Source: Acidimicrobiia bacterium (lineage in GTDB: Bacteria; Actinomycetota; Acidimicrobiia; Acidimicrobiales; AC-14). Taken from it: a DNA stretch of 60,602 bases. The notes under the pieces are model-generated. The model was given only the letters and a program-made list of their open reading frames with translations, did not search any database and was not told where the DNA came from. Positions 1-60,602 of this stretch are shown here, piece by piece. The position numbers and the translations under genes are program-made. Each line of letters starts with the position of its first letter. The stretch's first letter is position 1. The stretch is taken from positions 1 to 60,602 of the forward strand of contig JAHFUP010000022.1 of NCBI GenBank assembly GCA_023265025.1, written 5' to 3'.

Positions 1-89
1 GATCGTGTCGGGGTGGAAAATGGGCACGGCTGGCTCCTTCCGTATGTTGGCTCTGCCCGCTCAGCGTGGCGGATGATCCACGCAGATGC

Positions 90-109
90 GGAACGGAGCC
101 GGCCGTTCC
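90..109 (-). terminator. Candidate hairpin downstream of ilvA
   Basis: GGAACGG (90-96) and CCGTTCC (103-109) form a 7-bp GC-rich stem with a 6-nt loop, 8 nt past the ilvA stop codon on the minus strand. No clear U-tract follows, which is common for actinobacterial terminators. The remaining bases 1-89 show no gene. Confidence 0.35.
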
Positions 110-116
110 ATGTTGA

Positions 117-1379
117 CTAGACCAGGAAGCGGAACGCCGGCGAGCCGGCTGACAGGCGCTCGATGTGGAGGCCGCTGGCGTCCATGCGGTCGAGGAGGGG
201 CTGGAGGTCGGCGGTGGAGACCAGCTCGATACCGACCAGCGCCGGCCCGATCTCCCGGTTGTTCTTCTTTACGTACTCGAACAGGGCGATGTCGTCGTTG
301 GGACCGAGGACGCGGTCCAGGAAGCCCCGGAGGGCGCCCGGCTCCTGGGGGAACTCGACCAGGAAGTAGTGCTTCAGCCCCTCGTGGACGAGGGACCGCT
401 CGACCACCTCGCCGTAGCGGCTGACGTCGTTGTTGCCGCCGGACACGATGGCCACCACGGTCGACCCCGGGGCGACGGCCACGCCGGCCGACAGGGCGGC
501 GACGGCCAGCGCGCCGGCGGGCTCGGCGATGATCCCGTCCCGCTGGTAGAGCTGGAGCATCGTCGTGCACACCGCGCCCTCCGGCACGGTGCGGACCTCG
601 TCGACCAGGTCGCGGATCAGCCGGAACGTGTAGGCGCCGGCCCGGCGGACGGCGGCCCCGTCGACGAAGCTGTCGATCGACGCCAGGGTGACCGGGCCGC
701 CGGCGTCGAGGGCGGCCCGCATGCTGGCCGCGCCGGCCGGCTCGACGCCGACGACCCGCGGCCGCGAGGCCGAACCGGCGACCGCCACCGCGCACCCGGC
801 GGCCAGGCCCCCGCCGCCGACGGGCACCACCAGCAGGTCCGGCGTCCGGCCCAGCTGCTCGATGACCTCCAGGGCGACGGTGCCCTGGCCGGCGATGATG
901 AGCGGGTCGTCGAACGGAGGCACGAGCACCGCGCCCAGTTCGGCGGCCAGGGCCACAGCCGCCTCGTGGGCGTCGTCGTAGGTGTGGCCCTCGACGACGA
1001 TCGTCGTCTCCTCGCCGCCCAGGGCGGCGATCTGCTCGCGCTTCTGGCGGGGCGTGGTGCGGGGCAGCACCACCCGGCACTTCACGCCGAGGCGCCGGCA
1101 GGTGTAGGCCACGCCCTGGCCGTGGTTGCCGGCGCTGGCGCACACCACGCCGTTGGCCCGCTCGGCGTCGCTCAGCGAGGCGATGAAGTTGTACGCGCCC
1201 CGCAGCTTGTAGGAGCGCACGGGCTGGAGGTCCTCCCGCTTGAACCAGACCTCGGCGCCCAGCAGCTCCGACATCCGCTCGTTGCGCTCCAGCGGGGTCT
1301 GCAGGGCGACGCCTCGCAGGCGCTCGGCGGCGGCGACGACGTCGGCCGCCGATACGGGGGTCAGTTCGGTTTGTTCCAC
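117..1379 (-). CDS. ilvA: Threonine dehydratase (threonine ammonia-lyase), biosynthetic
   Basis: A 420-aa PLP enzyme that deaminates L-threonine to 2-oxobutanoate, the first step towards isoleucine, in the cytoplasm. The PLP lysine lies in SYKLRGAYNF (about Lys58). SAGNHGQGVAY and the glycine-rich PVGGGGLAAG cofactor loop follow. The last 85 or so residues (HYFLVEFPQEPGALRGFL onward) look like one ACT-like regulatory domain, as in the roughly 420-aa IlvA of Gram-positives, so isoleucine feedback is likely. The GTG start gives a protein of family length. It lies just downstream of the GH13 gene on the same strand (13-nt gap), with no metabolic link visible. Confidence 0.93.
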   Translation of the reverse strand: MEQTELTPVSAADVVAAAERLRGVALQTPLERNERMSELLGAEVWFKREDLQPVRSYKLRGAYNFIASLSDAERANGVVCASAGNHGQGVAYTCRRLGVKCRVVLPRTTPRQKREQIAALGGEETTIVVEGHTYDDAHEAAVALAAELGAVLVPPFDDPLIIAGQGTVALEVIEQLGRTPDLLVVPVGGGGLAAGCAVAVAGSASRPRVVGVEPAGAASMRAALDAGGPVTLASIDSFVDGAAVRRAGAYTFRLIRDLVDEVRTVPEGAVCTTMLQLYQRDGIIAEPAGALAVAALSAGVAVAPGSTVVAIVSGGNNDVSRYGEVVERSLVHEGLKHYFLVEFPQEPGALRGFLDRVLGPNDDIALFEYVKKNNREIGPALVGIELVSTADLQPLLDRMDASGLHIERLSAGSPAFRFLV

Positions 1380-1392
1380 GATGCAGGCATGT

Positions 1393-2940
<1,548 letters not shown>

Positions 2941-2956
2941 GGCGCCGGAGCCTATG

Positions 2957-3352
2957 TCAGGTGATGGCGAAGACCTCGGTGAGCCCGGTGATCTCCAGCA
3001 CCCGCAGGGTGCCCGACGAGGGGGAGCGAAGGGCCATGTCGCCGCCCAGCTGGCGGAAGCGCTTGAGCCCGGTGATCAGCACCGAGAGACCGGTGGAGTC
3101 GACGAAGGCCAGGCCGCTCAGGTCGACGGTGACCTTCGGTGCTTCCTCGGTCGCCAGACGTTGCAGCTCGTCACGCAGCTGCGCGGCGGTGGACATGTCC
3201 AGCTCGCCCCGCAGGCGCACTTCGTAGTGTCCGTCGGCGCCGGCGACGTCCACCGCCAGCTCCCCCGGATTGACGCCCCGATCGGAACTTCCCACTGCTG
3301 CCTCCACGCCACCCCCTCGGGCCGCGATCGTCGATGGAGGCTGTGTGCTCAA
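2957..3352 (-). CDS. STAS-domain anti-sigma factor antagonist
   Basis: A 131-aa protein whose last 100 residues form a STAS domain of the SpoIIAA/RsbV type: YEVRLRGELDMSTAAQLRDE, then VDLSGLAFVDSTGLSVLI, where the serine after Asp is the usual phosphorylation site. Family members release sigma factors by binding dephospho anti-sigma kinases. No kinase or sigma factor is adjacent, but a SpoIIE-type phosphatase lies at 48558-49640. The start used is TTG at 3352; an internal GTG about 16 codons later is possible because the first residues are low-complexity. Confidence 0.82.
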   Translation of the reverse strand: MSTQPPSTIAARGGGVEAAVGSSDRGVNPGELAVDVAGADGHYEVRLRGELDMSTAAQLRDELQRLATEEAPKVTVDLSGLAFVDSTGLSVLITGLKRFRQLGGDMALRSPSSGTLRVLEITGLTEVFAIT

Positions 3353-3400
3353 CCGGCTGCCATCCTCCCACGCAGCCCGGGAAGCGACAAAGGCGGTTCG

Positions 3401-3658
3401 TCAGCCGCCGGCCGGCGCCGGCCGCAGGTCCACCCGCAGGACCAGCACACCGTCCTCCAGTGCGCCGGTGGCGTCGCCCAGCATGGCGAAGTCCTGGTAG
3501 TCGAGCTGCATGCGCTCGACGAAGCGCCGGCGGTCAGCGCCTTCGAGCGGCGGCACGCCCCTGCTGCGCACCGCTTTGGCCCGTTCCCGGAAGCGGGCCA
3601 CCATGGCTTCCACGTCGAACTCCGCGCCGGCCGCCTGGGGGTCCTCGGTACTTGTCAT
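3401..3658 (-). CDS. Hypothetical protein, 85 aa
   Basis: A short acidic protein (MTSTEDPQAAG at the start) with an alpha-helical middle, VEAMVARFRERAKAVRSR, and a segment FVERMQLDYQDFAMLGDA; it ends in a hydrophobic beta-like stretch. I do not recognise a family. It starts at the ATG at 3658; a TTG four codons upstream is possible. It lies upstream of, and on the same strand as, the STAS gene (48-nt gap). Codon use matches its neighbours. Confidence 0.55.
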   Translation of the reverse strand: MTSTEDPQAAGAEFDVEAMVARFRERAKAVRSRGVPPLEGADRRRFVERMQLDYQDFAMLGDATGALEDGVLVLRVDLRPAPAGG

Positions 3659-3736
3659 CTCGGAACGCAACGCTAGTCAGTGCTCGCCTGTAGAGTGTCG
3701 TCGCACGGTCGGCAGGACGAGTTCGGGAGCACCCAG

Positions 3737-3931
3737 GTGAAGAAGGGACGGCACCGGCGCTTCGAGGAAGCTCGCGCCCTCAAGCGAAGCACAGAGCCCA
3801 GGGTCGAGCCCTGCCCTGAGTGCGGCGCCATGCCCGGCGACGAGCACGCGTCCTGGTGCCTCTACGAGGAGGCCGACGAGGACGACGCCGACGGCCGGGA
3901 GGACGGCGAGGACGGCGGCCCCCAGCCGTAG
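3737..3931 (+). CDS. Hypothetical small cysteine-containing protein, 64 aa
   Basis: Starts at GTG 3737 (VKKGRHRRFEEARALKRS) after a purine-rich GGGAGCA. The protein is basic at the N-terminus, has a CPECG and a later Cys (possible zinc site with His and Cys in DEHASWC), and ends in a very acidic tail (EEADEDDADGREDGED). The charge polarity and Cys/His spacing support a real gene. Function unknown. It diverges from the 85-aa gene at 3401-3658. Confidence 0.5.
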   Translation: MKKGRHRRFEEARALKRSTEPRVEPCPECGAMPGDEHASWCLYEEADEDDADGREDGEDGGPQP

Positions 3932-3939
3932 CCGGTCGG

Positions 3940-3958
3940 TAGATGTCTCAGACATCTA
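3940..3958. promoter_or_regulatory. Perfect 19-bp palindrome (operator or terminator)
   Basis: TAGATGTCT - C - AGACATCTA is a perfect inverted repeat with 9-bp arms, 9 nt after the preceding stop codon and 122 nt before the peptide-binding protein start. It is much more AT-rich than its surroundings. It could be an operator for the transporter operon or a terminator of the small gene. Confidence 0.45.
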
Positions 3959-4080
3959 TTGGTTCCCGAGCCGGCGTGCCGCAGAATGACGGCGACAGAG
4001 GGGGTTTCCTGTGGCCGATCGATTGCGGCCCTCCTCGACGTGTCCCGCCGACCATCGAAATGACCAGCAAAGGAGCTGCA

Positions 4081-5694
4081 ATGCGCACCATCCGACGGGT
4101 GACCGTCGTCCTTCTCATGGCTCTGGTGGCGGCGGCCTGCGGGGGCAGTGACAACGACAGCGACACCGGCACTGGCCAGACCAGCCAGACGACGGTGGCG
4201 GCCCAGATCGACCTCACCAAGGAGCTGAGGGTCGGGTTCACCGAGGACCAGTACATCCTCGAGGGGCCCGACGCCAACCTCGCCGCCTACCCCCTCAACA
4301 CGAACGTGGCCGAGACGCTCATCTACATGAACGACAAGTACGAGCTCGAGCCACGGCTGGCCGAGCGGTGGGAGTTCCGGGCGCCGAACACGTGGCGGTT
4401 CTTCATCCGCAAGGGCGTGAAGTTCCACGACGGCCAGCCTCTCAACGCCGAGGCGGTCAAGGGCATGTTCATCCGCCTGTCCAAGCGGGCCGGCGGCTCC
4501 ACCGTCAAGGCGGGCCCCGACTCGGCTGTGGTCGTCGACGAGTACACGATCGACTTCACCCCGACGGTGCCCAACGTCCGGGTGCCCCAGCAGATCGTCC
4601 ACCCCCAGAACGCGGTGCTGGCCCCCGGTACCGATTTCACGAAGAACACCGTCGGCACCGGCCCCTACAAGCTCGTCTCCTACAAGCAGAAGGAAAACAT
4701 CGTCGTCGCCCGCAACGACGACTACTGGGGTCCGCAGAAGGCCCAGGCGGCCAGGATCACCTTCCGCTTCTACCCGGACTCCAACGCCCGGACCCTGGCC
4801 CTCCAGGCCGGTGACATCGACGTCGCCTACAACGTCCCCCGCGACGACGTCGGCACGCTGAAGAGCAAGGGCTTCACCATCTCCAACAGCACCGCCGGCG
4901 CCTATCGGGCCGTGTACGCCAACATCTACGGCTCGGCGCCCTACGACATCCTGAAGGACGTCGCCGTGCGCAAGGCGGTGGCCACCGGCATCGACCGGGC
5001 CAAGTACGTCAGCGGGGTCCTGAACGGCCTGGCCACGACCGACCAGACCTGGGTGCCGCCGAACGTCCTGGGCAGCTCGGCCTCCCTCGTCAAGGGCTTC
5101 ACCTACGACCTGAACGCGGCCAAGGCCATGCTCGACACCGCCGGCTGGCGGGCGGGCTCCGACGGCATCCGGGAGAAGGCGGGCCGCAAGCTCAAATTGA
5201 CTCTCGTGTCCGGCTTCCCCTCGGCCGAGATCCTGCGCCCGACGCCGACCTTCCTGCAGGCCGAGCTGAAGAACCTCGGCATCGACGTCACCATCGACGA
5301 GCGCCCCGACTCGGCTTCCTTCCAGGACCTCATGACCAAGAAGCAGGGTGACCTGTTCCTGGAGGAGGGCAACCAGAACGACGCCAACGCCGGCTTCCTG
5401 CCCATCCTCCTCCTCTACACCGGGCCCGGGTCCAGCGGCGGCACCTACCAGGGCGTCCTGGCGCCGGGGCCGACATTCGACAGCATCCTGGCGCCGGCCC
5501 TGACCGAGCCCGACCTGGGCAAGCTCCAGAACATCGTGGCCCGCGCCATGGACGAGGCCATCACCAACCAGGCGACGGTCATCCCGCTGGCCGGCGTGTT
5601 CCGGACCTACGGGCTGAAGTCGACGGTCAAGGGCTTCATCCCCCATCCGTCGTTCCTCAACGTCAACTGGATCCCGGTGGGCCAGAGCAAGTAG
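4081..5694 (+). CDS. Peptide/nickel-type ABC transporter substrate-binding lipoprotein
   Basis: A 537-aa family 5 (DppA/OppA-like) solute-binding protein. Start ATG 4081 is preceded by AAAGGAGC at the right distance; the in-frame sequence further upstream is not coding. The signal peptide runs MRTIRRVTVVLLMALVAAAC with a lipobox ending at Cys20, so the mature protein is a membrane-anchored lipoprotein. Family blocks such as YNVPRDDVGTLKSKG and ADAVRKAVATGID-like VAVRKAVATGIDRAKYV are seen. It is followed 3 nt later by the first permease. Substrate (peptides, or another solute of this family) cannot be decided. Confidence 0.9.
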   Translation: MRTIRRVTVVLLMALVAAACGGSDNDSDTGTGQTSQTTVAAQIDLTKELRVGFTEDQYILEGPDANLAAYPLNTNVAETLIYMNDKYELEPRLAERWEFRAPNTWRFFIRKGVKFHDGQPLNAEAVKGMFIRLSKRAGGSTVKAGPDSAVVVDEYTIDFTPTVPNVRVPQQIVHPQNAVLAPGTDFTKNTVGTGPYKLVSYKQKENIVVARNDDYWGPQKAQAARITFRFYPDSNARTLALQAGDIDVAYNVPRDDVGTLKSKGFTISNSTAGAYRAVYANIYGSAPYDILKDVAVRKAVATGIDRAKYVSGVLNGLATTDQTWVPPNVLGSSASLVKGFTYDLNAAKAMLDTAGWRAGSDGIREKAGRKLKLTLVSGFPSAEILRPTPTFLQAELKNLGIDVTIDERPDSASFQDLMTKKQGDLFLEEGNQNDANAGFLPILLLYTGPGSSGGTYQGVLAPGPTFDSILAPALTEPDLGKLQNIVARAMDEAITNQATVIPLAGVFRTYGLKSTVKGFIPHPSFLNVNWIPVGQSK

Positions 5695-5697
5695 CAG

Positions 5698-6651
5698 GTG
5701 CCCTATGTTCTGAGGCGCGCCCTCCTGGTGATCCCCACGCTGCTGGGGATCTCCTTCCTGGCGTTTGCCCTCGCCAATCTGGCGCCGGGGGATCCGGCGG
5801 AGCAGGTGCTCCGCCGGACCTCCGACCGCCAGCCCACGAAGGCTGAGGTCGCCGAGAAGCGCAACGAGCTGAAGTTGGACCGCCCGCTCGTCGGCCAGTA
5901 CGTGGCCTGGGTGGGGCGGGCGGTCCGGGGCGACCTGGGCGTGTCCTACGCCACCCGGCGGCCGGTGGTCACCGAGCTCCGCCACCGCGTCCCGTACACC
6001 CTGCAGCTCACCTTGCTGGCCGCCCTGCTGGCCCTGGCCATCGCGGTGCCGGCGGGCATCGTCTGCGCGCTGCACCGCAACAAGCTGTTCGACCAGTTCG
6101 CCCGCCTCCTGTCACTGGCGGGGGCGTCGATGCCCAGCTTCTGGCTGGCTCTGAGCCTCATCGTGCTGTTCGCCGTGCGCCTGTCCATGGTGCCGGTGGC
6201 GGGACGGGGCGGGTGGAACAGCTACATCCTGCCGGTCGTCACCCTGGCGGTGACACCGGCCGCGGTGTTGGCCCGCTTCACCCGCTCGACCATGCTCGAG
6301 ATCCTCGACGACGACTACATGCGCACGGCCCGGGCCAAGGGGCTGACCGAGTGGGGCACCGTCGTCTCCCACGGCCTGCGCAACGCCCTCGTGCCCCTCC
6401 TCACCGCCTTCAGCATCAGCCTCGGCCACCTGCTGGCCGGCGCCGTCATCGTCGAGACCATCTTCGTGTGGCCGGGGGTGGGCAAGCTGGCTCTCGACGC
6501 CATCACCGAGCGGGACTACCCGATGATCCAGGGCTTCGTGCTCTACGCCGGCGCCACCTTCGCCGGCATCAACCTGCTGGTCGACCTCGCCTACGGGGCC
6601 ATCGACCCCCGGATCAAGCGGGCCGGGGCTCCGACCGTGGCGACGCGATGA
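5698..6651 (+). CDS. ABC transporter permease, DppB family
   Basis: A 317-aa inner-membrane permease with about six transmembrane segments. It has the DppB-type N-terminus MPYVLRRALLVIPTLLGISF and the EAA loop AKGLTEWGTVVSHGLRNAL that contacts the ATPase. GTG start at 5698, directly after the binding-protein stop. Its stop overlaps the next gene by ATGA, showing one operon. Confidence 0.92.
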   Translation: MPYVLRRALLVIPTLLGISFLAFALANLAPGDPAEQVLRRTSDRQPTKAEVAEKRNELKLDRPLVGQYVAWVGRAVRGDLGVSYATRRPVVTELRHRVPYTLQLTLLAALLALAIAVPAGIVCALHRNKLFDQFARLLSLAGASMPSFWLALSLIVLFAVRLSMVPVAGRGGWNSYILPVVTLAVTPAAVLARFTRSTMLEILDDDYMRTARAKGLTEWGTVVSHGLRNALVPLLTAFSISLGHLLAGAVIVETIFVWPGVGKLALDAITERDYPMIQGFVLYAGATFAGINLLVDLAYGAIDPRIKRAGAPTVATR

Positions 6652-7556
6652 CAACCGCGGACGTCGTCTCGGCCGAGGCCGCGATCGTCACCATCCCCGC
6701 CGGCCAGCCGCCCCACCGGACTCGGCTGCTGGCCGGGCTGCTCCGCGACCGCACCGCGATCTTCGGCCTGGTGCTGGTCGCCATCCTGACCCTCGCCGCC
6801 ATCTTCGCCCCGCTCCTCGCCTCCCACGACCCCAACGCGGTCGACGTGGCGCGGAAGTTCCTGCCCCCGTCCCGTGAGTTCCCGCTGGGCACCGACCACC
6901 TCGGCCGCGACGTGTTCGCCCGGATCGTCTACGGCGCCCGCCTGTCGATCGGCTCGACGCTGGCGGCATCGGTGGCCATCTCCTTCATCGGCGTGCTCGT
7001 CGGCCTGATCGCCGGCTGGTTCGGTGGCATCACCGACACCCTCATCAGCCGGGTGATCGACATCCTGCTGGCCTTCCCGACGTTCCTGCTGGCGCTGGCC
7101 GTCACCGCCATGCTCGGCCCGGGCCTGCGCAACGTCCTGGTCGCCATCATCCTGGCGTGGTGGGCGAGCTACGCCCGGATCGTGCGCAGCGCGGTCCTGG
7201 CCGAGAAGGACAAGCCCTACATCGAGGCGGCCCGGGCCTGCGGCAGCCCGTCGATGCGCATCCTCCTGCGCCACCTCCTGCCCAACATCGTCGCCCCCAT
7301 CGTGGTCCTGACCACCCTCGACCTGGGCGCCGTCCTCCTCAGCCTGTCCGGGTTCTCGTTCCTGGGCCTGGGCGTGAAGCCGCCCACCGCCGAGTGGGGG
7401 TCGATGCTCAGCGAGGGCCGCACCTACCTCAGCCGGGCGCCGAACATGATGTTCTATCCGGGCGTCGCCATCTTCCTGATGGTCCTCGGCTTCAACCTCC
7501 TGGGCGACGGCCTGCGCGACATCCTCGACCCCCGCACCCGGGGCGGCCGGCGCTAG
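6648..7556 (+). CDS. ABC transporter permease, DppC family
   Basis: A 302-aa second permease. The start is ATG 6648 overlapping the previous stop; the reading frame is open further upstream but that part is a shadow of the DppB gene. The N-terminal segment LRDRTAIFGLVLVAILTLAA and the EAA loop ARACGSPSMRILLRHLLPNI are typical of DppC. The operon ends here: no ATPase genes (DppD/DppF) follow, so the transporter must borrow ATPases coded elsewhere. Its TAG stop lies inside the CTAG end of the 201-bp repeat. Confidence 0.92.
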   Translation: MTTADVVSAEAAIVTIPAGQPPHRTRLLAGLLRDRTAIFGLVLVAILTLAAIFAPLLASHDPNAVDVARKFLPPSREFPLGTDHLGRDVFARIVYGARLSIGSTLAASVAISFIGVLVGLIAGWFGGITDTLISRVIDILLAFPTFLLALAVTAMLGPGLRNVLVAIILAWWASYARIVRSAVLAEKDKPYIEAARACGSPSMRILLRHLLPNIVAPIVVLTTLDLGAVLLSLSGFSFLGLGVKPPTAEWGSMLSEGRTYLSRAPNMMFYPGVAIFLMVLGFNLLGDGLRDILDPRTRGGRR

Positions 7557-7753
7557 TGCCTCGACCTCATTCGTTCGCTTCGCTCACTCCATTCCGTCGA
7601 AGTGATCGTGCTCCGGCGGGCGAGCGGAGCTCGCGCCGCCTCCGCCCTGTCCCTCTCTCCTCTCCGCAGCCGGAGGGGCCGCCTTCGGCGGCGACGGCGG
7701 CCACGGACTGGAAACCCCACGAACGCGGCGAACGTTTGCGGTCAGGGCGCTAG
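7553..7753 (+). repeat. 201-bp CTAG-bounded repeat, copy 1
   Basis: This stretch matches the reverse complement of 44478-44678 over its whole 201 bp with 9 mismatches (about 95.5% identity, aligned by eye). Both ends are CTAG and the ends are imperfect inverted repeats (CTAGTGCC / GGGCGCTAG here; perfect 8-bp CTAGTGCC / GGCACTAG in copy 2). The left CTAG holds the TAG stop of the permease gene and the right CTAG holds, on the other strand, the TAG stop of the hydrolase gene. Inside are a GCCGCC-TTC-GGCGGC hairpin and a GCGAGC-GGA-GCTCGC hairpin. No coding function is seen. It could be a non-autonomous mobile element or a bidirectional terminator cassette. Confidence 0.9.
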
Positions 7754-8751
7754 GGACGGAGCACGCGCCCGGCCCAGGCCGCCATGGTGTCGAGGGCCAC
7801 GGGCGACATGGGCCGGCGCAGGCTCTCCAGGCTGACCCGCTCCCACACCCGCGTCACCTCGTCGGCGGGGGTGGGGTTGAAGTAGTGGTCGAGACCGGCG
7901 ACGACGCTGAGCTGCACCGCGTCGTTGCCGGCGTCGCGGAGCGCCCGGTAGGCGGTGAGGGCGTCGGCCACGCGGACGTTGAGATCGTTGCCGCCGTGGA
8001 GGATCAGCGCCGGGCACCGGACGTGGCGAAACTCCGCCGCGTACTCGGTGGCCATGTCTTGCAAGCCCCGGCTGGTGCGCATTGTCAGGGTGACGCCCCG
8101 GCCTTCGAGGGTGACGGTGGGCTCGCCGGCCCGAATGGCCTCCAGGTACCGCTCGACACCCTCGGCCCGCACGAGCATGGCCGGCAGGTTCTTCTCGATC
8201 CAGGCCCGCTGCTCGGCCGTGAACCGGTTCCAATACTGGTCGACCCGGCCGAAGTTGTCTCGCATGAGGCCCTCGATCGACGACGCCAGCCCGCCGAGCA
8301 GCAGGGCGGCGGCCACGTCGGGGTCGTCCCGGCACACGTGGCAGGCGGTCAGCACGCCGGCGCTGTGGCCGCCGATGCCGACCCGGAGGAGGTCGATCTC
8401 GTCCTGGGCCCGCAGCCAGGCCACGGCGGCGAGGGCGTCCTCCAGGTCGGTGCCGTAGTGCGAGTCCTCGGCACGCCCGCCCGAGGCGCCGAACCCCCGC
8501 CGGTCGTAGCGGAGCGTGGCGACGCCGGCGCCGGCCAGCCGGTGGGCGACGCGGCGCAGGGTGCCCGGTGCCGGGAGGTCGGGCGTCCCCGGCGGCCAGC
8601 CGGGCTCCAGGTCGCCGTCGCGGGTGTCGGCACCCGACCCCTGCAGCAGGACGATCGCCGGCGCCGGCCGGCGGGCGGACGCGTCCTCGGGCAGGCACAG
8701 CACGCCGGCCAGCCCGAACGCGGAGGGGACCGTGACGTCGCGCTCGCGCAC
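7750..8751 (-). CDS. Alpha/beta hydrolase
   Basis: A 333-aa serine hydrolase of the alpha/beta fold. The nucleophile elbow is GIGGHSAGVLTA, the oxyanion region IVLLQGSGADTRDGD, and the C-terminal His is in VVAGLDHYFNPTP. RYDRRGFGAS is a family block. There is no signal peptide. GTG start at 8751 lies 4 nt after the stop of the dienelactone-hydrolase-like gene, so the two are co-transcribed. Substrate unknown; esterase or peptidase activities are both possible. Its stop codon is provided by the right CTAG of the repeat. Confidence 0.85.
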   Translation of the reverse strand: MRERDVTVPSAFGLAGVLCLPEDASARRPAPAIVLLQGSGADTRDGDLEPGWPPGTPDLPAPGTLRRVAHRLAGAGVATLRYDRRGFGASGGRAEDSHYGTDLEDALAAVAWLRAQDEIDLLRVGIGGHSAGVLTACHVCRDDPDVAAALLLGGLASSIEGLMRDNFGRVDQYWNRFTAEQRAWIEKNLPAMLVRAEGVERYLEAIRAGEPTVTLEGRGVTLTMRTSRGLQDMATEYAAEFRHVRCPALILHGGNDLNVRVADALTAYRALRDAGNDAVQLSVVAGLDHYFNPTPADEVTRVWERVSLESLRRPMSPVALDTMAAWAGRVLRP

Positions 8752-8755
8752 CGGC

Positions 8756-9499
8756 TCAGACCGCCCGGTTGCGGGCCATGAAGTCCAGCATCCGCCGCCA
8801 GGCGTCGTCGCGGTCCTCCTGGTACTCCGCCTGCTTGCGATCGAAGAAGCTGTGCACCGCGTCGGGGTAGACGTGCACCTCGGCCTCGACGCCGGCGGCC
8901 CGCACCGCCTCGGCGAAGGCCTCGACGTCGGCGACGGGGGTGCGGTCCTGGCCCGCGGCCAGCAGGAGCAGGGGGGCGGTCATGGCGCCGATCCCGTCGG
9001 CGGCCCGGTCAGGGCGGCCATAGAAACCCATGCAGCCGGCCAGGCCGTGCTCGCCGGCCGACTGCCGCCAGGAAAGGGCGCCGCCGAGGCAGAAGCCGAC
9101 GGTGAACACCGAGGTCACCGATGCGCCCGGCAGGATCCGAAGCCAGCCGGCGGCGGCGCCGACGTCGAGGGTGGTGTTGTCGTAGTCCATCTGGTCAACG
9201 TGCTCGCGGAATCCGAATTCGGCGTCGCGAGGCCCGACGCCGGCGGTGCGGCCGAAGTAGTCGATGGCCAGCGCGTGCACGCCCGCCTCGGCGAAGCGCT
9301 GGGCCAGCTCCTTGTAGAAGGCGTGCAGGCCGCGGACGTCGGGCAGGACGATCACACCCGTTTCCGACGGACTGTCGGGGTGGGCGTAGAAGGCGCTGAA
9401 GTCGGTGCCGTCGGCCGACGTGAGAACGATGTCGTCGCTGTCGACGGCGCCTCCACGGACGGGCGGCAGGGGCGGACGGGCGTCGTCTCCGAAGCACAT
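8756..9499 (-). CDS. Dienelactone hydrolase family protein
   Basis: A 247-aa DLH-family alpha/beta hydrolase with a cysteine nucleophile in VGFCLGGALS, Asp in LAAGQDRTPV and His in PDAVHSFFDRK. Dienelactone hydrolases open dienelactone rings in aromatic degradation, but many homologues have other ester substrates and no catechol-pathway genes are nearby. The start is ATG 9499; the open frame upstream belongs to the opposite strand's genes. It is divergent from the toxin-antitoxin pair, separated by 42 nt. Confidence 0.86.
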   Translation of the reverse strand: MCFGDDARPPLPPVRGGAVDSDDIVLTSADGTDFSAFYAHPDSPSETGVIVLPDVRGLHAFYKELAQRFAEAGVHALAIDYFGRTAGVGPRDAEFGFREHVDQMDYDNTTLDVGAAAGWLRILPGASVTSVFTVGFCLGGALSWRQSAGEHGLAGCMGFYGRPDRAADGIGAMTAPLLLLAAGQDRTPVADVEAFAEAVRAAGVEAEVHVYPDAVHSFFDRKQAEYQEDRDDAWRRMLDFMARNRAV

Positions 9500-9526
9500 G
9501 GGCAGGAGTCTCGCGCCTGGTCGACT

Positions 9527-9541
9527 GACTACACTGTAGTC
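9527..9541. promoter_or_regulatory. 15-bp palindromic operator with embedded -10 box
   Basis: GACTACA-C-TGTAGTC is a perfect inverted repeat ending directly before the antitoxin ATG at 9542. TACACT (9530-9535) inside it fits a -10 box 6 nt before the start, which predicts a leaderless antitoxin mRNA. Binding of the antitoxin here would block the promoter; this autoregulation is usual for toxin-antitoxin operons and is inferred. Confidence 0.6.
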
Positions 9542-9967
9542 ATGGCCAATCCGATCTCGGTCCGGTTCAAGCGACCGGAGAATGCCGACCGGCTCAGGGC
9601 GGAAGCTGCGGCACGGGGTGTGTCGGCGTCGTCCCTCGCCGAGGAACTGATCGACGAGGGCCTGCGTACCCGCAGGCACCCGCTCGTGGTCTTTCGCGAC
9701 GGCCCGACTGGGCGTCGCGCCGGCTTGGCCGGCGGCCCCGACGTGTGGGAAGTCGTCGGGGGGATCGTCGGTGGCGACGTGCTCGCCGGCGAGCGCGTCG
9801 GTCGGGCCCTCGACGTGTTCGGGCTGCGGCCCGACCAGGTCCAAGCCGCACTCGGGTACTACGCCGAGTTCGCCGACGAGATCGATGCTGAGATCGCCGC
9901 GAACGTCGCTGCTGCCGACGTGGCCGAGGCGTTGTGGAAGAGGGCGCAGGGCCTCCTGGCCGGTTGA
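9542..9967 (+). CDS. Antitoxin, DUF433 / CopG-like
   Basis: A 141-aa protein. Residues 1-45 (ISVRFKRPENADRLRAEA, ASSLAEELIDEGLRTRR) look like a ribbon-helix-helix DNA-binding domain. The rest (HPLVVFRDGPTGRRAGLAGG, DVWEVVGG, LGYYAEFADEIDAEI) matches DUF433-type antitoxins that pair with DUF5615 PIN-like toxins. The start at ATG 9542 is fixed by the promoter palindrome. Its TGA overlaps the toxin TTG start (TTGA), giving translational coupling. Confidence 0.85.
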   Translation: MANPISVRFKRPENADRLRAEAAARGVSASSLAEELIDEGLRTRRHPLVVFRDGPTGRRAGLAGGPDVWEVVGGIVGGDVLAGERVGRALDVFGLRPDQVQAALGYYAEFADEIDAEIAANVAAADVAEALWKRAQGLLAG

Positions 9968-10323
9968 AGCTGCTCCTGGACACACATCACTCCCGCCTGG
10001 GAGCCGAACGCCTCCGGGCCGACGGGCACGATGTCGTCGCCGCGGCCGACGATCCCGCCGTGGCGTCCTTGCCCGACGAAGAGCTCCTCCGCTTCGCCAC
10101 TCGGCAGCAGCGGGCACTGGTCACCGAGAACGTCAAGGACTTCGACCGCATCGTGCGGGCCTGGTCATCCGCCGGCGAGCACCACGCCGGCGTGGTGTTC
10201 ACTTCCCCCCGCCGCTACCGCCGGGCGACGCGGGCCTACCCGGCGAACCTGGTCGCCGCCCTCGCGACCCTGCTGGCGGACCCCCCGACCGATCCGACCG
10301 ACCTGGTCCACTGGCTGCCCTGA
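9964..10323 (+). CDS. DUF5615 PIN-like toxin
   Basis: A 119-aa predicted ribonuclease toxin. It begins LKLLLDTHHSRLGAERLRADG and has the acidic pattern of PIN-like folds: Asp6, Asp/Glu in ASLPDEELLRFA and ENVKDFDRI. It starts at TTG 9964, overlapping the antitoxin stop. It ends one base before the convergent DUF4349 gene. RNA cleavage is known for the wider PIN superfamily; the target here is unknown. Confidence 0.83.
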   Translation: MKLLLDTHHSRLGAERLRADGHDVVAAADDPAVASLPDEELLRFATRQQRALVTENVKDFDRIVRAWSSAGEHHAGVVFTSPRRYRRATRAYPANLVAALATLLADPPTDPTDLVHWLP

Positions 10324-11103
10324 TTACGCCGGCCGGCGCCGGCAGACCACCCACCAGGCCACGAGGGCCAGCGGTGTGAACGGCAGCAGGAAGCCGGCCA
10401 GGGCCACGCCGGCGAGGCCGAGGTTGGCGAGGACGACCCAGCCGGCGTGCACCGCCTTGAGGAAGCCGGGCAGCTCCGGGTTCACTTCGATGTCGCCCCG
10501 TTCGGTGAGGCGCAGGTTCACGGTCGCCAGGTCGACCTGGCTGTCGAGCACGCGCAGCCGGCCCTGCAGCGACTCAATCTCGCTCTCGCGCTTGGCCAAC
10601 TCGGCCTCGACCCCGACGATGTCGGCGGTCGACCGGGCGTCGGCCAGGAGCGCCCGCAGGCGGTCGGCGCTGGCCAGCGCGGTGCGCAGGCGGCCCTCCC
10701 CGTCGACGACGGCGTCGGTGACGTCGTGCGCCTTCGAGTCGCGGCGCAGGAACTGCCCGAGCTCGCCGAGGGCGGCGACGACCGACTCGAACCGCTCCGG
10801 CGGCACCTTGAGCGTGAGCCGGGTCTCCCGACGGCCCTCCAGGTCGCTCGTCTGGGCGAAGACGAACCCGCCGGTGTCGGTGGCGATGCGCGTGGCCTGG
10901 TCCGTCGCCCGGCCGGCGTCGGCCACCCGCACCGTGAGGTCGGCGGTGTGGACGACCTTGCGCAGCTCGGCCTGCGCCGAGCCGAGCACCGCCGTGACCG
11001 GATCGGCGGGCCGGTCCGCCACCCGCTTGTCCGTGCCGCCGCACGCCGCCGTCATGACCAGGACAACCAGAACGGCGAGGAGCCGGCGCCGTTGCGTTCC
11101 CAT
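10324..11103 (-). CDS. DUF4349 lipoprotein
   Basis: A 259-aa exported protein: signal peptide MGTQRRRLLAVLVVLVMTAA with lipobox Cys at AACGG, a periplasmic-type domain (HTADLTVRVADAGRATDQAT, LTLKVPPERFESVVAALG) matching DUF4349, a coiled coil (VEAELAKRESEIESLQGRL) and a C-terminal transmembrane hairpin ending in RRRPA. A -10 box TAGGCT (minus strand, 11117-11112) lies 8 nt before the ATG, predicting a leaderless mRNA. Function unknown in the family. Confidence 0.84.
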   Translation of the reverse strand: MGTQRRRLLAVLVVLVMTAACGGTDKRVADRPADPVTAVLGSAQAELRKVVHTADLTVRVADAGRATDQATRIATDTGGFVFAQTSDLEGRRETRLTLKVPPERFESVVAALGELGQFLRRDSKAHDVTDAVVDGEGRLRTALASADRLRALLADARSTADIVGVEAELAKRESEIESLQGRLRVLDSQVDLATVNLRLTERGDIEVNPELPGFLKAVHAGWVVLANLGLAGVALAGFLLPFTPLALVAWWVVCRRRPA

Positions 11104-11111
11104 GTCCGCGG

Positions 11112-11117
11112 AGCCTA
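11112..11117 (-). promoter_or_regulatory. -10 box for a leaderless DUF4349 mRNA
   Basis: TAGGCT on the minus strand, 8-nt spacer, then ATG at 11103. It has the same geometry as the other leaderless promoters in this window. Confidence 0.5.
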
Positions 11118-11158
11118 TGGCCGGGTCGGCACGGGGAGGCCGAATCGTCGCGGAACCG

Positions 11159-11887
11159 TTACGTCCCGGAGCGCACGGCGGGGTGGGGGAGTGGCGCGCT
11201 CCCGCCGGCCCGGTCGTCGAGGTAGTTGGCCAGACGGCTGTAGACCTCGTTGCCCACCAGCCCGGTCAGCTCGTCGGCCATGGTGAGGTACACCGGGCCG
11301 CCGCCGGCGAAGGCCTCGGGCGCCTCCGTGCACCACCAGTGGAACTCGTCGCCACCGCCGCCCCAGTCGGAGCGCTTCCACTCGACGATCGTGGAGGTGA
11401 TGTGGCCTCCGCCGTCGTCGCGCTCCTCGCGGCGCAGCGGCAACTGCCAACAGACGTCGGGCTTGAGGTCCATGGGCCGCTCGCCCCGGTCGAGGGCGGC
11501 CCGGTGCAGGGCGCAGCCCGGCCCGCCGGCGAACCCGGGGCGGTTCAGGAACACGCAGGCGTCGGCGACCATGCGCGTCACCCGCTCGCCGCTGGCGTTG
11601 GTCTTCACGACTCCCCGCTGCAGGCCCTCCTTGCGGAACTGCCACTGGGCCGGCGTGAGGGTGGCGGCGGCCGCCTCGACCCGGGCCTCGTCCTCGGCGT
11701 CGGTGAAGTGGGCGCCGTAGGAGCAGCAGCCCTGGACCAGCTCGGCGGCCGGTCCGGTCAGCACCCCCTGGCAGCCCCGGCCGAAGATGCACTCCCACCG
11801 GCTGAGCAGGAACGTGACGTCGAACACCCACGTCCGCTCCTCGGCCGGGTCCTCGAAGGAGATCCACTCGCGGGCCGTCTCACTCAT
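11159..11887 (-). CDS. Conserved cysteine-rich protein
   Basis: A 242-aa cytoplasmic protein with clustered cysteines: WECIFGRGCQGVL, VQGCCSYGAHF, later DACVFLNRPGF, GPGCALHRAA, DVCWQLPL and WWCTEAP. The pattern suggests a metal or iron-sulfur site like those of cysteine-cluster proteins (DUF3109/YkgJ-like), but this is a guess. ATG 11887 overlaps the stop of the M20 peptidase by ATGA, so it is the second gene of that operon. Confidence 0.7.
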   Translation of the reverse strand: MSETAREWISFEDPAEERTWVFDVTFLLSRWECIFGRGCQGVLTGPAAELVQGCCSYGAHFTDAEDEARVEAAAATLTPAQWQFRKEGLQRGVVKTNASGERVTRMVADACVFLNRPGFAGGPGCALHRAALDRGERPMDLKPDVCWQLPLRREERDDGGGHITSTIVEWKRSDWGGGGDEFHWWCTEAPEAFAGGGPVYLTMADELTGLVGNEVYSRLANYLDDRAGGSAPLPHPAVRSGT

Positions 11888-13260
11888 GGCGTAGCCAGTT
11901 CGCCGAACAGCTCGCCGGCGGCGAGGAGGCCCTTCCAGAACTGGTCCATCACCATGCGCTCGTTCGGTGCGTGGAACCGGTCGTCGGGGAGGGCCACGCC
12001 CAGATACAGGACGGGCGCGGCGAGGATGCGCCCGAGCGCCTCCTCCGGCCCGCTCCCGCCGATCCGGGTGAACAGCGGTGCCTTGCCCCACACCCGCTCG
12101 ACGGCGCGGCACAGCCCGGCCATGGCCGGGTGGTCGACCGGCGTGAGCGCCGGCGCCACCCCGCCCATGCGGGTGACCTCCACGTCGACGCCCTCGGGTA
12201 CCTGGTCGCGCACCCACGCCTCGAACGCGGCGCCGACGACATCTGGGTCCTGGTCGGGGACCAGGCGGAACGTCACCGTGAACCGGCCCTGGGCGGGGAC
12301 GATGGTCTTCACGCCGGCGCCGGCGTAGCCGACGGCGATGCCCACGACGTCGCAGGTGGGGCGGGTCCAGATGCGCTCGAGCACCGACCGCCCGGCCTCG
12401 CCCTCCAACCGGCGGACGCCGGCCATCTCGCGCCAGGCGTCCTCGTCCATCGGGATGGTGGCCATCGACGCCTCCTCGGCGTCGGTGAGCGGGCGGACGC
12501 CGTCGTAGAAGCCGGGGACGGTCACCCGGCGGTCGGCGTCGTGGAGGGCGGCCACGATGCGGGCGATCAGGTGCGACGGGTTCGGCACCGCCCCGCCGAA
12601 CAGCCCCGAGTGCAGGTCGGCCTTGGCCGTGCGCAGGGCCACGCCGTAGGCGATGAGGCCCCGCATGCCCACGCACACCGACGGCACGTCGGGCGCCCAC
12701 ATGTCGGTGTCGGACACGACCACGACGTCGCACCCGAGGCGCTCGCGCTCCGCCTCCAGCAGCCGCTCGAAGTTGGGGCTGCCGACCTCCTCCTCGCCCT
12801 CGACGAGGAACTTGACGTTGACCGGCATCCCGCCGCCGGCCAGCAGGCCGCGCACCGCCTCGATCTGGAACAGCGTCTGACCCTTGTCATCGATGGCGCC
12901 CCGTCCCCGGAGCTCACCGTCGACCAGCACGGGATCGAAGGGCGGCGACGCCCACTCCTCCAGCGGGTCGACGGGCTGGACGTCGTGGTGGCCGTACACG
13001 AGGACGGTCGGGGCGTCGGGGCCGGCGTGGAGGTGGTCGGCGTACACCGAGGGCAGGCCGGCGCCGGCCGCCGTCTCCAGCACCTCGACGTGCTCCATGC
13101 CGGCGCCGGCCAGCAGGGCGGCGGTGAAGTCGGCGGAGCGGCGGACGTCGGCGGCGCGGTCGGGGTGGGCGGAGATCGACGGGATGCGCAGCCAGTCGCA
13201 CAACGTGGCCACGATCCGGTCACGTTCGCCCTCGACCCAGTCCTCCAGCACGAGTTTCAC
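11884..13260 (-). CDS. M20 family metallopeptidase / dipeptidase
   Basis: A 458-aa zinc peptidase with all expected ligands: VYGHHDVQP (His), GRGAIDDKGQ (bridging Asp), VEGEEEVGSPN (catalytic Glu-Glu), VVSDTDMW (Asp) and DDRFHAPNE (C-terminal His). The dimerisation domain lies between about residues 200 and 350. It resembles carnosinase-like dipeptidases (M20A/F). GTG start at 13260 is preceded by TACCCT (13273-13268, minus strand) and a 7-nt spacer, so the mRNA is probably leaderless. Confidence 0.91.
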   Translation of the reverse strand: MKLVLEDWVEGERDRIVATLCDWLRIPSISAHPDRAADVRRSADFTAALLAGAGMEHVEVLETAAGAGLPSVYADHLHAGPDAPTVLVYGHHDVQPVDPLEEWASPPFDPVLVDGELRGRGAIDDKGQTLFQIEAVRGLLAGGGMPVNVKFLVEGEEEVGSPNFERLLEAERERLGCDVVVVSDTDMWAPDVPSVCVGMRGLIAYGVALRTAKADLHSGLFGGAVPNPSHLIARIVAALHDADRRVTVPGFYDGVRPLTDAEEASMATIPMDEDAWREMAGVRRLEGEAGRSVLERIWTRPTCDVVGIAVGYAGAGVKTIVPAQGRFTVTFRLVPDQDPDVVGAAFEAWVRDQVPEGVDVEVTRMGGVAPALTPVDHPAMAGLCRAVERVWGKAPLFTRIGGSGPEEALGRILAAPVLYLGVALPDDRFHAPNERMVMDQFWKGLLAAGELFGELATP

Positions 13261-13266
13261 CCGGCG

Positions 13267-13273
13267 TAGGGTA
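13267..13273. promoter_or_regulatory. Shared divergent -10 box
   Basis: The 7 bp TAGGGTA read TAGGGT on the plus strand (6 nt before GTG 13279) and TACCCT on the minus strand (7 nt before GTG 13260). One near-symmetric element can thus serve leaderless transcripts in both directions, and only one polymerase could use it at a time. Confidence 0.5.
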
Positions 13274-13278
13274 CCGGC

Positions 13279-13410
13279 GTGCCGGGCGACCTCGACTCCG
13301 TCCGCGAGCGGCTGGAGGGCGCCGGCGCCGAGGAGCGGCGCATCACCCGGGCCCGGCGGGCCGTCGAGAAGGCCGCGTCGCTGTTGGGCGGCGGGCCGGC
13401 GGACGACTGA
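13279..13410 (+). CDS. Small protein, 43 aa
   Basis: GTG at 13279 opens a 43-codon frame, MPGDLDSVRERLEGAGAE then an arginine-rich helix (RRITRARRAVEKAASLL) and GGGPADD. A TAGGGT box sits 6 nt upstream, as for the other leaderless genes here. The composition is charged and helical. No family recognised. It diverges from the M20 peptidase. Confidence 0.45.
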   Translation: MPGDLDSVRERLEGAGAEERRITRARRAVEKAASLLGGGPADD

Positions 13411-13430
13411 CCCCCGAGCCGCGTACCTCC

Positions 13431-13480
13431 CGATTTGGCTGCAGCTACGTGCCTATAGGCACGTCAGTGCAGCCAAATCG
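13431..13480. repeat. Palindromic repeat family, copy A
   Basis: A 50-bp inverted repeat with 25-bp arms, 22 of 25 paired, starting CGATTTGGCTGCA and ending TGCAGCCAAATCG, with centre ACGTGCCTATAGGCACGT. It lies 20 nt after the small-gene stop and 14 nt before the convergent DUF1918 stop. It is related to copies at 40220-40268 (opposite orientation of the unpaired bases) and 47129-47178. In this place it could act as a bidirectional terminator. Confidence 0.85.
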
Positions 13481-13494
13481 GTGGGGGCGGAGGC

Positions 13495-13818
13495 TCAGCG
13501 GATGGGCACCACCGTGCTGCCGATCTTCTGCTGGGCGAGGGCGGCTTCCCGGCCGACGCCGGCGGTGATGCCCCGCCGCCAGGCGGTGGTGCGGGCGCGG
13601 CGGGCGGCCTTCGCCGCTTCCCACTCGGCCTGCTCCTCGGCGGCCGTGTCGCGCTCGACGGTGGCGTCGGGGCCGGGGGCGATGGTGCTCTCGTGCCCGT
13701 CGGCCCAGCGGACCCGGTAGCGCTGGGGGCCGGCGCCGTCGACCAGCTCCAGGATCACGCCGATGCGTGAACCGTGGGGCCCGTGCACGACCAGACGGTC
13801 GTCAACCTGTGCCTGCAT
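13495..13818 (-). CDS. DUF1918 domain protein
   Basis: A 107-aa protein. Residues 1-60 (MQAQVDDRLVVHGPHG, VILELVDGAGPQRYRVRWADG, HESTIAPGPDA) match DUF1918, a short SH3-like domain common in actinobacteria. A charged helical tail (RDTAAEEQAEWEAAKAARRA) follows. The start ATG 13818 has a strong GGGAGGA ribosome binding site. Role unknown. The 209 nt between this start and pyrG contain only the pyrG promoter. Confidence 0.82.
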   Translation of the reverse strand: MQAQVDDRLVVHGPHGSRIGVILELVDGAGPQRYRVRWADGHESTIAPGPDATVERDTAAEEQAEWEAAKAARRARTTAWRRGITAGVGREAALAQQKIGSTVVPIR

Positions 13819-14013
13819 TTCTCGTCCTCCCTGACGATCGGTTCTTCTCCGTCGGCACACCTGGATGGGAAGTTGAGTGTGGGAGATGCAGGTCGGGCCG
13901 GCGGCGTGCGTCCAGAGAACGCTGTCGAGCCACGCTTGTCAACCACCGGGCCGCCGCGGCGCGGCGAACATCCAGGTCAGGCCGGGGTTCGCCGTTTCGG
14001 TCGGACGCGGCGG

Positions 14014-14019
14014 TAGGCT
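14014..14019 (+). promoter_or_regulatory. -10 box for leaderless pyrG mRNA
   Basis: TAGGCT, 8-nt spacer, then GTG 14028. No Shine-Dalgarno sequence is present between them. Confidence 0.55.
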
Positions 14020-14021
14020 GA

Positions 14022-15689
<1,668 letters not shown>

Positions 15690-15691
15690 GG

Positions 15692-16231
15692 TTGGGCTTC
15701 AAAAAGCTCGCCGAGCGCATCGTCTGGTCGGGCACGCTCGTCTCGGCCGGCACCGCCACCTTCGTCGACCCCGACGGCAACACCTTCGAGCGGGACATCG
15801 TCCACCACCCGGGCGCCGTCGTCGTCGTCCCGGTGATCGACGGTGACGTCATCCTCGTCCGCCAGTACCGGGCCGCCATCGACCGCGAGCTGCTCGAGAT
15901 CCCCGCCGGCAAGCGCGACGTCACCGACGAGCCGGTCGAGCTGACCGCCCACCGCGAGCTGGAGGAGGAGGTGGGGATGAAGGCCGGGTCGATGGTGAAG
16001 CTGGCCGAGTTCTACAACTCACCCGGGTTCTGCGACGAGCACTCGTTCCTGTTCCTCGCCACTGGCCTCACCGAGTGCGCCACGTCGTTCCAGGGCCACG
16101 AGGAGCAGCACATGACGATCGAGCGGGTGGCGCTCGACAGCGTGCCCGACCTCATCGCCTCAGGGGACCTGGTCGACGCCAAGTCAATCGTCGGCCTTTG
16201 CGTCGCCCGGGAGCACCTCCGCTCGCGCTGA
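15692..16231 (+). CDS. nudF: Nudix hydrolase, ADP-ribose pyrophosphatase type
   Basis: A 179-aa hydrolase that cleaves nucleoside diphosphates linked to another group, most likely ADP-ribose. The Nudix helix is AHRELEEEVGM, preceded by EIPAGKRDVTDEPVELT, and the ADPRase-type residues ILVRQYRAAIDRELLEIPAG are present. The start is probably TTG 15692, 2 nt after the pyrG stop; no better start exists outside pyrG. The pyrG-nudF order is conserved in actinobacteria. Confidence 0.88.
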   Translation: MGFKKLAERIVWSGTLVSAGTATFVDPDGNTFERDIVHHPGAVVVVPVIDGDVILVRQYRAAIDRELLEIPAGKRDVTDEPVELTAHRELEEEVGMKAGSMVKLAEFYNSPGFCDEHSFLFLATGLTECATSFQGHEEQHMTIERVALDSVPDLIASGDLVDAKSIVGLCVAREHLRSR

Positions 16232-16242
16232 CAGCGCCGAGG

Positions 16243-16282
16243 GTGGGCGATTCGCGCTGACATACGGCACCGAATCGCCCAC
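16243..16282. terminator. Inverted repeat between convergent genes
   Basis: GTGGGCGATTCG (16243-16254) and CGAATCGCCCAC (16271-16282) are perfect 12-bp arms around a 16-nt loop. It begins 11 nt after the nudF stop and ends 5 nt before the convergent gene's stop, so a bidirectional terminator is the simplest reading. Confidence 0.6.
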
Positions 16283-16287
16283 TGGCC

Positions 16288-17007
16288 TCAGGTGGTGGTG
16301 GCCGGCGCCGGCGCCTCGTCGAAGCCCGACGCCAGCACCCCGATCCAGATCACGATGGCGACGACCGTGGGCACGACGAGCCAGAAGAACGGGAAGGCGG
16401 GCGTCGAAGCCAGCAGGATCATGGCGTTGCCGGCCGCCCGGTCGAACGGCCGGCGCATCAGCCCGAGGAGCATCACGGCCCCGAACGCGGCCATGACGGA
16501 GCTGCCGAAGATCCGGCCGCCCCAGTTGTGGGCCTCGAAGACGGTGCCGACGGCGAACACGAGCATGGCCACGCCCAGGATGGCGGCGAGGGGCGCCCAC
16601 CACGCCTGGGTGGCCGCGGGCCACAGCGGCGCCCGCTCGCCGCCGGCCCGGCGGAGGATCCCGCGCTGGGCCAGGAGGGCGACCAGGCCGGCTACGCCGG
16701 CGATGATCACAAGCAGCGGCGCGGCGCCGGCGCCGAACCCCACGGACACCGCCACGGCGCCCACCACGATGACGGCGAGCGCGAGAACACGCGCTCCGGA
16801 GCTGAAGCTGGCCATGGTGGCCTCCAATCTTTGGACGGGAACGGTGCGGACAAGGTCGGGGGCGGTCTCGAGCCACGCCAGCCGGCCGCGGTCGCGGAGG
16901 CGGTCGCCGAAGAGCTGGCGCATGTCCGCGCCGAAGTCCCGGCGGAACGACCTGGGGTACAGCCACAGCAGCGAGCGGTAGGCGGCCTGGTGCCGGGCCG
17001 GTCGCAC
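16288..17007 (-). CDS. Membrane protein with permease-prefix-like N-terminus
   Basis: A 239-aa protein. The first 60 residues (YRSLLWLYPRSFRRDFGADM) resemble the cytoplasmic prefix found in front of some ABC permeases controlled by PadR regulators. About five transmembrane helices follow, with a short VFEAHNWGGRIFG loop. GTG start at 17007 lies 2 nt after the PadR stop, so PadR and this protein form one operon; PadR partners of this type are often membrane or stress proteins. Function unknown. Confidence 0.75.
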   Translation of the reverse strand: MRPARHQAAYRSLLWLYPRSFRRDFGADMRQLFGDRLRDRGRLAWLETAPDLVRTVPVQRLEATMASFSSGARVLALAVIVVGAVAVSVGFGAGAAPLLVIIAGVAGLVALLAQRGILRRAGGERAPLWPAATQAWWAPLAAILGVAMLVFAVGTVFEAHNWGGRIFGSSVMAAFGAVMLLGLMRRPFDRAAGNAMILLASTPAFPFFWLVVPTVVAIVIWIGVLASGFDEAPAPATTT

Positions 17008-17009
17008 GC

Positions 17010-17378
17010 TCAGGCCTCACCGAGACGGGGGACCAGCCGCTGGGCCCACTCGGCCGAGCCGGCCCGGCGCACCAGGGCCTCCAGCCGGGCCAGCTCGGCG
17101 GCGGAGACCTTGGAGCCCAGTCCCGTGAGCCGGTAGTAGCGCCGGCGCTGGTCGTCGAGCTCCGGGTCCGTGCGCGACGAGGTCTCCTCGATGAGCCCGT
17201 CGGCCAGCATGCGCTTCACGGATCCGTAGAGCGTGCCCGGGCCCATGCGGACGGCGCCGTCGCTCAACGCGTCGACGTCGCGCATGATCGCGTACCCGTG
17301 CTTCTCGCCCGGGCCGAGGGCGAGGAGGATGTGGAGCGTCGCCGACGGAAGTGGCAGGAACTCCTCCGGCTCCTTCAC
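17010..17378 (-). CDS. PadR family transcriptional regulator
   Basis: A 122-aa winged-helix repressor: LPLPSATLHILLALGPGEKH, GYAIMRDV, GPGTLYGSVKRMLADGLIEE (recognition helix and wing) and a C-terminal dimer helix. GTG start 17378 follows GAGAGGGGGC. The family usually represses its own operon and is released by small ligands. The operator-like palindrome at 17405-17423 lies just upstream. Confidence 0.9.
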   Translation of the reverse strand: MKEPEEFLPLPSATLHILLALGPGEKHGYAIMRDVDALSDGAVRMGPGTLYGSVKRMLADGLIEETSSRTDPELDDQRRRYYRLTGLGSKVSAAELARLEALVRRAGSAEWAQRLVPRLGEA

Positions 17379-17404
17379 TGTCGCCCCCTCTCTATCGGCG
17401 GTCG

Positions 17405-17423
17405 CTATATCGAACGTCGATAG
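17405..17423. promoter_or_regulatory. Candidate PadR operator
   Basis: CTATATCGAACGTCGATAG is a near-palindrome (CTAT..CGA / TCG.ATAG) 26 nt upstream of the PadR start and is AT-rich compared with its surroundings. Its position over the likely promoter suggests autoregulation. Confidence 0.45.
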
Positions 17424-17544
17424 AGTGCGCCCTCGACAACCCGCTGTCAAGACCCGCTGATGCCCAATCGTTACGTGGCCGAGAACGGGCCGTGACGAGG
17501 CCCGGAGATCATCGGGTCATCCGCTCGAAGAGAAGGGATCCGCC

Positions 17545-18132
17545 ATGAAGTCACCGTCGCGCCGGCGCATGTCCATCGCCGGCGCCGCAGTCGCCGCCGC
17601 CCTCGCCGTGGGCATCCTGCCCACGGTCGCCGGCGCCGCGTCCTCCGGGCCGTACTGCGGCATCACGTGGGGCAGCCTGGCCAAGTCAGAGCCGACCATG
17701 TCGACAGCACCGCTCACGGGCGCCCGGACCGGCCGCCACGACTGCTTCGACCGGCTGGTCGTCGATCTCGCCGGCACGCCGGCGCCGGGGTACAGCGTGC
17801 GCTACATCGACCCGCCCTACCGAGCCGAGGGCTCGGGCGCCCCGCTGCTGGTCGCCGGCGGCGCCGTCCTGGAGATCACCGTCCGGGCGCCGGGCTACGA
17901 CGAGGCCGGCCACGCAACCGTCCCCTGGTCGGCGACCGCCACCGTCGTGCGCCCGGACCAGTTCCAGGCCGGCGGCTACCGGACGTTCCGGGACCTGCAG
18001 TGGGGCGGCACGTTCGAGGGCTACTCCTCCTTCGGCCTCGGCGTCCGAGCCCGGCTGCCGTTCCGGGTCCTGCCGCTCGACGGTCCGGCCGGCGGCTCCC
18101 GGCTGGTGATCGACGTCGCCCACCAGTGGTGA
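17545..18132 (+). CDS. Secreted AMIN-like domain protein
   Basis: A 195-aa exported protein. A Sec/Tat-like signal peptide (MKSPSRRRMSIAGAAVAAAL, cleavage near VAGAASS) is followed by a domain with two Cys (GPYCGITWG, RHDCFDRLVVDL) and the block FEGYSSFGLGVRARLPFRV. The pattern matches actinobacterial AMIN-like proteins, which often bind cell-wall material. ATG 17545 has a good AGAAGGGA site. Not obviously part of the following sigma operon. Confidence 0.78.
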   Translation: MKSPSRRRMSIAGAAVAAALAVGILPTVAGAASSGPYCGITWGSLAKSEPTMSTAPLTGARTGRHDCFDRLVVDLAGTPAPGYSVRYIDPPYRAEGSGAPLLVAGGAVLEITVRAPGYDEAGHATVPWSATATVVRPDQFQAGGYRTFRDLQWGGTFEGYSSFGLGVRARLPFRVLPLDGPAGGSRLVIDVAHQW

Positions 18133-18149
18133 GGGCGGGCCGAGCGACC

Positions 18150-18155
18150 TACGCT
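18150..18155 (+). promoter_or_regulatory. -10 box for leaderless sigma-factor mRNA
   Basis: TACGCT, 8-nt spacer, GTG 18164. Confidence 0.5.
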
Positions 18156-18163
18156 CACCGATC

Positions 18164-18751
18164 GTGGAGGACGCGGAGCTCGTCGCCCGGCTGCGGCTCG
18201 GTGACGAGGACGCGTTCCGGTTCGTGGTCGAGCGCTACCACCCGTCGCTCCTGCGCCTGGCCATGACGATGGTCCCCAGCCGGGCGGTGGCCGAGGAGGT
18301 CGTGCAGGACACCTGGCTCGGCCTGGTCCGGGGCATCAAGGGCTTCGAGGGCCGGTCGTCGCTGCGGACCTGGCTGTTCCACGTGCTGGTCAACCGGGCG
18401 AGGAGCACGGGAGTCCACGAACGCCGGCCGGCGACGGGGGTGACGGCGGGGCCGGCGGTCGACCCCAGCCGCTTCGGAGCCGACGGGAGCTGGGCCGACC
18501 CGCCCGTGCCGTGGCCCGACGAGGTCGACGACCGCCTCGTCGCCAGCCAGCTCGCCGAGCGCATCCGGCCCCGGATCGACGAGCTGCCCGACATGCAGCG
18601 CCGGGTGGTCATCCTCCGCGACGTCGAGGGGTTGGGCGCCACCCAGGTGTGCGAGTTGCTCGGCCTGTCCGAGGGCAACCAGCGGGTCCTCCTGCACCGT
18701 GGCCGGTCACGCCTTCGGGGCATGCTCGAGTCCGAGATGGGGAACGTGTAA
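18164..18751 (+). CDS. ECF RNA polymerase sigma factor
   Basis: A 195-aa sigma-70 family factor. Region 2 spans about residues 15-85 (DAFRFVVERYHPSLLRLAM, EVVQDTWLGLVRGIKGFEG, SLRTWLFHVLVNRARS). A linker of about 50 residues follows, then region 4 (IDELPDMQRRVVILRDVEGL, QVCELLGLSEGNQRVLLHRG). The GTG start is fixed by the -10 box. The next gene is its likely anti-sigma factor, 3 nt downstream. Confidence 0.93.
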   Translation: MEDAELVARLRLGDEDAFRFVVERYHPSLLRLAMTMVPSRAVAEEVVQDTWLGLVRGIKGFEGRSSLRTWLFHVLVNRARSTGVHERRPATGVTAGPAVDPSRFGADGSWADPPVPWPDEVDDRLVASQLAERIRPRIDELPDMQRRVVILRDVEGLGATQVCELLGLSEGNQRVLLHRGRSRLRGMLESEMGNV

Positions 18752-18754
18752 CCG

Positions 18755-19009
18755 ATGTTCCGCCGACGCAGACAGGATCTCGTGTGCCGTGAGGCGGTCG
18801 AGCTCGTCACCGACTACCTCGAGGGCGCGCTCACCGGGCGGGACCGCGCCCGCCTCGAGCTCCACTTGGCCGACTGTCCCCACTGCTCCGCCTACCTGGC
18901 CCAGATGCGCCGGACCCTCGACCTGCTGGGGCGGATCGAGCCCGAGGCGCTCGATCCGCAGGTCGCCGACGACCTGGTCATGCTCTATCGCCGCTGGCAG
19001 TCGGAATGA
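18755..19009 (+). CDS. Anti-sigma factor, zinc-finger (zf-HC2) type
   Basis: An 84-aa protein with the ZAS motif: CREAVELVTDYLEG, then HLADCPHC, giving the zinc-binding His-x3-Cys-x2-Cys set plus the upstream Cys. It has no transmembrane segment, so it is a soluble anti-sigma factor. ATG start just after the sigma gene means it is translated together with its target. Confidence 0.9.
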   Translation: MFRRRRQDLVCREAVELVTDYLEGALTGRDRARLELHLADCPHCSAYLAQMRRTLDLLGRIEPEALDPQVADDLVMLYRRWQSE

Positions 19010-19046
19010 CGCCGTAACACGCGCCGCCGACCGGGGACGGTAGGGC

Positions 19047-19892
19047 GTGGAGACTGCGCCCGTCCGGGACGACCGTGTCCTGGCCACGACCCGAGCCGTG
19101 TCGGTCGCCATCGTCCCCGTCCTCACCGCCGCCTTCGTGATCCTGTTCCTGTTCCCCGGCCAGACGCATGCGCTGTGGGGCTGGACGATCCGCTCCCGCA
19201 TGAGCTGCATGTTCATGGGCGGCGGCTACCTCGCCGGCGCCCTGTTCTTCTTCCGGGCGTGGCGGGCCCGGGAGTGGCACCGGTTGGGCCCGGGGATCGT
19301 GGCGACGACGGCGTTCGCCGGCCTGCTCGGCGTGGCGACGTTCCTGCACTGGTCGGAGTTCAACCACGGCCACGTGTCGTTCTGGGCGTGGACGCTGCTG
19401 TACATCACCACGCCGCTGCTGCTGCCGGTCCTCTACGTCAACAACAAGAAGTTCGACCCGGGCACGATGGGCCCCGAGGACGTGCCCATCCCGGGTTGGA
19501 TCCGCACGTCGATGACGGCCCTCGGCGCCGGCCAGCTCCTCTTCGCCGCCGTCCTCTACCTCCGGCCGTCGCTCTTCCTGGCCGACTGGCCCTGGAAGCT
19601 CACGACGATCAGCGCCCGTTCGCTGGCCGCCTTCGCCACCTTCCCGGCGATCACCTACCTGGCCTTCGCCTTCGAGCGACGCTGGAGCGCGCTGCGCTGG
19701 CCGTTCGAGACGGCCATCGCCGGCGTCACGCTCATCGCCGTGGGCGCGGCCCGGTCGTCGGGCGACTTCAAGGGCGGGACGCAGTCCGTCCTGTGGCGGA
19801 TCGGCCTGGTCGGCGCGCTCGCCTTCCTCATCACCATCTGGCTGACCATGCGCCGGCAGGTCAGGCGGTCGCAGCTACCGTCTGCACCATGA
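19047..19892 (+). CDS. Multi-pass membrane protein
   Basis: A 281-aa protein with about seven hydrophobic segments (for example VSVAIVPVLTAAFVILFLF, GYLAGALFFFRAW, IVATTAFAGLLGVATFLHW). No family recognised. GTG start at 19047 with GACGGTAGGG just upstream. Its stop overlaps ald by ATGA, so it may be co-transcribed with ald. Confidence 0.72.
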   Translation: METAPVRDDRVLATTRAVSVAIVPVLTAAFVILFLFPGQTHALWGWTIRSRMSCMFMGGGYLAGALFFFRAWRAREWHRLGPGIVATTAFAGLLGVATFLHWSEFNHGHVSFWAWTLLYITTPLLLPVLYVNNKKFDPGTMGPEDVPIPGWIRTSMTALGAGQLLFAAVLYLRPSLFLADWPWKLTTISARSLAAFATFPAITYLAFAFERRWSALRWPFETAIAGVTLIAVGAARSSGDFKGGTQSVLWRIGLVGALAFLITIWLTMRRQVRRSQLPSAP

Positions 19893-21001
19893 TCGTGGGG
19901 GTGCCGGCGGAGACCAAGGAGGGCGAGCACCGCGTCGCCCTTACGCCGGACGGCGTGCGGGAACTGACCGCTCACGGCCACGAGGTCCTGGTGGAGGCCG
20001 GCGCCGGCGACGGGTCGTCGCTTCCCGACGCCGAGTACGCCGGCGCCGGCGCCAAGATCGTCAGCGCCGACGACGCCTGGGCCGCCGGGCTGGTGGTCAA
20101 GGTCAAGGAGCCCCAGACGGGCGAACTGGCCTACCTCCGGCCCGACCTCGTCCTGTTCACCTACCTTCACCTCGCGGCCGAGGCCGAGGTGGCTCACGCC
20201 CTCCTGGCCAGGGGCACGACCGCGCTGGCCTACGAGACGGTCCAGGTGGACGGCGGCGGGCTGCCGCTCCTGGCGCCGATGAGCGAGGTGGCCGGGCGCA
20301 TGGCCACCCAGATCGGCGCCCACTTCCTCGAGCGCGACGGCGGTGGGCGGGGCGTCCTGCTCGGTGGTGCGCCGGGCGTTCGGCCGGCCCGCGTCGTGGT
20401 CATCGGCGCCGGCAACGTGGGTTGGAACTCGGCGTGGATCGCCCAGGGGATGGAGGCCGAGGTCCTGCTCCTCGACCGCAGCATCGACCGCCTGCGGTTC
20501 GTCGACCAGATCCACAAGGGCCGGATCATGACCCTGGCATCCAACCGGGGCGCGGTGGAGCGGGCCGTGGCCGGCGCCGACCTGGTCATCGGCGCCGTGC
20601 TCGTGGCCGGTGGCCGGGCGCCCCTCGTCGTCACCGAGGACATGGTGCGGGGCATGAAGCCGGGCGCGGTCATCGTCGACATCGCCATCGACCAGGGCGG
20701 CTGCGTGGAGACGATCCGCGAGACCACCCACGCCGCGCCGGTGTACGAGCTCCACGGAGTCCTCCACTACGGGGTCGGCAACGTCCCCGCCGCCGTGCCC
20801 CACACCTCGACCTATGCGTTGACCAACGCCACCCTGCCGTACATCGTGGCGGTCGCGGAATTGGGCCCCCTCGGAGCCGCCTCTCGCGACGCCGCCCTCC
20901 GTGCCGGCGTCAACACCGCCGGCGGCCAGGTGACGAACCCGGCGGTCGCCGAGGCCCTCGGCCTGCCGGCGGTGGAGCCGCTGACCGCCCTCGCCGGGTG
21001 A
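19889..21001 (+). CDS. ald: Alanine dehydrogenase
   Basis: A 370-aa NAD-dependent enzyme interconverting alanine and pyruvate plus ammonia. The start MIVGVPAETKEGEHRVALTP is diagnostic; it has substrate residues Arg15 and Lys in VVKVKEPQ, the NAD fold VVVIGAGNVGWNSAWIAQGM and the active-site region YGVGNVPAAVPHTSTYALTN. ATG 19889 overlaps the previous stop. The longer upstream frame is a shadow of the membrane-protein gene. Confidence 0.95.
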   Translation: MIVGVPAETKEGEHRVALTPDGVRELTAHGHEVLVEAGAGDGSSLPDAEYAGAGAKIVSADDAWAAGLVVKVKEPQTGELAYLRPDLVLFTYLHLAAEAEVAHALLARGTTALAYETVQVDGGGLPLLAPMSEVAGRMATQIGAHFLERDGGGRGVLLGGAPGVRPARVVVIGAGNVGWNSAWIAQGMEAEVLLLDRSIDRLRFVDQIHKGRIMTLASNRGAVERAVAGADLVIGAVLVAGGRAPLVVTEDMVRGMKPGAVIVDIAIDQGGCVETIRETTHAAPVYELHGVLHYGVGNVPAAVPHTSTYALTNATLPYIVAVAELGPLGAASRDAALRAGVNTAGGQVTNPAVAEALGLPAVEPLTALAG

Positions 21002-21930
21002 CCGCCCAGCTCCCTCTGGAAATCGAGGAGCTGCTGTCCTGGCTCGGGGTGGAGAAGGGGCGGTCGGCCAACACCCTGGCCGCCTACCGGCGCGACCTGG
21101 CCGCCTACTCCGAGTTCCTCACCGGGCGGGGGCTGATCCCGGCGACGGTGACCGAGCCGGTGGTGGAGGACTACCTGGCCTTCCTGCGGGCCGCGGGCCG
21201 GGCGCCGGCGTCGGTGGCCCGGGCCCTGGTCTCGGTGCGTTCACTCCACCGGTTCCTCGAGGACGAGGGGCACCTGTCCTCGAACCCCGCCGAGGAGGTG
21301 CAGCGTCCGAAGGTGCCGTCCGGGCTGCCGAAGGCCCTCTCGGAGGCGGAGGTGCTCGCCCTCCTCGCCGCCGTGACGGGCGACGACCCGGTCGCCCGGC
21401 GGGACCGCGCCATCCTCGAGGTCCTTTACGGGTGCGGCTTGCGGGTCTCCGAGCTGGTCGGGCTGAGCCTCGCCGACCTCGACATCGCATCCGGCCTGCT
21501 GCGGGCCTTCGGCAAGGGGGCCAAGGAGCGGGTGGTGCCCGTCGGCCGCCTGGCCTGCGAGGCGCTGCAGAGCTGGCTGGCCCGCGGCGGCCGCAGCGAG
21601 TTGGTGCCCGAGCGGTGGGCCCGGCGGGGCGACGCCGAGGCCGTCTTCCTCAACACGCGGGGCGGGCGCCTCTCCCGCCAGGGGGCGTGGGGCATCGTCC
21701 GCCGGCACGGTGAGGCTGTCGGACTGGGCGACAGGCTCTCGCCCCATGTCCTCCGCCACTCCTGTGCCACCCACATGCTCGACCACGGGGCGGACATCCG
21801 CGTCGTGCAGGAACTGCTCGGCCACGCGTCGATCTCGACCACCCAGGTGTATACCAAGGTGTCAGGTCCACGGCTCCGCCAGATCTACGAGGCGGCCCAT
21901 CCACGCGCCAAGCGGGGGGTACCCGAGTAG
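20998..21930 (+). CDS. xerD: Tyrosine site-specific recombinase XerD
   Basis: A 310-aa recombinase that resolves chromosome dimers at dif with FtsK. The N-terminal SAM-like domain (SANTLAAYRRDLAAYSEFL) is followed by the catalytic residues: Arg in GCGLRVSELVGLSLADLD, Lys in FGKGAKERVVPV, HVLRHSCATHML (His-x2-Arg), GHASISTTQVYT (His and nucleophile Tyr). GTG start overlaps the ald stop (GTGA). Complete and likely functional. Confidence 0.94.
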   Translation: MTAQLPLEIEELLSWLGVEKGRSANTLAAYRRDLAAYSEFLTGRGLIPATVTEPVVEDYLAFLRAAGRAPASVARALVSVRSLHRFLEDEGHLSSNPAEEVQRPKVPSGLPKALSEAEVLALLAAVTGDDPVARRDRAILEVLYGCGLRVSELVGLSLADLDIASGLLRAFGKGAKERVVPVGRLACEALQSWLARGGRSELVPERWARRGDAEAVFLNTRGGRLSRQGAWGIVRRHGEAVGLGDRLSPHVLRHSCATHMLDHGADIRVVQELLGHASISTTQVYTKVSGPRLRQIYEAAHPRAKRGVPE

Positions 21931-21933
21931 TCT
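21928..21933 (+). promoter_or_regulatory. -10 box for the DksA-type gene, overlapping the xerD stop
   Basis: TAGTCT begins with the xerD stop codon TAG. A 6-nt spacer leads to GTG 21940. Confidence 0.5.
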
Positions 21934-21939
21934 GGCCGT

Positions 21940-22278
21940 GTGTTGAGCGAAACCACCCTGTCGGATCTGCGCGCCTCCCTCGAGCAGGAGCGGTCCGACC
22001 TCCGGGCGCGGCTCACCGAGATGGGCCTGATCAGCGGCGGCGACCTGCCCATGGACCAGAACTTTGCCGACTCCAGCCAGGTCACGGCCGAGCGGGGCGA
22101 GGTCGAGGCGCTGGCCGGCAACCTGCGGGAGTCGCTCATCGACGTCGAGGCCGCCATCGTGAAGCTCGACAACGGCAGCTTCGGCGTCTGCGAGGGCTGC
22201 GGCCAGCCCATCGCGCCGGCCCGGCTCGAGGCCAAGCCCGCCGCCCGCCTCTGCATGGACTGCGCCTCCAAGCGCTGA
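21940..22278 (+). CDS. TraR/DksA-type zinc-finger protein
   Basis: A 112-aa protein with an N-terminal coiled coil (LRASLEQERSDLRARLTEM) and a C-terminal four-cysteine zinc finger, GVCEGCGQPI ... RLCMDC. Family members bind RNA polymerase through the secondary channel; short actinobacterial forms such as this are often of unknown function or RbpA/CarD-era stress factors. GTG start set by the -10 box. Confidence 0.87.
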   Translation: MLSETTLSDLRASLEQERSDLRARLTEMGLISGGDLPMDQNFADSSQVTAERGEVEALAGNLRESLIDVEAAIVKLDNGSFGVCEGCGQPIAPARLEAKPAARLCMDCASKR

Positions 22279-22794
22279 TCAGCCGGCCACCAGGCCGGCG
22301 ACGCCGGCCGCCACCACGAGGAGCGGGACGGCGGCGAAGGCGGCGAGGGTCAGCAGCCAGAACACCGGGGCGACCAGCTGGGCGACGGTGCCCCACGACC
22401 CGACGACGTCGCCGTAGTCGGTCACGACCGCCCGCACGGTCCGGACGCCGCCGAGCACGCCGCCCTCCGGGCGGGGTGCCTCCCGGAACCGGGCCGAACG
22501 CCGGCTGGCCACGCCGGCCGGCTTCCCCGGGAGCTCGACCAGGTCGGTCAGGGCGAGCCGGACGTTCAGCAGCCAGGCCGGCGCCGCCAGGCAGAGCACC
22601 AGCACCAGCACCGACCCTGCCGTCCCGCGCCACCACTCATCGATCCTGTCGCCGGCGGCCGCCCACCACAGCACCGCTCCGGACAGGCCGCCGGCGACAG
22701 CCGCGCGCCTCGCCAGCCGGGCCAGCTCGCACGCCGCCCCTTCGACCCTGGCCACCATGGCCCGCACCCTCTCGACCCGAGGGTCAGTGGTCAC
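22279..22794 (-). CDS. Membrane protein, 171 aa
   Basis: Two N-terminal hydrophobic stretches (AVLWWAAAGD, GSVLVLVLCLAAPAWLL) and two at the C-terminus (LVAPVFWLLTLAAFAAVPLLV) with a charged central loop. No family recognised. GTG start, 21 nt downstream of the serine-hydrolase stop, so probably in that operon. Its stop abuts the stop of the convergent DksA-type gene with no gap. Confidence 0.65.
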   Translation of the reverse strand: MTTDPRVERVRAMVARVEGAACELARLARRAAVAGGLSGAVLWWAAAGDRIDEWWRGTAGSVLVLVLCLAAPAWLLNVRLALTDLVELPGKPAGVASRRSARFREAPRPEGGVLGGVRTVRAVVTDYGDVVGSWGTVAQLVAPVFWLLTLAAFAAVPLLVVAAGVAGLVAG

Positions 22795-22815
22795 CGGGAC
22801 CGCCTGCGGATCCGC

Positions 22816-23877
22816 TCAGGCCGACAGCAGCTCGAGCACGCCCCGGGCCAGGCGGCTGAGAGCGTCGCAGCCTCCGGCCCGGTGGGGGACGCTGGCGGCC
22901 AGCAGGAAACGGTCGCCGCTCTTGGCCTGGATGAACGTGACGTCGAGGCAGTCGAGGCCGTCGGCGTCGCCGGGCTTGGAGTAGATGCGGGCGCCGGCGC
23001 CAAGCGCCCCCTTCACCGCGGAGGTGAAGAAGCCCTGCGCCCCGAGCAGCGCGGCGGCCAGCTCCTTCAGGTCGGTGGGATCCAGGTCGAATCGCTGGTC
23101 GGAGGGCAGCTGGTCATTGAGGACGATGCGCCGCACCGACTCGGTCATCTCGAACAGATTCGAGCAGTTGCCGGGGCACTCCGGCACCAAGGCGGCCTTG
23201 CGGGCGGGGACGTAGGTCCGCCGTCCCCCCTCGGTCAGGATCATGGCCGGAGACTCGTCGATCTCCAGGCCCGAATAGGAGCGCGAGATCGACGTGACGG
23301 GGAACCCGTTCCGGGCGGTGAGGAACTCGCCGTTCAGGTGGTCACGGCCGGCGATGCGGACGAGCAGGTCGTAGTCGTAATTCGAGCTGTCCCGGATGGC
23401 CGGCTGGTAGACCGACCGCAGCGTGCGGGTCGGGCCGCCGTCGTCGAAGCTGACCGTGGCCGCCCCGGAGTACCCGAGCGACCGGGCGAAGTCGAGCGCG
23501 CCGAGGGCGGCGAGCACCTTGATCGACGAGGCCGGCCAGAAGTTCGCCGCCAGCGCGCCCCCGCCCGCCTCGAACTGCTCGTAGACCCGGCTGGCCGGCG
23601 CCTCGACGACCCGCACGGCGTAGGCGTTGGCGCCCTCGGGCACGTCGTAGCCGATGGAGCGCAGGTCGGCGTCGAGGGCCACGGGCCGCGACGGGGGCCC
23701 CGAGAGCGGGCCCAGGCCCTCCGCCGCCGGCACCTGAAGGCCCCGCTGCAGCGCGATAGCCCGCCGGCTGTCACCGTCCCACCGGACGGCCACCGTTGCC
23801 GACGCCGCGGCCAGGAGGACGACGATGAGGGCGAGGTGCGTCCGGAAGTGGCCCGGGTGGCGTCGCGGGTCACGCAT
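22816..23877 (-). CDS. Exported serine hydrolase (class A beta-lactamase-like)
   Basis: A 353-aa protein with an uncleaved N-terminal membrane segment (THLALIVVLLAAASATVAV). It has the penicillin-recognising motifs SxxK in WPASSIKVLAAL, SxN-like SSNYDYDLL and KxG in IYSKPGDADG. The KPG in place of KTG suggests a divergent DD-peptidase or wall-remodelling hydrolase rather than a classic beta-lactamase. The -10 box TACTGT (minus strand 23890-23885) lies 7 nt before the ATG. Confidence 0.82.
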   Translation of the reverse strand: MRDPRRHPGHFRTHLALIVVLLAAASATVAVRWDGDSRRAIALQRGLQVPAAEGLGPLSGPPSRPVALDADLRSIGYDVPEGANAYAVRVVEAPASRVYEQFEAGGGALAANFWPASSIKVLAALGALDFARSLGYSGAATVSFDDGGPTRTLRSVYQPAIRDSSNYDYDLLVRIAGRDHLNGEFLTARNGFPVTSISRSYSGLEIDESPAMILTEGGRRTYVPARKAALVPECPGNCSNLFEMTESVRRIVLNDQLPSDQRFDLDPTDLKELAAALLGAQGFFTSAVKGALGAGARIYSKPGDADGLDCLDVTFIQAKSGDRFLLAASVPHRAGGCDALSRLARGVLELLSA

Positions 23878-23884
23878 CGTCGTG

Positions 23885-23890
23885 ACAGTA
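23885..23890 (-). promoter_or_regulatory. -10 box for the serine-hydrolase gene
   Basis: TACTGT on the minus strand, 7-nt spacer, ATG at 23877; predicts a leaderless mRNA. Confidence 0.5.
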
Positions 23891-23923
23891 CCGCCCGGTC
23901 ACTCTCCGGACAGGTACGGCCGG

Positions 23924-24306
23924 ATGGCCGACAGCCTCGTCGACGACTTCGACGCCGTCGCGCTGCTGTCCCTGCTCGCTGACCGGTGCGTGGAGGTTCT
24001 CGACGTGTCCGCCGCCGGCGTGATGCTGGCCGCCCCCGAGGGAGATCTCCGGGTGGTGGCGTCCCCCAGCGAGGCCAGGATCTGGCCACCACCGGCGGCC
24101 GCCGGCCCCGGTTCGCCACTGTGGCCATCGACGCCGGCTTCCGCTCCGCCTACGCCCTGCCCATGCGCCTTCGAGGGAAGGTGATCGGCGCCCTCAACCT
24201 GTTCGGGTCGCGGGTCGGCCCTTCCCGGCCGACGACGTCGCCGCCGGCCAGGCGCTGGCCGACGTCGCCACCATCGTGGGCAGGACGGCTCCTGAACGGG
24301 GTGTGA
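23924..24306 (+). pseudogene. Broken GAF-domain regulator gene
   Basis: The first 48 codons from ATG 23924 (LVDDFDAVALLSLLADRCVE, SAAGVMLAAPEGDLRVVASP) match the start of GAF-ANTAR regulators. After SPSEA about 40 codons of the GAF core are missing and the match resumes in another frame with RFATVAIDAGFRSAYALPMR and RGKVIGALNLF. A further frame change gives ADDVAAGQALADVATIVG. The C-terminal ANTAR RNA-binding domain is absent. The product is therefore not functional. It lies directly upstream of nirB, where an antitermination regulator would make sense. Confidence 0.75.
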
Positions 24307-24323
24307 CATGTACCTGCACGGTG

Positions 24324-24343
24324 GTGTGAGGCCCTGTTCACAC
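24324..24343. promoter_or_regulatory. Candidate operator upstream of nirB
   Basis: GTGTGA (24324-24329) and TCACAC (24338-24343) form a perfect inverted pair 8 nt apart, and GTTCAC occurs twice as a direct repeat just here (ends at 24341 and 24350). Either a CRP/FNR-type or a GlnR-type regulator could bind; the sequence does not decide. Confidence 0.4.
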
Positions 24344-24397
24344 GAGTTCACAGTCCGGCAACGGCTGGCACACATGGCCTTGGAACACTTGAGGCAC

Positions 24398-26971
24398 ATG
24401 GCATCACACGAGGACCGTCGCACGCTCGTCGTCGCGGGCAACGGGATGGTGGGGCACAAGCTGCTCGAGATCCTGGTCGAGCGGGGCGCCACCGCCGAGT
24501 GGGACATCGTCACGTTCTGCGAGGAGGGTCGGCCGGCGTACGACCGGGTCGGGCTCAGCTCGTTCTTCAACGGGACGAGCGCGGAGGAGCTGTCGCTCGT
24601 CGCACCCGGCTTCTTCGACCAGCTGGGCCTCACCGTCCATCTGGGCGACGCGGTGGCGTCGATCGACCGGGCGGCCGGCGAGGTGGTGTCGACCCAGGGC
24701 CGGCGCATCCCCTACGACGCCCTGGTCCTGGCGACAGGATCGTTTCCATTTGTTCCCCCTGTGCCCGGCAAGGACACGCCCGGCTGCTTCGTCTACCGCA
24801 CCCTCGACGACCTGGAGGCCATCCGCGCCTACGCCGCCGGCGGCCGGGTCGGCGCCGTCGTCGGCGGCGGCCTGCTCGGCCTGGAGGCGGCCAACGCCCT
24901 CCGCAGCCTCGGGCTTGAGACCCACGTCGTCGAGTTCGCCGGACGGCTCATGCCCGTACAGGTCGACGAAGGCGGCGGCTCCGTCCTGCGCCGGCGGATC
25001 GAGGATCTCGGCGTATCGGTACACACAGGGATGGTCACGACCGAGATCGTCGCCGGCCCCACCGGCGGCGTCGCCGCCATGCGGTTCAAAGAGGGCGACG
25101 ACCTCCCCGTCGACCTGGTGGTGTTCTCCGCCGGCATCCGCCCCCGCGACCAACTGGCCCGCGATGCCGGCCTGGCGGTCGGCGAACGGGGCGGCGTGGT
25201 CGTGGACGACGCCTGCCTGACGTCGGACCCGAGGATCTTCGCCATCGGCGAATGTGCGCTGTACGGCGGTCGGATCTTCGGCCTGGTGTCGCCCGGCTAC
25301 CAGATGGCCCGGGTCGCCGCCGACCGCCTCCTCGGCGGCGGCGCCGCCTTCACCGGCGCCGACATGTCCACCAAGCTCAAGCTGATGGGCATCGACGTCG
25401 CCAGCTTCGGCGACGCGTTCGCCGCCGGCGACGGCTGCGAGGCCATCACCTACCGCGACCCGGTGGCCAACGTCTACAAGCGGCTGGTCCTCGGGCCGCC
25501 CGACCGCCGGGGCGACCGCAAGGTGGCCGGCGGCATCCTCGTCGGCGACGCCACCGTGTACCAGACCCTCCTGCAGATGTGCCGGGGCGACATGCCCACC
25601 CCGACGCACCCCGAGGAGCTCATCTTCCCGGTCCGCGCCGGCGGGGGGGCGCCGGCGGTCGGCGTCGGGGCGCTGCCCCCGACGGCCATGGTCTGCTCCT
25701 GCAACAACGTCGACAAGGGCACGATCTGCGCCGCGGTCGGCGCCGGCTGCGACAGCGTGAGCGCCATCAAGAAGATCACCAAGGCCGGCACCGGCTGCGG
25801 TGGCTGCGTCCCCCTCGTCACCGACATCATGCGCGATGAGCAGAAGAAGGCCGGCGTCGTCGTCCTCAACACCCTGTGCGAGCACTTCGGCTACTCCCGC
25901 CAGGAGCTGTTCGACATCGTCCGGGTCCACCGGATCACCTCATTCTCCGAGGTCCTGGCCGCCCACGGCAGCGGCGAGGGCTGTGAGATCTGCAAGCCGG
26001 CGGTGGCGTCGATGCTGGCGTCGCTGGCCAACGGCCACATCCTCGACGGCGAGCAGGCCGCGCTGCAGGACACCAACGACCACTTCCTCGCCAACCTGCA
26101 GCGCGACGGCACCTACTCGGTCGTGCCCCGTGTGCCGGGCGGGGAGATCACCCCCGACCAGCTCATCGCACTTGGCCAGGTGGCCAAGGAGTTCGGCCTC
26201 TACACCAAGATCACCGGAGGCCAGCGGATCGACCTGTTCGGCGCCCGGGTCGACCAGTTGCCCAGCATCTGGCGCAAGCTGATCGACGCCGGCATGGAGT
26301 CGGGCCACGCCTACGGCAAGGCGCTGCGCACGGTGAAGTCGTGCGTGGGCCAGACCTGGTGCCGGTACGGCGTCCAGGACTCCACGACCCTGGCCATCGA
26401 CCTGGAGCTGCGGTACCGGGGCCTGCGGGCGCCCCACAAGATCAAGGGCGCGGTGTCCGGCTGCACCCGGGAGTGCGCCGAGGCCCAGGGCAAGGACTTC
26501 GGCGTCATCGCCACCGAGAAGGGCTGGAACGTCTACGTCGGCGGCAACGGCGGCATGCGCCCCAAGCACGCCGAGCTGCTGGCGGCCGACCTCGACCGGG
26601 ACACCGTGTTCCGGTACATCGACCGGTTCCTCATGTTCTACGTGCGCACCGCGGACCGGTTGGAGCGGACGTCGGTCTGGCTCGACAAGCTTGACGGCGG
26701 CATCGAGTACCTCCGCCGGGTCGTGATCGACGACGCGCTGGGCATTTGCGCCGAGCTTGAAGCCGACATGGCCCGCCATGTCGACACGTACGAGTGCGAG
26801 TGGAAGGCGGTGGTCGACGACCCGGCGCGGATGGAGCGGTTCCGCACCTTCGTGAACTCCGACGAGCCTGACCCCAACGTGGTCTTCGTTACCGAGCGCG
26901 GCCAGCCCCGGCCCGCCTACCTGCACGAGAAGCAGGACCCCGCCTTGCTGGCGATCGGAGCCAAGCCATGA
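24398..26971 (+). CDS. nirB: Nitrite reductase (NADH) large subunit
   Basis: An 857-aa enzyme reducing nitrite to ammonium in the cytoplasm. Order: FAD/NAD domain (LVVAGNGMVGHKLLEILV, CEEGRPAYDRVGLSSFF, GGGLLGLEAANAL), a BFD-like [2Fe-2S] site (MVCSCNNVDKGTICAAV, GTGCGGCVP), then the sirohaem domain with CVGQTWCRYGVQDST (Cys-x5-Cys) and SGCTRECAEAQ (Cys-x3-Cys) for the 4Fe-4S-sirohaem centre. The start is taken at ATG 24398 after TTGAGG; an ATG 8 codons earlier is possible. It overlaps nirD by ATGA. Confidence 0.96.
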   Translation: MASHEDRRTLVVAGNGMVGHKLLEILVERGATAEWDIVTFCEEGRPAYDRVGLSSFFNGTSAEELSLVAPGFFDQLGLTVHLGDAVASIDRAAGEVVSTQGRRIPYDALVLATGSFPFVPPVPGKDTPGCFVYRTLDDLEAIRAYAAGGRVGAVVGGGLLGLEAANALRSLGLETHVVEFAGRLMPVQVDEGGGSVLRRRIEDLGVSVHTGMVTTEIVAGPTGGVAAMRFKEGDDLPVDLVVFSAGIRPRDQLARDAGLAVGERGGVVVDDACLTSDPRIFAIGECALYGGRIFGLVSPGYQMARVAADRLLGGGAAFTGADMSTKLKLMGIDVASFGDAFAAGDGCEAITYRDPVANVYKRLVLGPPDRRGDRKVAGGILVGDATVYQTLLQMCRGDMPTPTHPEELIFPVRAGGGAPAVGVGALPPTAMVCSCNNVDKGTICAAVGAGCDSVSAIKKITKAGTGCGGCVPLVTDIMRDEQKKAGVVVLNTLCEHFGYSRQELFDIVRVHRITSFSEVLAAHGSGEGCEICKPAVASMLASLANGHILDGEQAALQDTNDHFLANLQRDGTYSVVPRVPGGEITPDQLIALGQVAKEFGLYTKITGGQRIDLFGARVDQLPSIWRKLIDAGMESGHAYGKALRTVKSCVGQTWCRYGVQDSTTLAIDLELRYRGLRAPHKIKGAVSGCTRECAEAQGKDFGVIATEKGWNVYVGGNGGMRPKHAELLAADLDRDTVFRYIDRFLMFYVRTADRLERTSVWLDKLDGGIEYLRRVVIDDALGICAELEADMARHVDTYECEWKAVVDDPARMERFRTFVNSDEPDPNVVFVTERGQPRPAYLHEKQDPALLAIGAKP

Positions 26972-27309
26972 CGATGCTTGTCAGCCGCACCTGGGTCGAC
27001 GTCTGCCCGTTGGACAAGCTGATCCCCGGTCGGGGCGTCTGCGCCCTCGTGGGCGGGCTCCAGGTCGCCGTGTTCCGGATCGCCGGCGAGGAGATCTACG
27101 CCATCTCCAACTTCGACCCGTTCAGCCGGGCCTTCGTCCTGTCCCGCGGCATCGTCGGCTCCCGGGCCGAGCGCCTCAAGGTGGCGTCGCCGATCTACAA
27201 GCAGAGCTTCGACCTCGACACCGGCGTGTGCCTCGACGACGCCACCGTGTCGGTCCGCACCTTCGAGGTGCGGGTGGTCGACGGCATGGTGCAGGTAGCA
27301 AGCCCTTGA
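26968..27309 (+). CDS. nirD: Nitrite reductase (NADH) small subunit
   Basis: A 113-aa Rieske-like protein without the Cys-His iron ligands, as is normal for NirD. Blocks: WVDVCPLDKLIPGRGVCALV, IYAISNFDPFSRAFVLSRGI, VASPIYKQSFDLDTGVCLDD. Partner of NirB. Its TGA overlaps the TTG start of the next gene. Confidence 0.95.
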   Translation: MTMLVSRTWVDVCPLDKLIPGRGVCALVGGLQVAVFRIAGEEIYAISNFDPFSRAFVLSRGIVGSRAERLKVASPIYKQSFDLDTGVCLDDATVSVRTFEVRVVDGMVQVASP

Positions 27310-28769
27310 GCACGACGCCGCTCGAGCGCTACCTCGCCGAGCAGGCGGATCTGGCACCGGTCGAACGCTTCTCGTTGTGTGAGGTCCCCGACACCGGAAC
27401 CTGGCAGGCCCGCATCCCCTTGTCCGCGCCGCTCGCGGGTCAGCAGTACGCGTTCGACGTCGACCTCGACACCTGCACCGGCTGCAAGGCGTGCGTCACC
27501 GCATGCCACAATCTGAACGGGCTCGACGAGGGTGAGTCGTTCCGCACCGTCGGGCTGCTCAAGGGCGGCACGCCCGCCCAACCGTTCCAGCAGACGGTCA
27601 CGACGGCCTGCCACCACTGCGTCGACCCGGCCTGCCTGAACGGCTGCCCGACGAACGCCTACGAGAAGGACGTCTTCAACGGGATCGTCGCCCACATCGA
27701 GGGCCGGTGCCTGGGCTGCGGGTACTGCACGTGGACCTGCCCGTACGAAGTTCCCCGCTTCAACAGCGCCCGGGGTGTGGTCCGCAAGTGCGACATGTGC
27801 CACGACCGCCTGGCCGTCGGCGAGCAGCCGGCCTGCGTCTCGGCCTGCCCAAACGGCGCCATCACCATCACCGTGGTCGACACCGCGACGCTGGCCGAGG
27901 CGGTCCGGGGGCACACCCTGGTGCCGACCGCCCCACCGTCGGACATCACCCGACCCACGACGACCTATCACAGCGACTGGGGCCTGCCCGAGGGGCTGAC
28001 GGCGGCCGGCGCCACCCTCGGCGGGCATTCGCAGTCCCACGACCCACTCGTGGCCATGCTGGTGCTGACCCAGGCGGCGGCCGGCGCGTTGGTCGTCGAC
28101 CTGGTCGTCGGGCACCAGCGGGCCACCTCCACCACCGCCCTGGCCCTGGCCCTGCTGGGGTTGATCGTCAGCATCCTCCACCTCGGCCGGCCCGAACGGG
28201 CCTGGCGGGCCCTCGCCGGCTTCCGTCACTCCTGGCTCAGCCGGGAGGTGGGGGCGCTCGGGCTCTTCGGCGGGCTGGCGTTCGTAGCCGTCGCCACCGA
28301 CTCGCTCGTGGTCCAGGGCGTGGCCGCGGCCGCCGGCCTGGCCGGCGTGGCGTGTTCGGGGATGCTCTACGTCGTGACCCGCCGGCCGTCGTGGCGGGCC
28401 GGAGTCACCCTCCCACGGTTCGCCCTGAGCGCGGCCGTGGGCGGCTCGGCGATCGCCCTCGCCGCCGGCGGCGGCCGCCGGCCGGCGCTGGTGCTCGCCG
28501 TGTCGCTGGCGGTGAAACTGGCTTGGGAGGCCGCCGTCGTCTGGCGCCTCGACCCCGAGCGGCCCCCGCCCCGGTGGCTCGGGCCCGTCCCGGCCCACGG
28601 CCTCGCCCGCTTCCTCCTCGGCGTCTCGGCTGTCTTCCTCGCCCTCAACTCCACCGGCGGTCCCGGCGCCGCGCTGGCGCTCGTCGCCGTGCTGGCCGGC
28701 GAGCTGATCGAGCGCGAGCGCTTCTTCTCCGCCGCCAGCTGGACAGGGATGCCCGGGCCCAAGACCTGA
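27306..28769 (+). CDS. Fused iron-sulfur (DmsB-like) and membrane-anchor (DmsC-like) oxidoreductase subunit
   Basis: A 487-aa fusion. Residues 50-200 carry four ferredoxin-type cysteine groups: [35 protein letters not shown] and CDMC...ACVSAC. This would hold four Fe-S clusters, as in DmsB. From about residue 235 eight or so hydrophobic helices form a DmsC-type quinol-binding anchor ([38 protein letters not shown]). The TTG start overlaps the nirD stop. Together with the next gene it should pass electrons from menaquinol to nitrate on the cytoplasmic side; that direction is inferred from the absence of a signal peptide on the catalytic subunit. Confidence 0.87.
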
Positions 28770-30865
28770 TGGCGAGCAGCATGGTGTGCGGGTTCTGCTC
28801 GGTGGGCTGCTCGCTGGACGTCAACACGAAGGACGGGGTGGCCGTGTCCCTTACGCCGACCCGGGAGTACCCGGTCAACCTGGGCATGGCCTGCCCCAAG
28901 GGGTGGGAGGCGCTCACGCCGCTGCGGGCCCCCGACCGGGCGACGACGCCGCTCCTTCGCACCGCCAAGGACCAGCCGCTGGAGGCGGTCGACTGGCCGA
29001 CCGCCCTGGACGCCATGGTGAGCCGGTTCAAGGCCGTCCAGGCAACCTACGGGCCCGAGGCGGTGGCCTTCATCTCCACCGGGCAGATCGCCTCCGAGGA
29101 GATGGCGCTGCTGGGTGCGGTGGCCAAGTTCGGCATGGGCATGGTCCACGGCGACGGCAACACCCGCCAGTGCATGGCCACCGCGGTCGTGGCCTACAAG
29201 GAGTCGTTCGGGTTCGACGCCCCGCCGTACACCTACGCCGACCTGGAGGAGTCCGACGTCGTCGTCCTCTGGGGGGCGAACCCCTGCATCGCCCATCCCA
29301 TCCTCTGGGAGCGGATCCTCCGCAACCCCCACCACCCCGAGATCGTCGTGATCGATCCGAGGGTCACCGAGACGGCGGCGGCGGCCACCCAGCATTACCC
29401 GCTGCTCCCCAAGTCCGACCTGACCCTGCTGTACGGGCTGGCCCACCTCCTGATCGCCTGGGGCGCCGTCGACAAGGATTTCGTCAACCGCTCCACCGAG
29501 GGGTTCGAGGGGTTCGCGGTCCACGTCGAGGCCTTCACACCCGAACGGGTCAGCGCGGCCACCGGCCTGCCCGTCGACGCGCTGGAGCTCCTGGCGGACA
29601 CGATCGCCTCCGGGAAGCGGGTGTCCTTCTGGTGGACGATGGGCGTCAACCAGAGCCACGAGGGCGTCCGGGTGGCCCAGGCCATCATCGACCTGGCCCT
29701 GCTGACCGGGAACATCGGCCGGCCCGGGACCGGCGCCAACTCGATCACCGGCCAGTGCAACGCCATGGGCTCCCGGCTGTGGTCGAACACCACCAACCTG
29801 CTCGGGGGCCGGGCGTTCACCGACCCCGACGCCCGGGCCGAGGTGGCCGGGATCCTCCGAATCGAGGACTCCCGGATCCCCGACCGGGCCAGCTGGGCCT
29901 ACGACCAGATCGTCGACGGCATCCGGGAGGGGACGATCAAAGCGCTATGGATCGTCGCCACCAACACCGCCCACTCCTGGATCGCCAAGCGCGACGTGGC
30001 CGAGCTGTTCGCGAAGCTCGACGTGCTCGTCGTCCAGGACATGTACCCCACGACGGAAACGGCCCAGCTGGCCGACATCGTGCTGCCGGCGGCCGGGTGG
30101 GGGGAGAAGGAGGGCACGTTCGTCAACTCCGAGCGGCGCTACGGCCGGATTCGCCGCGTCGTACGGGCGCCCGGCCAGGCCCTCGCCGACTTCTCCATCT
30201 TCAAGCTCGTGGCCGATGCGTGGGGCTGCGGCGAGATGTTCGAGGAGTGGTCGTCGCCCGAGGCGACCTTCGCCATCCTCCAGCGCCTGTCGGCGGGCCG
30301 TCCGTGCGACATCACGGGAATCGACGGCTACGACCACCTGGACGCCGCCGGCGGCGTCCAGTGGCCGGCGGTCGGCGTTGGCGAGCTCGGGCGGGAACGG
30401 CGACTGTTCGAAGACGGCCGCTTCCTGCATCCGGACGGGAAGGCGCGGTTCGTCTGGGAGGAGCCGCGAGCGGTGGCCGAACCGACGAGTGAGGACTTCC
30501 CGTTCGTCCTCCTCACCGGGCGAGGGAGCTCCAGCCAGTGGCACACACAAACCCGGACGTCGAAGTCGGCGATCCTGCGGACGCTGTACCCGGAGAAGCC
30601 ATACGTGGAGATCTCGCCGGCCGACGCCTCCGCCCTCGGCGTCATCCCCGACGAGTGGGTCCGGGTGTGCTCGGTCCGGGGTGAGATGGAGGCCCGGGCG
30701 TTCGTCACACCGACGGTGGCACCGGGCCAGGTCTTCGTCCCGATGCACTACGCCGGCACCAACCTCCTCACCAAGGCCAGCTTCGATCCCTCTTCCCGCC
30801 AGCCGTCGTACAAGTCGGCGGCGGTGGCGGTCCGGCGTCTAGCGGAGCGTCGCCGGTACAGTTGA
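28769..30865 (+). CDS. nasA: Molybdopterin nitrate reductase, catalytic subunit (NasA/NarB type)
   Basis: A 698-aa Mo-bisMGD oxidoreductase. The N-terminal 4Fe-4S site is VCGFCSVGC plus Cys in NLGMACPKG. The Mo ligand is Cys135 in [13 protein letters not shown], a Cys ligand as in Nap and Nas enzymes. Later blocks: [50 protein letters not shown]. There is no twin-arginine signal, so the enzyme is cytoplasmic and, next to nirBD, assimilatory. The ATG overlaps the fusion gene stop by one base (TGATG). At 698 aa it is compact because it lacks the C-terminal BFD domain of some NasA proteins. Confidence 0.9.
30857..30862 (+). promoter_or_regulatory. -10 box at the end of nasA
   Basis: TACAGT overlaps the final nasA codons; an 8-nt spacer leads to GTG 30871, predicting a separate leaderless transcript. 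Confidence 0.45.
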
Positions 30866-30870
30866 CATTT

Positions 30871-31194
30871 GTGGCCCAACGAGTCGCCGAGCATGTCGTG
30901 CGAGGACGGCTATTCGGCCCGAAGCGACTCCTCCGCGTCGACCTTCACGGCGTCTCGGCGTTCGGCGCGGGCGACGAGCGGGCGCTGATCCGCTGGGAGT
31001 GGGTCGAGGCCATCGACGTGGAGCGCGGGTCGGTGGTAGTCCGCGGTGCCGAGGACACCATCACCCTGCCCTCCGGTGCGTTCGGGCTCGGCACCAAGGA
31101 GCTGGCCGAAGAGCTGGAGAAGGCCCGCGGCATCCAGAATCGGTCCGAAGTCATCCTCCGCCTGAGCGGGGGCGGCGAGAGCGGTGACACCTGA
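30871..31194 (+). CDS. Small PH-like domain protein, 107 aa
   Basis: Strand-rich pattern RLLRVDLHGVSAFGAGDERA, LIRWEWVEAIDVERGSVVVR and DTITLPSGAFGLGTKELAEE resembles a bacterial PH-like fold followed by one helix. No catalytic motif. I prefer the GTG at 30871 to the TTG at 30862 because of the -10 box. It is joined to the next gene by TGATG. Function unknown. Confidence 0.68.
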   Translation: MAQRVAEHVVRGRLFGPKRLLRVDLHGVSAFGAGDERALIRWEWVEAIDVERGSVVVRGAEDTITLPSGAFGLGTKELAEELEKARGIQNRSEVILRLSGGGESGDT

Positions 31195-31598
31195 TGGCCC
31201 AACCGCGGCTTCTCGGCCGGATCCGGCGGCGCCTGCGGCCACCGCGGCCCTCGGCCCGCCAACTCAGCGCCGTGCTGGCGGTCCTCGGGCTGGTGGCCGG
31301 GTTGGCGTTCCTACTCGTTCCCGTGGAGGCCGCGTTCGGTGACGACCCCCTGCTCCGACTCCAGCCCTTTTCCCCCGGCCTGGGCGATGGCGCCACCGTC
31401 GTCGATTGCGGACGCCCGGTGACCAACCTCGGGCGCCATTCGAACGGGTTGAGCATCTATGACCTGGCCCTCAACGACGCCTGCCGCCACGCGGCCTCCC
31501 GGCGGGCGGCCACCGCCGTCGCCGCCGTCTCGATGATCGGGGTCCTCGGCCTGATCACCGTCGCCGGCTCCCGCGCCGGCTCGCCGGTGGCGGCGTGA
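31194..31598 (+). CDS. Small membrane protein, 134 aa
   Basis: An arginine-rich start ([19 protein letters not shown]), a transmembrane helix ([19 protein letters not shown]), an external loop with two cysteines ([23 protein letters not shown]) and a second helix near the C-terminus. Not recognised. Translationally coupled to both neighbours (TGATG at each end), placing it in front of the amino-acid transporter ATPase. Confidence 0.68.
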
Positions 31599-32365
31599 TG
31601 GCCGGCGACTCCACCGAGTTCAAGGTGCGGGAGCCCCTCGTCGTCATGGACAAGGTCAACAAGCACTTCGGCGACCTGCACGTCCTGCGTGACATCGACC
31701 TCACCGTGGGCAAGGGCGAGGTGCTGGTGGTCATCGGCCCGTCCGGGTCGGGCAAGTCGACCCTTTGCCGCTGCATCAACCGTCTCGAGCCCATCGGCTC
31801 CGGCACCATCACCATCGACGGCGTGGCTTTGCCCGAGGAGGGCCGGGCGCTGGCCAGGCTGCGGGCCGACGTCGGGATGGTCTTCCAGTCGTTCAACCTC
31901 TTCGCCCACAAGACGATCCTCCAGAACGTCATGCTCGGCCCGGTCAAGGTGCGCAAGATGTCGAAGGACGCCGCCCGCGAGCGCGCCCAGAAGCTCCTGC
32001 AACGGGTCGGGATCGCCGAGAAGGCCGACAGATTCCCGGCCGAGCTCTCCGGCGGCCAGCAGCAGCGGGCGGCGATCGCCCGGGCGCTGGCCATGGAGCC
32101 CAAGCTCATGCTGTTCGACGAGCCGACTTCCGCCCTCGACCCCGAGATGATCAAGGAGGTGCTCGACGTGATGGTGCAGCTGGCCAACGAGGGCACCACC
32201 ATGGTCGTGGTCACCCACGAGATGGGCTTCGCCCGCTCAGCGGCCCAGCGGGTGGCCTTCATGGACGGTGGGCGCATCGTCGAGATCGCCACCCCCCAAC
32301 GCTTCTTCGCCAATCCCGAAACCGACCGGGCCAAGGACTTCCTGTCGAAGATCCTGGCCCACTGA
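31598..32365 (+). CDS. Polar amino-acid ABC transporter ATP-binding protein
   Basis: A 255-aa ATPase of the GlnQ/GluA family: Walker [22 protein letters not shown]-loop [17 protein letters not shown], signature [19 protein letters not shown], Walker [16 protein letters not shown] and the switch His in [10 protein letters not shown]. The ATG at 31598 is preferred to the GTG one codon earlier. First gene of a four-gene transporter operon. Confidence 0.94.
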
Positions 32366-32404
32366 GCGTTCAGTACCGAGCAACTCAAAACTGAGGAGAA
32401 AGTA

Positions 32405-33379
32405 ATGCGCAGACACCGATGGTTGGCAGTGGCGTTCGTTGTGCTATCGATGACGGCCGCGGCCTGTGGAGACAGTGACGACGACTCGACGGTGGGTGGG
32501 GGCCAGTCCACCGCAACCACTGTTTCGAAGCCGGCGTTCGCCGCCGGCACGACGATGGCGAACCTCCAGGCCAAGGGCAAGCTGGTGATCGGCACGAAGT
32601 TCAACCAGCTTGGCTCCGGGCTCAAGAACCCGACCAACGGCCAGCTCGAGGGCTTCGACATCGAGATCGGCAAGCTGATCGGCGTCGGCATCTTCGGCGG
32701 CACGGTCGACTCACTTGGTAGCAAGGTGGAGTTCAAGGAGGCGGTGTCTGCGGTCCGCGAGGCGGTCATCCAGAGCGGCGATGTCGACCTCGTCATCGCC
32801 ACCTACACCATCAACACCGCCCGGAAGACCCAGGTTGACTTCGCTGGCCCCTACATCGTGGACGGCCAGGACATCATGGTGAAGACGGACAACACCACCA
32901 TCAAGACGATCGCCGACCTCAACGGCAAGAAGGTCTGCACCGGCGAAGGCTCCACCACCCCGGCCAATCTGACCGCGAAGCAGGTCAACGCCGACCTCAC
33001 CCTTTTCAAGACCTACCCCGAGTGCGCCGAAGCCCTTCGTCAGGGCCGCGTCGAGGCCGTGGTCACCGACCGGGGCATCCTCGTCGGGCTGGTCGACGCC
33101 AGTAGCCGCGGCTTCAAGCTCGTCGGGGTGAACGTCAGCGAGGAGCCCCTCGGCATCGGCCTGAAGAAGGGTGACGACGCCTTCCGTGCCTTCCTGAACG
33201 ACCGCCTCGACGCCATCATCGCCAGTGGCGAGTGGAAGGCGGCCTACGAGAAGACCCTCGGCAAGCTCGGCCTGCCCACGCCGACAGCGCCGAAGCCAGA
33301 CCGCTACGCCGGCACCGGCACCGCCACCACCCTGGCGGCGACCACCACGGTGCCGCCCAGCACCACAACCACCCGCTAA
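32405..33379 (+). CDS. Amino-acid (glutamate-type) ABC transporter binding lipoprotein
   Basis: A 324-aa family 3 solute-binding protein. Lipoprotein signal MRRHRWLAVAFVVLSMTAAAC with Cys21. Domains typical of GluB: LVIGTKFNQLGSGLKNPTN, GFDIEIGKLIGVGIFG, DLVIATYTINTARKTQVDF, FAGPYIVDGQDIMVK. The last 35 residues are a Thr/Ala/Pro-rich tail with no binding role. Strong site TGAGGAGAAAGTA before ATG. Glutamate is the most likely ligand by resemblance. Confidence 0.92.
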   Translation: MRRHRWLAVAFVVLSMTAAACGDSDDDSTVGGGQSTATTVSKPAFAAGTTMANLQAKGKLVIGTKFNQLGSGLKNPTNGQLEGFDIEIGKLIGVGIFGGTVDSLGSKVEFKEAVSAVREAVIQSGDVDLVIATYTINTARKTQVDFAGPYIVDGQDIMVKTDNTTIKTIADLNGKKVCTGEGSTTPANLTAKQVNADLTLFKTYPECAEALRQGRVEAVVTDRGILVGLVDASSRGFKLVGVNVSEEPLGIGLKKGDDAFRAFLNDRLDAIIASGEWKAAYEKTLGKLGLPTPTAPKPDRYAGTGTATTLAATTTVPPSTTTTR

Positions 33380-33396
33380 GCAGGACGGACGGGGTC

Positions 33397-34041
33397 GTGG
33401 ACGTCGTCTTCGACAACCTCGACCTCTTCCTCCGCGGGATCCGCACCACCGTCTCGCTCACGCTGACCTCCTACGTGGTGGCCTTCGTGATCGGGATGGT
33501 GGTGGCCTCTTTCCGGGTCAGCCCCGTCCCGCCCTTGCGGCTGGTCGGCTCGTTCTACGTCAACACGGTGCGGAACACGCCGCTGGCCGTGCTGATGGTG
33601 CTCTTCTTCTTCGCCCTGCCTGACGTCGGGATCCTGTACTCGGCCTACATCTCGGCGATCATCGTGCTGTCCGCGTACACCGGGTCCTTCATCGCCGAGA
33701 CAATCCGGGCCGGCATCAACTCGGTGGCAAAGGGACAGGCGGAGGCGGCGCGGGCCCTCGGCCTGACCTACCCCCAAGTGCTCCGTATCGTGATCCTGCC
33801 CCAGGCGCTGCGCGCCGTCATCGCCCCACTCGGAAGCATCTTCATCGCCCTCATCAAGAACTCCGCCCTCGCCAACCTCATCTCGGTGACCGAGCTGTCG
33901 GGGACGGCCGAGCGGCTCATAAACGACACCGCCCAACCGATCCCACTCTTCATCGCCGCAGCCCTGGCCTACCTCGTCCTCACCATTCCGTCGGGCATCC
34001 TTCTCGGGCGCATCGAGCGCCGGTTTGCGATCAAGCGGTGA
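33397..34041 (+). CDS. Amino-acid ABC transporter permease 1
   Basis: A 214-aa His/Glu-type permease with five or so helices and the EAA loop GQAEAARALGLTYPQVLRIV. GTG 33397 is used (VDVVFDNLDLFLRGIRTTV), 17 nt after the binding-protein stop. Overlaps permease 2 by 4 nt. Confidence 0.93.
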   Translation: MDVVFDNLDLFLRGIRTTVSLTLTSYVVAFVIGMVVASFRVSPVPPLRLVGSFYVNTVRNTPLAVLMVLFFFALPDVGILYSAYISAIIVLSAYTGSFIAETIRAGINSVAKGQAEAARALGLTYPQVLRIVILPQALRAVIAPLGSIFIALIKNSALANLISVTELSGTAERLINDTAQPIPLFIAAALAYLVLTIPSGILLGRIERRFAIKR

Positions 34042-34913
34042 ACGACACCATCCTCGCCGACGAACTGGGGCCACGGGGGCGCCGGCGCGTCTTCATCGGG
34101 TCGATCATCGCCAGCATCCTCGTCCTCGCCGTGATCGCGATCGCGATCAAGCGGTTCAACGACAACGGCCAGTTCGCAGAGGAGAAATGGCGTCCGCTGA
34201 CCCAGTGGTCGGTGCTCAAGTTCTATCTGGGTGGCCTGGGCAACACCCTGAAGGCCGCCGGCGCAGCCATGGTCATTGCCCTCATCGTGGGCGGGCTGGT
34301 GGCCCTGGCCCGGCTGGCCCGCACCGCGCCGGTGCGATGGCTGGCCACCCTGTACGTCGAGTTCTTCCGGGGCATGGCCCTCTATCTGCTGATCCTGTTC
34401 TGCTGGCTCGGCCTCCCTCGCCTCGGGGTCCGCCTGGACGTCTATTGGTACCTCGTCATCGGCCTGTCGGTCTACAACAGCGCCATCCTGGCCGAAGTCT
34501 TCCGGGCCGGCATCCTCTCCCTCGACCGGGGCCAGAGCGACGCCGCCTCGGCGCTGGGGATGAGGTACTGGCAGGCGATGGGGCTGGTCATCGTCCCCCA
34601 GGCCGTCCGCCGCATGCTGCCGGCCATCATCAGCCAGCTCGTGACCCTGCTCAAGGACACGTCGCTGGGCGTGCTGATCTTCTACGAGGAACTGCTCCGC
34701 CGGGCCCGCCTGAGCGCCGAGTTCTTCCACAACCCGGTCATGTCCGTCGCCCTGGTCGCCATCTTCTACATCACGGTCAACTACGCGCTGAGCGTGTTCG
34801 CCACCCGGCTGGAGGCTCGCCAGCGCCGGCGTTACAAGGCCGGGTCCATCAAAGTCACCGGTCTGGAGCAGCTGGCTGTGGTGGGGGCCCAGGCCGAGTC
34901 TTCGATCACCTGA
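34038..34913 (+). CDS. Amino-acid ABC transporter permease 2
   Basis: A 291-aa permease with the EAA loop GQSDAASALGMRYWQAMGLV and family block YVEFFRGMALYLLILFCWLG. It forms the heterodimeric channel with permease 1. GTG start overlaps its neighbour. The 3' end overlaps the convergent lipoprotein gene by 8 bp. Confidence 0.93.
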   Translation: MNDTILADELGPRGRRRVFIGSIIASILVLAVIAIAIKRFNDNGQFAEEKWRPLTQWSVLKFYLGGLGNTLKAAGAAMVIALIVGGLVALARLARTAPVRWLATLYVEFFRGMALYLLILFCWLGLPRLGVRLDVYWYLVIGLSVYNSAILAEVFRAGILSLDRGQSDAASALGMRYWQAMGLVIVPQAVRRMLPAIISQLVTLLKDTSLGVLIFYEELLRRARLSAEFFHNPVMSVALVAIFYITVNYALSVFATRLEARQRRRYKAGSIKVTGLEQLAVVGAQAESSIT

Positions 34914-35541
34914 GCCGGAGGCTGGTGGCGATGGCCGACGCCACGTCCTTGGGCGCGGCGACGGTGAGGATGTAGGCCTTCTTGGACTGAAGCAGGTAGT
35001 GCTGGACCTCGTCAGTCGGGACGACCCCGTTGTCCGTCTCGACCCCGAGCTTGAAGGAGAGCTTGATCGCCTGCTTGCCGGCGAGGGTGGCCGGCTCCTG
35101 GGCGATGTTGGTGGCCTTCACGGTCTCGAGAGCGGCGATGGACGCGGTCACGATCTCCTCGACCGTCTTCTCCTTGGCCTTGTCCGCGGTCAGGTTGACG
35201 CTGGTGACCCCGTCTTCGGCGACGGCCATGAACAGGCCACCCGACTGGCCCAGGACCCGCGCCTGGTTCAGGATCGAGGCCAGCTTCTTGTTCTTGAGGC
35301 GCAGGGCATTGGCATCCCTGTCGAAGGTGGCGGGATTGGCGCTGAGCGGGATGAGCGTCCATGTGGACGGGATGGCGATCGCGAATCCCTCCTTGGCGTC
35401 CTGCACCACCGTGAAGCCCTCGGGCCCGGTCGTCGTCGGGGCTGTCTTGTCGTCGCTGCAGGCGACGAACGACATGATCATGAGGCAGAGGGCGACGGCC
35501 GCCGCCGCGCCGGCGGTCCGCGGCCTGTACGGCTGAGTCAC
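34906..35541 (-). CDS. Exported lipoprotein, 211 aa
   Basis: Signal peptide with lipobox LMIMSFVACSDD, then a domain EGFTVVQDAKEGFAIAIPST, FMAVAEDGVTSVNLTADKAK, QYHY-like QHYLLQSKKAYILTVAAP that resembles PsbP/DUF1795-type substrate-free lipoproteins. The GTG at 35541 is set by the -10 box TATCCT (35554-35549, minus strand) 7 nt upstream; the longer open frame upstream is a shadow of trpS. Function unknown. Confidence 0.8.
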   Translation of the reverse strand: MTQPYRPRTAGAAAAVALCLMIMSFVACSDDKTAPTTTGPEGFTVVQDAKEGFAIAIPSTWTLIPLSANPATFDRDANALRLKNKKLASILNQARVLGQSGGLFMAVAEDGVTSVNLTADKAKEKTVEEIVTASIAALETVKATNIAQEPATLAGKQAIKLSFKLGVETDNGVVPTDEVQHYLLQSKKAYILTVAAPKDVASAIATSLRLR

Positions 35542-35548
35542 GGGGCCC

Positions 35549-35554
35549 AGGATA
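35549..35554 (-). promoter_or_regulatory. -10 box for the 211-aa lipoprotein
   Basis: TATCCT on the minus strand, 7-nt spacer, GTG 35541. Confidence 0.5.
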
Positions 35555-35564
35555 CGCGTGCGCG

Positions 35565-36551
35565 TCAGTCCCGTGAAAGCAGGCCGATGGCCGCCCGGGC
35601 CCGAGCGAGGGTGGGGCCGGCGACGGCCTGGGCCTTCTCTGCGCCTTGACGGAGGGTGGCCCGTACCGCCTCGGGGTCCGACGCCAGCTCCGTGTAGCGC
35701 TCGCGCACCGGACGCAGGAGCTCGACCACGGCATCGGCCGTGTCGGCCTTCAGCTGGCCGTACTGGCTGTAGCCCTCGGCGACCTCGGCGGGCTGGCGCC
35801 CGGTGGCTGCGGCGAGGATGGCGAGCAGGTTCGAGACCCCCGGCTTCTTCCCGGGGTCGAAGGCCACCTCGGTCCCGGTGTCGGTGACCGCCCGCTTGAA
35901 CTTGCGCTCGATCACCGCCGGCTCGTCGAGGACGAGGACCGTCCCCTGGGGGGAATCCGCCGACTTGGACATCTTGGCCGTCGGCTTCTGGAGGTCCATG
36001 ATCCGGGCGCCCACCTTGGGAAGGATGGCCTCGGGGACGAGAAAGGTGTCGCCGTAGCGGTGGTTGAAGCGCAGGGCGATGTCGCGGCACAGCTCCAGGT
36101 GCTGGCGCTGGTCCTCGCCCACCGGCACCCGCTCGGCGTCGTAGAGCAGGATGTCGGCCGCCTGGAGGACCGGATAGGTGAACAGCGCCACCCGGGCCGA
36201 CTCCCGGCCGTCCTTGGCCTTCTCCTTGAACTGGGTCATGCGTTCCAGCTCACCCATGCTGGCGACGCACTCGAGGATCCATGACAGCTCCGAGTGCTCG
36301 TGGACGTGGCCCTGGACGAACAGGGTGCACACGTCGGGGTCGAGGCCGGCGGCCACCAGCAGGAGCGTGAGTTCCAACGTCTTGGCCCGCAGCTCGGCCG
36401 GGTCGCGGGGGATGGTGATGGCGTGGAGGTCGACCACGCAGAAGTAGGAGTCCTGGAGGTGCTGATCCTCGACCCAGTTCCGCACCGCGCCCAGGTAGTT
36501 CCCGAGATGGATGTCGCCGGTGGGCTGGATGCCGGACAGGACTCTGGCCAT
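35565..36551 (-). CDS. trpS: Tryptophanyl-tRNA synthetase
   Basis: A 328-aa class I synthetase charging tRNA-Trp. HIGH-type motif in SGIQPTGDIHLGNYLGAV, KMSKS-type motif in KPTAKMSKSADSPQG, and QRQHLELCRDIALRFN. Start ATG 36551 has a TACCAT -10 box 7 nt upstream. It is divergent from scpA with only 52 nt between the two start codons. Confidence 0.96.
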   Translation of the reverse strand: MARVLSGIQPTGDIHLGNYLGAVRNWVEDQHLQDSYFCVVDLHAITIPRDPAELRAKTLELTLLLVAAGLDPDVCTLFVQGHVHEHSELSWILECVASMGELERMTQFKEKAKDGRESARVALFTYPVLQAADILLYDAERVPVGEDQRQHLELCRDIALRFNHRYGDTFLVPEAILPKVGARIMDLQKPTAKMSKSADSPQGTVLVLDEPAVIERKFKRAVTDTGTEVAFDPGKKPGVSNLLAILAAATGRQPAEVAEGYSQYGQLKADTADAVVELLRPVRERYTELASDPEAVRATLRQGAEKAQAVAGPTLARARAAIGLLSRD

Positions 36552-36558
36552 GGGGTGG

Positions 36559-36564
36559 ATGGTA
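36559..36564 (-). promoter_or_regulatory. -10 box for leaderless trpS mRNA
   Basis: TACCAT on the minus strand, 7-nt spacer, ATG 36551. Confidence 0.5.
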
Positions 36565-36590
36565 TGCGGGGTCGGGCGCGAGGCGACCGG

Positions 36591-36596
36591 TATTGT
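36591..36596 (+). promoter_or_regulatory. -10 box for leaderless scpA mRNA
   Basis: TATTGT, 7-nt spacer, GTG 36604. It faces the trpS promoter 27 bp away. Confidence 0.5.
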
Positions 36597-36603
36597 CACG
36601 GTC

Positions 36604-37380
36604 GTGTCGTACGCGGTCCACACCGACGTCTACGAGGGTCCGTTCGACCTCCTGCTCCACCTCATCCTCAAAGACGAGGTGGACCTCTACGAGATTTCGC
36701 TGAGCCGCATCGTCGACGGGTTCCTGGCCTACCTCGACGGCATGGTCGCCGCCATCGACCTGGAGCTGACCACCGAGTTCCTCGTGATCGCCGCCACCCT
36801 GGTCGACCTCAAGGCCCGCCGGCTCCTGCCCGGTCCGGTCGACGTGGAGGTCGACGAGGAGCTGGCCCTGTTCGAGCAGCGGGACCTGCTGCTGGCCCGG
36901 CTGATCGAGGCCAAGACGTTCCGCGACGCCGGCGGCGCGCTGGAGGCGCTGGCCCAGGCCGCCGGCCGGTCCCTGCCCCGCACCGCCGGCCTGGAGGAGC
37001 GGTTCCTCGCCCTGGCGCCCGATCTGCTGGCCGGCGTGACGCCGGCCGACCTGCTCGCGGCCTGGCTGCGGGCATCGGCGCCGGCGCCGGCGCCGCCCCG
37101 CGTCGTGCTCGACCACGTGGCGCCCCTCCGGGTGACCATGGAGGACGCGGTCAACGACCTGATGGCTCGCCTGCCCGGCGCCGGCCAGCTGACGTTCCGG
37201 GCGCTCACCAAGGGCCTGGTCGACCGCATCGAGGTCATCATGCGCTTCCTGGCCGTCCTCGAGCTCTACAAGCAGGGACTGATCGAGATCGGCCAGGCGG
37301 TGACCTTCGGCGACCTGGAGGTCTCCTGGGTCGGCGAGCCCGACTCCGTCTTCGCCGGCGTGGACTCCTACGATGGCTGA
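36604..37380 (+). CDS. scpA: Segregation and condensation protein A
   Basis: A 258-aa kleisin of the SMC-ScpAB condensin. The N-terminal SMC-binding block YEGPFDLLLHLILKDEVDLY EISL is split here only by my spacing; it is continuous. VIAATLVDLKARRLLPG and the C-terminal winged helix (GLVDRIEVIMRFLAVLELYK) complete the family pattern. The GTG start is set by the promoter. A perfect 48-bp palindrome follows 8 nt after its stop. Confidence 0.93.
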   Translation: MSYAVHTDVYEGPFDLLLHLILKDEVDLYEISLSRIVDGFLAYLDGMVAAIDLELTTEFLVIAATLVDLKARRLLPGPVDVEVDEELALFEQRDLLLARLIEAKTFRDAGGALEALAQAAGRSLPRTAGLEERFLALAPDLLAGVTPADLLAAWLRASAPAPAPPRVVLDHVAPLRVTMEDAVNDLMARLPGAGQLTFRALTKGLVDRIEVIMRFLAVLELYKQGLIEIGQAVTFGDLEVSWVGEPDSVFAGVDSYDG

Positions 37381-37388
37381 CCCCTTCG

Positions 37389-37436
37389 AACTGGTGACAC
37401 AAATGGTGGTCAGGACCACCATTTGTGTCACCAGTT
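37389..37436. repeat. Perfect 48-bp palindrome between scpA and scpB
   Basis: Two 23-bp arms match perfectly around a central AG. The left arm begins AACTGGTGACACAAATGG (37389) and the right arm ends at 37436. It is AT-richer than the flanking genes. Within a co-directional operon it could be a mobile palindromic element, an RNA processing hairpin or an attenuator. No other copy is seen in the window. Confidence 0.9.
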
Positions 37437-37446
37437 GGCGGTAGGG

Positions 37447-38013
37447 GTGGCCAACGAGGCGGCACGCGCCGCCGAAGCGATCCTGATGGTGGCCGACGAG
37501 CCCGTCGAGCCCCAGCTGCTGGCCCAGCTCCTGGAGCTGAGCCCGGCGCGGGTCGACGAGCTGTGCGAGGAGCTGGCCGCCGCCTACGAGGCCGAGGACC
37601 GCGGGTTTGTCCTGGCCAGGGTGGCCGGCGGCTGGCGGTTCCAGAGCCACCCCGACCTGGCGCCGTACGTGGAGCGGTTCGTGCTCGACGGCCAGCCGGC
37701 GAAGATGTCGCCGGCCGCGCTGGAGACGCTGGCGATCGTCGCCTACAAGCAGCCGGTGTCCCGGGCGCAGGTGGCGGTGATCCGGGGCGTCAACGCCGAC
37801 GCGGTGATGCGCACCCTGTCGCAGCGGGGGTACGTGGAGGAGGTGGGTCGCGACCCCGGTCCGGGTCAGGCCATCCTCTACGGGACCAGCCGGATGTTCC
37901 TGGAGCGGCTGGGCGTGGACTCCCTCGCTGACCTGCCGCCGCTGGGCGACTTCGTCCCCGGGGCCGAGGTGGTGGAGGCCTTGGAGCGGGGGCTGGGCGC
38001 CGACGACGGGTGA
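37447..38013 (+). CDS. scpB: Segregation and condensation protein B
   Basis: A 188-aa tandem winged-helix partner of ScpA. Blocks: AILMVADEPVEPQLLAQLLE, FVLARVAGGWRFQSHPDLAP, LETLAIVAYKQPVSRAQVAV IRGVNADAVMRTLSQRGY in order. Start is GTG 37447, 11 nt after the palindrome. Confidence 0.94.
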   Translation: MANEAARAAEAILMVADEPVEPQLLAQLLELSPARVDELCEELAAAYEAEDRGFVLARVAGGWRFQSHPDLAPYVERFVLDGQPAKMSPAALETLAIVAYKQPVSRAQVAVIRGVNADAVMRTLSQRGYVEEVGRDPGPGQAILYGTSRMFLERLGVDSLADLPPLGDFVPGAEVVEALERGLGADDG

Positions 38014-38058
38014 CCGGCCCGGGAGGCCGGTCCCGCGTGATCACGGGGCGGATGCCAC

Positions 38059-38799
38059 GTGAGTGACGAGCTGCACGGCGGCGAGCGCCTGCAGAAGGTG
38101 CTGGCTGCCGCCGGCCTTGGGAGCCGGCGGACGTGTGAGATCCTCATCGACGAGGAGCGGGTCACCGTGAACGGCGAGGTCGCCGTCCTGGGCCGGCGCG
38201 TCGACCCCGAGGTCGACCGCATCGAGGTCGACGGCCTCCGGGTGCCGGTCCGCCCCGGCCTGGTGACGTACCTGCTGAACAAGCCGCGGGGCGTCGTCAG
38301 CACGGCGTCGGATCCCCAGGGCCGCCCCACGGTCGTGAGCTTCGTGCCGGACGAGCCTCGGGTGTTCCCCGTCGGCCGGCTGGACACCGACACCGAGGGC
38401 CTCCTGCTGCTGACCAACGACGGCGACCTGGCCCACCGCCTCACCCACCCCTCCTTCGGGGTCGACAAGGAGTACCTGGCCGAGGTGGAGGGCAGCCCGA
38501 CGCCGGCGGACCTGCGCCGCCTCCGGGAGGGCGTCGACCTCGACGACGGGCGGACGGCGCCGGCGAGGGCGTCGCTCGTCGCCCCGGGTGCCGTGAAGCT
38601 GGTCATCCACGAGGGCCGCAACCGGCAGGTCCGGCGCATGTGCGAGGCCATCGGCCACCCGGTGCGGCGCCTGGTCCGCACCCGCATCGGCCCCCTCGCC
38701 GACCGCCGGCTGAAGCCGGGGGAGTGGCGTGTCCTCGACCTGGACGAGGTCCGCGCACTGGAAGCGGCGGCGTTGCCCCGAACTACATTCGAGCCGTGA
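38059..38799 (+). CDS. rluB: 23S rRNA pseudouridine synthase, RluB/RsuA family
   Basis: A 246-aa enzyme with an S4 RNA-binding domain (RLQKVLAAAGLGSRRTCEIL) and the catalytic Asp in FPVGRLDTDTEGLLLLTNDG. LLNKPRGVVST and KLVIHEGRNRQVRRMCEAIG are family blocks. GTG start. The scpB-rluB order is conserved in Gram-positives. Confidence 0.93.
   Translation: MSDELHGGERLQKVLAAAGLGSRRTCEILIDEERVTVNGEVAVLGRRVDPEVDRIEVDGLRVPVRPGLVTYLLNKPRGVVSTASDPQGRPTVVSFVPDEPRVFPVGRLDTDTEGLLLLTNDGDLAHRLTHPSFGVDKEYLAEVEGSPTPADLRRLREGVDLDDGRTAPARASLVAPGAVKLVIHEGRNRQVRRMCEAIGHPVRRLVRTRIGPLADRRLKPGEWRVLDLDEVRALEAAALPRTTFEP
38784..38789 (+). promoter_or_regulatory. Internal -10 box for aroH
   Basis: TACATT within the last codons of rluB, 6-nt spacer, GTG 38796. 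Confidence 0.45.
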
Positions 38800-39164
38800 C
38801 CGCCGCCGTCCGGGCCCTACGAGGGGCGACAACCGTCGACGCCGACACGCCCGAGCAAATCCACGAGCGGGTCGGGGCGCTGGTAAACGAGATGCTGGAC
38901 CGCAACGAGGTCGACAAGGATGCGCTGATCAGTGTCATCTTCACCGCCACAGACGACATCACGTGCATGTTCCCCGCCGCCGCCGCCCGCGCCGTCGGCC
39001 TGGGTGACGTGCCCCTGCTCTGCGCCCGCGAGCTGGCCATCGTCGGTGGCACGCCCCGCTGCATCCGGGTGCTGATGCACCTGACCACCGAGCGGTCGCG
39101 CGCCGACCTGCGCCACGTCTACCTGGCCGGCGCCGAGGGCCTGCGGGATGACCTCCCTGTCTGA
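38796..39164 (+). CDS. aroH: Chorismate mutase, AroH class
   Basis: A 122-aa monofunctional chorismate mutase making prephenate. VRALRGATTVDADTPEQIHE, IFTATDDITCMFPAAAAR and GTPRCIRVLMHL match the Bacillus AroH fold. GTG overlaps the rluB stop (GTGA). It supplies the substrate for TyrA, whose gene overlaps its end by 17 bp. Confidence 0.94.
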   Translation: MTAAVRALRGATTVDADTPEQIHERVGALVNEMLDRNEVDKDALISVIFTATDDITCMFPAAAARAVGLGDVPLLCARELAIVGGTPRCIRVLMHLTTERSRADLRHVYLAGAEGLRDDLPV

Positions 39165-40218
39165 GTCGCGCCGCGCCGTCGTCGTCGGGACCGGTCTGAT
39201 CGGGGGCTCCATCGGGCTGGCGCTGCGCAAGCAGGGCTGGCACGTGACCGGCCGCGACCTCGATCCCCAACGCGCGGACCGGGCGTTGGCACTTGGCGCA
39301 CTCGACGCGATCGGTGACGACCCTTCCGCCGCCGTCACCTTCGTGTGCACGCCGGTCTCCTCGATCGCCGGCGAGGCGCGGGCCGCGCTGACCGGCGGGG
39401 GAGTGGTGACCGACGTCGGCGGGGTGAAGGGCCCGATCGTCGCCGCCGTCGACCACCCCCGCTTCGTCGGGGGCCACCCGATGGCCGGTTCGGAGCAAGA
39501 GGGGATGGACGGTGCCGACCCCGACCTGTTCGAGGGGGCGACGTGGGTGCTCACCCCGACGGTCGCCACCGACGCCGCGGCCTACACGCTCGTCCGCTCG
39601 ATCGTGACGTCGCTCGGAGCCGACGTGGTGGCGCTGGCGCCGGAGCGCCACGACGAGCTGGTGGCCACCGTGTCCCACGTCCCCCACCTGGCCGCAGCCA
39701 CCCTGATGGCCCTCGCCGCCGACGGGGCCACGGAACAGGGTCCGATGCTGCGCCTGGCCGCCGGCGGGTTCCGCGACATGACCCGCATCGCCGCCGGCCA
39801 CCCCGGCATCTGGCCGGACATCTGCGCCGAGAACCGCGACGCCATCGTCGAGGCCCTCGACCGGCTGGTGGCCGCCCTCTTCGCCATGCGCGATCTCGTC
39901 GTCCTCGGCGACCGCCCCGGCCTGCTGGCGGCGCTGGAGCGGGCCCGGGCCGCCCGGGTGAACCTGCCCGCCCGCGTGGCCCATGATGCAGAGCTCGTTG
40001 AGATCCGTGTTCCCGTGCCCGACCGTCCGGGCGTCCTGGCCGAGATCACCACCCTCCTCGGCGAGCTCGACGTCAACATCGAGGACCTGGAGATCGCCCA
40101 CTCGGTCGAGGGCGAGCGCGGCGTGCTCGTCCTCGTCGTCCAGGAGGCGGCGGCCGAGGGCACCCGGGCCGCGCTCGTGTCCCGCGGCTTCCACCCCGCC
40201 CTCCGGCCCCTCTCATGA
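39148..40218 (+). CDS. tyrA: Prephenate dehydrogenase with ACT domain
   Basis: A 356-aa enzyme converting prephenate to hydroxyphenylpyruvate for tyrosine. Rossmann loop VVVGTGLIGGSIGLALRKQG, catalytic-region HPMAGSEQEG and HVPHLAAATL. From about residue 285 an ACT domain (VEIRVPVPDRPGVLAEITTL) probably gives tyrosine feedback. Followed by palindromic repeat copy B. Confidence 0.94.
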   Translation: MTSLSESRRAVVVGTGLIGGSIGLALRKQGWHVTGRDLDPQRADRALALGALDAIGDDPSAAVTFVCTPVSSIAGEARAALTGGGVVTDVGGVKGPIVAAVDHPRFVGGHPMAGSEQEGMDGADPDLFEGATWVLTPTVATDAAAYTLVRSIVTSLGADVVALAPERHDELVATVSHVPHLAAATLMALAADGATEQGPMLRLAAGGFRDMTRIAAGHPGIWPDICAENRDAIVEALDRLVAALFAMRDLVVLGDRPGLLAALERARAARVNLPARVAHDAELVEIRVPVPDRPGVLAEITTLLGELDVNIEDLEIAHSVEGERGVLVLVVQEAAAEGTRAALVSRGFHPALRPLS

Positions 40219-40219
40219 A

Positions 40220-40268
40220 CGATGTGGCTGCACTGACGGCCCTATTGGCACGTAGCTGCAGCCAAATG
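40220..40268. repeat. Palindromic repeat family, copy B
   Basis: Starts 2 nt after the tyrA stop and ends 8 nt before aroA. Left arm TGGCTGCACTGACGGCCCTA, right arm GGCACGTAGCTGCAGCCAAA. The unpaired triplets CTG and GCT of copy A appear here in swapped arms, so copy B lies in the opposite orientation to copy A. Confidence 0.82.
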
Positions 40269-40276
40269 GGGGGGGA

Positions 40277-41533
40277 GTGACGACGTTCAGCGTCACCGGG
40301 GGGCGTCCGCTGCGGGGCCGGATCACCGTGCCCGGCGACAAGTCGATCTCCCACCGGGCGTTGATCCTCGCCGCGCTGGCGGAGGGGACGTCGATCGTGC
40401 GGGGACTGTCCGACGGCGACGACGTGGCCCGCACGCGGGCCGCGGTGGAGGCCATGGGTGCGACGTTCGACGGCGACAAGATCGCCGGCGGGCGTAGCCG
40501 CCTGCACGAGCCGGGCGACGTACTCGACATGGGCAACTCCGGCACCGGCATCCGCCTTCTCGCCGGCCTGTGCGCCGGCTTCCCGTGGCTCACCGTGCTG
40601 ACCGGCGACGCGTCGATCCGCCGGCGGCCGATGTCGCGGGTGGCCGAGCCGCTGCGGGTCATGGGCGCCAAGGTCGACGGGCGGGACGAGGGTCGCCTGC
40701 CGCCCCTTGCTGTACGGGGCGGATCGCTCCAGGGGATCGACTACGACCTGCCCGTGCCGAGCGCCCAGGTGAAGTCGGCGGTGCTGCTGGCCGGGCTGTC
40801 CGCCGCCGGCGAGACGGTGGTGCGCCAGCCCGTCGTCACCCGGGCCCACACCGAGGAGATGCTGCGGGCCTGCGGCGCCGATGTCGAGACGAGTGACGAC
40901 GGGCTGGACGTGCGGCTGCGGCCTTCGCCGCTGGAGCCGTTCGAGCTCGACGTCCCCGGCGACCCGTCGCAGGCCGCCTTCTGGATCGTCGCCGGCTGCA
41001 TCGTGCCCGGCAGCGAGGTGATCGTCGACGACGTCTACATCGGCCCCGCCCGCACCGGGTTCCTCGACGTGCTGCGGCGAATGGGCGCCGACGTCGAACT
41101 TGTGGGCGCGCGCACCATCCGGGCCCGCTACTCACCGGACCTGGAAGGCACCGGCGTGAGAGCCGAGGAGATCGCCGGCCTTGTCGACGAGATCCCGGCG
41201 CTAGCTGTCGCCGGCGCCGTCGCCGCCGGCTACACCGGGTTCGCCGACGTTGCCGAGTTGCGCGTCAAGGAGAGCGACCGGGTCGACACGATCATCGAAG
41301 GGCTCGCCGCCGTCGGAGCGACGGCGCGCTATGACGACGAGGGCCTGCACGTACGGGGCGGTGAAACCCTGCGCGGCGGCAACGTCCACTCCCACTGGGA
41401 TCACCGCATTGCTATGGCCATGGCCGTCGCCGGGCTCGCCGCCGCCGGCACGACCGTCATCGACGGCTGGGAAGCGGTAGCGACCAGCTATCCCGGCTTC
41501 GAAGGAGACCTGGAGGTGCTGTGCGGGTCATAG
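40277..41533 (+). CDS. aroA: 3-phosphoshikimate 1-carboxyvinyltransferase (EPSP synthase)
   Basis: A 418-aa enzyme joining shikimate 3-phosphate and PEP. PGDKSISHRALILAALAEG, MGNSGTGIRLLAGLCAGFPW, DASIRRRPMSRVAEPLR and LRVKESDRVDTIIEGLAAVG are present; the NSGTGIR block with Gly (not Ala) is of the usual class I pattern. GTG start. Overlaps cmk by 13 bp. Confidence 0.96.
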   Translation: MTTFSVTGGRPLRGRITVPGDKSISHRALILAALAEGTSIVRGLSDGDDVARTRAAVEAMGATFDGDKIAGGRSRLHEPGDVLDMGNSGTGIRLLAGLCAGFPWLTVLTGDASIRRRPMSRVAEPLRVMGAKVDGRDEGRLPPLAVRGGSLQGIDYDLPVPSAQVKSAVLLAGLSAAGETVVRQPVVTRAHTEEMLRACGADVETSDDGLDVRLRPSPLEPFELDVPGDPSQAAFWIVAGCIVPGSEVIVDDVYIGPARTGFLDVLRRMGADVELVGARTIRARYSPDLEGTGVRAEEIAGLVDEIPALAVAGAVAAGYTGFADVAELRVKESDRVDTIIEGLAAVGATARYDDEGLHVRGGETLRGGNVHSHWDHRIAMAMAVAGLAAAGTTVIDGWEAVATSYPGFEGDLEVLCGS

Positions 41534-42129
41534 CCATCGACGGCCCGGTGGGCTCGGGCAAGTCCACGGTGGCCAAGGCGGTGGCCGGGCGACTCGACCT
41601 GCCCTACATGGAGTCGGGGGCGATGTACCGGGTCGTCGCCCTCGCCGCCGTGCGCCGCGGCATCGACCCGTCGGAGCCCGACGCACTGACCGCGCTGGCC
41701 ACCGAGGTCGACATGCAGATCGGTGACCGGGTGACGCTCGACGGCGAGGACGTCACGGACGAGCTCCGCGCCCCTGAGGTCGGGCGAGCCGTCAGCGCCG
41801 TTGCCGCCGTCGCCGGCGTGCGCACCGAGTTGGTGCGCCGCCAGCGGGAGTGGGCGAGCGAGCGCGGCGGCGCAGTGATGGAGGGGCGGGACATCGGCAG
41901 CGTCGTGTTCCCCGACGCCGAGGTGAAGGTGTTCCTCACCGCCAGCGCCGGCGAGCGGGCCCGCCGCCGGGAGCTCGACGAGACGGCCGACGACCTCGCC
42001 CGGCGGGACAGGCTCGATTCCACCCGCGCCGTCTCCCCGCTGATCGTCGCCCAGGATGCGGTGGTGATCGACACCACCGGTCGCTCCGTCGACGACGTCG
42101 TCGACCAGATCGTCGCCCTGCTCTCTTGA
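41521..42129 (+). CDS. cmk: Cytidylate kinase
   Basis: A 202-aa kinase phosphorylating CMP and dCMP. P-loop IDGPVGSGKSTVAKAVAGRL, LPYMESGAMYRVVAL, VMEGRDIGSVVFPDAEVKVF and DRLDSTRAVSPLIVA are diagnostic. The start is the GTG at 41521 within the end of aroA. Its stop overlaps the acyltransferase start (TTGA). Confidence 0.96.
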   Translation: MRVIAIDGPVGSGKSTVAKAVAGRLDLPYMESGAMYRVVALAAVRRGIDPSEPDALTALATEVDMQIGDRVTLDGEDVTDELRAPEVGRAVSAVAAVAGVRTELVRRQREWASERGGAVMEGRDIGSVVFPDAEVKVFLTASAGERARRRELDETADDLARRDRLDSTRAVSPLIVAQDAVVIDTTGRSVDDVVDQIVALLS

Positions 42130-42800
42130 TCGCCTACGGGATCGTCCGCTTCCTCATCTGGCTGGTGGCGAAGGCGTTCTGGCGCATCAGCTTCGAAGGT
42201 CTCGACAACGTGCCGAAGGAGGGGGCGTTCGTCCTGGCCCCTATCCACCGCTCCTGGATCGACTTCGGCCTGGTGTCCGCGGTGACCCGCCGGCGCATGG
42301 GCTACATGGGGAAGGAGTCGCTCTGGAAGAACAAGGCGCTGGGCGCCTTCATCACCATGCTCGGCGCCTACCCGGTGAACCGGGGCGCGCCCGACCGTGA
42401 GGCCCTCCGGCGGACGCTCGACATCCTCGAGAAGGGCGAGCCGCTCGTCCTTTTCCCCGAAGGCACCCGGCGGAGCGGGCCCGTCATCGAGCACCTGCAC
42501 GAGGGCGCGGCGTTCGTGGCGTCCCGGGCCGGCGTGGCGCTGGTGCCGGTGGGCATCGGCGGGTCGGAACGGGCGCTCCCCAAGGGCAAGGGCCTGCCCC
42601 GCCCGGTCAAGATCCATGTCATCGTGGGCGAGCCGATCCACCCCCAGCCGATCGCCGAAGGCGCCCGCCACCCGTCCCGTCGGGCGGTCAAGGAGCTCAC
42701 GGTGCACCTGCAGGGTGTGCTGCAGGACCTCTTCGACCGGGCGCAGCGCCGGGCCGGCGTGGACGTCCCTGTCAACCAAACGCCGTCGCCGGACGTGTAA
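42126..42800 (+). CDS. plsC: 1-acyl-sn-glycerol-3-phosphate acyltransferase family protein
   Basis: A 224-aa acyltransferase of phospholipid synthesis. N-terminal membrane helix (YGIVRFLIWLVAKAFW), HX4D motif in APIHRSWIDFG, FPEGTR in PLVLFPEGTRRSG. TTG start overlaps the cmk stop. Placement after cmk recalls the cmk-plsC order in actinobacteria. Confidence 0.9.
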   Translation: MIAYGIVRFLIWLVAKAFWRISFEGLDNVPKEGAFVLAPIHRSWIDFGLVSAVTRRRMGYMGKESLWKNKALGAFITMLGAYPVNRGAPDREALRRTLDILEKGEPLVLFPEGTRRSGPVIEHLHEGAAFVASRAGVALVPVGIGGSERALPKGKGLPRPVKIHVIVGEPIHPQPIAEGARHPSRRAVKELTVHLQGVLQDLFDRAQRRAGVDVPVNQTPSPDV

Positions 42801-42806
42801 CCAGTC

Positions 42807-43034
42807 GTGCGGGAGGACGGCGGATTCGAGGCGGCGTTCGACGAGCTGTTCCCCAGAGCGGTGCGCCTGGCCAACCGGCTCCTGGGCGACCGGGAGGTCG
42901 CCCACGCGCTCGGCATCTCCCGCGGCCGCGTCAAGACCCACATACATCGCGGCCTCAAGGGTCTGCGCGGCCGGCTCGGCGGCGGTCTGGAGGAGGTGAC
43001 CCCACGTGCCTTCAACGGAATCCCGCTCGCGTGA
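42807..43034 (+). pseudogene. ECF sigma factor with large in-frame internal deletion
   Basis: A 75-codon frame joins the first helix of sigma region 2 (FEAAFDELFPRAVRLANRLL, GDR) directly to the recognition helix of region 4 (EVAHALGISRGRVKTHIHRG, LKGLR). Roughly 100 residues, including the rest of region 2 and the promoter -10 contacts, are missing without loss of frame. The product could not act as a normal sigma factor but could still bind DNA or an anti-sigma factor. The frame ends inside the next gene, as intact sigma genes in this arrangement do. Confidence 0.75.
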
Positions 43035-43779
43035 GGAATGGCTGGCCGAGGTCCAGCGGCGGGGGACCCGGATCCGCCGGCGCCGGCGTATCGGCTTCGG
43101 CGTCGTCGGGGCGTTCGCACTGGTCCTGCCGGTCAGCGTCACCGCGACTGTCCTCCGAGGCGGGACCGAGCGCGCCGTCCAGGTGTCGGTCGCCGGGCCG
43201 GCGCCGGCCGGCGGCGACATGCCGACGACGACGGAGGTGCACCGGCGGGTGGCGGTGATCAACGGCTCGGTGGTGGAGTCGACGCCGACGAAGTCCGTCC
43301 CGCCGGCGGACGATCCGGTTGTCGAGCGGCCGACCACCACCATGGCCCCTGTCGCCACCAGCGCGGCGACGGCCCGGCCGACCCCGGCCAACGACACGCT
43401 CGCCGTCTGTCCCGCCGAGCTGCTGCAGGTCGACGTCGTCCCTACCAGGGCCACGTTCCTCTTCGGCGACACCGTCCGAGGCGTCAACTTCATCCAGACG
43501 CGCACGGCCACCGACTGCCTGGTGCCCCTCCCCGCCTCCTTCCGGATCGAGGAGGTGGGAACCGGCAGGGTCATCGGTACCGTGGCCGCAGTGACCGAGT
43601 TCCCGAACCACGTCAGGGCGCAAGCCGGCAAGATGTACACCAGCGGGTTCTCGTGGGACCCGACGGAATGCGCCGGCTCGACGTGCACCCAGGTCCCGCC
43701 AGGCCTGTACCAAGCCGTCGCCCAATGGACCGGAGGCGTCGCGTACCGGGGGTGGGGTGAGTTCCAGATCGGCGCGTGA
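43006..43779 (+). CDS. Membrane-anchored extracytoplasmic protein after a sigma-factor gene
   Basis: A 257-aa protein: charged cytoplasmic start (REEWLAEVQRRGTRIRRRRR), one transmembrane helix (IGFGVVGAFALVLPVSVTAT), a Thr/Pro-rich linker, then a beta-rich outer domain with four cysteines (LAVCPAELLQVDVV, TATDCLVPLP, DPTECAGSTCTQVPPGLYQA). The start is GTG 43006. Its position and topology are those of a membrane anti-sigma or regulator for the damaged sigma gene, but this is inference. The outer domain resembles that of the next gene. Confidence 0.72.
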   Translation: MPSTESRSREEWLAEVQRRGTRIRRRRRIGFGVVGAFALVLPVSVTATVLRGGTERAVQVSVAGPAPAGGDMPTTTEVHRRVAVINGSVVESTPTKSVPPADDPVVERPTTTMAPVATSAATARPTPANDTLAVCPAELLQVDVVPTRATFLFGDTVRGVNFIQTRTATDCLVPLPASFRIEEVGTGRVIGTVAAVTEFPNHVRAQAGKMYTSGFSWDPTECAGSTCTQVPPGLYQAVAQWTGGVAYRGWGEFQIGA

Positions 43780-43823
43780 CAACCACGCGGTGAGGTCGTA
43801 GGTTTACCGTTTGTGGTTGTCAC
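43776..43823. promoter_or_regulatory. Inverted repeat joining the stop and start of two genes
   Basis: GTGACAACCAC (43776-43786) contains the TGA of the upstream gene, and its perfect complement GTGGTTGTCAC (43813-43823) begins with the GTG start of the downstream gene; the loop is 26 nt. In a read-through transcript this hairpin would hide the start codon. Confidence 0.55.
43799..43804 (+). promoter_or_regulatory. -10 box in the loop of the inverted repeat
   Basis: TAGGTT, 8-nt spacer, GTG 43813. A leaderless transcript from here would contain only the right arm and so no hairpin. Confidence 0.45.
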
Positions 43824-44481
43824 GGCGCGAGTGGCGGTGCTGGCGGTGGTGGCGTTGCTCCTGGCCGGCGCCGGGGTCGGCGTCGCCCTGACCCGTGACG
43901 GCGACGAGAAGGTGGTCGCTGCTCACGTCGAGGAGACGACCACCTCGACGTCCACGACCGTCCTGGCGACGACGTCGACGGTGACCGCCACCTCCTCGCC
44001 GGCGACGACCGTCGCACCGACCACCACTATTCGCCGGCCCACCACGACGGCCCGGGCGACGACGACCACCACGAAGCCGGCGACGACGACGACGGCCGCC
44101 GGCGGCCGCTGCACGCCGGCGCAGGTCGAGGTCAAGCTCACGACCAGCAAGCCGTACTACGCCGCCGGCGAGGCGATGGAGTTCACCACGACACTGCGCA
44201 ACAAGTCCGCGGCGCGGTGCCCGAACGGCGGCTGGGCCGTGCAGGTGATGTTCCGGGACGACGCCGGCCACACATTCCCCGGAGTCGGCGTGAGCGCGTC
44301 CACGGTCGCCGGCGCATCGTTGGGCCCGGGCGCGGTCCTGACCCACTCGGGCGCATGGGACCACCGGGCTTGCCCCCAGCCCGGCTGTGCCCCGTTGCCG
44401 CCCGGGCCGGCCTACGTCGTCGTGACCTGGTACTTCGAGAGCTACGTCTACGACCTGACGCAGAGCTTCATTCTCACCTAG
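43813..44481 (+). CDS. Exported Thr-rich protein with BsuPI-like outer domain
   Basis: A 222-aa protein with an N-terminal membrane helix (ARVAVLAVVALLLAGAGVGV), a 55-residue Thr/Ser/Ala stalk and a C-terminal beta domain with four Cys (GGRCTPAQVEVKLTTSKPYY, ARCPNGGWAVQV, HRACPQPGCAPLPPGPAYVV). The outer domain resembles that of the preceding gene and, loosely, BsuPI-type inhibitor folds. Stop TAG lies in the CTAG of repeat copy 2. Confidence 0.7.
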   Translation: MVVTARVAVLAVVALLLAGAGVGVALTRDGDEKVVAAHVEETTTSTSTTVLATTSTVTATSSPATTVAPTTTIRRPTTTARATTTTTKPATTTTAAGGRCTPAQVEVKLTTSKPYYAAGEAMEFTTTLRNKSAARCPNGGWAVQVMFRDDAGHTFPGVGVSASTVAGASLGPGAVLTHSGAWDHRACPQPGCAPLPPGPAYVVVTWYFESYVYDLTQSFILT

Positions 44482-44678
44482 TGCCCTGACCACAAACGTT
44501 GGCCGCGTTCGTGGGGTTTCCCGTCCGTGGCCGCCGTCGCCGCCGAAGGCGGCCCCTCCGGCCGCGGACACGAGGGAGGGACAGGGCGGAGGCGGCGCGA
44601 GCTCCGCTCGCCCGCCGGAGCACGATCACTTCGACCGAATGGAGTGAGCGAAGCGAACGAATGAGGTCGAGGCACTAG
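44478..44678 (-). repeat. 201-bp CTAG-bounded repeat, copy 2
   Basis: Inverted copy of 7553-7753 with the same 201-bp length. Its ends CTAGTGCC and GGCACTAG are perfect 8-bp inverted repeats and the similarity of the two ends extends further (12 of 14 bases). The left CTAG supplies the stop of the gene at 43813-44481; the right CTAG supplies, on the other strand, the stop of ispH. Confidence 0.9.
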
Positions 44679-45712
44679 CGGGCGAGGGCGTCGAGCACGT
44701 CGCTCGCCGCCCGCTGGCGGTCCTCGGCGAAGGCCGACCGGGCCGGCGGGGGAGCGCCCAGGGTGATGCTGGCGACAGCATCGAGGGCGGCGAGCAGCTC
44801 CCGAAGCTCACGGGGCGGCGGGAAGTACTCGTCCTCGGTGGTCACGGCGACCTCCTCGACCCCGTGCGCCGGGTTCAGGCGGGCGATCACCTCCCGCACC
44901 AGCTCCTCGGGCGCGGAGGCGCCGGCGGTCACCCCGACGACACCGGACAGGTCGTCGGGCAACTCGTCGGCGCGGTTGACCCGGTAGACGCGGGGGCAGC
45001 CGGCGTTGCGGGCCTCCTTCTCCAGGGCCACCGTGTTGGAGGAGTTGGCCGACCCGATGACCACGATGGCGTCGGCTTTCCCGGCGATCTCGGTGAGGGC
45101 GGACTGGCGGTTGGTGGTGGCGAAGCAGAGGTCGCTCTTGCCGGGCATCCAGAGGTCGGGGAACCGCTGCCGGGCGGCGTCCAGCACGCCGGCCCAGTCC
45201 TGGTGGCTCAGCGTCGTCTGGGCCAGCAGCGCCACCGGGCCGCCGGGGTCGGGCAGCGCGGCGACCGCGTCCTCCGACTCGACGAGGTGGATCGACTCCG
45301 GGGCCACCGCCATCGTGCCCACCGCCTCGTCGTGGCCCTCGTGGCCGACGTAGAGGATCGAGAACCCCTTGCCGGCCCGCACCTTGACCTCGTGATGCAC
45401 CTTGGTCACCAGCGGGCAGACGGCGTCGACCACGAACCCGCCACCGGCGCGGGCGGCCTCGACCACTTCGGGAGCGGAGCCGTGGGCGCTGAGCATCAGG
45501 GGAGCGCCCGGCGGGACCTCGGAGACGTCGTCCACGAAGACGACGCCCAGCTTGCGGAACCGGTCGACGACCAGGCCGTTGTGGACGATCTCGTGGTAGC
45601 AGTACACCGGCGGCTCGAAGACCCGGACCATCCACCCGAGCGCCTTGATCGCCATCTCCACGCCGGCGCAGAAGCCCCGCGGCGCGGCCAGCAGCACCCG
45701 GTCGACGTCCAC
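44675..45712 (-). CDS. ispH: 4-hydroxy-3-methylbut-2-enyl diphosphate reductase
   Basis: A 345-aa iron-sulfur enzyme, last step of the MEP isoprenoid pathway. The three cluster cysteines are in LLAAPRGFCAGVEMAIKAL, VVDAVCPLVTKVH and SDLCFATTNRQ. EIVHNGLVVDRF and SANSSNTVAL supply substrate contacts. GTG start with TAGGCT 6 nt upstream. Divergent from the DUF512 gene. Confidence 0.95.
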   Translation of the reverse strand: MDVDRVLLAAPRGFCAGVEMAIKALGWMVRVFEPPVYCYHEIVHNGLVVDRFRKLGVVFVDDVSEVPPGAPLMLSAHGSAPEVVEAARAGGGFVVDAVCPLVTKVHHEVKVRAGKGFSILYVGHEGHDEAVGTMAVAPESIHLVESEDAVAALPDPGGPVALLAQTTLSHQDWAGVLDAARQRFPDLWMPGKSDLCFATTNRQSALTEIAGKADAIVVIGSANSSNTVALEKEARNAGCPRVYRVNRADELPDDLSGVVGVTAGASAPEELVREVIARLNPAHGVEEVAVTTEDEYFPPPRELRELLAALDAVASITLGAPPPARSAFAEDRQRAASDVLDALAR

Positions 45713-45718
45713 CCAATC

Positions 45719-45724
45719 AGCCTA
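45719..45724 (-). promoter_or_regulatory. -10 box for leaderless ispH mRNA
   Basis: TAGGCT on the minus strand, 6-nt spacer, GTG 45712. Confidence 0.5.
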
Positions 45725-45739
45725 CCGGCCGCACTCCCG

Positions 45740-45745
45740 TATCCT
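45740..45745 (+). promoter_or_regulatory. -10 box for the DUF512 gene
   Basis: TATCCT, 6-nt spacer, ATG 45752; 15 bp from the divergent ispH box. Confidence 0.5.
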
Positions 45746-45751
45746 GGCTGC

Positions 45752-47113
45752 ATGTCCCTGCCCCGGGTTGTTGCCGTCGCGCCCGGATCGCCGGCGTCCC
45801 GGGCCGGCTTGCAGCCGGGCGACGAGGTCGTCAGCCTGGCCGGCCGGCGCCCTCGTGACGTCATCGAGTGGCGCCTGCTGACCGATGAGGCCGACGTCGA
45901 CATGGAGTTGCGCCGGGGCGGCCTGGACTTCGACATCGTCGTGGCCAAGGACGAGGGCGAGCCGCTCGGGGCCGAGGTTTCGTCGGCCCTTTTCGACAAG
46001 GTCCGCACCTGCGACAACCACTGCGACTTCTGCTTCATCTACCAATTGCCGCCCTCGCTGCGTCAGAGCCTCTACCTCAAGGACGACGACTACCGCCTGT
46101 CGTTCCTCTACGGGAACTTCACCACGCTGACCCGGTTCACCGAGATGGATCTCGAGCGGGTGGTCACCGAGCGGCTGAGCCCGCTCAACGTCAGCATCCA
46201 CGCCACCGACCCCGAGTTGCGATCGCGCATGCTGCGCAACCGTCGGGGCGCCACCAGCCTGCGCTGGCTGCGGGCCCTGCTCGACAACGGCATCGAGGTC
46301 CACGGGCAGGTTGTCGTCTGCCCGGGGGTCAACGACGGCGCCGTGCTCGACGACACCCTCGTCGGCATCCTCGACGAATACCCCGAGCTGGCGACGGCGT
46401 GCATCGTCCCCCTCGGCGTCAGCCGGTACAACACCGAGGCCGCCATGCGGCCCCACACGGTCGAGGAGGCCCGGGCGGTCGTCGACACCGTCGAGGACTG
46501 GCAGGACGTCTTCCGCTCGGTCCTGGGCCGGCGCGTTGTCTTCGCGGCCGATGAGTACTACCTGCTGGCCGGCCGGCCGTTCCCCGCCGCCGACGCCTAC
46601 GAGGGCTTCCCGCAGCACGAGAACGGCATCGGCATGGCCCGCGCCTTCCAGATGGAGCTGGCCGGCGAGGTGGAGGCCGAGTCGGGGATCGGCGTGCAGC
46701 CCGGGTTTTTCGCATGGGTCGACGGGGCGCCGGCCGAGGGCTACCGGGCGCCGCGCACCGACGGGCTCATTTCGCTGACGCCCCGCCGGAGCGCCCCGAT
46801 CGCGGTGCTGACCGGCGAGTACGGCGCCGCGGTCATCGAGCCCCTCGTCGCCGCGCTCGACCGCCCGGACGTGCGGGTGCTCCCCGTCCCGAACAATTTC
46901 TTCGGCGGCAACATCGGCGTCACCGGCCTCTTGGTCGGCCAGGACCTCGCCCCCGTGCTGGCCGCCCAACCCGAGGGCCACCGCTACCTCCTGCCCGACG
47001 TCTGCCTGTCGGGTGGCCTCTTCCTCGACGGCACCAAGCCCGAGGACCTGCCCCGCCCCGTCGAGATCATCCGGTCCGACGGCATCTCCCTACGTCAGGC
47101 CCTGGAGCTGTGA
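45752..47113 (+). CDS. DUF512 protein with PDZ and radical-SAM-like domain
   Basis: A 453-aa protein. Residues 1-60 are a PDZ domain (VVAVAPGSPASRAGLQPGDE). An Fe-S motif Cys-x3-Cys-x2-Cys follows in VRTCDNHCDFCFIYQLPP. The C-terminal half is DUF512 (GVSRYNTEAAMRPHT, ADEYYLLAGRPFP, NFFGGNIGVTGLLVGQD). The family often sits next to der, as here, and its substrate is unknown; a role tied to ribosome assembly or tRNA has been suspected from context only. Start fixed by the -10 box. Confidence 0.88.
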   Translation: MSLPRVVAVAPGSPASRAGLQPGDEVVSLAGRRPRDVIEWRLLTDEADVDMELRRGGLDFDIVVAKDEGEPLGAEVSSALFDKVRTCDNHCDFCFIYQLPPSLRQSLYLKDDDYRLSFLYGNFTTLTRFTEMDLERVVTERLSPLNVSIHATDPELRSRMLRNRRGATSLRWLRALLDNGIEVHGQVVVCPGVNDGAVLDDTLVGILDEYPELATACIVPLGVSRYNTEAAMRPHTVEEARAVVDTVEDWQDVFRSVLGRRVVFAADEYYLLAGRPFPAADAYEGFPQHENGIGMARAFQMELAGEVEAESGIGVQPGFFAWVDGAPAEGYRAPRTDGLISLTPRRSAPIAVLTGEYGAAVIEPLVAALDRPDVRVLPVPNNFFGGNIGVTGLLVGQDLAPVLAAQPEGHRYLLPDVCLSGGLFLDGTKPEDLPRPVEIIRSDGISLRQALEL

Positions 47114-47128
47114 ACGTCACCCCCATCT

Positions 47129-47178
47129 CGAATTGGCTGCAGTTGGCCGTACTGGCGCGGTCAAGTGCAGCCAAATCG
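47129..47178. repeat. Palindromic repeat family, copy C
   Basis: Outer arms CGAATTGGCTGCA and TGCAGCCAAATCG match copies A and B; the inner part (GTTGGCCGTA / CTGGCGCGGTCAA) has diverged but still pairs partly. It lies 15 nt after the DUF512 stop and 17 nt before der. Confidence 0.8.
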
Positions 47179-47195
47179 CCGGCGGTGGAGCTTCC

Positions 47196-48494
47196 ATGAG
47201 CCTTCCCGTCGTCGCCATCGTCGGCCGTCCCAACGTCGGCAAGTCGACCCTCGTCAACCGCATCGTCGGCCGGCGGGTGGCGATCGTCGAGGAGCAGCCG
47301 GGCGTCACGCGCGACCGCAAGGAGCTGGAGACCGACTGGCGGGGCCGGCGTTTCATGGTCGTCGACACCGGCGGCTGGATGGCCGGCGGCGGCGACCTCG
47401 ACGCCAAGGTCAGCGAGCAGGCCGAGCGGGCCATCAAGGGCGCCGACGTCGTGCTGTTCGTGGCCGACGCCATCGTGGGCATCACCGAGGAGGACGACCG
47501 GGTGGCCGCCATCCTGCGCCGGACGAAGCGGCCGGTCGTGGTCGTGGTCAACAAGGTCGACAGCGAGCACCGCGAGACCGACGCCTGGGACTTCGCCCGC
47601 CTCGGGCTGGGCGAGCCGATGCCGGTGAGCGCCCTCCACGGCCGCCAGGTCGGCGACCTGCTCGACGCCGTCTTCGAGCGTCTCCCGCCGGCGGACCCCG
47701 ACGACGTCCCGGCCGGCGATCCCTCGAAGGTCCCGTCGATTGCGGTGGTAGGCCGGCCGAACGTGGGGAAGTCCACTCTGTTCAACCGGCTGATCGGCGA
47801 CGACCGGTCGGTCGTCCACGACCAGCCCGGCACGACCCGTGACTCCATCGACACGGTGGTGGAGACGCCCGACGGGCCGCTGTGCTTCATCGACACCGCC
47901 GGCATGCGTCGGAAGAGCAAGATCGTCGAGGGCACGGAGTACTACTCGCTCGTCCGGGCGCTGCAGACCGTCGATCGGGCCGACGCGGCCATGCTGGTCA
48001 TCGACGCCTCGGACGGTGTGACCCACCAGGACCAGCGCCTGGCCGAGCGGATCGACGCCGCCGGCAGCCCGGTGCTGATCGTCATGAACAAGATGGACCT
48101 CCTCGACGCGACGAAGCGGGCCGACATCGCCGAGCAGGTCGCCGATCGGCTGGCCTTCCTCGGGTACGCGCCCGTGCTCAACATCAGCGCGCTCACGGGC
48201 AAGGGTGTCCGCCGGCTGCTGCCGGCGATCCAGGAGGCCATCGAGGCCTACCACCGCCGGGTGCCGACGCGGGAGCTCAACGAGGTGGTGCAGGCGGCGC
48301 AGGCCCAGCAGCCGGCGCCGGGCGCTCGGGTGCTCTACGCCACCCAGGGGGCCACCGATCCGCCCACGTTCACCCTGTTCACCAACAAGGCCCTGCCGGC
48401 GCCGTACCTGCGCTACCTGGAACGCCGGATCCGGGAGCACTTCGGGTTCGGGCCGACGCCACTCAAGCTCCGGGTCCGCAGCCGCACGAGCTGA
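47196..48494 (+). CDS. der: Ribosome assembly GTPase Der (EngA)
   Basis: A 432-aa protein with two GTPase domains in tandem: VVAIVGRPNVGKSTLVNRIV with DTGGW, and SIAVVGRPNVGKSTLFNRLI with DTAGM, plus NKVD and NKMD specificity motifs. A C-terminal KH-like domain (PPTFTLFTNKALPAPYLRYL) binds the 50S subunit. Start ATG 47196 with GGTGGAG upstream. Confidence 0.96.
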   Translation: MSLPVVAIVGRPNVGKSTLVNRIVGRRVAIVEEQPGVTRDRKELETDWRGRRFMVVDTGGWMAGGGDLDAKVSEQAERAIKGADVVLFVADAIVGITEEDDRVAAILRRTKRPVVVVVNKVDSEHRETDAWDFARLGLGEPMPVSALHGRQVGDLLDAVFERLPPADPDDVPAGDPSKVPSIAVVGRPNVGKSTLFNRLIGDDRSVVHDQPGTTRDSIDTVVETPDGPLCFIDTAGMRRKSKIVEGTEYYSLVRALQTVDRADAAMLVIDASDGVTHQDQRLAERIDAAGSPVLIVMNKMDLLDATKRADIAEQVADRLAFLGYAPVLNISALTGKGVRRLLPAIQEAIEAYHRRVPTRELNEVVQAAQAQQPAPGARVLYATQGATDPPTFTLFTNKALPAPYLRYLERRIREHFGFGPTPLKLRVRSRTS

Positions 48495-48557
48495 TTGGGC
48501 CCGGGCGGGCCGGCGTGCGCCCGAGCCTGTCCACAGCCTCTAGCATCTTCGGTGGAC

Positions 48558-49640
48558 ATGGTCCGGTACCCGCTTCTGCTGGTTGTCGCGTTCGCATGTG
48601 TCGTCGCCGCGATCATCTGGGCCCGCTCCGCGCTGCGGCTGGAGCGGTCCTGGCACCGCCTGCTTGAGAGCAGTGGCCCGTCGGGCACGATGGCCGCCAG
48701 CCTGGCCCGGTCGGCCTACCGCAAGGAAGTCCACACGACGCTGCTGTACACCGTCGTGGCGATGGTCTCCGTCGGTGCCTCGTTCGCCGGCACCTGGCCC
48801 CGCCTGACGCAGGTGCTCCTTGCCATCCCGATCGTCATGACGCTGATCTGGGGCCGGCGGTTCCTCGCCGAGGCCGATCTCATCGAGGAGCGGGCCGGTC
48901 TCGAGCGCCGGGCGGAGGAGGTCCTGTCCCAGGAGAACCTCGCGCCCCGGCGGTGGGCGGCCCGCTTGGCGCCCCAGGAGCTGCCGGAGTTCGAGGGCTT
49001 CGAGGTCGGCCGGGCCTACGAGGCCGGCACCGGGCTCATGGCCGGCGACTTCTACGACATCACTCCCACCGGCCCGAAGCGAGTGGCCGCTGTGATCGGC
49101 GACGTCTCCGGCCACGGTATCGAGCCGTCCATCACCGCCTTCCAGGTCAAGTACCTGCTGCGGGTCTTCCTGCGCCAGTACCGTGACCCGGCCCAGGCCC
49201 TCGAGGAGCTCAACGTCGTCATCTCGGCCCAGACCCGCAACGAGGAGTTCGTGTCGCTCTGCCTGGTGGTCTTCGACCTGGCCGCCGGCACGCTGCGGTA
49301 CGCCTCGGCCGGCCACCCGCCGGCGTGGCTGTGGCACGACGGCGAGGTCCGGCCCCTCCGCTCGACCGGCCCGCTCCTGACGCTGAGCCCGAAGGCGTCC
49401 TATGGCAGCCGGGAGGTCACCCTCGATCCCGGCGACCTGCTCGTGCTCTACACCGACGGCTTGGCCGAGGCCCGCGCCGGCGGGCAGCTCTTCGGGGAGG
49501 AACGCATCGCCGCCCACATCCGGCGCGACCCGGGGGCGGCCGCCGACGTCCTCTGCAAGTCGTTGCTGGCTGCGGCCCGTGACTTCGCCACCGGCCCCAT
49601 TCGCGACGACGTCGCCATCCTCGCTGTCCGCCGCACCTGA
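48558..49640 (+). CDS. Membrane SpoIIE/RsbU-type PP2C serine phosphatase
   Basis: A 360-aa protein with three hydrophobic segments in the first 95 residues and a C-terminal PP2C-like domain: LMAGDFYDITPTG and IGDVSGHGIEPSI (metal Asp residues), YASAGHPPAWLW, LYTDGLAEARAG. It probably dephosphorylates STAS antagonists; the only one in the window is at 2957-3352. ATG 48558 is used; a GTG two codons earlier is 5 nt after a TAGCAT box. Confidence 0.88.
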   Translation: MVRYPLLLVVAFACVVAAIIWARSALRLERSWHRLLESSGPSGTMAASLARSAYRKEVHTTLLYTVVAMVSVGASFAGTWPRLTQVLLAIPIVMTLIWGRRFLAEADLIEERAGLERRAEEVLSQENLAPRRWAARLAPQELPEFEGFEVGRAYEAGTGLMAGDFYDITPTGPKRVAAVIGDVSGHGIEPSITAFQVKYLLRVFLRQYRDPAQALEELNVVISAQTRNEEFVSLCLVVFDLAAGTLRYASAGHPPAWLWHDGEVRPLRSTGPLLTLSPKASYGSREVTLDPGDLLVLYTDGLAEARAGGQLFGEERIAAHIRRDPGAAADVLCKSLLAAARDFATGPIRDDVAILAVRRT

Positions 49641-49651
49641 CCGTCGTCCCG

Positions 49652-49852
49652 ATGCCGACGTGTGAGGACTGCGACCACTACTGGCGACCGGGCGAGCTCG
49701 GGGAGGGCGGCGCCTGCCCGACGTGCGGCAAGGCGCTCGACACGACCCCGTCGAAGACGCCATGGCACTTCAAGCTGCTGATTGTGTCGATGACTGTCTA
49801 CCTGGGCTGGCGCTTCGTGCAGCTTGTCTCCTGGGTGGTGCACAAGATCTGA
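49652..49852 (+). CDS. Small zinc-ribbon membrane protein, 66 aa
   Basis: Four cysteines in two pairs (CEDCDHYW, CPTCGKAL) form a zinc ribbon, followed by a C-terminal hydrophobic helix (HFKLLIVSMTVYLGWRFVQL). 11 nt after the phosphatase stop, so likely co-transcribed. Role unknown. Confidence 0.78.
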   Translation: MPTCEDCDHYWRPGELGEGGACPTCGKALDTTPSKTPWHFKLLIVSMTVYLGWRFVQLVSWVVHKI

Positions 49853-49857
49853 GCTGA

Positions 49858-50645
49858 TCAGAGACCGGCGCACTGCCCCGTCTTGGACGGGACGTTGTTC
49901 GGCTGGCCGGCGTTGGTGGGCGCCGGCGCGTTTCCGGTACAGGACAGCGCGTTGGCGCTGGACAGCGAGGCCAGCGTGGCCGACTCGGTGGCGGTGGTGG
50001 CCTGGCCGGCGGCGAAGTTCATGATGATCGCCGTCTGGCCGGCGGCGTGGGTGAACTCGTAACGCCAGAACGGGTTGTTGTCACCGTTGGCGAAGTTTGT
50101 TGACCGCCAGGCCGACGGGCGCGCCGGGACCCCGGAGGACGTGGCCGAGGCGCACGTCGGCGGACGCGGTCCCAGTGAAGGTCTGGAAGGTCGTCACCCA
50201 CGTATCGGTGAGCTCGGGTGTCGCGTCTCCGTCGGAGGTGGCCCGATCCGGGTGTTGGCGTCGGACGCGAGGTTGTTCGACGTTTGCATGCGGGCGGTCT
50301 GTGTCGACGCCGAGTTGTTGGTGCAGATGTTCAACCAGCGGGCGAAGCCCTCGTTCGTGGGCACGAACACCTTGCGCCGGACCTGGAAGTTGCCCATGGT
50401 CCGTGCCGGCAGCACGACCTGGCGGCCCGAGCACTCCAGGGACGCGGGGCCGTTCTGGTTGTAGACGGCCATGTTGCCCGTTGCACTGCCCGCCCACGTT
50501 GTTCAGGTCCACGCACAGGGCGTTGAATCCGTCGAACGCATCGTTCAGCGTGGCGTTGACGGTGGCCGCCGTTCAGCGTGGACGCTGCCACCGCATGGGT
50601 GAGATCACCCTTGCTCGCCGCCCCGCTGGCGCTCGAGGTCGTCAC
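49858..50645 (-). pseudogene. Frameshifted gene for a secreted-type protein
   Basis: On the minus strand one protein can be followed through at least four frame changes: SGAASKGDLTHAVAASTLNG, then ATLNDAFDGFNALCVDLNNV, then MAVYNQNGPASLECSGRQVV and FVPTNEGFARWLNICTNNSA, then LTDTWVTTFQTFTGTASADV, then NPFWRYEFTHAAGQTAIIMN to the stop at 49858. The Ala/Thr/Asn-rich composition and paired Cys suggest an exported protein. No family recognised. All neighbouring genes are intact, so decay is more likely than poor sequence, though sequencing error is not excluded. Confidence 0.65.
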
Positions 50646-50669
50646 CCTCGACGCTCACCGCCGTCGCCG

Positions 50670-51010
50670 ACCGGGTGTCCACGACGGCGGCGACGTCGTG
50701 CAGCTCCGGTCCCGCCCCCTGGAGGACGACCGAATCGGCCAGCCGGCCGGACTCGAGGTCGACGACGAACACCTCGCACCCCGCCTCGGTGCCCTCGCGG
50801 TCGAGCCGCTCCTGCACCGGTAGCCCCGCGAAGGCCGTCCAGGCCGACGTCCTCCGCCAGCACACTGCCCTCCTCCTTGGGCGGGCGGGAGAAGCCGACG
50901 AAGGCGAACCGGCCGAGGATGTCGACACCGCGTGCGAATCCCGGCACCCGGGCGACCGACTCGGGGTTCGAGCAGTGATGGAACGAAGAGTCACGACAAG
51001 GCCTCTTCAT
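50670..51010 (-). pseudogene. TIGR03032/DUF4915 protein, C-terminal fragment
   Basis: VARVPGFARGVDILGRFAFV and GFSRPP in one frame continue as GLPVQERLDREGTEAGCEVF and VVDLESGRLADSVVLQG in another. Together they match the C-terminal blade of TIGR03032 proteins (GF.RG.D, FVG.S, IPIAERL, GVWVVDL.TG). The frameshift lies near 50825. The rest of the gene is not adjacent; a likely N-terminal part is at 52596-52826. Confidence 0.65.
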
Positions 51011-51021
51011 GCCGACGGGCG

Positions 51022-51414
51022 CTACGCGATCCGCTCAAGGAGTTCACGAGGCGTGATCGCTGGTGGCGTGAGGTCCGCGTCGAGCAGGTCGTCGTCGCCG
51101 GTGACGAGGACGGCGTCGGCGGCCTCGGCCAAGGCCACGAGGTAGTCGTCGTCGGGGTCCCGGACCGCTTGCGACGAGTGGCCCGGGGCATCCCTGAGGT
51201 CTCCGTAACCCCGTAACGCCTCCACGAACGCGCCTGCGTCGGCGACGGAGAACCAGCGGCGGAACCGCGGCCGCATGAGAACCCCCGCCAGCTCGTCGAG
51301 GAGGTGCTCGGTCACGACGGCGCTGACGCTGCCCTCGGCCACCGCCCGCGCCACACGCGCCGGGGCCCCGTCGGGGTTGATCAGCGCGGAGACCCACACG
51401 TTCGGGTCGATCAC
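51022..51414 (-). CDS. PIN-domain toxin (VapC-like)
   Basis: A 130-aa predicted ribonuclease. Acidic residues of the PIN fold are in MIDPNVWVSALIN, ITEHLLDEL-like VVTEHLLDELAGVL, VRDPDDDYLVALA and LVTGDDDLLD. GTG start, 24 nt after the antitoxin stop. This is the 'PIN family toxin component' subgroup. Confidence 0.87.
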   Translation of the reverse strand: MIDPNVWVSALINPDGAPARVARAVAEGSVSAVVTEHLLDELAGVLMRPRFRRWFSVADAGAFVEALRGYGDLRDAPGHSSQAVRDPDDDYLVALAEAADAVLVTGDDDLLDADLTPPAITPRELLERIA

Positions 51415-51438
51415 CGCCCGTAGCGGCTCCGGCAGTGG

Positions 51439-51708
51439 TCAGCCCCCTCGGCGGGGAGAACGTTCGGCCCGCAGCGCGGCCAGCTCCTCGGCGGCGATGC
51501 GGGCCGCCTCCTCCTCACTCGGCGCCGTACCGGGCGCGATCCCGGCCCAGATGCGATTGAGCGCGCCGCCGAGGCCCAGGTGCTCCCGGAGGGCCTCCTC
51601 GAAGACCTCGTACTCGCGCTTGCCGTCCCGGGCGGCGGCGACCTTGGCGGCCCTGAGCAGCGCTTCGTCGATGTAGACCGTCGTCTTCTTCCGAGCCACC
51701 GTCACCAT
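51439..51708 (-). CDS. Antitoxin paired with the PIN toxin
   Basis: An 89-aa protein starting MVTVARKKTTVYIDEALLRA, a ribbon-helix-helix strand and helix typical of VapB antitoxins, followed by REYEVFEEALREHLGLGG and a C-terminal helix that would embrace the toxin. The ATG at 51708 is chosen because the frame upstream has no antitoxin-like sequence. Confidence 0.85.
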   Translation of the reverse strand: MVTVARKKTTVYIDEALLRAAKVAAARDGKREYEVFEEALREHLGLGGALNRIWAGIAPGTAPSEEEAARIAAEELAALRAERSPRRGG

Positions 51709-52140
51709 TTTGACGGAAAGACGGTCGGAGTGACAACCATTCTGGTGCCGGATCGTAGCGAGTCGACCAGCAGCGGACCACGGAACAGGAGCTCCAAGAA
51801 GTCGTCTTGCCTCGGCCATCCTTGCAGCGCCCGACGAGGCCGGACCGGGCCAGTTCACGAGCATTCCTGGCGCATCCGAGATCCTCGTCGGGCTGTCGAG
51901 TTGTCCCGGCCCGTGGGCGAGGCTAACGAAGGTCCCTGGAGTTTCCCCGGCGGCGGCGCACGCGCTCCACCCGCCGGGCTGTCGACGTGAGGAACAGGAA
52001 CTGTAACGTCGAGGGGTGCGACGTTCCGCCATGGGGTGAGATCGACGTCCTCCAACTATCCCTCCGGGCCTTGACCGGCGGCCGTGAGGGTCCGCGGCAG
52101 GCGGGTCTCACGGCCGGCGGCACGGCCACTCCAGCCGGCA
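51709..52140. other. Gene-free stretch of 432 bp
   Basis: No frame on either strand shows gene-like sequence here. A minus-strand frame stays open upstream of the antitoxin (MAEARRLLGAPVPWSAAGRL) but has no recognisable domain. Base composition is slightly lower in GC than the core genes. It may be remnant DNA. Confidence 0.5.
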
Positions 52141-52515
52141 TCACGGCGAGAGCTTCAGGATTCCTGTCTTCCTGGTCTTGAGGATATTGAGGTCGAGGTT
52201 CCGGAGTCGAATGACGGCGAACAGCTCCTCCTGGCCCAACTCGGTGTCGAGCGTGTCCCCGCTCACCCGGAAGGTCATCTTGCGGTGCACCGGCGACACG
52301 GTCGGGTTAAACACCGACACGGCCACCACGCCCGTCAGCTGATCGTTGTCGAAGGGATCGTCCTCCCAGAGGACGAAGCCGTCGCGGTAGGTGAAGTTCG
52401 CGGTGGTCAGCTCGAACGCGCTGAAGAGCGCGTCGTACTCGACGGTGACGTCCCAGTTGTCGCCCGCGCCACTCGTCTTCTTCGCCGAGATGGTGGGATT
52501 GGCGATGGATGCCAT
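52141..52515 (-). CDS. Unknown beta-rich protein, 124 aa
   Basis: Start ATG 52515 has a very strong AAGGAGG site 6 nt upstream, so the long open frame further upstream is not used. The protein (SIANPTISAKKTSGAGDNWD, VTVEYDALFSAFELTTANFT, RDGFVLWEDDPFDNDQLTG, ILKTRKTGILKLSP) alternates hydrophobic and polar residues like an immunoglobulin-type beta sandwich, without a signal peptide. I do not recognise the family. It sits between the two pieces of the broken TIGR03032 gene. Confidence 0.75.
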   Translation of the reverse strand: MASIANPTISAKKTSGAGDNWDVTVEYDALFSAFELTTANFTYRDGFVLWEDDPFDNDQLTGVVAVSVFNPTVSPVHRKMTFRVSGDTLDTELGQEELFAVIRLRNLDLNILKTRKTGILKLSP

Positions 52516-52595
52516 TGGTTGCCTCCTTCGTACGAACGGGCCCTCCGCCGCACGAAAGGATGAGCCCCGGGCAGAGACTCTTGATACAGGCGAGT

Positions 52596-52826
52596 TCATG
52601 AATCGACCTCGACAACCTCGCTCGCGCCGACACCGCCGGGGTAGGGACTGACCGCGCGATCCTTGAGGCGGCCGGTGGAACTCTGATCGGGTCCGAATGC
52701 CATGTCTTGCACCCCGAGGAGACCCGTTGTCCACGCCACCTGCGGCACGAACAGGCGGTCGTGCCCGTCCGGGGTCATCTCGCCGGCGGGTAGGGCGTTC
52801 TCGAGCTCGCCCCGTTCCTCGTCCAT
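52596..52826 (-). pseudogene. Probable TIGR03032 N-terminal fragment
   Basis: PDGHDRLFVPQVAWTTGLLG followed by VQDMAFG resembles the TIGR03032 block FVPR..xxTGDxxIHDMAWG. The rest of the frame (VVEVDS end) does not match. Same strand and correct order relative to the C-terminal piece at 50670-51010, 1.6 kb downstream. Confidence 0.45.
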
Positions 52827-52841
52827 GAGCGGCCATTTTGC

Positions 52842-53564
52842 TCACGTCGAGAGGATCACGACCTGCATCCCCTTGGTGACCTGCGACGGAAACCACTCGG
52901 CCGCGCTCATCGAGATGCGGATGCACCCGTGCGACGCCGGCTTCGCCGGCACCGACATCGACCCGTGGATGGCGTACCCGCCGACGAAGTACTCGGCGTT
53001 GTAGAGCCGCCCCAGCCGGCTGGTGTGCCAGCCCGAGTCGAAGCGGGTGATGCGGAACTCGCCCGTGGGCGTGGGGGTGGCCGACGTTCCCGACGACACG
53101 GCCAGGATCTTGGTGAGCGCACCGCCCTTGTACAGGAACAGCACCTGCCGGGCGAGGCTCACCTCGACGCGGTCAGGCTCGCCGTTGGCCACCATCGGGC
53201 CCGGCGCAGTCGAGGTGGCGAGGATCTGGGCGGTCAGGGCGTCGGTGAGGGTACCGGTGCGCTCGAGGCCGTTGACCTTCTGGAAGGCCAGGACCGCGCT
53301 GGCGGTCTGGTCGTCGACGACGCCGTCGGTCGGGCCGACGTCGTAGCCCAGCGCAGCGAGTCGCTGCTCGAGCTGCTGCGGGGTGGCCGGCGCCGGCGCT
53401 GTGGGTGCCGGCGCTGCGGGTGTTGCGGGCGCCGGCGGGGGAGCGAAGAGCCCGAGCCCGAGTAAGCCACCTTGGGCGCTGGCGGCGGTGGCAAGGGCGA
53501 CCTGGCCTCCCAGCACGGCGAGCACGAGAGCGGCGAGCTTGGGAGTTCGGATCGTGTTCCTCAT
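52842..53564 (-). CDS. L,D-transpeptidase with peptidoglycan-binding domain
   Basis: A 240-aa exported enzyme forming 3-3 cross-links in peptidoglycan. Signal peptide MRNTIRTPKLAALVLAVLGG (cleavage near ASAQG), Ala/Pro linker, PG_binding_1 domain (QLEQRLAALGYDVGPTDGVV, AVLAFQKVNGLERTG), then the YkuD catalytic domain with IHGSMSVPAKPASHGCIRIS, holding the active-site His and Cys. ATG 53564 follows GGGAGAC. Confidence 0.92.
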   Translation of the reverse strand: MRNTIRTPKLAALVLAVLGGQVALATAASAQGGLLGLGLFAPPPAPATPAAPAPTAPAPATPQQLEQRLAALGYDVGPTDGVVDDQTASAVLAFQKVNGLERTGTLTDALTAQILATSTAPGPMVANGEPDRVEVSLARQVLFLYKGGALTKILAVSSGTSATPTPTGEFRITRFDSGWHTSRLGRLYNAEYFVGGYAIHGSMSVPAKPASHGCIRISMSAAEWFPSQVTKGMQVVILST

Positions 53565-53633
53565 GTCGGGAGTCTCCCCATGCCCGCGCCGGCCGACTCC
53601 TCGCGCCACCGCGGCTACAGTCGACTTTCGGTA

Positions 53634-53711
53634 CGGGCTGTGGCGCAGCTTGGTTAGCGCGCTTGACTGGGGGTCAAGAGGTCGGGAGTTCAAATCTCCC
53701 CAGCCCGACCA
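53634..53711 (+). tRNA. tRNA-Pro (anticodon GGG), CCA encoded
   Basis: Cloverleaf folded by hand: acceptor CGGGCTG (53634-53640) with CAGCCCG (53701-53707); D stem GCGC/GCGC; anticodon stem CTTGA/TCAAG with loop CTGGGGG, anticodon GGG; T arm GGGAG-TTCAAAT-CTCCC; discriminator A and encoded CCA. An integrase relic begins 67 bp downstream, so this tRNA is the likely former attachment site. Confidence 0.95.
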
Positions 53712-53778
53712 CAAAGCAGCAGGTCAGAGGGGGTGCGCCAAGCACCCCCTCTTCTCGTCTCCGGGCAATGTATGCAGG

Positions 53779-54762
53779 ATGTATGGAGCGCGCCGCCAGA
53801 ATCGGGTTGTGGAGTGGATCTCGGGCGGTGCACCGGAGGTGCAGAAGCAGCGGGGCAAGTGGGTCGTCCGCCAGAGCGGGTACGACCCGGCGACCGGTCT
53901 CCGCAAGGTCCGCCAGCTGGCGACGTTCCGGACCAAGCGGGAGGCGACGGCGTACCGGGCCGAGGTGCTCGCCGGCTGGGCGGGCACGGCGACAGAGACA
54001 GTGGCGCAGTTCCTCCAGCAGGTGTGGCTGCCGTCCAAGCAGGGCCGCATCGAGACTCCAACGCCATGGACAGGACCTTGCGGACGAGCCGGGCCGAGGT
54101 GGCGCCCAGTCGCGGCTTGCCGGCCATGTTGAAGCTGGGCTGGACGCTGGAGGAAGCAAAGAGGTTCCTCAACGGCGCGTCCGAGCATCGGCTGCACGCG
54201 GCGTTTCACTTGTGCCTGGTCACGGGGATGCGCCGGGGAGAGATCCTCGGCCTTCGCTGGGTCGATGTCGACCTGGAGCGACGCCAGCTCGAAGTCGTCC
54301 AGCAGCTTCCGATCGAGCGGGGCAGGCTGGTTCTGAAGCAGCTCAAGACGGCAAGCAGCGCCCGGATCGTGACCTTCGGGAGCGCGACCGCGAAGGTCCT
54401 GCTCGCCCATCGCAAGCGCCAGCAGGATAAGGCCGAGTTCGCCGGGGCGGCCTGGAAGGGATTCCGGTCTCGTGATTACCACCGCCCTGGGGGGCTGGGT
54501 CGACCCGAACAACTTCGGGCGCCTCATGGACTCCCTGATCGAGGACGCCGGGGTCCCCCGGATTACACCGAAGGGGCTCCGCCACACGGCGCAGTCGGTC
54601 GGTCGGGTGGTGGTGGGCGACGACAAGGTCACGCAGGAGCGCCTCGGCCACGCCGACATCGGCATCACTTTGGGCACCTACACCCACACCGTCTCCGAGC
54701 AGCATCGGGAAGCCGGGGACCGCCTCGACAAGGTGTTCAGGCCGACGACGCGATCGCGTTGA
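53779..54762 (+). pseudogene. Tyrosine integrase relic with inverted internal segment
   Basis: N-terminal arm and core-binding start (KWVVRQSGYDPATGLRKVRQ, AVLAGWAG-like AEVLAGWAGTATETVAQFLQ QVWLP) run from ATG 53779 to about 54054. The catalytic part then appears in another frame: TLEEAKRFLNGASEHRLHAA, TGMRRGEILGLRWVDVDL (Arg), LKQLKTASSARIV (Lys). A further frameshift near 54470 leads to ITTALGGWVDPNNFGRLMDS, GLRHTAQSVGRVV and ERLGHADIGITLGTYTHT (Arg, His, Tyr). Between 54055 and 54130 the expected middle segment is found on the opposite strand (KPRLGATSARLVRKVLSMAL). The gene cannot make a functional protein. Confidence 0.85.
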
Positions 54763-55220
54763 GCCCCCTGCGGGTCCGGCGGGAGTCAGCCCCCGACGAT
54801 GCCCTCTTTCTTGTGCGGGGCGGCGAGCTGGCGGCGGAGACGCTACGGCGGGACGCGATCCGTACCTACCGGCGCTTCGGCGACTATGGCGTCTCGGCCC
54901 TGGGAGCTCCGACCGGCGAGGACATCGACGCGTTGGCCGGTGGTCTCCTCTGTAGGTTCGCGATCCTGACCGTGACCACAGCCGGCGCATTGCGGCGGTC
55001 GGGCATCGAGCTGCGCCCGACGTTTCGCCGGCCGCACTACACGGTGATGCTGCCCGAGCTCGAAGAGGACGTCTTCCGCCTGCTCCGGTGCGACAAAATG
55101 AACGGCGAGTCAACGACCGATACCAGCCCGAGGAGGTGCAGCCATGACGATGCCCATCGACATCGATGTCGACTGGAACACCCAGGACGACACCGGCCTG
55201 TCCTGGTCCTTCCGCGATGA
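54759..55220 (+). CDS. Unknown protein next to the integrase relic, 153 aa
   Basis: TTG 54759 opens a frame with a well-formed domain of about 105 residues: DDALFLVRGGELAAETLRRD, RRFGDYGVSALGAPTGEDID, ELRPTFRRPHYTVMLPELEE, DVFRLLRC. I have the impression of a recurring actinobacterial island protein but no known function. The frame runs on 76 nt into the next gene, so the true C-terminus may have been changed by a frameshift. Confidence 0.6.
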   Translation: MSPLRVRRESAPDDALFLVRGGELAAETLRRDAIRTYRRFGDYGVSALGAPTGEDIDALAGGLLCRFAILTVTTAGALRRSGIELRPTFRRPHYTVMLPELEEDVFRLLRCDKMNGESTTDTSPRRCSHDDAHRHRCRLEHPGRHRPVLVLPR

Positions 55221-55392
55221 GGCGATCGATCCGTCGAGGATCGTCGCCGGGGCCTATGTCGTGGCGGGTCGCGGCACGGCGGTGGCGGTGGCCGAGGTTG
55301 TCGACGTCGGCGAGGACGATGTCGTTCACCTGCGCCCGCTGCCCGGGCCGGTGTCGGCCAACGCCCACCTGCTGTCGACGGCGGCGCGGTAG
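55144..55392 (+). CDS. Unknown partner protein, 82 aa
   Basis: ATG 55144 has a strong GAGGAGG site. Sequence TMPIDIDVDWNTQDDTGLSW, SFRDEAIDPSRIVAGAYVVA, EVVDVGEDDVVHLRPLPG is acidic and beta-rich. It overlaps the preceding gene, so the two form a unit like a toxin-antitoxin or cargo pair. Function unknown. Confidence 0.65.
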   Translation: MTMPIDIDVDWNTQDDTGLSWSFRDEAIDPSRIVAGAYVVAGRGTAVAVAEVVDVGEDDVVHLRPLPGPVSANAHLLSTAAR

Positions 55393-55402
55393 CCCAAGGT
55401 CG

Positions 55403-55627
55403 TCACCCGACGACCTCGTCCGTCACGAGCGCGGCCACATACTGGGCATAGACGTCGGGGAAGGAGTTCGAGAGGTTCTCGGCGGTCTCCGCGGCCAGGA
55501 CGGCGAGGTCGTCGGCCATAGCCCGCAACGTGTGCTGCCAGGTCCCGAGGCTGCCGATCGCCTTCTCGACTACGGCGAGGAGACGGCGCTTCGCCAGATC
55601 ATGGATCTGGCGCTCGGCGCGGGTCAT
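55403..55627 (-). CDS. Hypothetical helical protein, 74 aa
   Basis: MTRAERQIHDLAKRRLLAVV and LRAMADDLAVLAAETAENLS form amphipathic helices; the end FPDVYAQYVAALVTDEVVG looks like a natural C-terminus. No clear ribosome binding site. Convergent with the 82-aa gene. Not recognised. Confidence 0.45.
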   Translation of the reverse strand: MTRAERQIHDLAKRRLLAVVEKAIGSLGTWQHTLRAMADDLAVLAAETAENLSNSFPDVYAQYVAALVTDEVVG

Positions 55628-55747
55628 CAGCGCCGGGTCCAGGTGCGATTCGGGCGGCGAACAGAAGGCCGGCTGCTTCGCTGGGTGCTTCCCCGTACGA
55701 CTTCACGCGCCGATATTATATCTGGTAGTAACCAGCACCCTTTCGGC

Positions 55748-56704
55748 TCACGCCACGCCGGCGAAGTCGATCTCGGTCAGGGCCAGGTCGTCGTACCTGT
55801 TTCCCGGATAGACCGAGACGATTTCGATCACCACCGATGCGGTGCGGCCGAAGGCTAGGTTGAGCTCTTGGCGGGCCAAGGAGTCCGAGAGCGTGACGGG
55901 AAAGCGGGCGAAGTCGGTGACGACGACCATGTCGCGGATTCGAGCGTTCTGCTTGAAGAGCTCGGGCGTAGAGGCGTAACCGTTGATCAGGCCTATGGTC
56001 TTGACGTCGACGGGGGAGCGGAAGCGGTAGGTCAGCTTCTCGCCGGCGCCGGCGCCGGGTGCACCGTCGTTCCATGCCGTCTCGAGGTTCCCGTCCAGGG
56101 TGTTCTTGATGCCGTAGGTGTACGGGGCCTCGTCGGGCAGCGTGCTCGTGGCCGACGCGGTGATGGTGGAGGGGTCGATGCGGGTCGGGGCGCGCGGCGC
56201 CGTGGTCGGAACGGCCGTGACGGTCGTCGACGGGGCGACGGTGGTCGGCGGAGGTGACGCGGACTCCTTGTCGTCGCCGCCGCGATTGACGAGCACGACG
56301 CCGGCGGCGACCAAGACGAGGACGACCACGATGAGGAAAAGCGGCGGCCCGCGCCGGCGCCGGGCGGGCGCAGACGAGACCACTGGGATCGGCGTGGTTG
56401 TGCGCGATTGGCCAGTGAGGGGTGCCGCGCAGTGGGAACAGAACGTCCGCTCTGGAGGGTTGCTCACGCCGCACGCGGGGCAGATCGTCCCGCCCTCGAT
56501 GCGAACCCTCGGTGTCGGAGCAACAGGTTCGGCGGGCGCGGCGACGTGCGGGGGTGCGGGCGCGACGGCCACGACCGGGGCGGTGCCGACATCGGCCTCC
56601 GCCGGCTCCTCGGCCCATCCCAGGTACGCCCCACACTCGGTACAGAAATCGATGGTGCGGTCGACCGGCGCCCCGCACTCCCTGCACACCAGCCCCTCGG
56701 TCAT
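55748..56704 (-). CDS. Zinc-ribbon membrane protein with NADase-type glycan-binding domain
   Basis: A 318-aa protein: two zinc ribbons (CRECGAPVDRTIDFCTECGA; CPACGVSNPPERTFCSHCAA), an arginine-rich stop-transfer and one transmembrane helix (PLFLIVVVLVLVAAGVVLVN), a Thr/Pro linker and a C-terminal discoidin-like domain (YGIKNTLDGNLETAWNDGAP, TIGLINGYASTPELFKQNAR) as in NADase-type glycan-binding proteins. ATG 56704 overlaps the AAA-fragment stop by ATGA. Confidence 0.85.
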   Translation of the reverse strand: MTEGLVCRECGAPVDRTIDFCTECGAYLGWAEEPAEADVGTAPVVAVAPAPPHVAAPAEPVAPTPRVRIEGGTICPACGVSNPPERTFCSHCAAPLTGQSRTTTPIPVVSSAPARRRRGPPLFLIVVVLVLVAAGVVLVNRGGDDKESASPPPTTVAPSTTVTAVPTTAPRAPTRIDPSTITASATSTLPDEAPYTYGIKNTLDGNLETAWNDGAPGAGAGEKLTYRFRSPVDVKTIGLINGYASTPELFKQNARIRDMVVVTDFARFPVTLSDSLARQELNLAFGRTASVVIEIVSVYPGNRYDDLALTEIDFAGVA

Positions 56705-57039
56705 TTGGCCACACTTGCGACGAGCTCGTAGTACGGCCCGAACTCCCCCTCGCCACACAGGTGGCCGAGCTTGCGGTACTCCCGCTCGGTGCCGCGGCTG
56801 AGGTCGGCCATGGCCACCGGCCGTCCGACGTCGGCGGCCAGGTAGGCGGCGGTCAGGCAGATGTTGCGGATGTTGCCGCCCGACATTTTGAAGGCCCCAC
56901 CCTCGGCGAGGTTGAACGGTGCGGCCAGCAGCAGGACTTCGATGCCGGACTGCACGTCGGAATCGGTCCGGGCGGCCCGGCCCCGGTCCGCGAGGCCGCC
57001 GACCAGCGACTTCAGGTCGATTGTGCCCGGTACCGCCAT
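56701..57039 (-). CDS. Lone C-terminal AAA-ATPase domain protein, 112 aa
   Basis: Residues 45-112 (FKMSGGNIRNICLTAAYLAA, PVAMADLSRGTEREYRKLGH, GEFGPYYELVASV) match the C-terminal lid of AAA ATPases found with contractile injection systems (SGG.IRNI.L.AA, REY.KLG). Walker motifs are absent and no upstream coding sequence supplies them. It has its own promoter box TAGGGT (57051-57046, minus strand) 6 nt before ATG, so the short form may be expressed. Either a remnant or a detached regulatory domain. Confidence 0.65.
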   Translation of the reverse strand: MAVPGTIDLKSLVGGLADRGRAARTDSDVQSGIEVLLLAAPFNLAEGGAFKMSGGNIRNICLTAAYLAADVGRPVAMADLSRGTEREYRKLGHLCGEGEFGPYYELVASVAK

Positions 57040-57045
57040 GGGTTC

Positions 57046-57051
57046 ACCCTA
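57046..57051 (-). promoter_or_regulatory. -10 box for the AAA-fragment gene
   Basis: TAGGGT on the minus strand, 6-nt spacer, ATG 57039. The remaining bases 57052-57179 hold no recognisable gene. Confidence 0.5.
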
Positions 57052-57179
57052 CGGGACGACTGGGACAAGTGATCAGTCGCTGGTCGGCGTAGACGGTCCC
57101 CGCACCGGGCCAGCAGGTCGACACTCGGGGCTGGCGTCGGTCCGACGCTCGACGTGGCGACGCCGGCGCGCAGTACCGG

Positions 57180-57974
57180 CTACATCTGGCTGGCGCGGCG
57201 CCGGTCGGGCGCCCAACCGAAGTCGCGGCGCAGGGTGCGGTTCCACTTGTTGGCCGGCAGGCGAGGGTCGAGGGCGGCCATGCCGAGGCAGTACTTGCTC
57301 AGCGTCTCCGGACGATGGCCGGTGCTCCAAAGAAAGCGATCGGCAGCCGTCGACAGCCCCAGCGACTTCGTCTCGAGCAGCACCCGGCCCGACAGGGCGA
57401 CGGAGGGCCCATGGGCCGACGTGCAGACAAGGTCCGCGTCGCAGGTCAGGCGCATCCCCGCCGCCGGGTCGACGAGCGTCGTTCGCCGGTAGGACGTGAC
57501 GAGCCCCGGCGCGAGCAGGGATACGCCGGCGGCCCCGACGTGCTCGAACACGAACGCCGCCCCGTCGGCCGTGAGTCGCCGGCGATCGGCGCCTTCGTAC
57601 GGCATCCGGTGCTTCACCGTCTCACCCCGCCCACCCTGGACCTTGACCTCGAGGACGGTGACGCCGGCGTCGAGGTACGTGCGGGTGCGGACCTTGAAGC
57701 GGCGGCGGCGCCCCTGGGCGGCGGCGTGATAGGCGTCAAGGGCCGGGGTGTCGAAGTACACCGACTCGTAGCGGAATGCCCGCAGCCCGTCGATTTCGAG
57801 CACCGCCAGGCGGCTGCCGGCATCCTCGGCGAGGGCGCCCAGCACCTCGGGACCCACGACGTACTTGCGGTCGGTCCGGGTCTGCAGTTCGGCCAGGTCC
57901 ATGACCGCGGCGAGGGACACAGGGGGCAGCCGATCGATCGCCCACTCGGCCACCGCGAGGCCCCCGCAGCTCAC
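57180..57974 (-). CDS. VTC-domain protein (polyphosphate polymerase-like)
   Basis: A 264-aa tunnel-fold protein with charged strands typical of VTC catalytic domains: LQTRTDRKYVVG, YESVYFDTPALDAYHAAAQG, RTRTYLDAGVTVLEVKVQG, HRMPYEGADRR, RVLLETKSLG. In yeast VTC4 this domain makes polyphosphate from ATP; bacterial forms are mostly untested. The GTG start overlaps the DUF4956 stop (GTGA). Confidence 0.87.
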   Translation of the reverse strand: MSCGGLAVAEWAIDRLPPVSLAAVMDLAELQTRTDRKYVVGPEVLGALAEDAGSRLAVLEIDGLRAFRYESVYFDTPALDAYHAAAQGRRRRFKVRTRTYLDAGVTVLEVKVQGGRGETVKHRMPYEGADRRRLTADGAAFVFEHVGAAGVSLLAPGLVTSYRRTTLVDPAAGMRLTCDADLVCTSAHGPSVALSGRVLLETKSLGLSTAADRFLWSTGHRPETLSKYCLGMAALDPRLPANKWNRTLRRDFGWAPDRRRASQM

Positions 57975-58591
57975 CGGTGCCCGTTCGCACGATCAGCCAG
58001 GGCGAGCGGGGCCCGCGCACCAGTGTCCCGGTCGCCTCCCGTGACCGGCGTCCGCAGCCGGTAGCGCACGTCAACGTCGGTCACATCTCGGACGAGGTCG
58101 ACCTCGATCACGATCACGTTCGTCACCTCGGCGCCGAACATGTCCTCCAGGCGGGCGACCAGGGCGGTTTCGTCGGTGTAGGCAGCGTCGAGGCGCACGA
58201 TCTGCCGGCGGTGCGACCCGTGGAGCTTGGGGTGGTCGGCGACGTACATCACGACCAGCAGCAGCGATCCCAGCGCCGGCCCGACCCACTGCGGATCGGG
58301 GCGGAAGCCGGCGATCAGGCCCAGGGCGAGGGCGACGAAGTAGTAGGCCACCTCCTCCTGGCCGATCTCCGACGACCGGAGGCGGATCAGCGACAGCACC
58401 CCGAAGAGCCCCAGCCCGAGGCCGGTGCCCACGTTCACCGAGGACAACACCGAGGCGAGGGCCAGGACACCCACATTCAGCCCGACGAATGCCAGCGGCA
58501 TGTCGCGGCGATGGTGCCGCCGGAAGTAGAGGCCGTACGCCAGCACGGTGATGGCGACCAGGTCGAAGGCGATGGTGGCGACGTTCGGCAT
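57971..58591 (-). CDS. DUF4956 membrane protein
   Basis: A 206-aa protein with about five transmembrane helices (TIAFDLVAITVLAYGLYF, FVGLNVGVLALASVLSSV, GLGLGLFGVLSLIRLRSS, EVAYYFVALALGLIAG) and a cytoplasmic C-terminal domain (LVARLEDMFGAEVTNVIVIE). DUF4956 is commonly encoded next to VTC and CotH genes, as here. Start ATG 58591 is chosen; upstream frame overlaps the CotH promoter region. Confidence 0.86.
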   Translation of the reverse strand: MPNVATIAFDLVAITVLAYGLYFRRHHRRDMPLAFVGLNVGVLALASVLSSVNVGTGLGLGLFGVLSLIRLRSSEIGQEEVAYYFVALALGLIAGFRPDPQWVGPALGSLLLVVMYVADHPKLHGSHRRQIVRLDAAYTDETALVARLEDMFGAEVTNVIVIEVDLVRDVTDVDVRYRLRTPVTGGDRDTGARAPLALADRANGHR

Positions 58592-58734
58592 GGTGTGGAG
58601 TTGTAGCCAACCAACCTCTGAAGGGCCTGGGAGCCGGCTCTGAAAGCTCGGTGTCCGGGGAGTGCCCGTTGTTGCCAGCCGGTTCCCAGGTTCCACCCAG
58701 ACCGTTGCGATCAGGGGGTGGTCGGCTGCGTCCC

Positions 58735-60042
58735 ATGAGGAAGCTCAGGTCGCTCACCGCTGTCACCATCGCCCTCGTGGTCGGAGCCTGCAGCACGGGC
58801 GCGTCCGGCCGGACGGGCGAGAGCCCCGCCGCATCGGCCTCCGTGGGGGCCGGCAACGTCGCGCTGTACGACGACAGTCGCGTGCACGACATCGACGTCA
58901 CGTTCGACAAGGCCGCCTACGACGAGATGGTCGCGGCCTACGCATCGAACCGGGACAAGGACTGGATCGAAGCGACGGTGACGATCGACGGGGTGGCGGT
59001 CGAGAAGGTCGGGATGCGCCTCAAGGGCAACTCGTCGCTCCGCAGCGTCTCCACGTCGGGCGGTACGCAGCCCCAGTCGCTGCCGTGGCTCATCAGGTTC
59101 GACAAGTACGTCGACGGCCAGACCTACCAGGGCCACACCGATCTCGTCATCCGCGGCAACAACTCGAAGACATCGATCAACGAGGCCGTGGCGCTGGACC
59201 TGATCGACCTCGCCGGCGAGGCCACCCAGGCGTCGATTGCCACCCGCTTCAGCATCAACGGCAGCGCCGACGTCCTCCGGCTCGCCATCGAGCTGCCCAA
59301 CGACGACTGGGACGACGAGAACTTCGACACCGACGGCGTCCTCTACAAGGCCGAGAGCACGGGCGACTACAGCTACCGGGGGGACAACCCTGACGCCTAC
59401 GCCGACGTGTTCGATCAGGAGTCGGACACCGACGACGAGAATCTGGCGCCGCTGATCGACTTCCTCAAGTTCATCAACACCTCGAGCGACAGCGCCTTCG
59501 CCGCCGACCTGTCCAAGCATTTCGACGTCGACGCCTTTGCCCGGTACCTCGCCCTGCAGGAGCTGGTGAACAACTTCGACGACATCGACGGTCCCGGCAA
59601 CAACTCCTACCTCCGCTATGACGAATCGACCAAGAAGTTCACGGTGCTGTCGTGGGACATGAACCTGGCCTTCGGCTCCATGCCGGGCGGCAACATGGGC
59701 GGTGGAGGCCCGGGTGGACAGCGAGGCGCACCGCCGGCCGGCGGGTTCGCGGCTGGCGGTCCGGGGGCGCAACCTCCGGCGGGTGGAGCGGCCGGCGGCG
59801 CTCCTCGGGGCGGCCCCGGGGGACGGAGCAACATCCTCGTCCAGCGCTTCCAGGCCAACGCCACCTTCGCCGCGTTGGTGGCCAAGGCGAGGACGGACCT
59901 GACCGCCCAGCTGTTCACCAGCGGGAAGGGAGTCCAGGTCGTGGACAAGTGGTCGGCGCTGCTCACCGCCCAGGCCAGCGACCTGGTGGACGCGGCCACG
60001 ATCGACCGTGAGGCGGCGGCGATCCGCACCCAGGTCGACTGA
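58735..60042 (+). CDS. CotH-kinase family lipoprotein
   Basis: A 435-aa exported protein. Lipoprotein signal (MRKLRSLTAVTIALVVGACS). The CotH domain includes VHDIDVTFDKAAYDEMVAAY, KVGMRLKGNSSLRSVSTSGG, FDKYVDGQTYQGHTDLVIRG, ALQELVNNFDDIDGPGNNSY and FTVLSWDMNLAFGSMPGG, with kinase-like acidic metal residues. A Gly/Pro-rich low-complexity loop of about 55 residues (about 322-376) is inserted after it. Bacillus CotH phosphorylates spore-coat proteins; here an extracytoplasmic surface substrate is likely. Confidence 0.9.
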   Translation: MRKLRSLTAVTIALVVGACSTGASGRTGESPAASASVGAGNVALYDDSRVHDIDVTFDKAAYDEMVAAYASNRDKDWIEATVTIDGVAVEKVGMRLKGNSSLRSVSTSGGTQPQSLPWLIRFDKYVDGQTYQGHTDLVIRGNNSKTSINEAVALDLIDLAGEATQASIATRFSINGSADVLRLAIELPNDDWDDENFDTDGVLYKAESTGDYSYRGDNPDAYADVFDQESDTDDENLAPLIDFLKFINTSSDSAFAADLSKHFDVDAFARYLALQELVNNFDDIDGPGNNSYLRYDESTKKFTVLSWDMNLAFGSMPGGNMGGGGPGGQRGAPPAGGFAAGGPGAQPPAGGAAGGAPRGGPGGRSNILVQRFQANATFAALVAKARTDLTAQLFTSGKGVQVVDKWSALLTAQASDLVDAATIDREAAAIRTQVD

Positions 60043-60056
60043 GGCCGACACGGATC

Positions 60057-60494
60057 ATGACCGACCAGCGTTCCCTCGTCCTCGGCGACCCGGCCGGCGA
60101 AGCGCCGGCGCCCGTCCGGCGCCGCTGGCCCCGCAGCAACCTCGGGCGCCGCTTGCTGGCCGTCGCGGTGACGATGGTCGTCGTCGCGGCCGCCCTCGGC
60201 TACTGGGTGCTCGACCGGTACTTCATCGACCACGTGGCGATCGGCGACGTGGCGGCCTACGAGGCCGCCGTCACGCCGTCGACGATCACCCCTCCTGCCA
60301 CCGACGGATCGGCGCGGGCTGCGCCTCCGGTCACAACGGCGACCAGCTATACGAACGGGCGAACGTCGATAGAGATCTCAACGGTCGTCCAGGGGTCCGG
60401 ATCCAGCCGGGTCACGTACTTCGTCGCCGACGTCGAGCTCGGTGCCGCTACGCAGCTGCGGAGCGGGTTCGCCAACAACAAGTGGCTCAACTGA
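60057..60494 (+). pseudogene. Truncated phosphodiester glycosidase (NAGPA-type) gene
   Basis: A 145-codon frame: cytoplasmic tail, transmembrane helix (LLAVAVTMVVVAAALGYWVL), then the start of a NAGPA domain (SYTNGRTSIEISTVVQG, RVTYFVADVELGAATQLRSG, FANNKW). The domain normally runs on for over 150 residues, but here the frame stops two codons after FANNKW. 14 nt after the CotH stop and same strand. The break may be due to an inserted element that continues beyond the window. Confidence 0.65.
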
Positions 60495-60528
60495 CGCTTC
60501 CGTGGGTCGCTGAGCAGGCCATCCGCGT

Positions 60529-60599
60529 GCGCACGCCTTGTCTTCCCTACGTTTCCGGCTGTTCGAAGGCTGGATTCGGAAGGAGACCAAGGCGTGCGC
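60529..60599. repeat. 12-bp inverted repeat at the window edge, possible insertion-element end
   Basis: GCGCACGCCTTG (60529-60540) and CAAGGCGTGCGC (60588-60599) are perfect complements. Between them GAAGGAGA is followed 7 nt later by GTGCGCCTC at the very end, which looks like a ribosome binding site and start codon of a gene running off the window. Confidence 0.4.
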
Positions 60600-60602
60600 C
60601 TC

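Follow-up and report, generated by a model that had tools for sequence, protein, structure and literature searches.

A 201-bp repeat lying between convergent stop codons in an Acidimicrobiia genome is very probably a MITE of the IS630 family that inserts into CTAG

The window, by which we mean the whole stretch of 60,602 nucleotides of Acidimicrobiia DNA that was analysed, contains two copies of a 201-bp repeat at positions 7553-7753 (copy 1, plus strand) and 44478-44678 (copy 2, minus strand), which are inverted relative to each other and which, as had been predicted from inspection of the sequence, are of the same length and differ at nine positions (95.522% identity over 201 positions). Copy 1 is preceded by an ABC transporter permease gene (OppC_N and BPD_transp_1; 6648-7556, plus strand) that ends exactly on the left TAG of the repeat, and is followed by an alpha/beta hydrolase gene (7750-8751, minus strand) that ends exactly on its right TAG. 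Copy 2 is located between a gene for a 216-aa protein (43831-44481, plus strand), ending exactly on the first TAG, and a LytB gene (44675-45712, minus strand), ending exactly on the second. Pfam searches named three of these four genes and returned zero matches for the product of 43831-44481, an ORF for which a similar sequence is present at the corresponding position in G001 and G002, two genomes of the same genus as the host. The CTAG tetranucleotides at 7553-7556, 7750-7753, 44478-44481 and 44675-44678 coincide with the four gene ends, and the gene coordinates therefore bear out the original prediction that at both copies the element extends precisely from the stop codon of a plus-strand gene to that of a minus-strand gene, its terminal CTAGs supplying both TAG stops.

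Copy 1 as delimited here includes flanking target bases (C-TA, 195 bp, TA-G). Its left terminal inverted repeat (TAGTGCCTCGACCTCATTCGTTCG, TA included) occupies 7554-7577 on the plus strand and its right terminal inverted repeat, likewise with the TA included, 7729-7752 on the minus strand, while the TAs at 7554-7555 and 7751-7752 represent the putative target duplication, as judged from copies elsewhere with unequal flanks (see below). A search of the window against Rfam at the gathering score produced a tRNA as its only match.

The repeat is a small transposon that itself carries no genes, present in more than 50 copies in the host genome, the assembly of which (5.45 Mb in 185 contigs, 98.41% complete) was searched in several ways. 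At least 41 matches were obtained in a DNA search in which the best 40 of 341 candidates were scored, and a core motif, one mismatch being tolerated, was encountered at 53 places. Four further places, for a total of 57, comprise one at a contig edge (C9:34808) and two internally deleted copies (C30:54131 and C38:89285), these three being retrieved by a search with the outer ends, as well as an additional cut copy (C143:1-119). Six of them are truncated at the end of a contig (three left and three right parts) and could represent as few as three copies, so that the 57 places correspond to at least 54 distinct copies. The genome-wide search that had been suggested along with the prediction thus yielded 57 places, so the pair in the window is not a product of chance. 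The median pairwise identity of 97% among 41 aligned copies points to a fairly recent spread. When the host and 59 relatives were searched, with the best 13 candidates scored per genome, 18 relatives contained matches to the repeat; among the matches listed, coverage reaches 144 of the 201 bases at most, the best having 76% identity (G034).

The left and right ends of the repeat are imperfect inverted repeats, matching at 19 of 24 positions, with 195 bp between the TAs and no transposase gene within. A pattern representing these ends, allowing at most two mismatches, is present in 93 of the 397 genomes of the order, host included, with 29 matches in G206, 27 in G111 and 18 in G013 (0, 0 and 1, respectively, for a reversed control); since the reversed control scores in many genomes too, many of the single matches may be due to chance. 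In G322, two such matches face each other across 1226 bp (L277) and enclose a gene of 374 aa with DDE_3 (PF13358, E-value 5.5e-16), HTH_32 and HTH_29 domains, whose product is a transposase of the IS630 type. Further insertion sequences (ISs) with such ends measure 1226 bp (L293), 1216 bp (L296) and 1242 bp (L312), and the four transposases are 39-72% identical, the last three being assigned by similarity only. The L277 IS comes from a different genome within the order, and its end agrees with the 24-bp right end of the family at 23 of 24 positions, an end of L293 agreeing at 22 of 24; the left end of the family matches the IS ends at 20 of 24 positions at best. Alignment of the interior of the repeat (inside the terminal 35 bases) to the four ISs gave no alignment with an E-value below 0.1. 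Ends that are shared and an interior that is unrelated are what usually connects a MITE with its IS, and we are highly confident that the repeat is a MITE of the IS630 (Tc1/mariner) family which inserts into the TA of CTAG with duplication of that TA. An abundant intergenic repeat of one Acidimicrobiia genome is thereby accounted for, and it has relatives elsewhere in the order.

Judging by its ends, the repeat is probably moved by an IS630-type transposase; mobilisation is something that we infer, because no match to DDE_3 (PF13358) was obtained in the host assembly, at a completeness of 98.41%, the control being positive in 3 of 14 genomes. The mobilising transposase would thus have been lost from the host or be located outside the assembly. 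An autonomous element in the host was also sought with a pattern of the outer 14 bases, which returned only copies of the repeat and C100:3939, seemingly unrelated, and this candidate was rejected, as PF13358 was not matched either. An origin from IS200/IS605 or RAYT elements (REP/BIME) was likewise rejected: such elements have subterminal hairpins and no terminal inverted repeats, and terminal inverted repeats of the kind common to DDE elements were found instead.

With respect to the target site, 36 of the 44 left ends listed read CTAG, while of the other eight four adjoin an IS110-type element and the remaining four are TCAG, CTCG, CGAG and TTAG. The prediction had held that CTAG is duplicated upon insertion, a view contradicted by several copies whose left and right tetranucleotides differ and have only the TA in common, namely TTAG/CTAG (C176 and L280), CTAG/CTAC (L309), CTAG/CTAT (L310) and CTAG/CTAA (L311), even if in any one copy a single later mutation could mimic this pattern. 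From these unequal flanks it appears most likely that TA rather than CTAG is duplicated; the CTAG at either side would then be completed by the first base (G) and the last base (C) of the element itself. The inner base at the right CTAG is frequently something other than A, in which case it tends to be the same as the one preceding the left CTAG; a duplication of 4 or 5 bp was for its part rejected, though not fully, considering that the inner base varies among families elsewhere, that G before CTAG is common and that TA fits.

The joined flanks of 23 copies were searched in G001 and G002, giving 81 matches from which 30 loci were compared, the window copies being examined additionally. Alignments crossing the junction were obtained for 11 copies, and at all 11 of these loci the element is absent from the relative (G001 or G002). 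Four of them represent clean single sites (copy 2, C10:99579, C58:1774 and C143:901), reading a single CTAG, CTAA or GTAG, and the other seven are too gapped or altered for a clean single site to be recognised. The anticipated empty allele with a single CTAG was encountered for copy 2, where one CTAG is common to both convergent stops in G002 (G001 has TTAG instead), but not for copy 1, at whose site in G001 the plus-strand gene ends in CTAG and the minus-strand gene ends in TGA approximately 70 bp further. In line with the prediction, the repeat does look like a mobile element with inverted ends that inserts at CTAG and leaves both neighbouring proteins intact. Two copies carry flanking repeats that TA duplication does not account for, these being an 11-bp direct repeat at the C103 copy (L088, C103:19919-20111) and an imperfect repeat of approximately 30 bp at the C60 copy (L077, C60:63112-63305).

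A mechanism may be proposed on the basis of what was observed directly, i.e. the copies, their ends, the autonomous relatives with the same ends, the empty sites, the depletion of CTAG and the contexts of the copies. An IS630-type DDE transposase would recognise the ends of the element and excise it, and the element would then be inserted at the TA of CTAG with duplication of this TA, its chemistry presumably being that studied for ISY100 and IS630. With an element proper that starts with G and ends with C, insertion into C-TA-G would give CTA-G...C-TAG, and any TAG stop using the target CTAG, on either strand, would be rebuilt from the T and A of the target and the G of the element. The host genome is GC-rich and strongly avoids CTAG; of the CTAGs left in it roughly one in three touches a stop and most are intergenic. 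Copies would accordingly collect at gene ends, above all between convergent genes, insertion being least harmful there.

In 783,793 bases of the host, CTAG outside the copies was counted 154 times versus 2027 expected from base composition, an approximately 13-fold depletion for a background taken near copies. Genes were predicted with a codon model of the host (coding fraction 0.86), and 34 of these 154 free CTAGs fall in predicted genes, 50 touch one stop, two touch two stops and 68 are elsewhere in intergenic DNA. That the copies collect at gene ends is explained by the remaining CTAGs being largely intergenic, with about a third of them at stops. None of the 41 two-ended copies is inside a predicted gene. 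When exact contact is required, five of them touch two stops, 17 touch one and 19 touch none, although some lie close to the end of a contig, so that an adjacent gene could have escaped prediction; stop contact therefore amounts to 22 of 41, or 23 of 41 with 10-base slack at one end. Exact stops occur at 15 left and 12 right ends of these 41 copies (15 each if the right end is allowed a tolerance of 10 bases), and in a broader set of 53 copies that takes in cut ones, at 17 left and 13 right ends, with both in five.

Copies at gene ends could instead be functional 3'-end elements (RNA hairpins or terminators), of whatever origin, that are kept there by selection, a reading which we regard as rather unlikely. 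Folding would agree with it, since both strands of the repeat fold better than all 200 dinucleotide shuffles (z of -4.13 and -4.31), yet elements with inverted repeats fold well anyway, and despite this good folding a scan covering copy 1 found no terminator-like site (GC-rich stem with a U-run) on either strand in 7400-7900, so the bidirectional terminator role put forward in the original prediction was not corroborated. The numbers of left and right stop ends in the host are closer to equal and provide no clear polarity. A polarity, which would speak for such a role, is apparent in G111, where a homologous element of 201 bp is matched at least 41 times. Among the best 30 of these loci, read in both orientations, the left end coincides exactly with a predicted gene stop 18 times, and the right end does so in one of 15 that could be judged; tandem gene pairs in G111 have 14 copies along the genes and three against. 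The G111 polarity is based on the codon model of the host (coding fraction 0.89 when applied to G111, with 9 of 12 ends being stops), and a model trained on approximately 50 kb of G111 placed none of 12 ends at stops but had an implausible coding fraction of 0.62. For G013, 1 of 10 ends is at a stop with the codon model of the host (coding fraction 0.28) and 3 of 10 with its own (coding fraction 0.71). In G206, against a role as 3'-end element, 2 of 16 left and 2 of 11 right ends are stops, for 16 of 30 loci used, most of the loci left out matching only the middle or the right end.

It is conceivable, if doubtful, that in some lineages the MITE acts as a portable, orientation-dependent gene-end module that is kept when its left end follows a gene, and a similarly tentative part of that reading is that the MITE arrives at a TAG stop and rebuilds it. 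Two left ends in G111 (L325 and L330) now read TGA, as if selection kept the stop while CTAG decayed. The gene-end copies in any event offer a test of whether such repeats turn into 3'-end signals. A search for the left-end pattern in named genomes returned 12 stretches, one of which holds a related element, in Acidimicrobiia nzgw83 (L210), the other 11 being from other phyla or from Microbacterium, with the four that were examined representing other repeats. The nzgw83 element is shorter, measuring 103 bp from CTAG to CTAG; its ends are related, and, judged by eye only, the adjacent frames resemble convergent genes that stop at both CTAGs. L112, from G005 of the host's family, is the same locus as L210.

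The prediction had further proposed a transposon with specificity for stops that overlap or converge, and with duplication of CTAG, which we judge to be very unlikely. Five of the 41 two-ended copies, including both window copies, are indeed located between two TAG stops, and such two-stop sites are enriched relative to free intergenic CTAGs (5/41 versus 2/120, p = 0.012), as are convergent gene pairs (13/33 versus 18/102 for free CTAGs, p = 0.016). Stop contact as such, however, is not enriched (22/41 versus 52/120 of the free intergenic CTAGs, p = 0.28), the convergent excess can reflect selection against insertion into promoters and operons, and the 17 copies at one stop and above all the 19 at none make a stop-codon-specific target too strong a claim, the target being CTAG. 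A CTAG target combined with selection for harmless sites is the simplest reading, in which target choice together with the tetranucleotide bias of the host steers insertions to gene ends, where they do almost no harm, the stop codons being rebuilt by the G and C at the ends of the element. A retroelement-like insertion with a fixed left end and a variable right end and target duplication, for which several right-truncated copies and the above-mentioned 11-bp and approximately 30-bp flanking repeats might speak, is hardly credible in view of the inverted repeats at both ends (common to DDE transposons), the left-truncated copies that are also present (C10:5674, C31 and C125) and the presence of CTAG no further than 12 bases from either end in most two-ended copies, and it was dropped once autonomous IS630 relatives proved to share the ends.

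IS630 preferentially targets the TA in CTAG, as Tenzen and Ohtsubo reportedly found in 1991. This targeting (PMC6811581), like the duplication of TA by the family, is already in print according to the portions of the sources available to us. The IS630 of Shigella sonnei thus resembles the MITE, as far as those portions go, in its type of transposase and its target, but is a full IS with a gene, whereas the repeat described here consists of 195 bp without a gene, has its own ends and resides in Acidimicrobiia. ISY100, an IS630/Tc1/mariner element of Synechocystis, is comparable in having terminal inverted repeats, a transposase of the same family and a duplicated TA, and differs in that the accessible part of its description gives TA dinucleotides as the target and does not describe a link to stop codons (PMC2170065). 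RUP of Streptococcus pneumoniae, a non-autonomous MITE of IS630-Spn1 with 107 bp and 108 copies, is likened to the repeat by its description, i.e. ends resembling those of IS630-family ISs and a TA target, but inserts into IS-containing regions, and no link to CTAG or stop codons is described in the sections available (PMC2229807). MITEPsy1 of Pseudomonas syringae, a 100-nt MITE, similarly inserts after CTAG or YTAA, but in the part of the source at hand is listed as 'IS5?', possibly derived from ISPsy2, with a 4-nt duplication being reported (PMC3189936). Avoidance of CTAG is known elsewhere, for example in Haloquadratum, to go by an excerpt of the source (PMC3119063). Our literature search found neither a report linking IS630 or MITEs with CTAG and stop codons nor a description of IS630 or MITEs in Acidimicrobiia, which in both cases is weak evidence of absence.

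Several other repeats were observed to adjoin copies of the MITE. An IS110-family transposase gene (DEDD_Tnp_IS110 and Transposase_20; L083:8007-9161) belongs to an element that adjoins a MITE end exactly at GGCACT/AG, and the IS110-type end sequence adjoins five more MITE copies (L084, which is cut at a contig edge, L096, L098, L102 and L103). Five of the six matches to this IS110-type end motif in the host stretches scanned are at a MITE end, the exception being L062, and it looks as though the IS110-type element uses the MITE end as its own target. An intergenic palindromic repeat of approximately 50 bp (CGATTTGGCTGCA..TGCAGCCAAATCG) is present in the window at 13426-13480 and 40220-40274, has many matches in G001 and adjoins the MITE at C44 and C176. 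Another repeat family (GAGGCAATCGTGCT.. or CATCAAGGTGCTCC.., with a core that is 71-77% alike) was encountered at L061:13246-13340, L063:5896-5989, L066:336-425, L087:10151-10241 and other sites; it adjoins the 201-bp element in places, and similar sequences are present in G002, G007 and G034.
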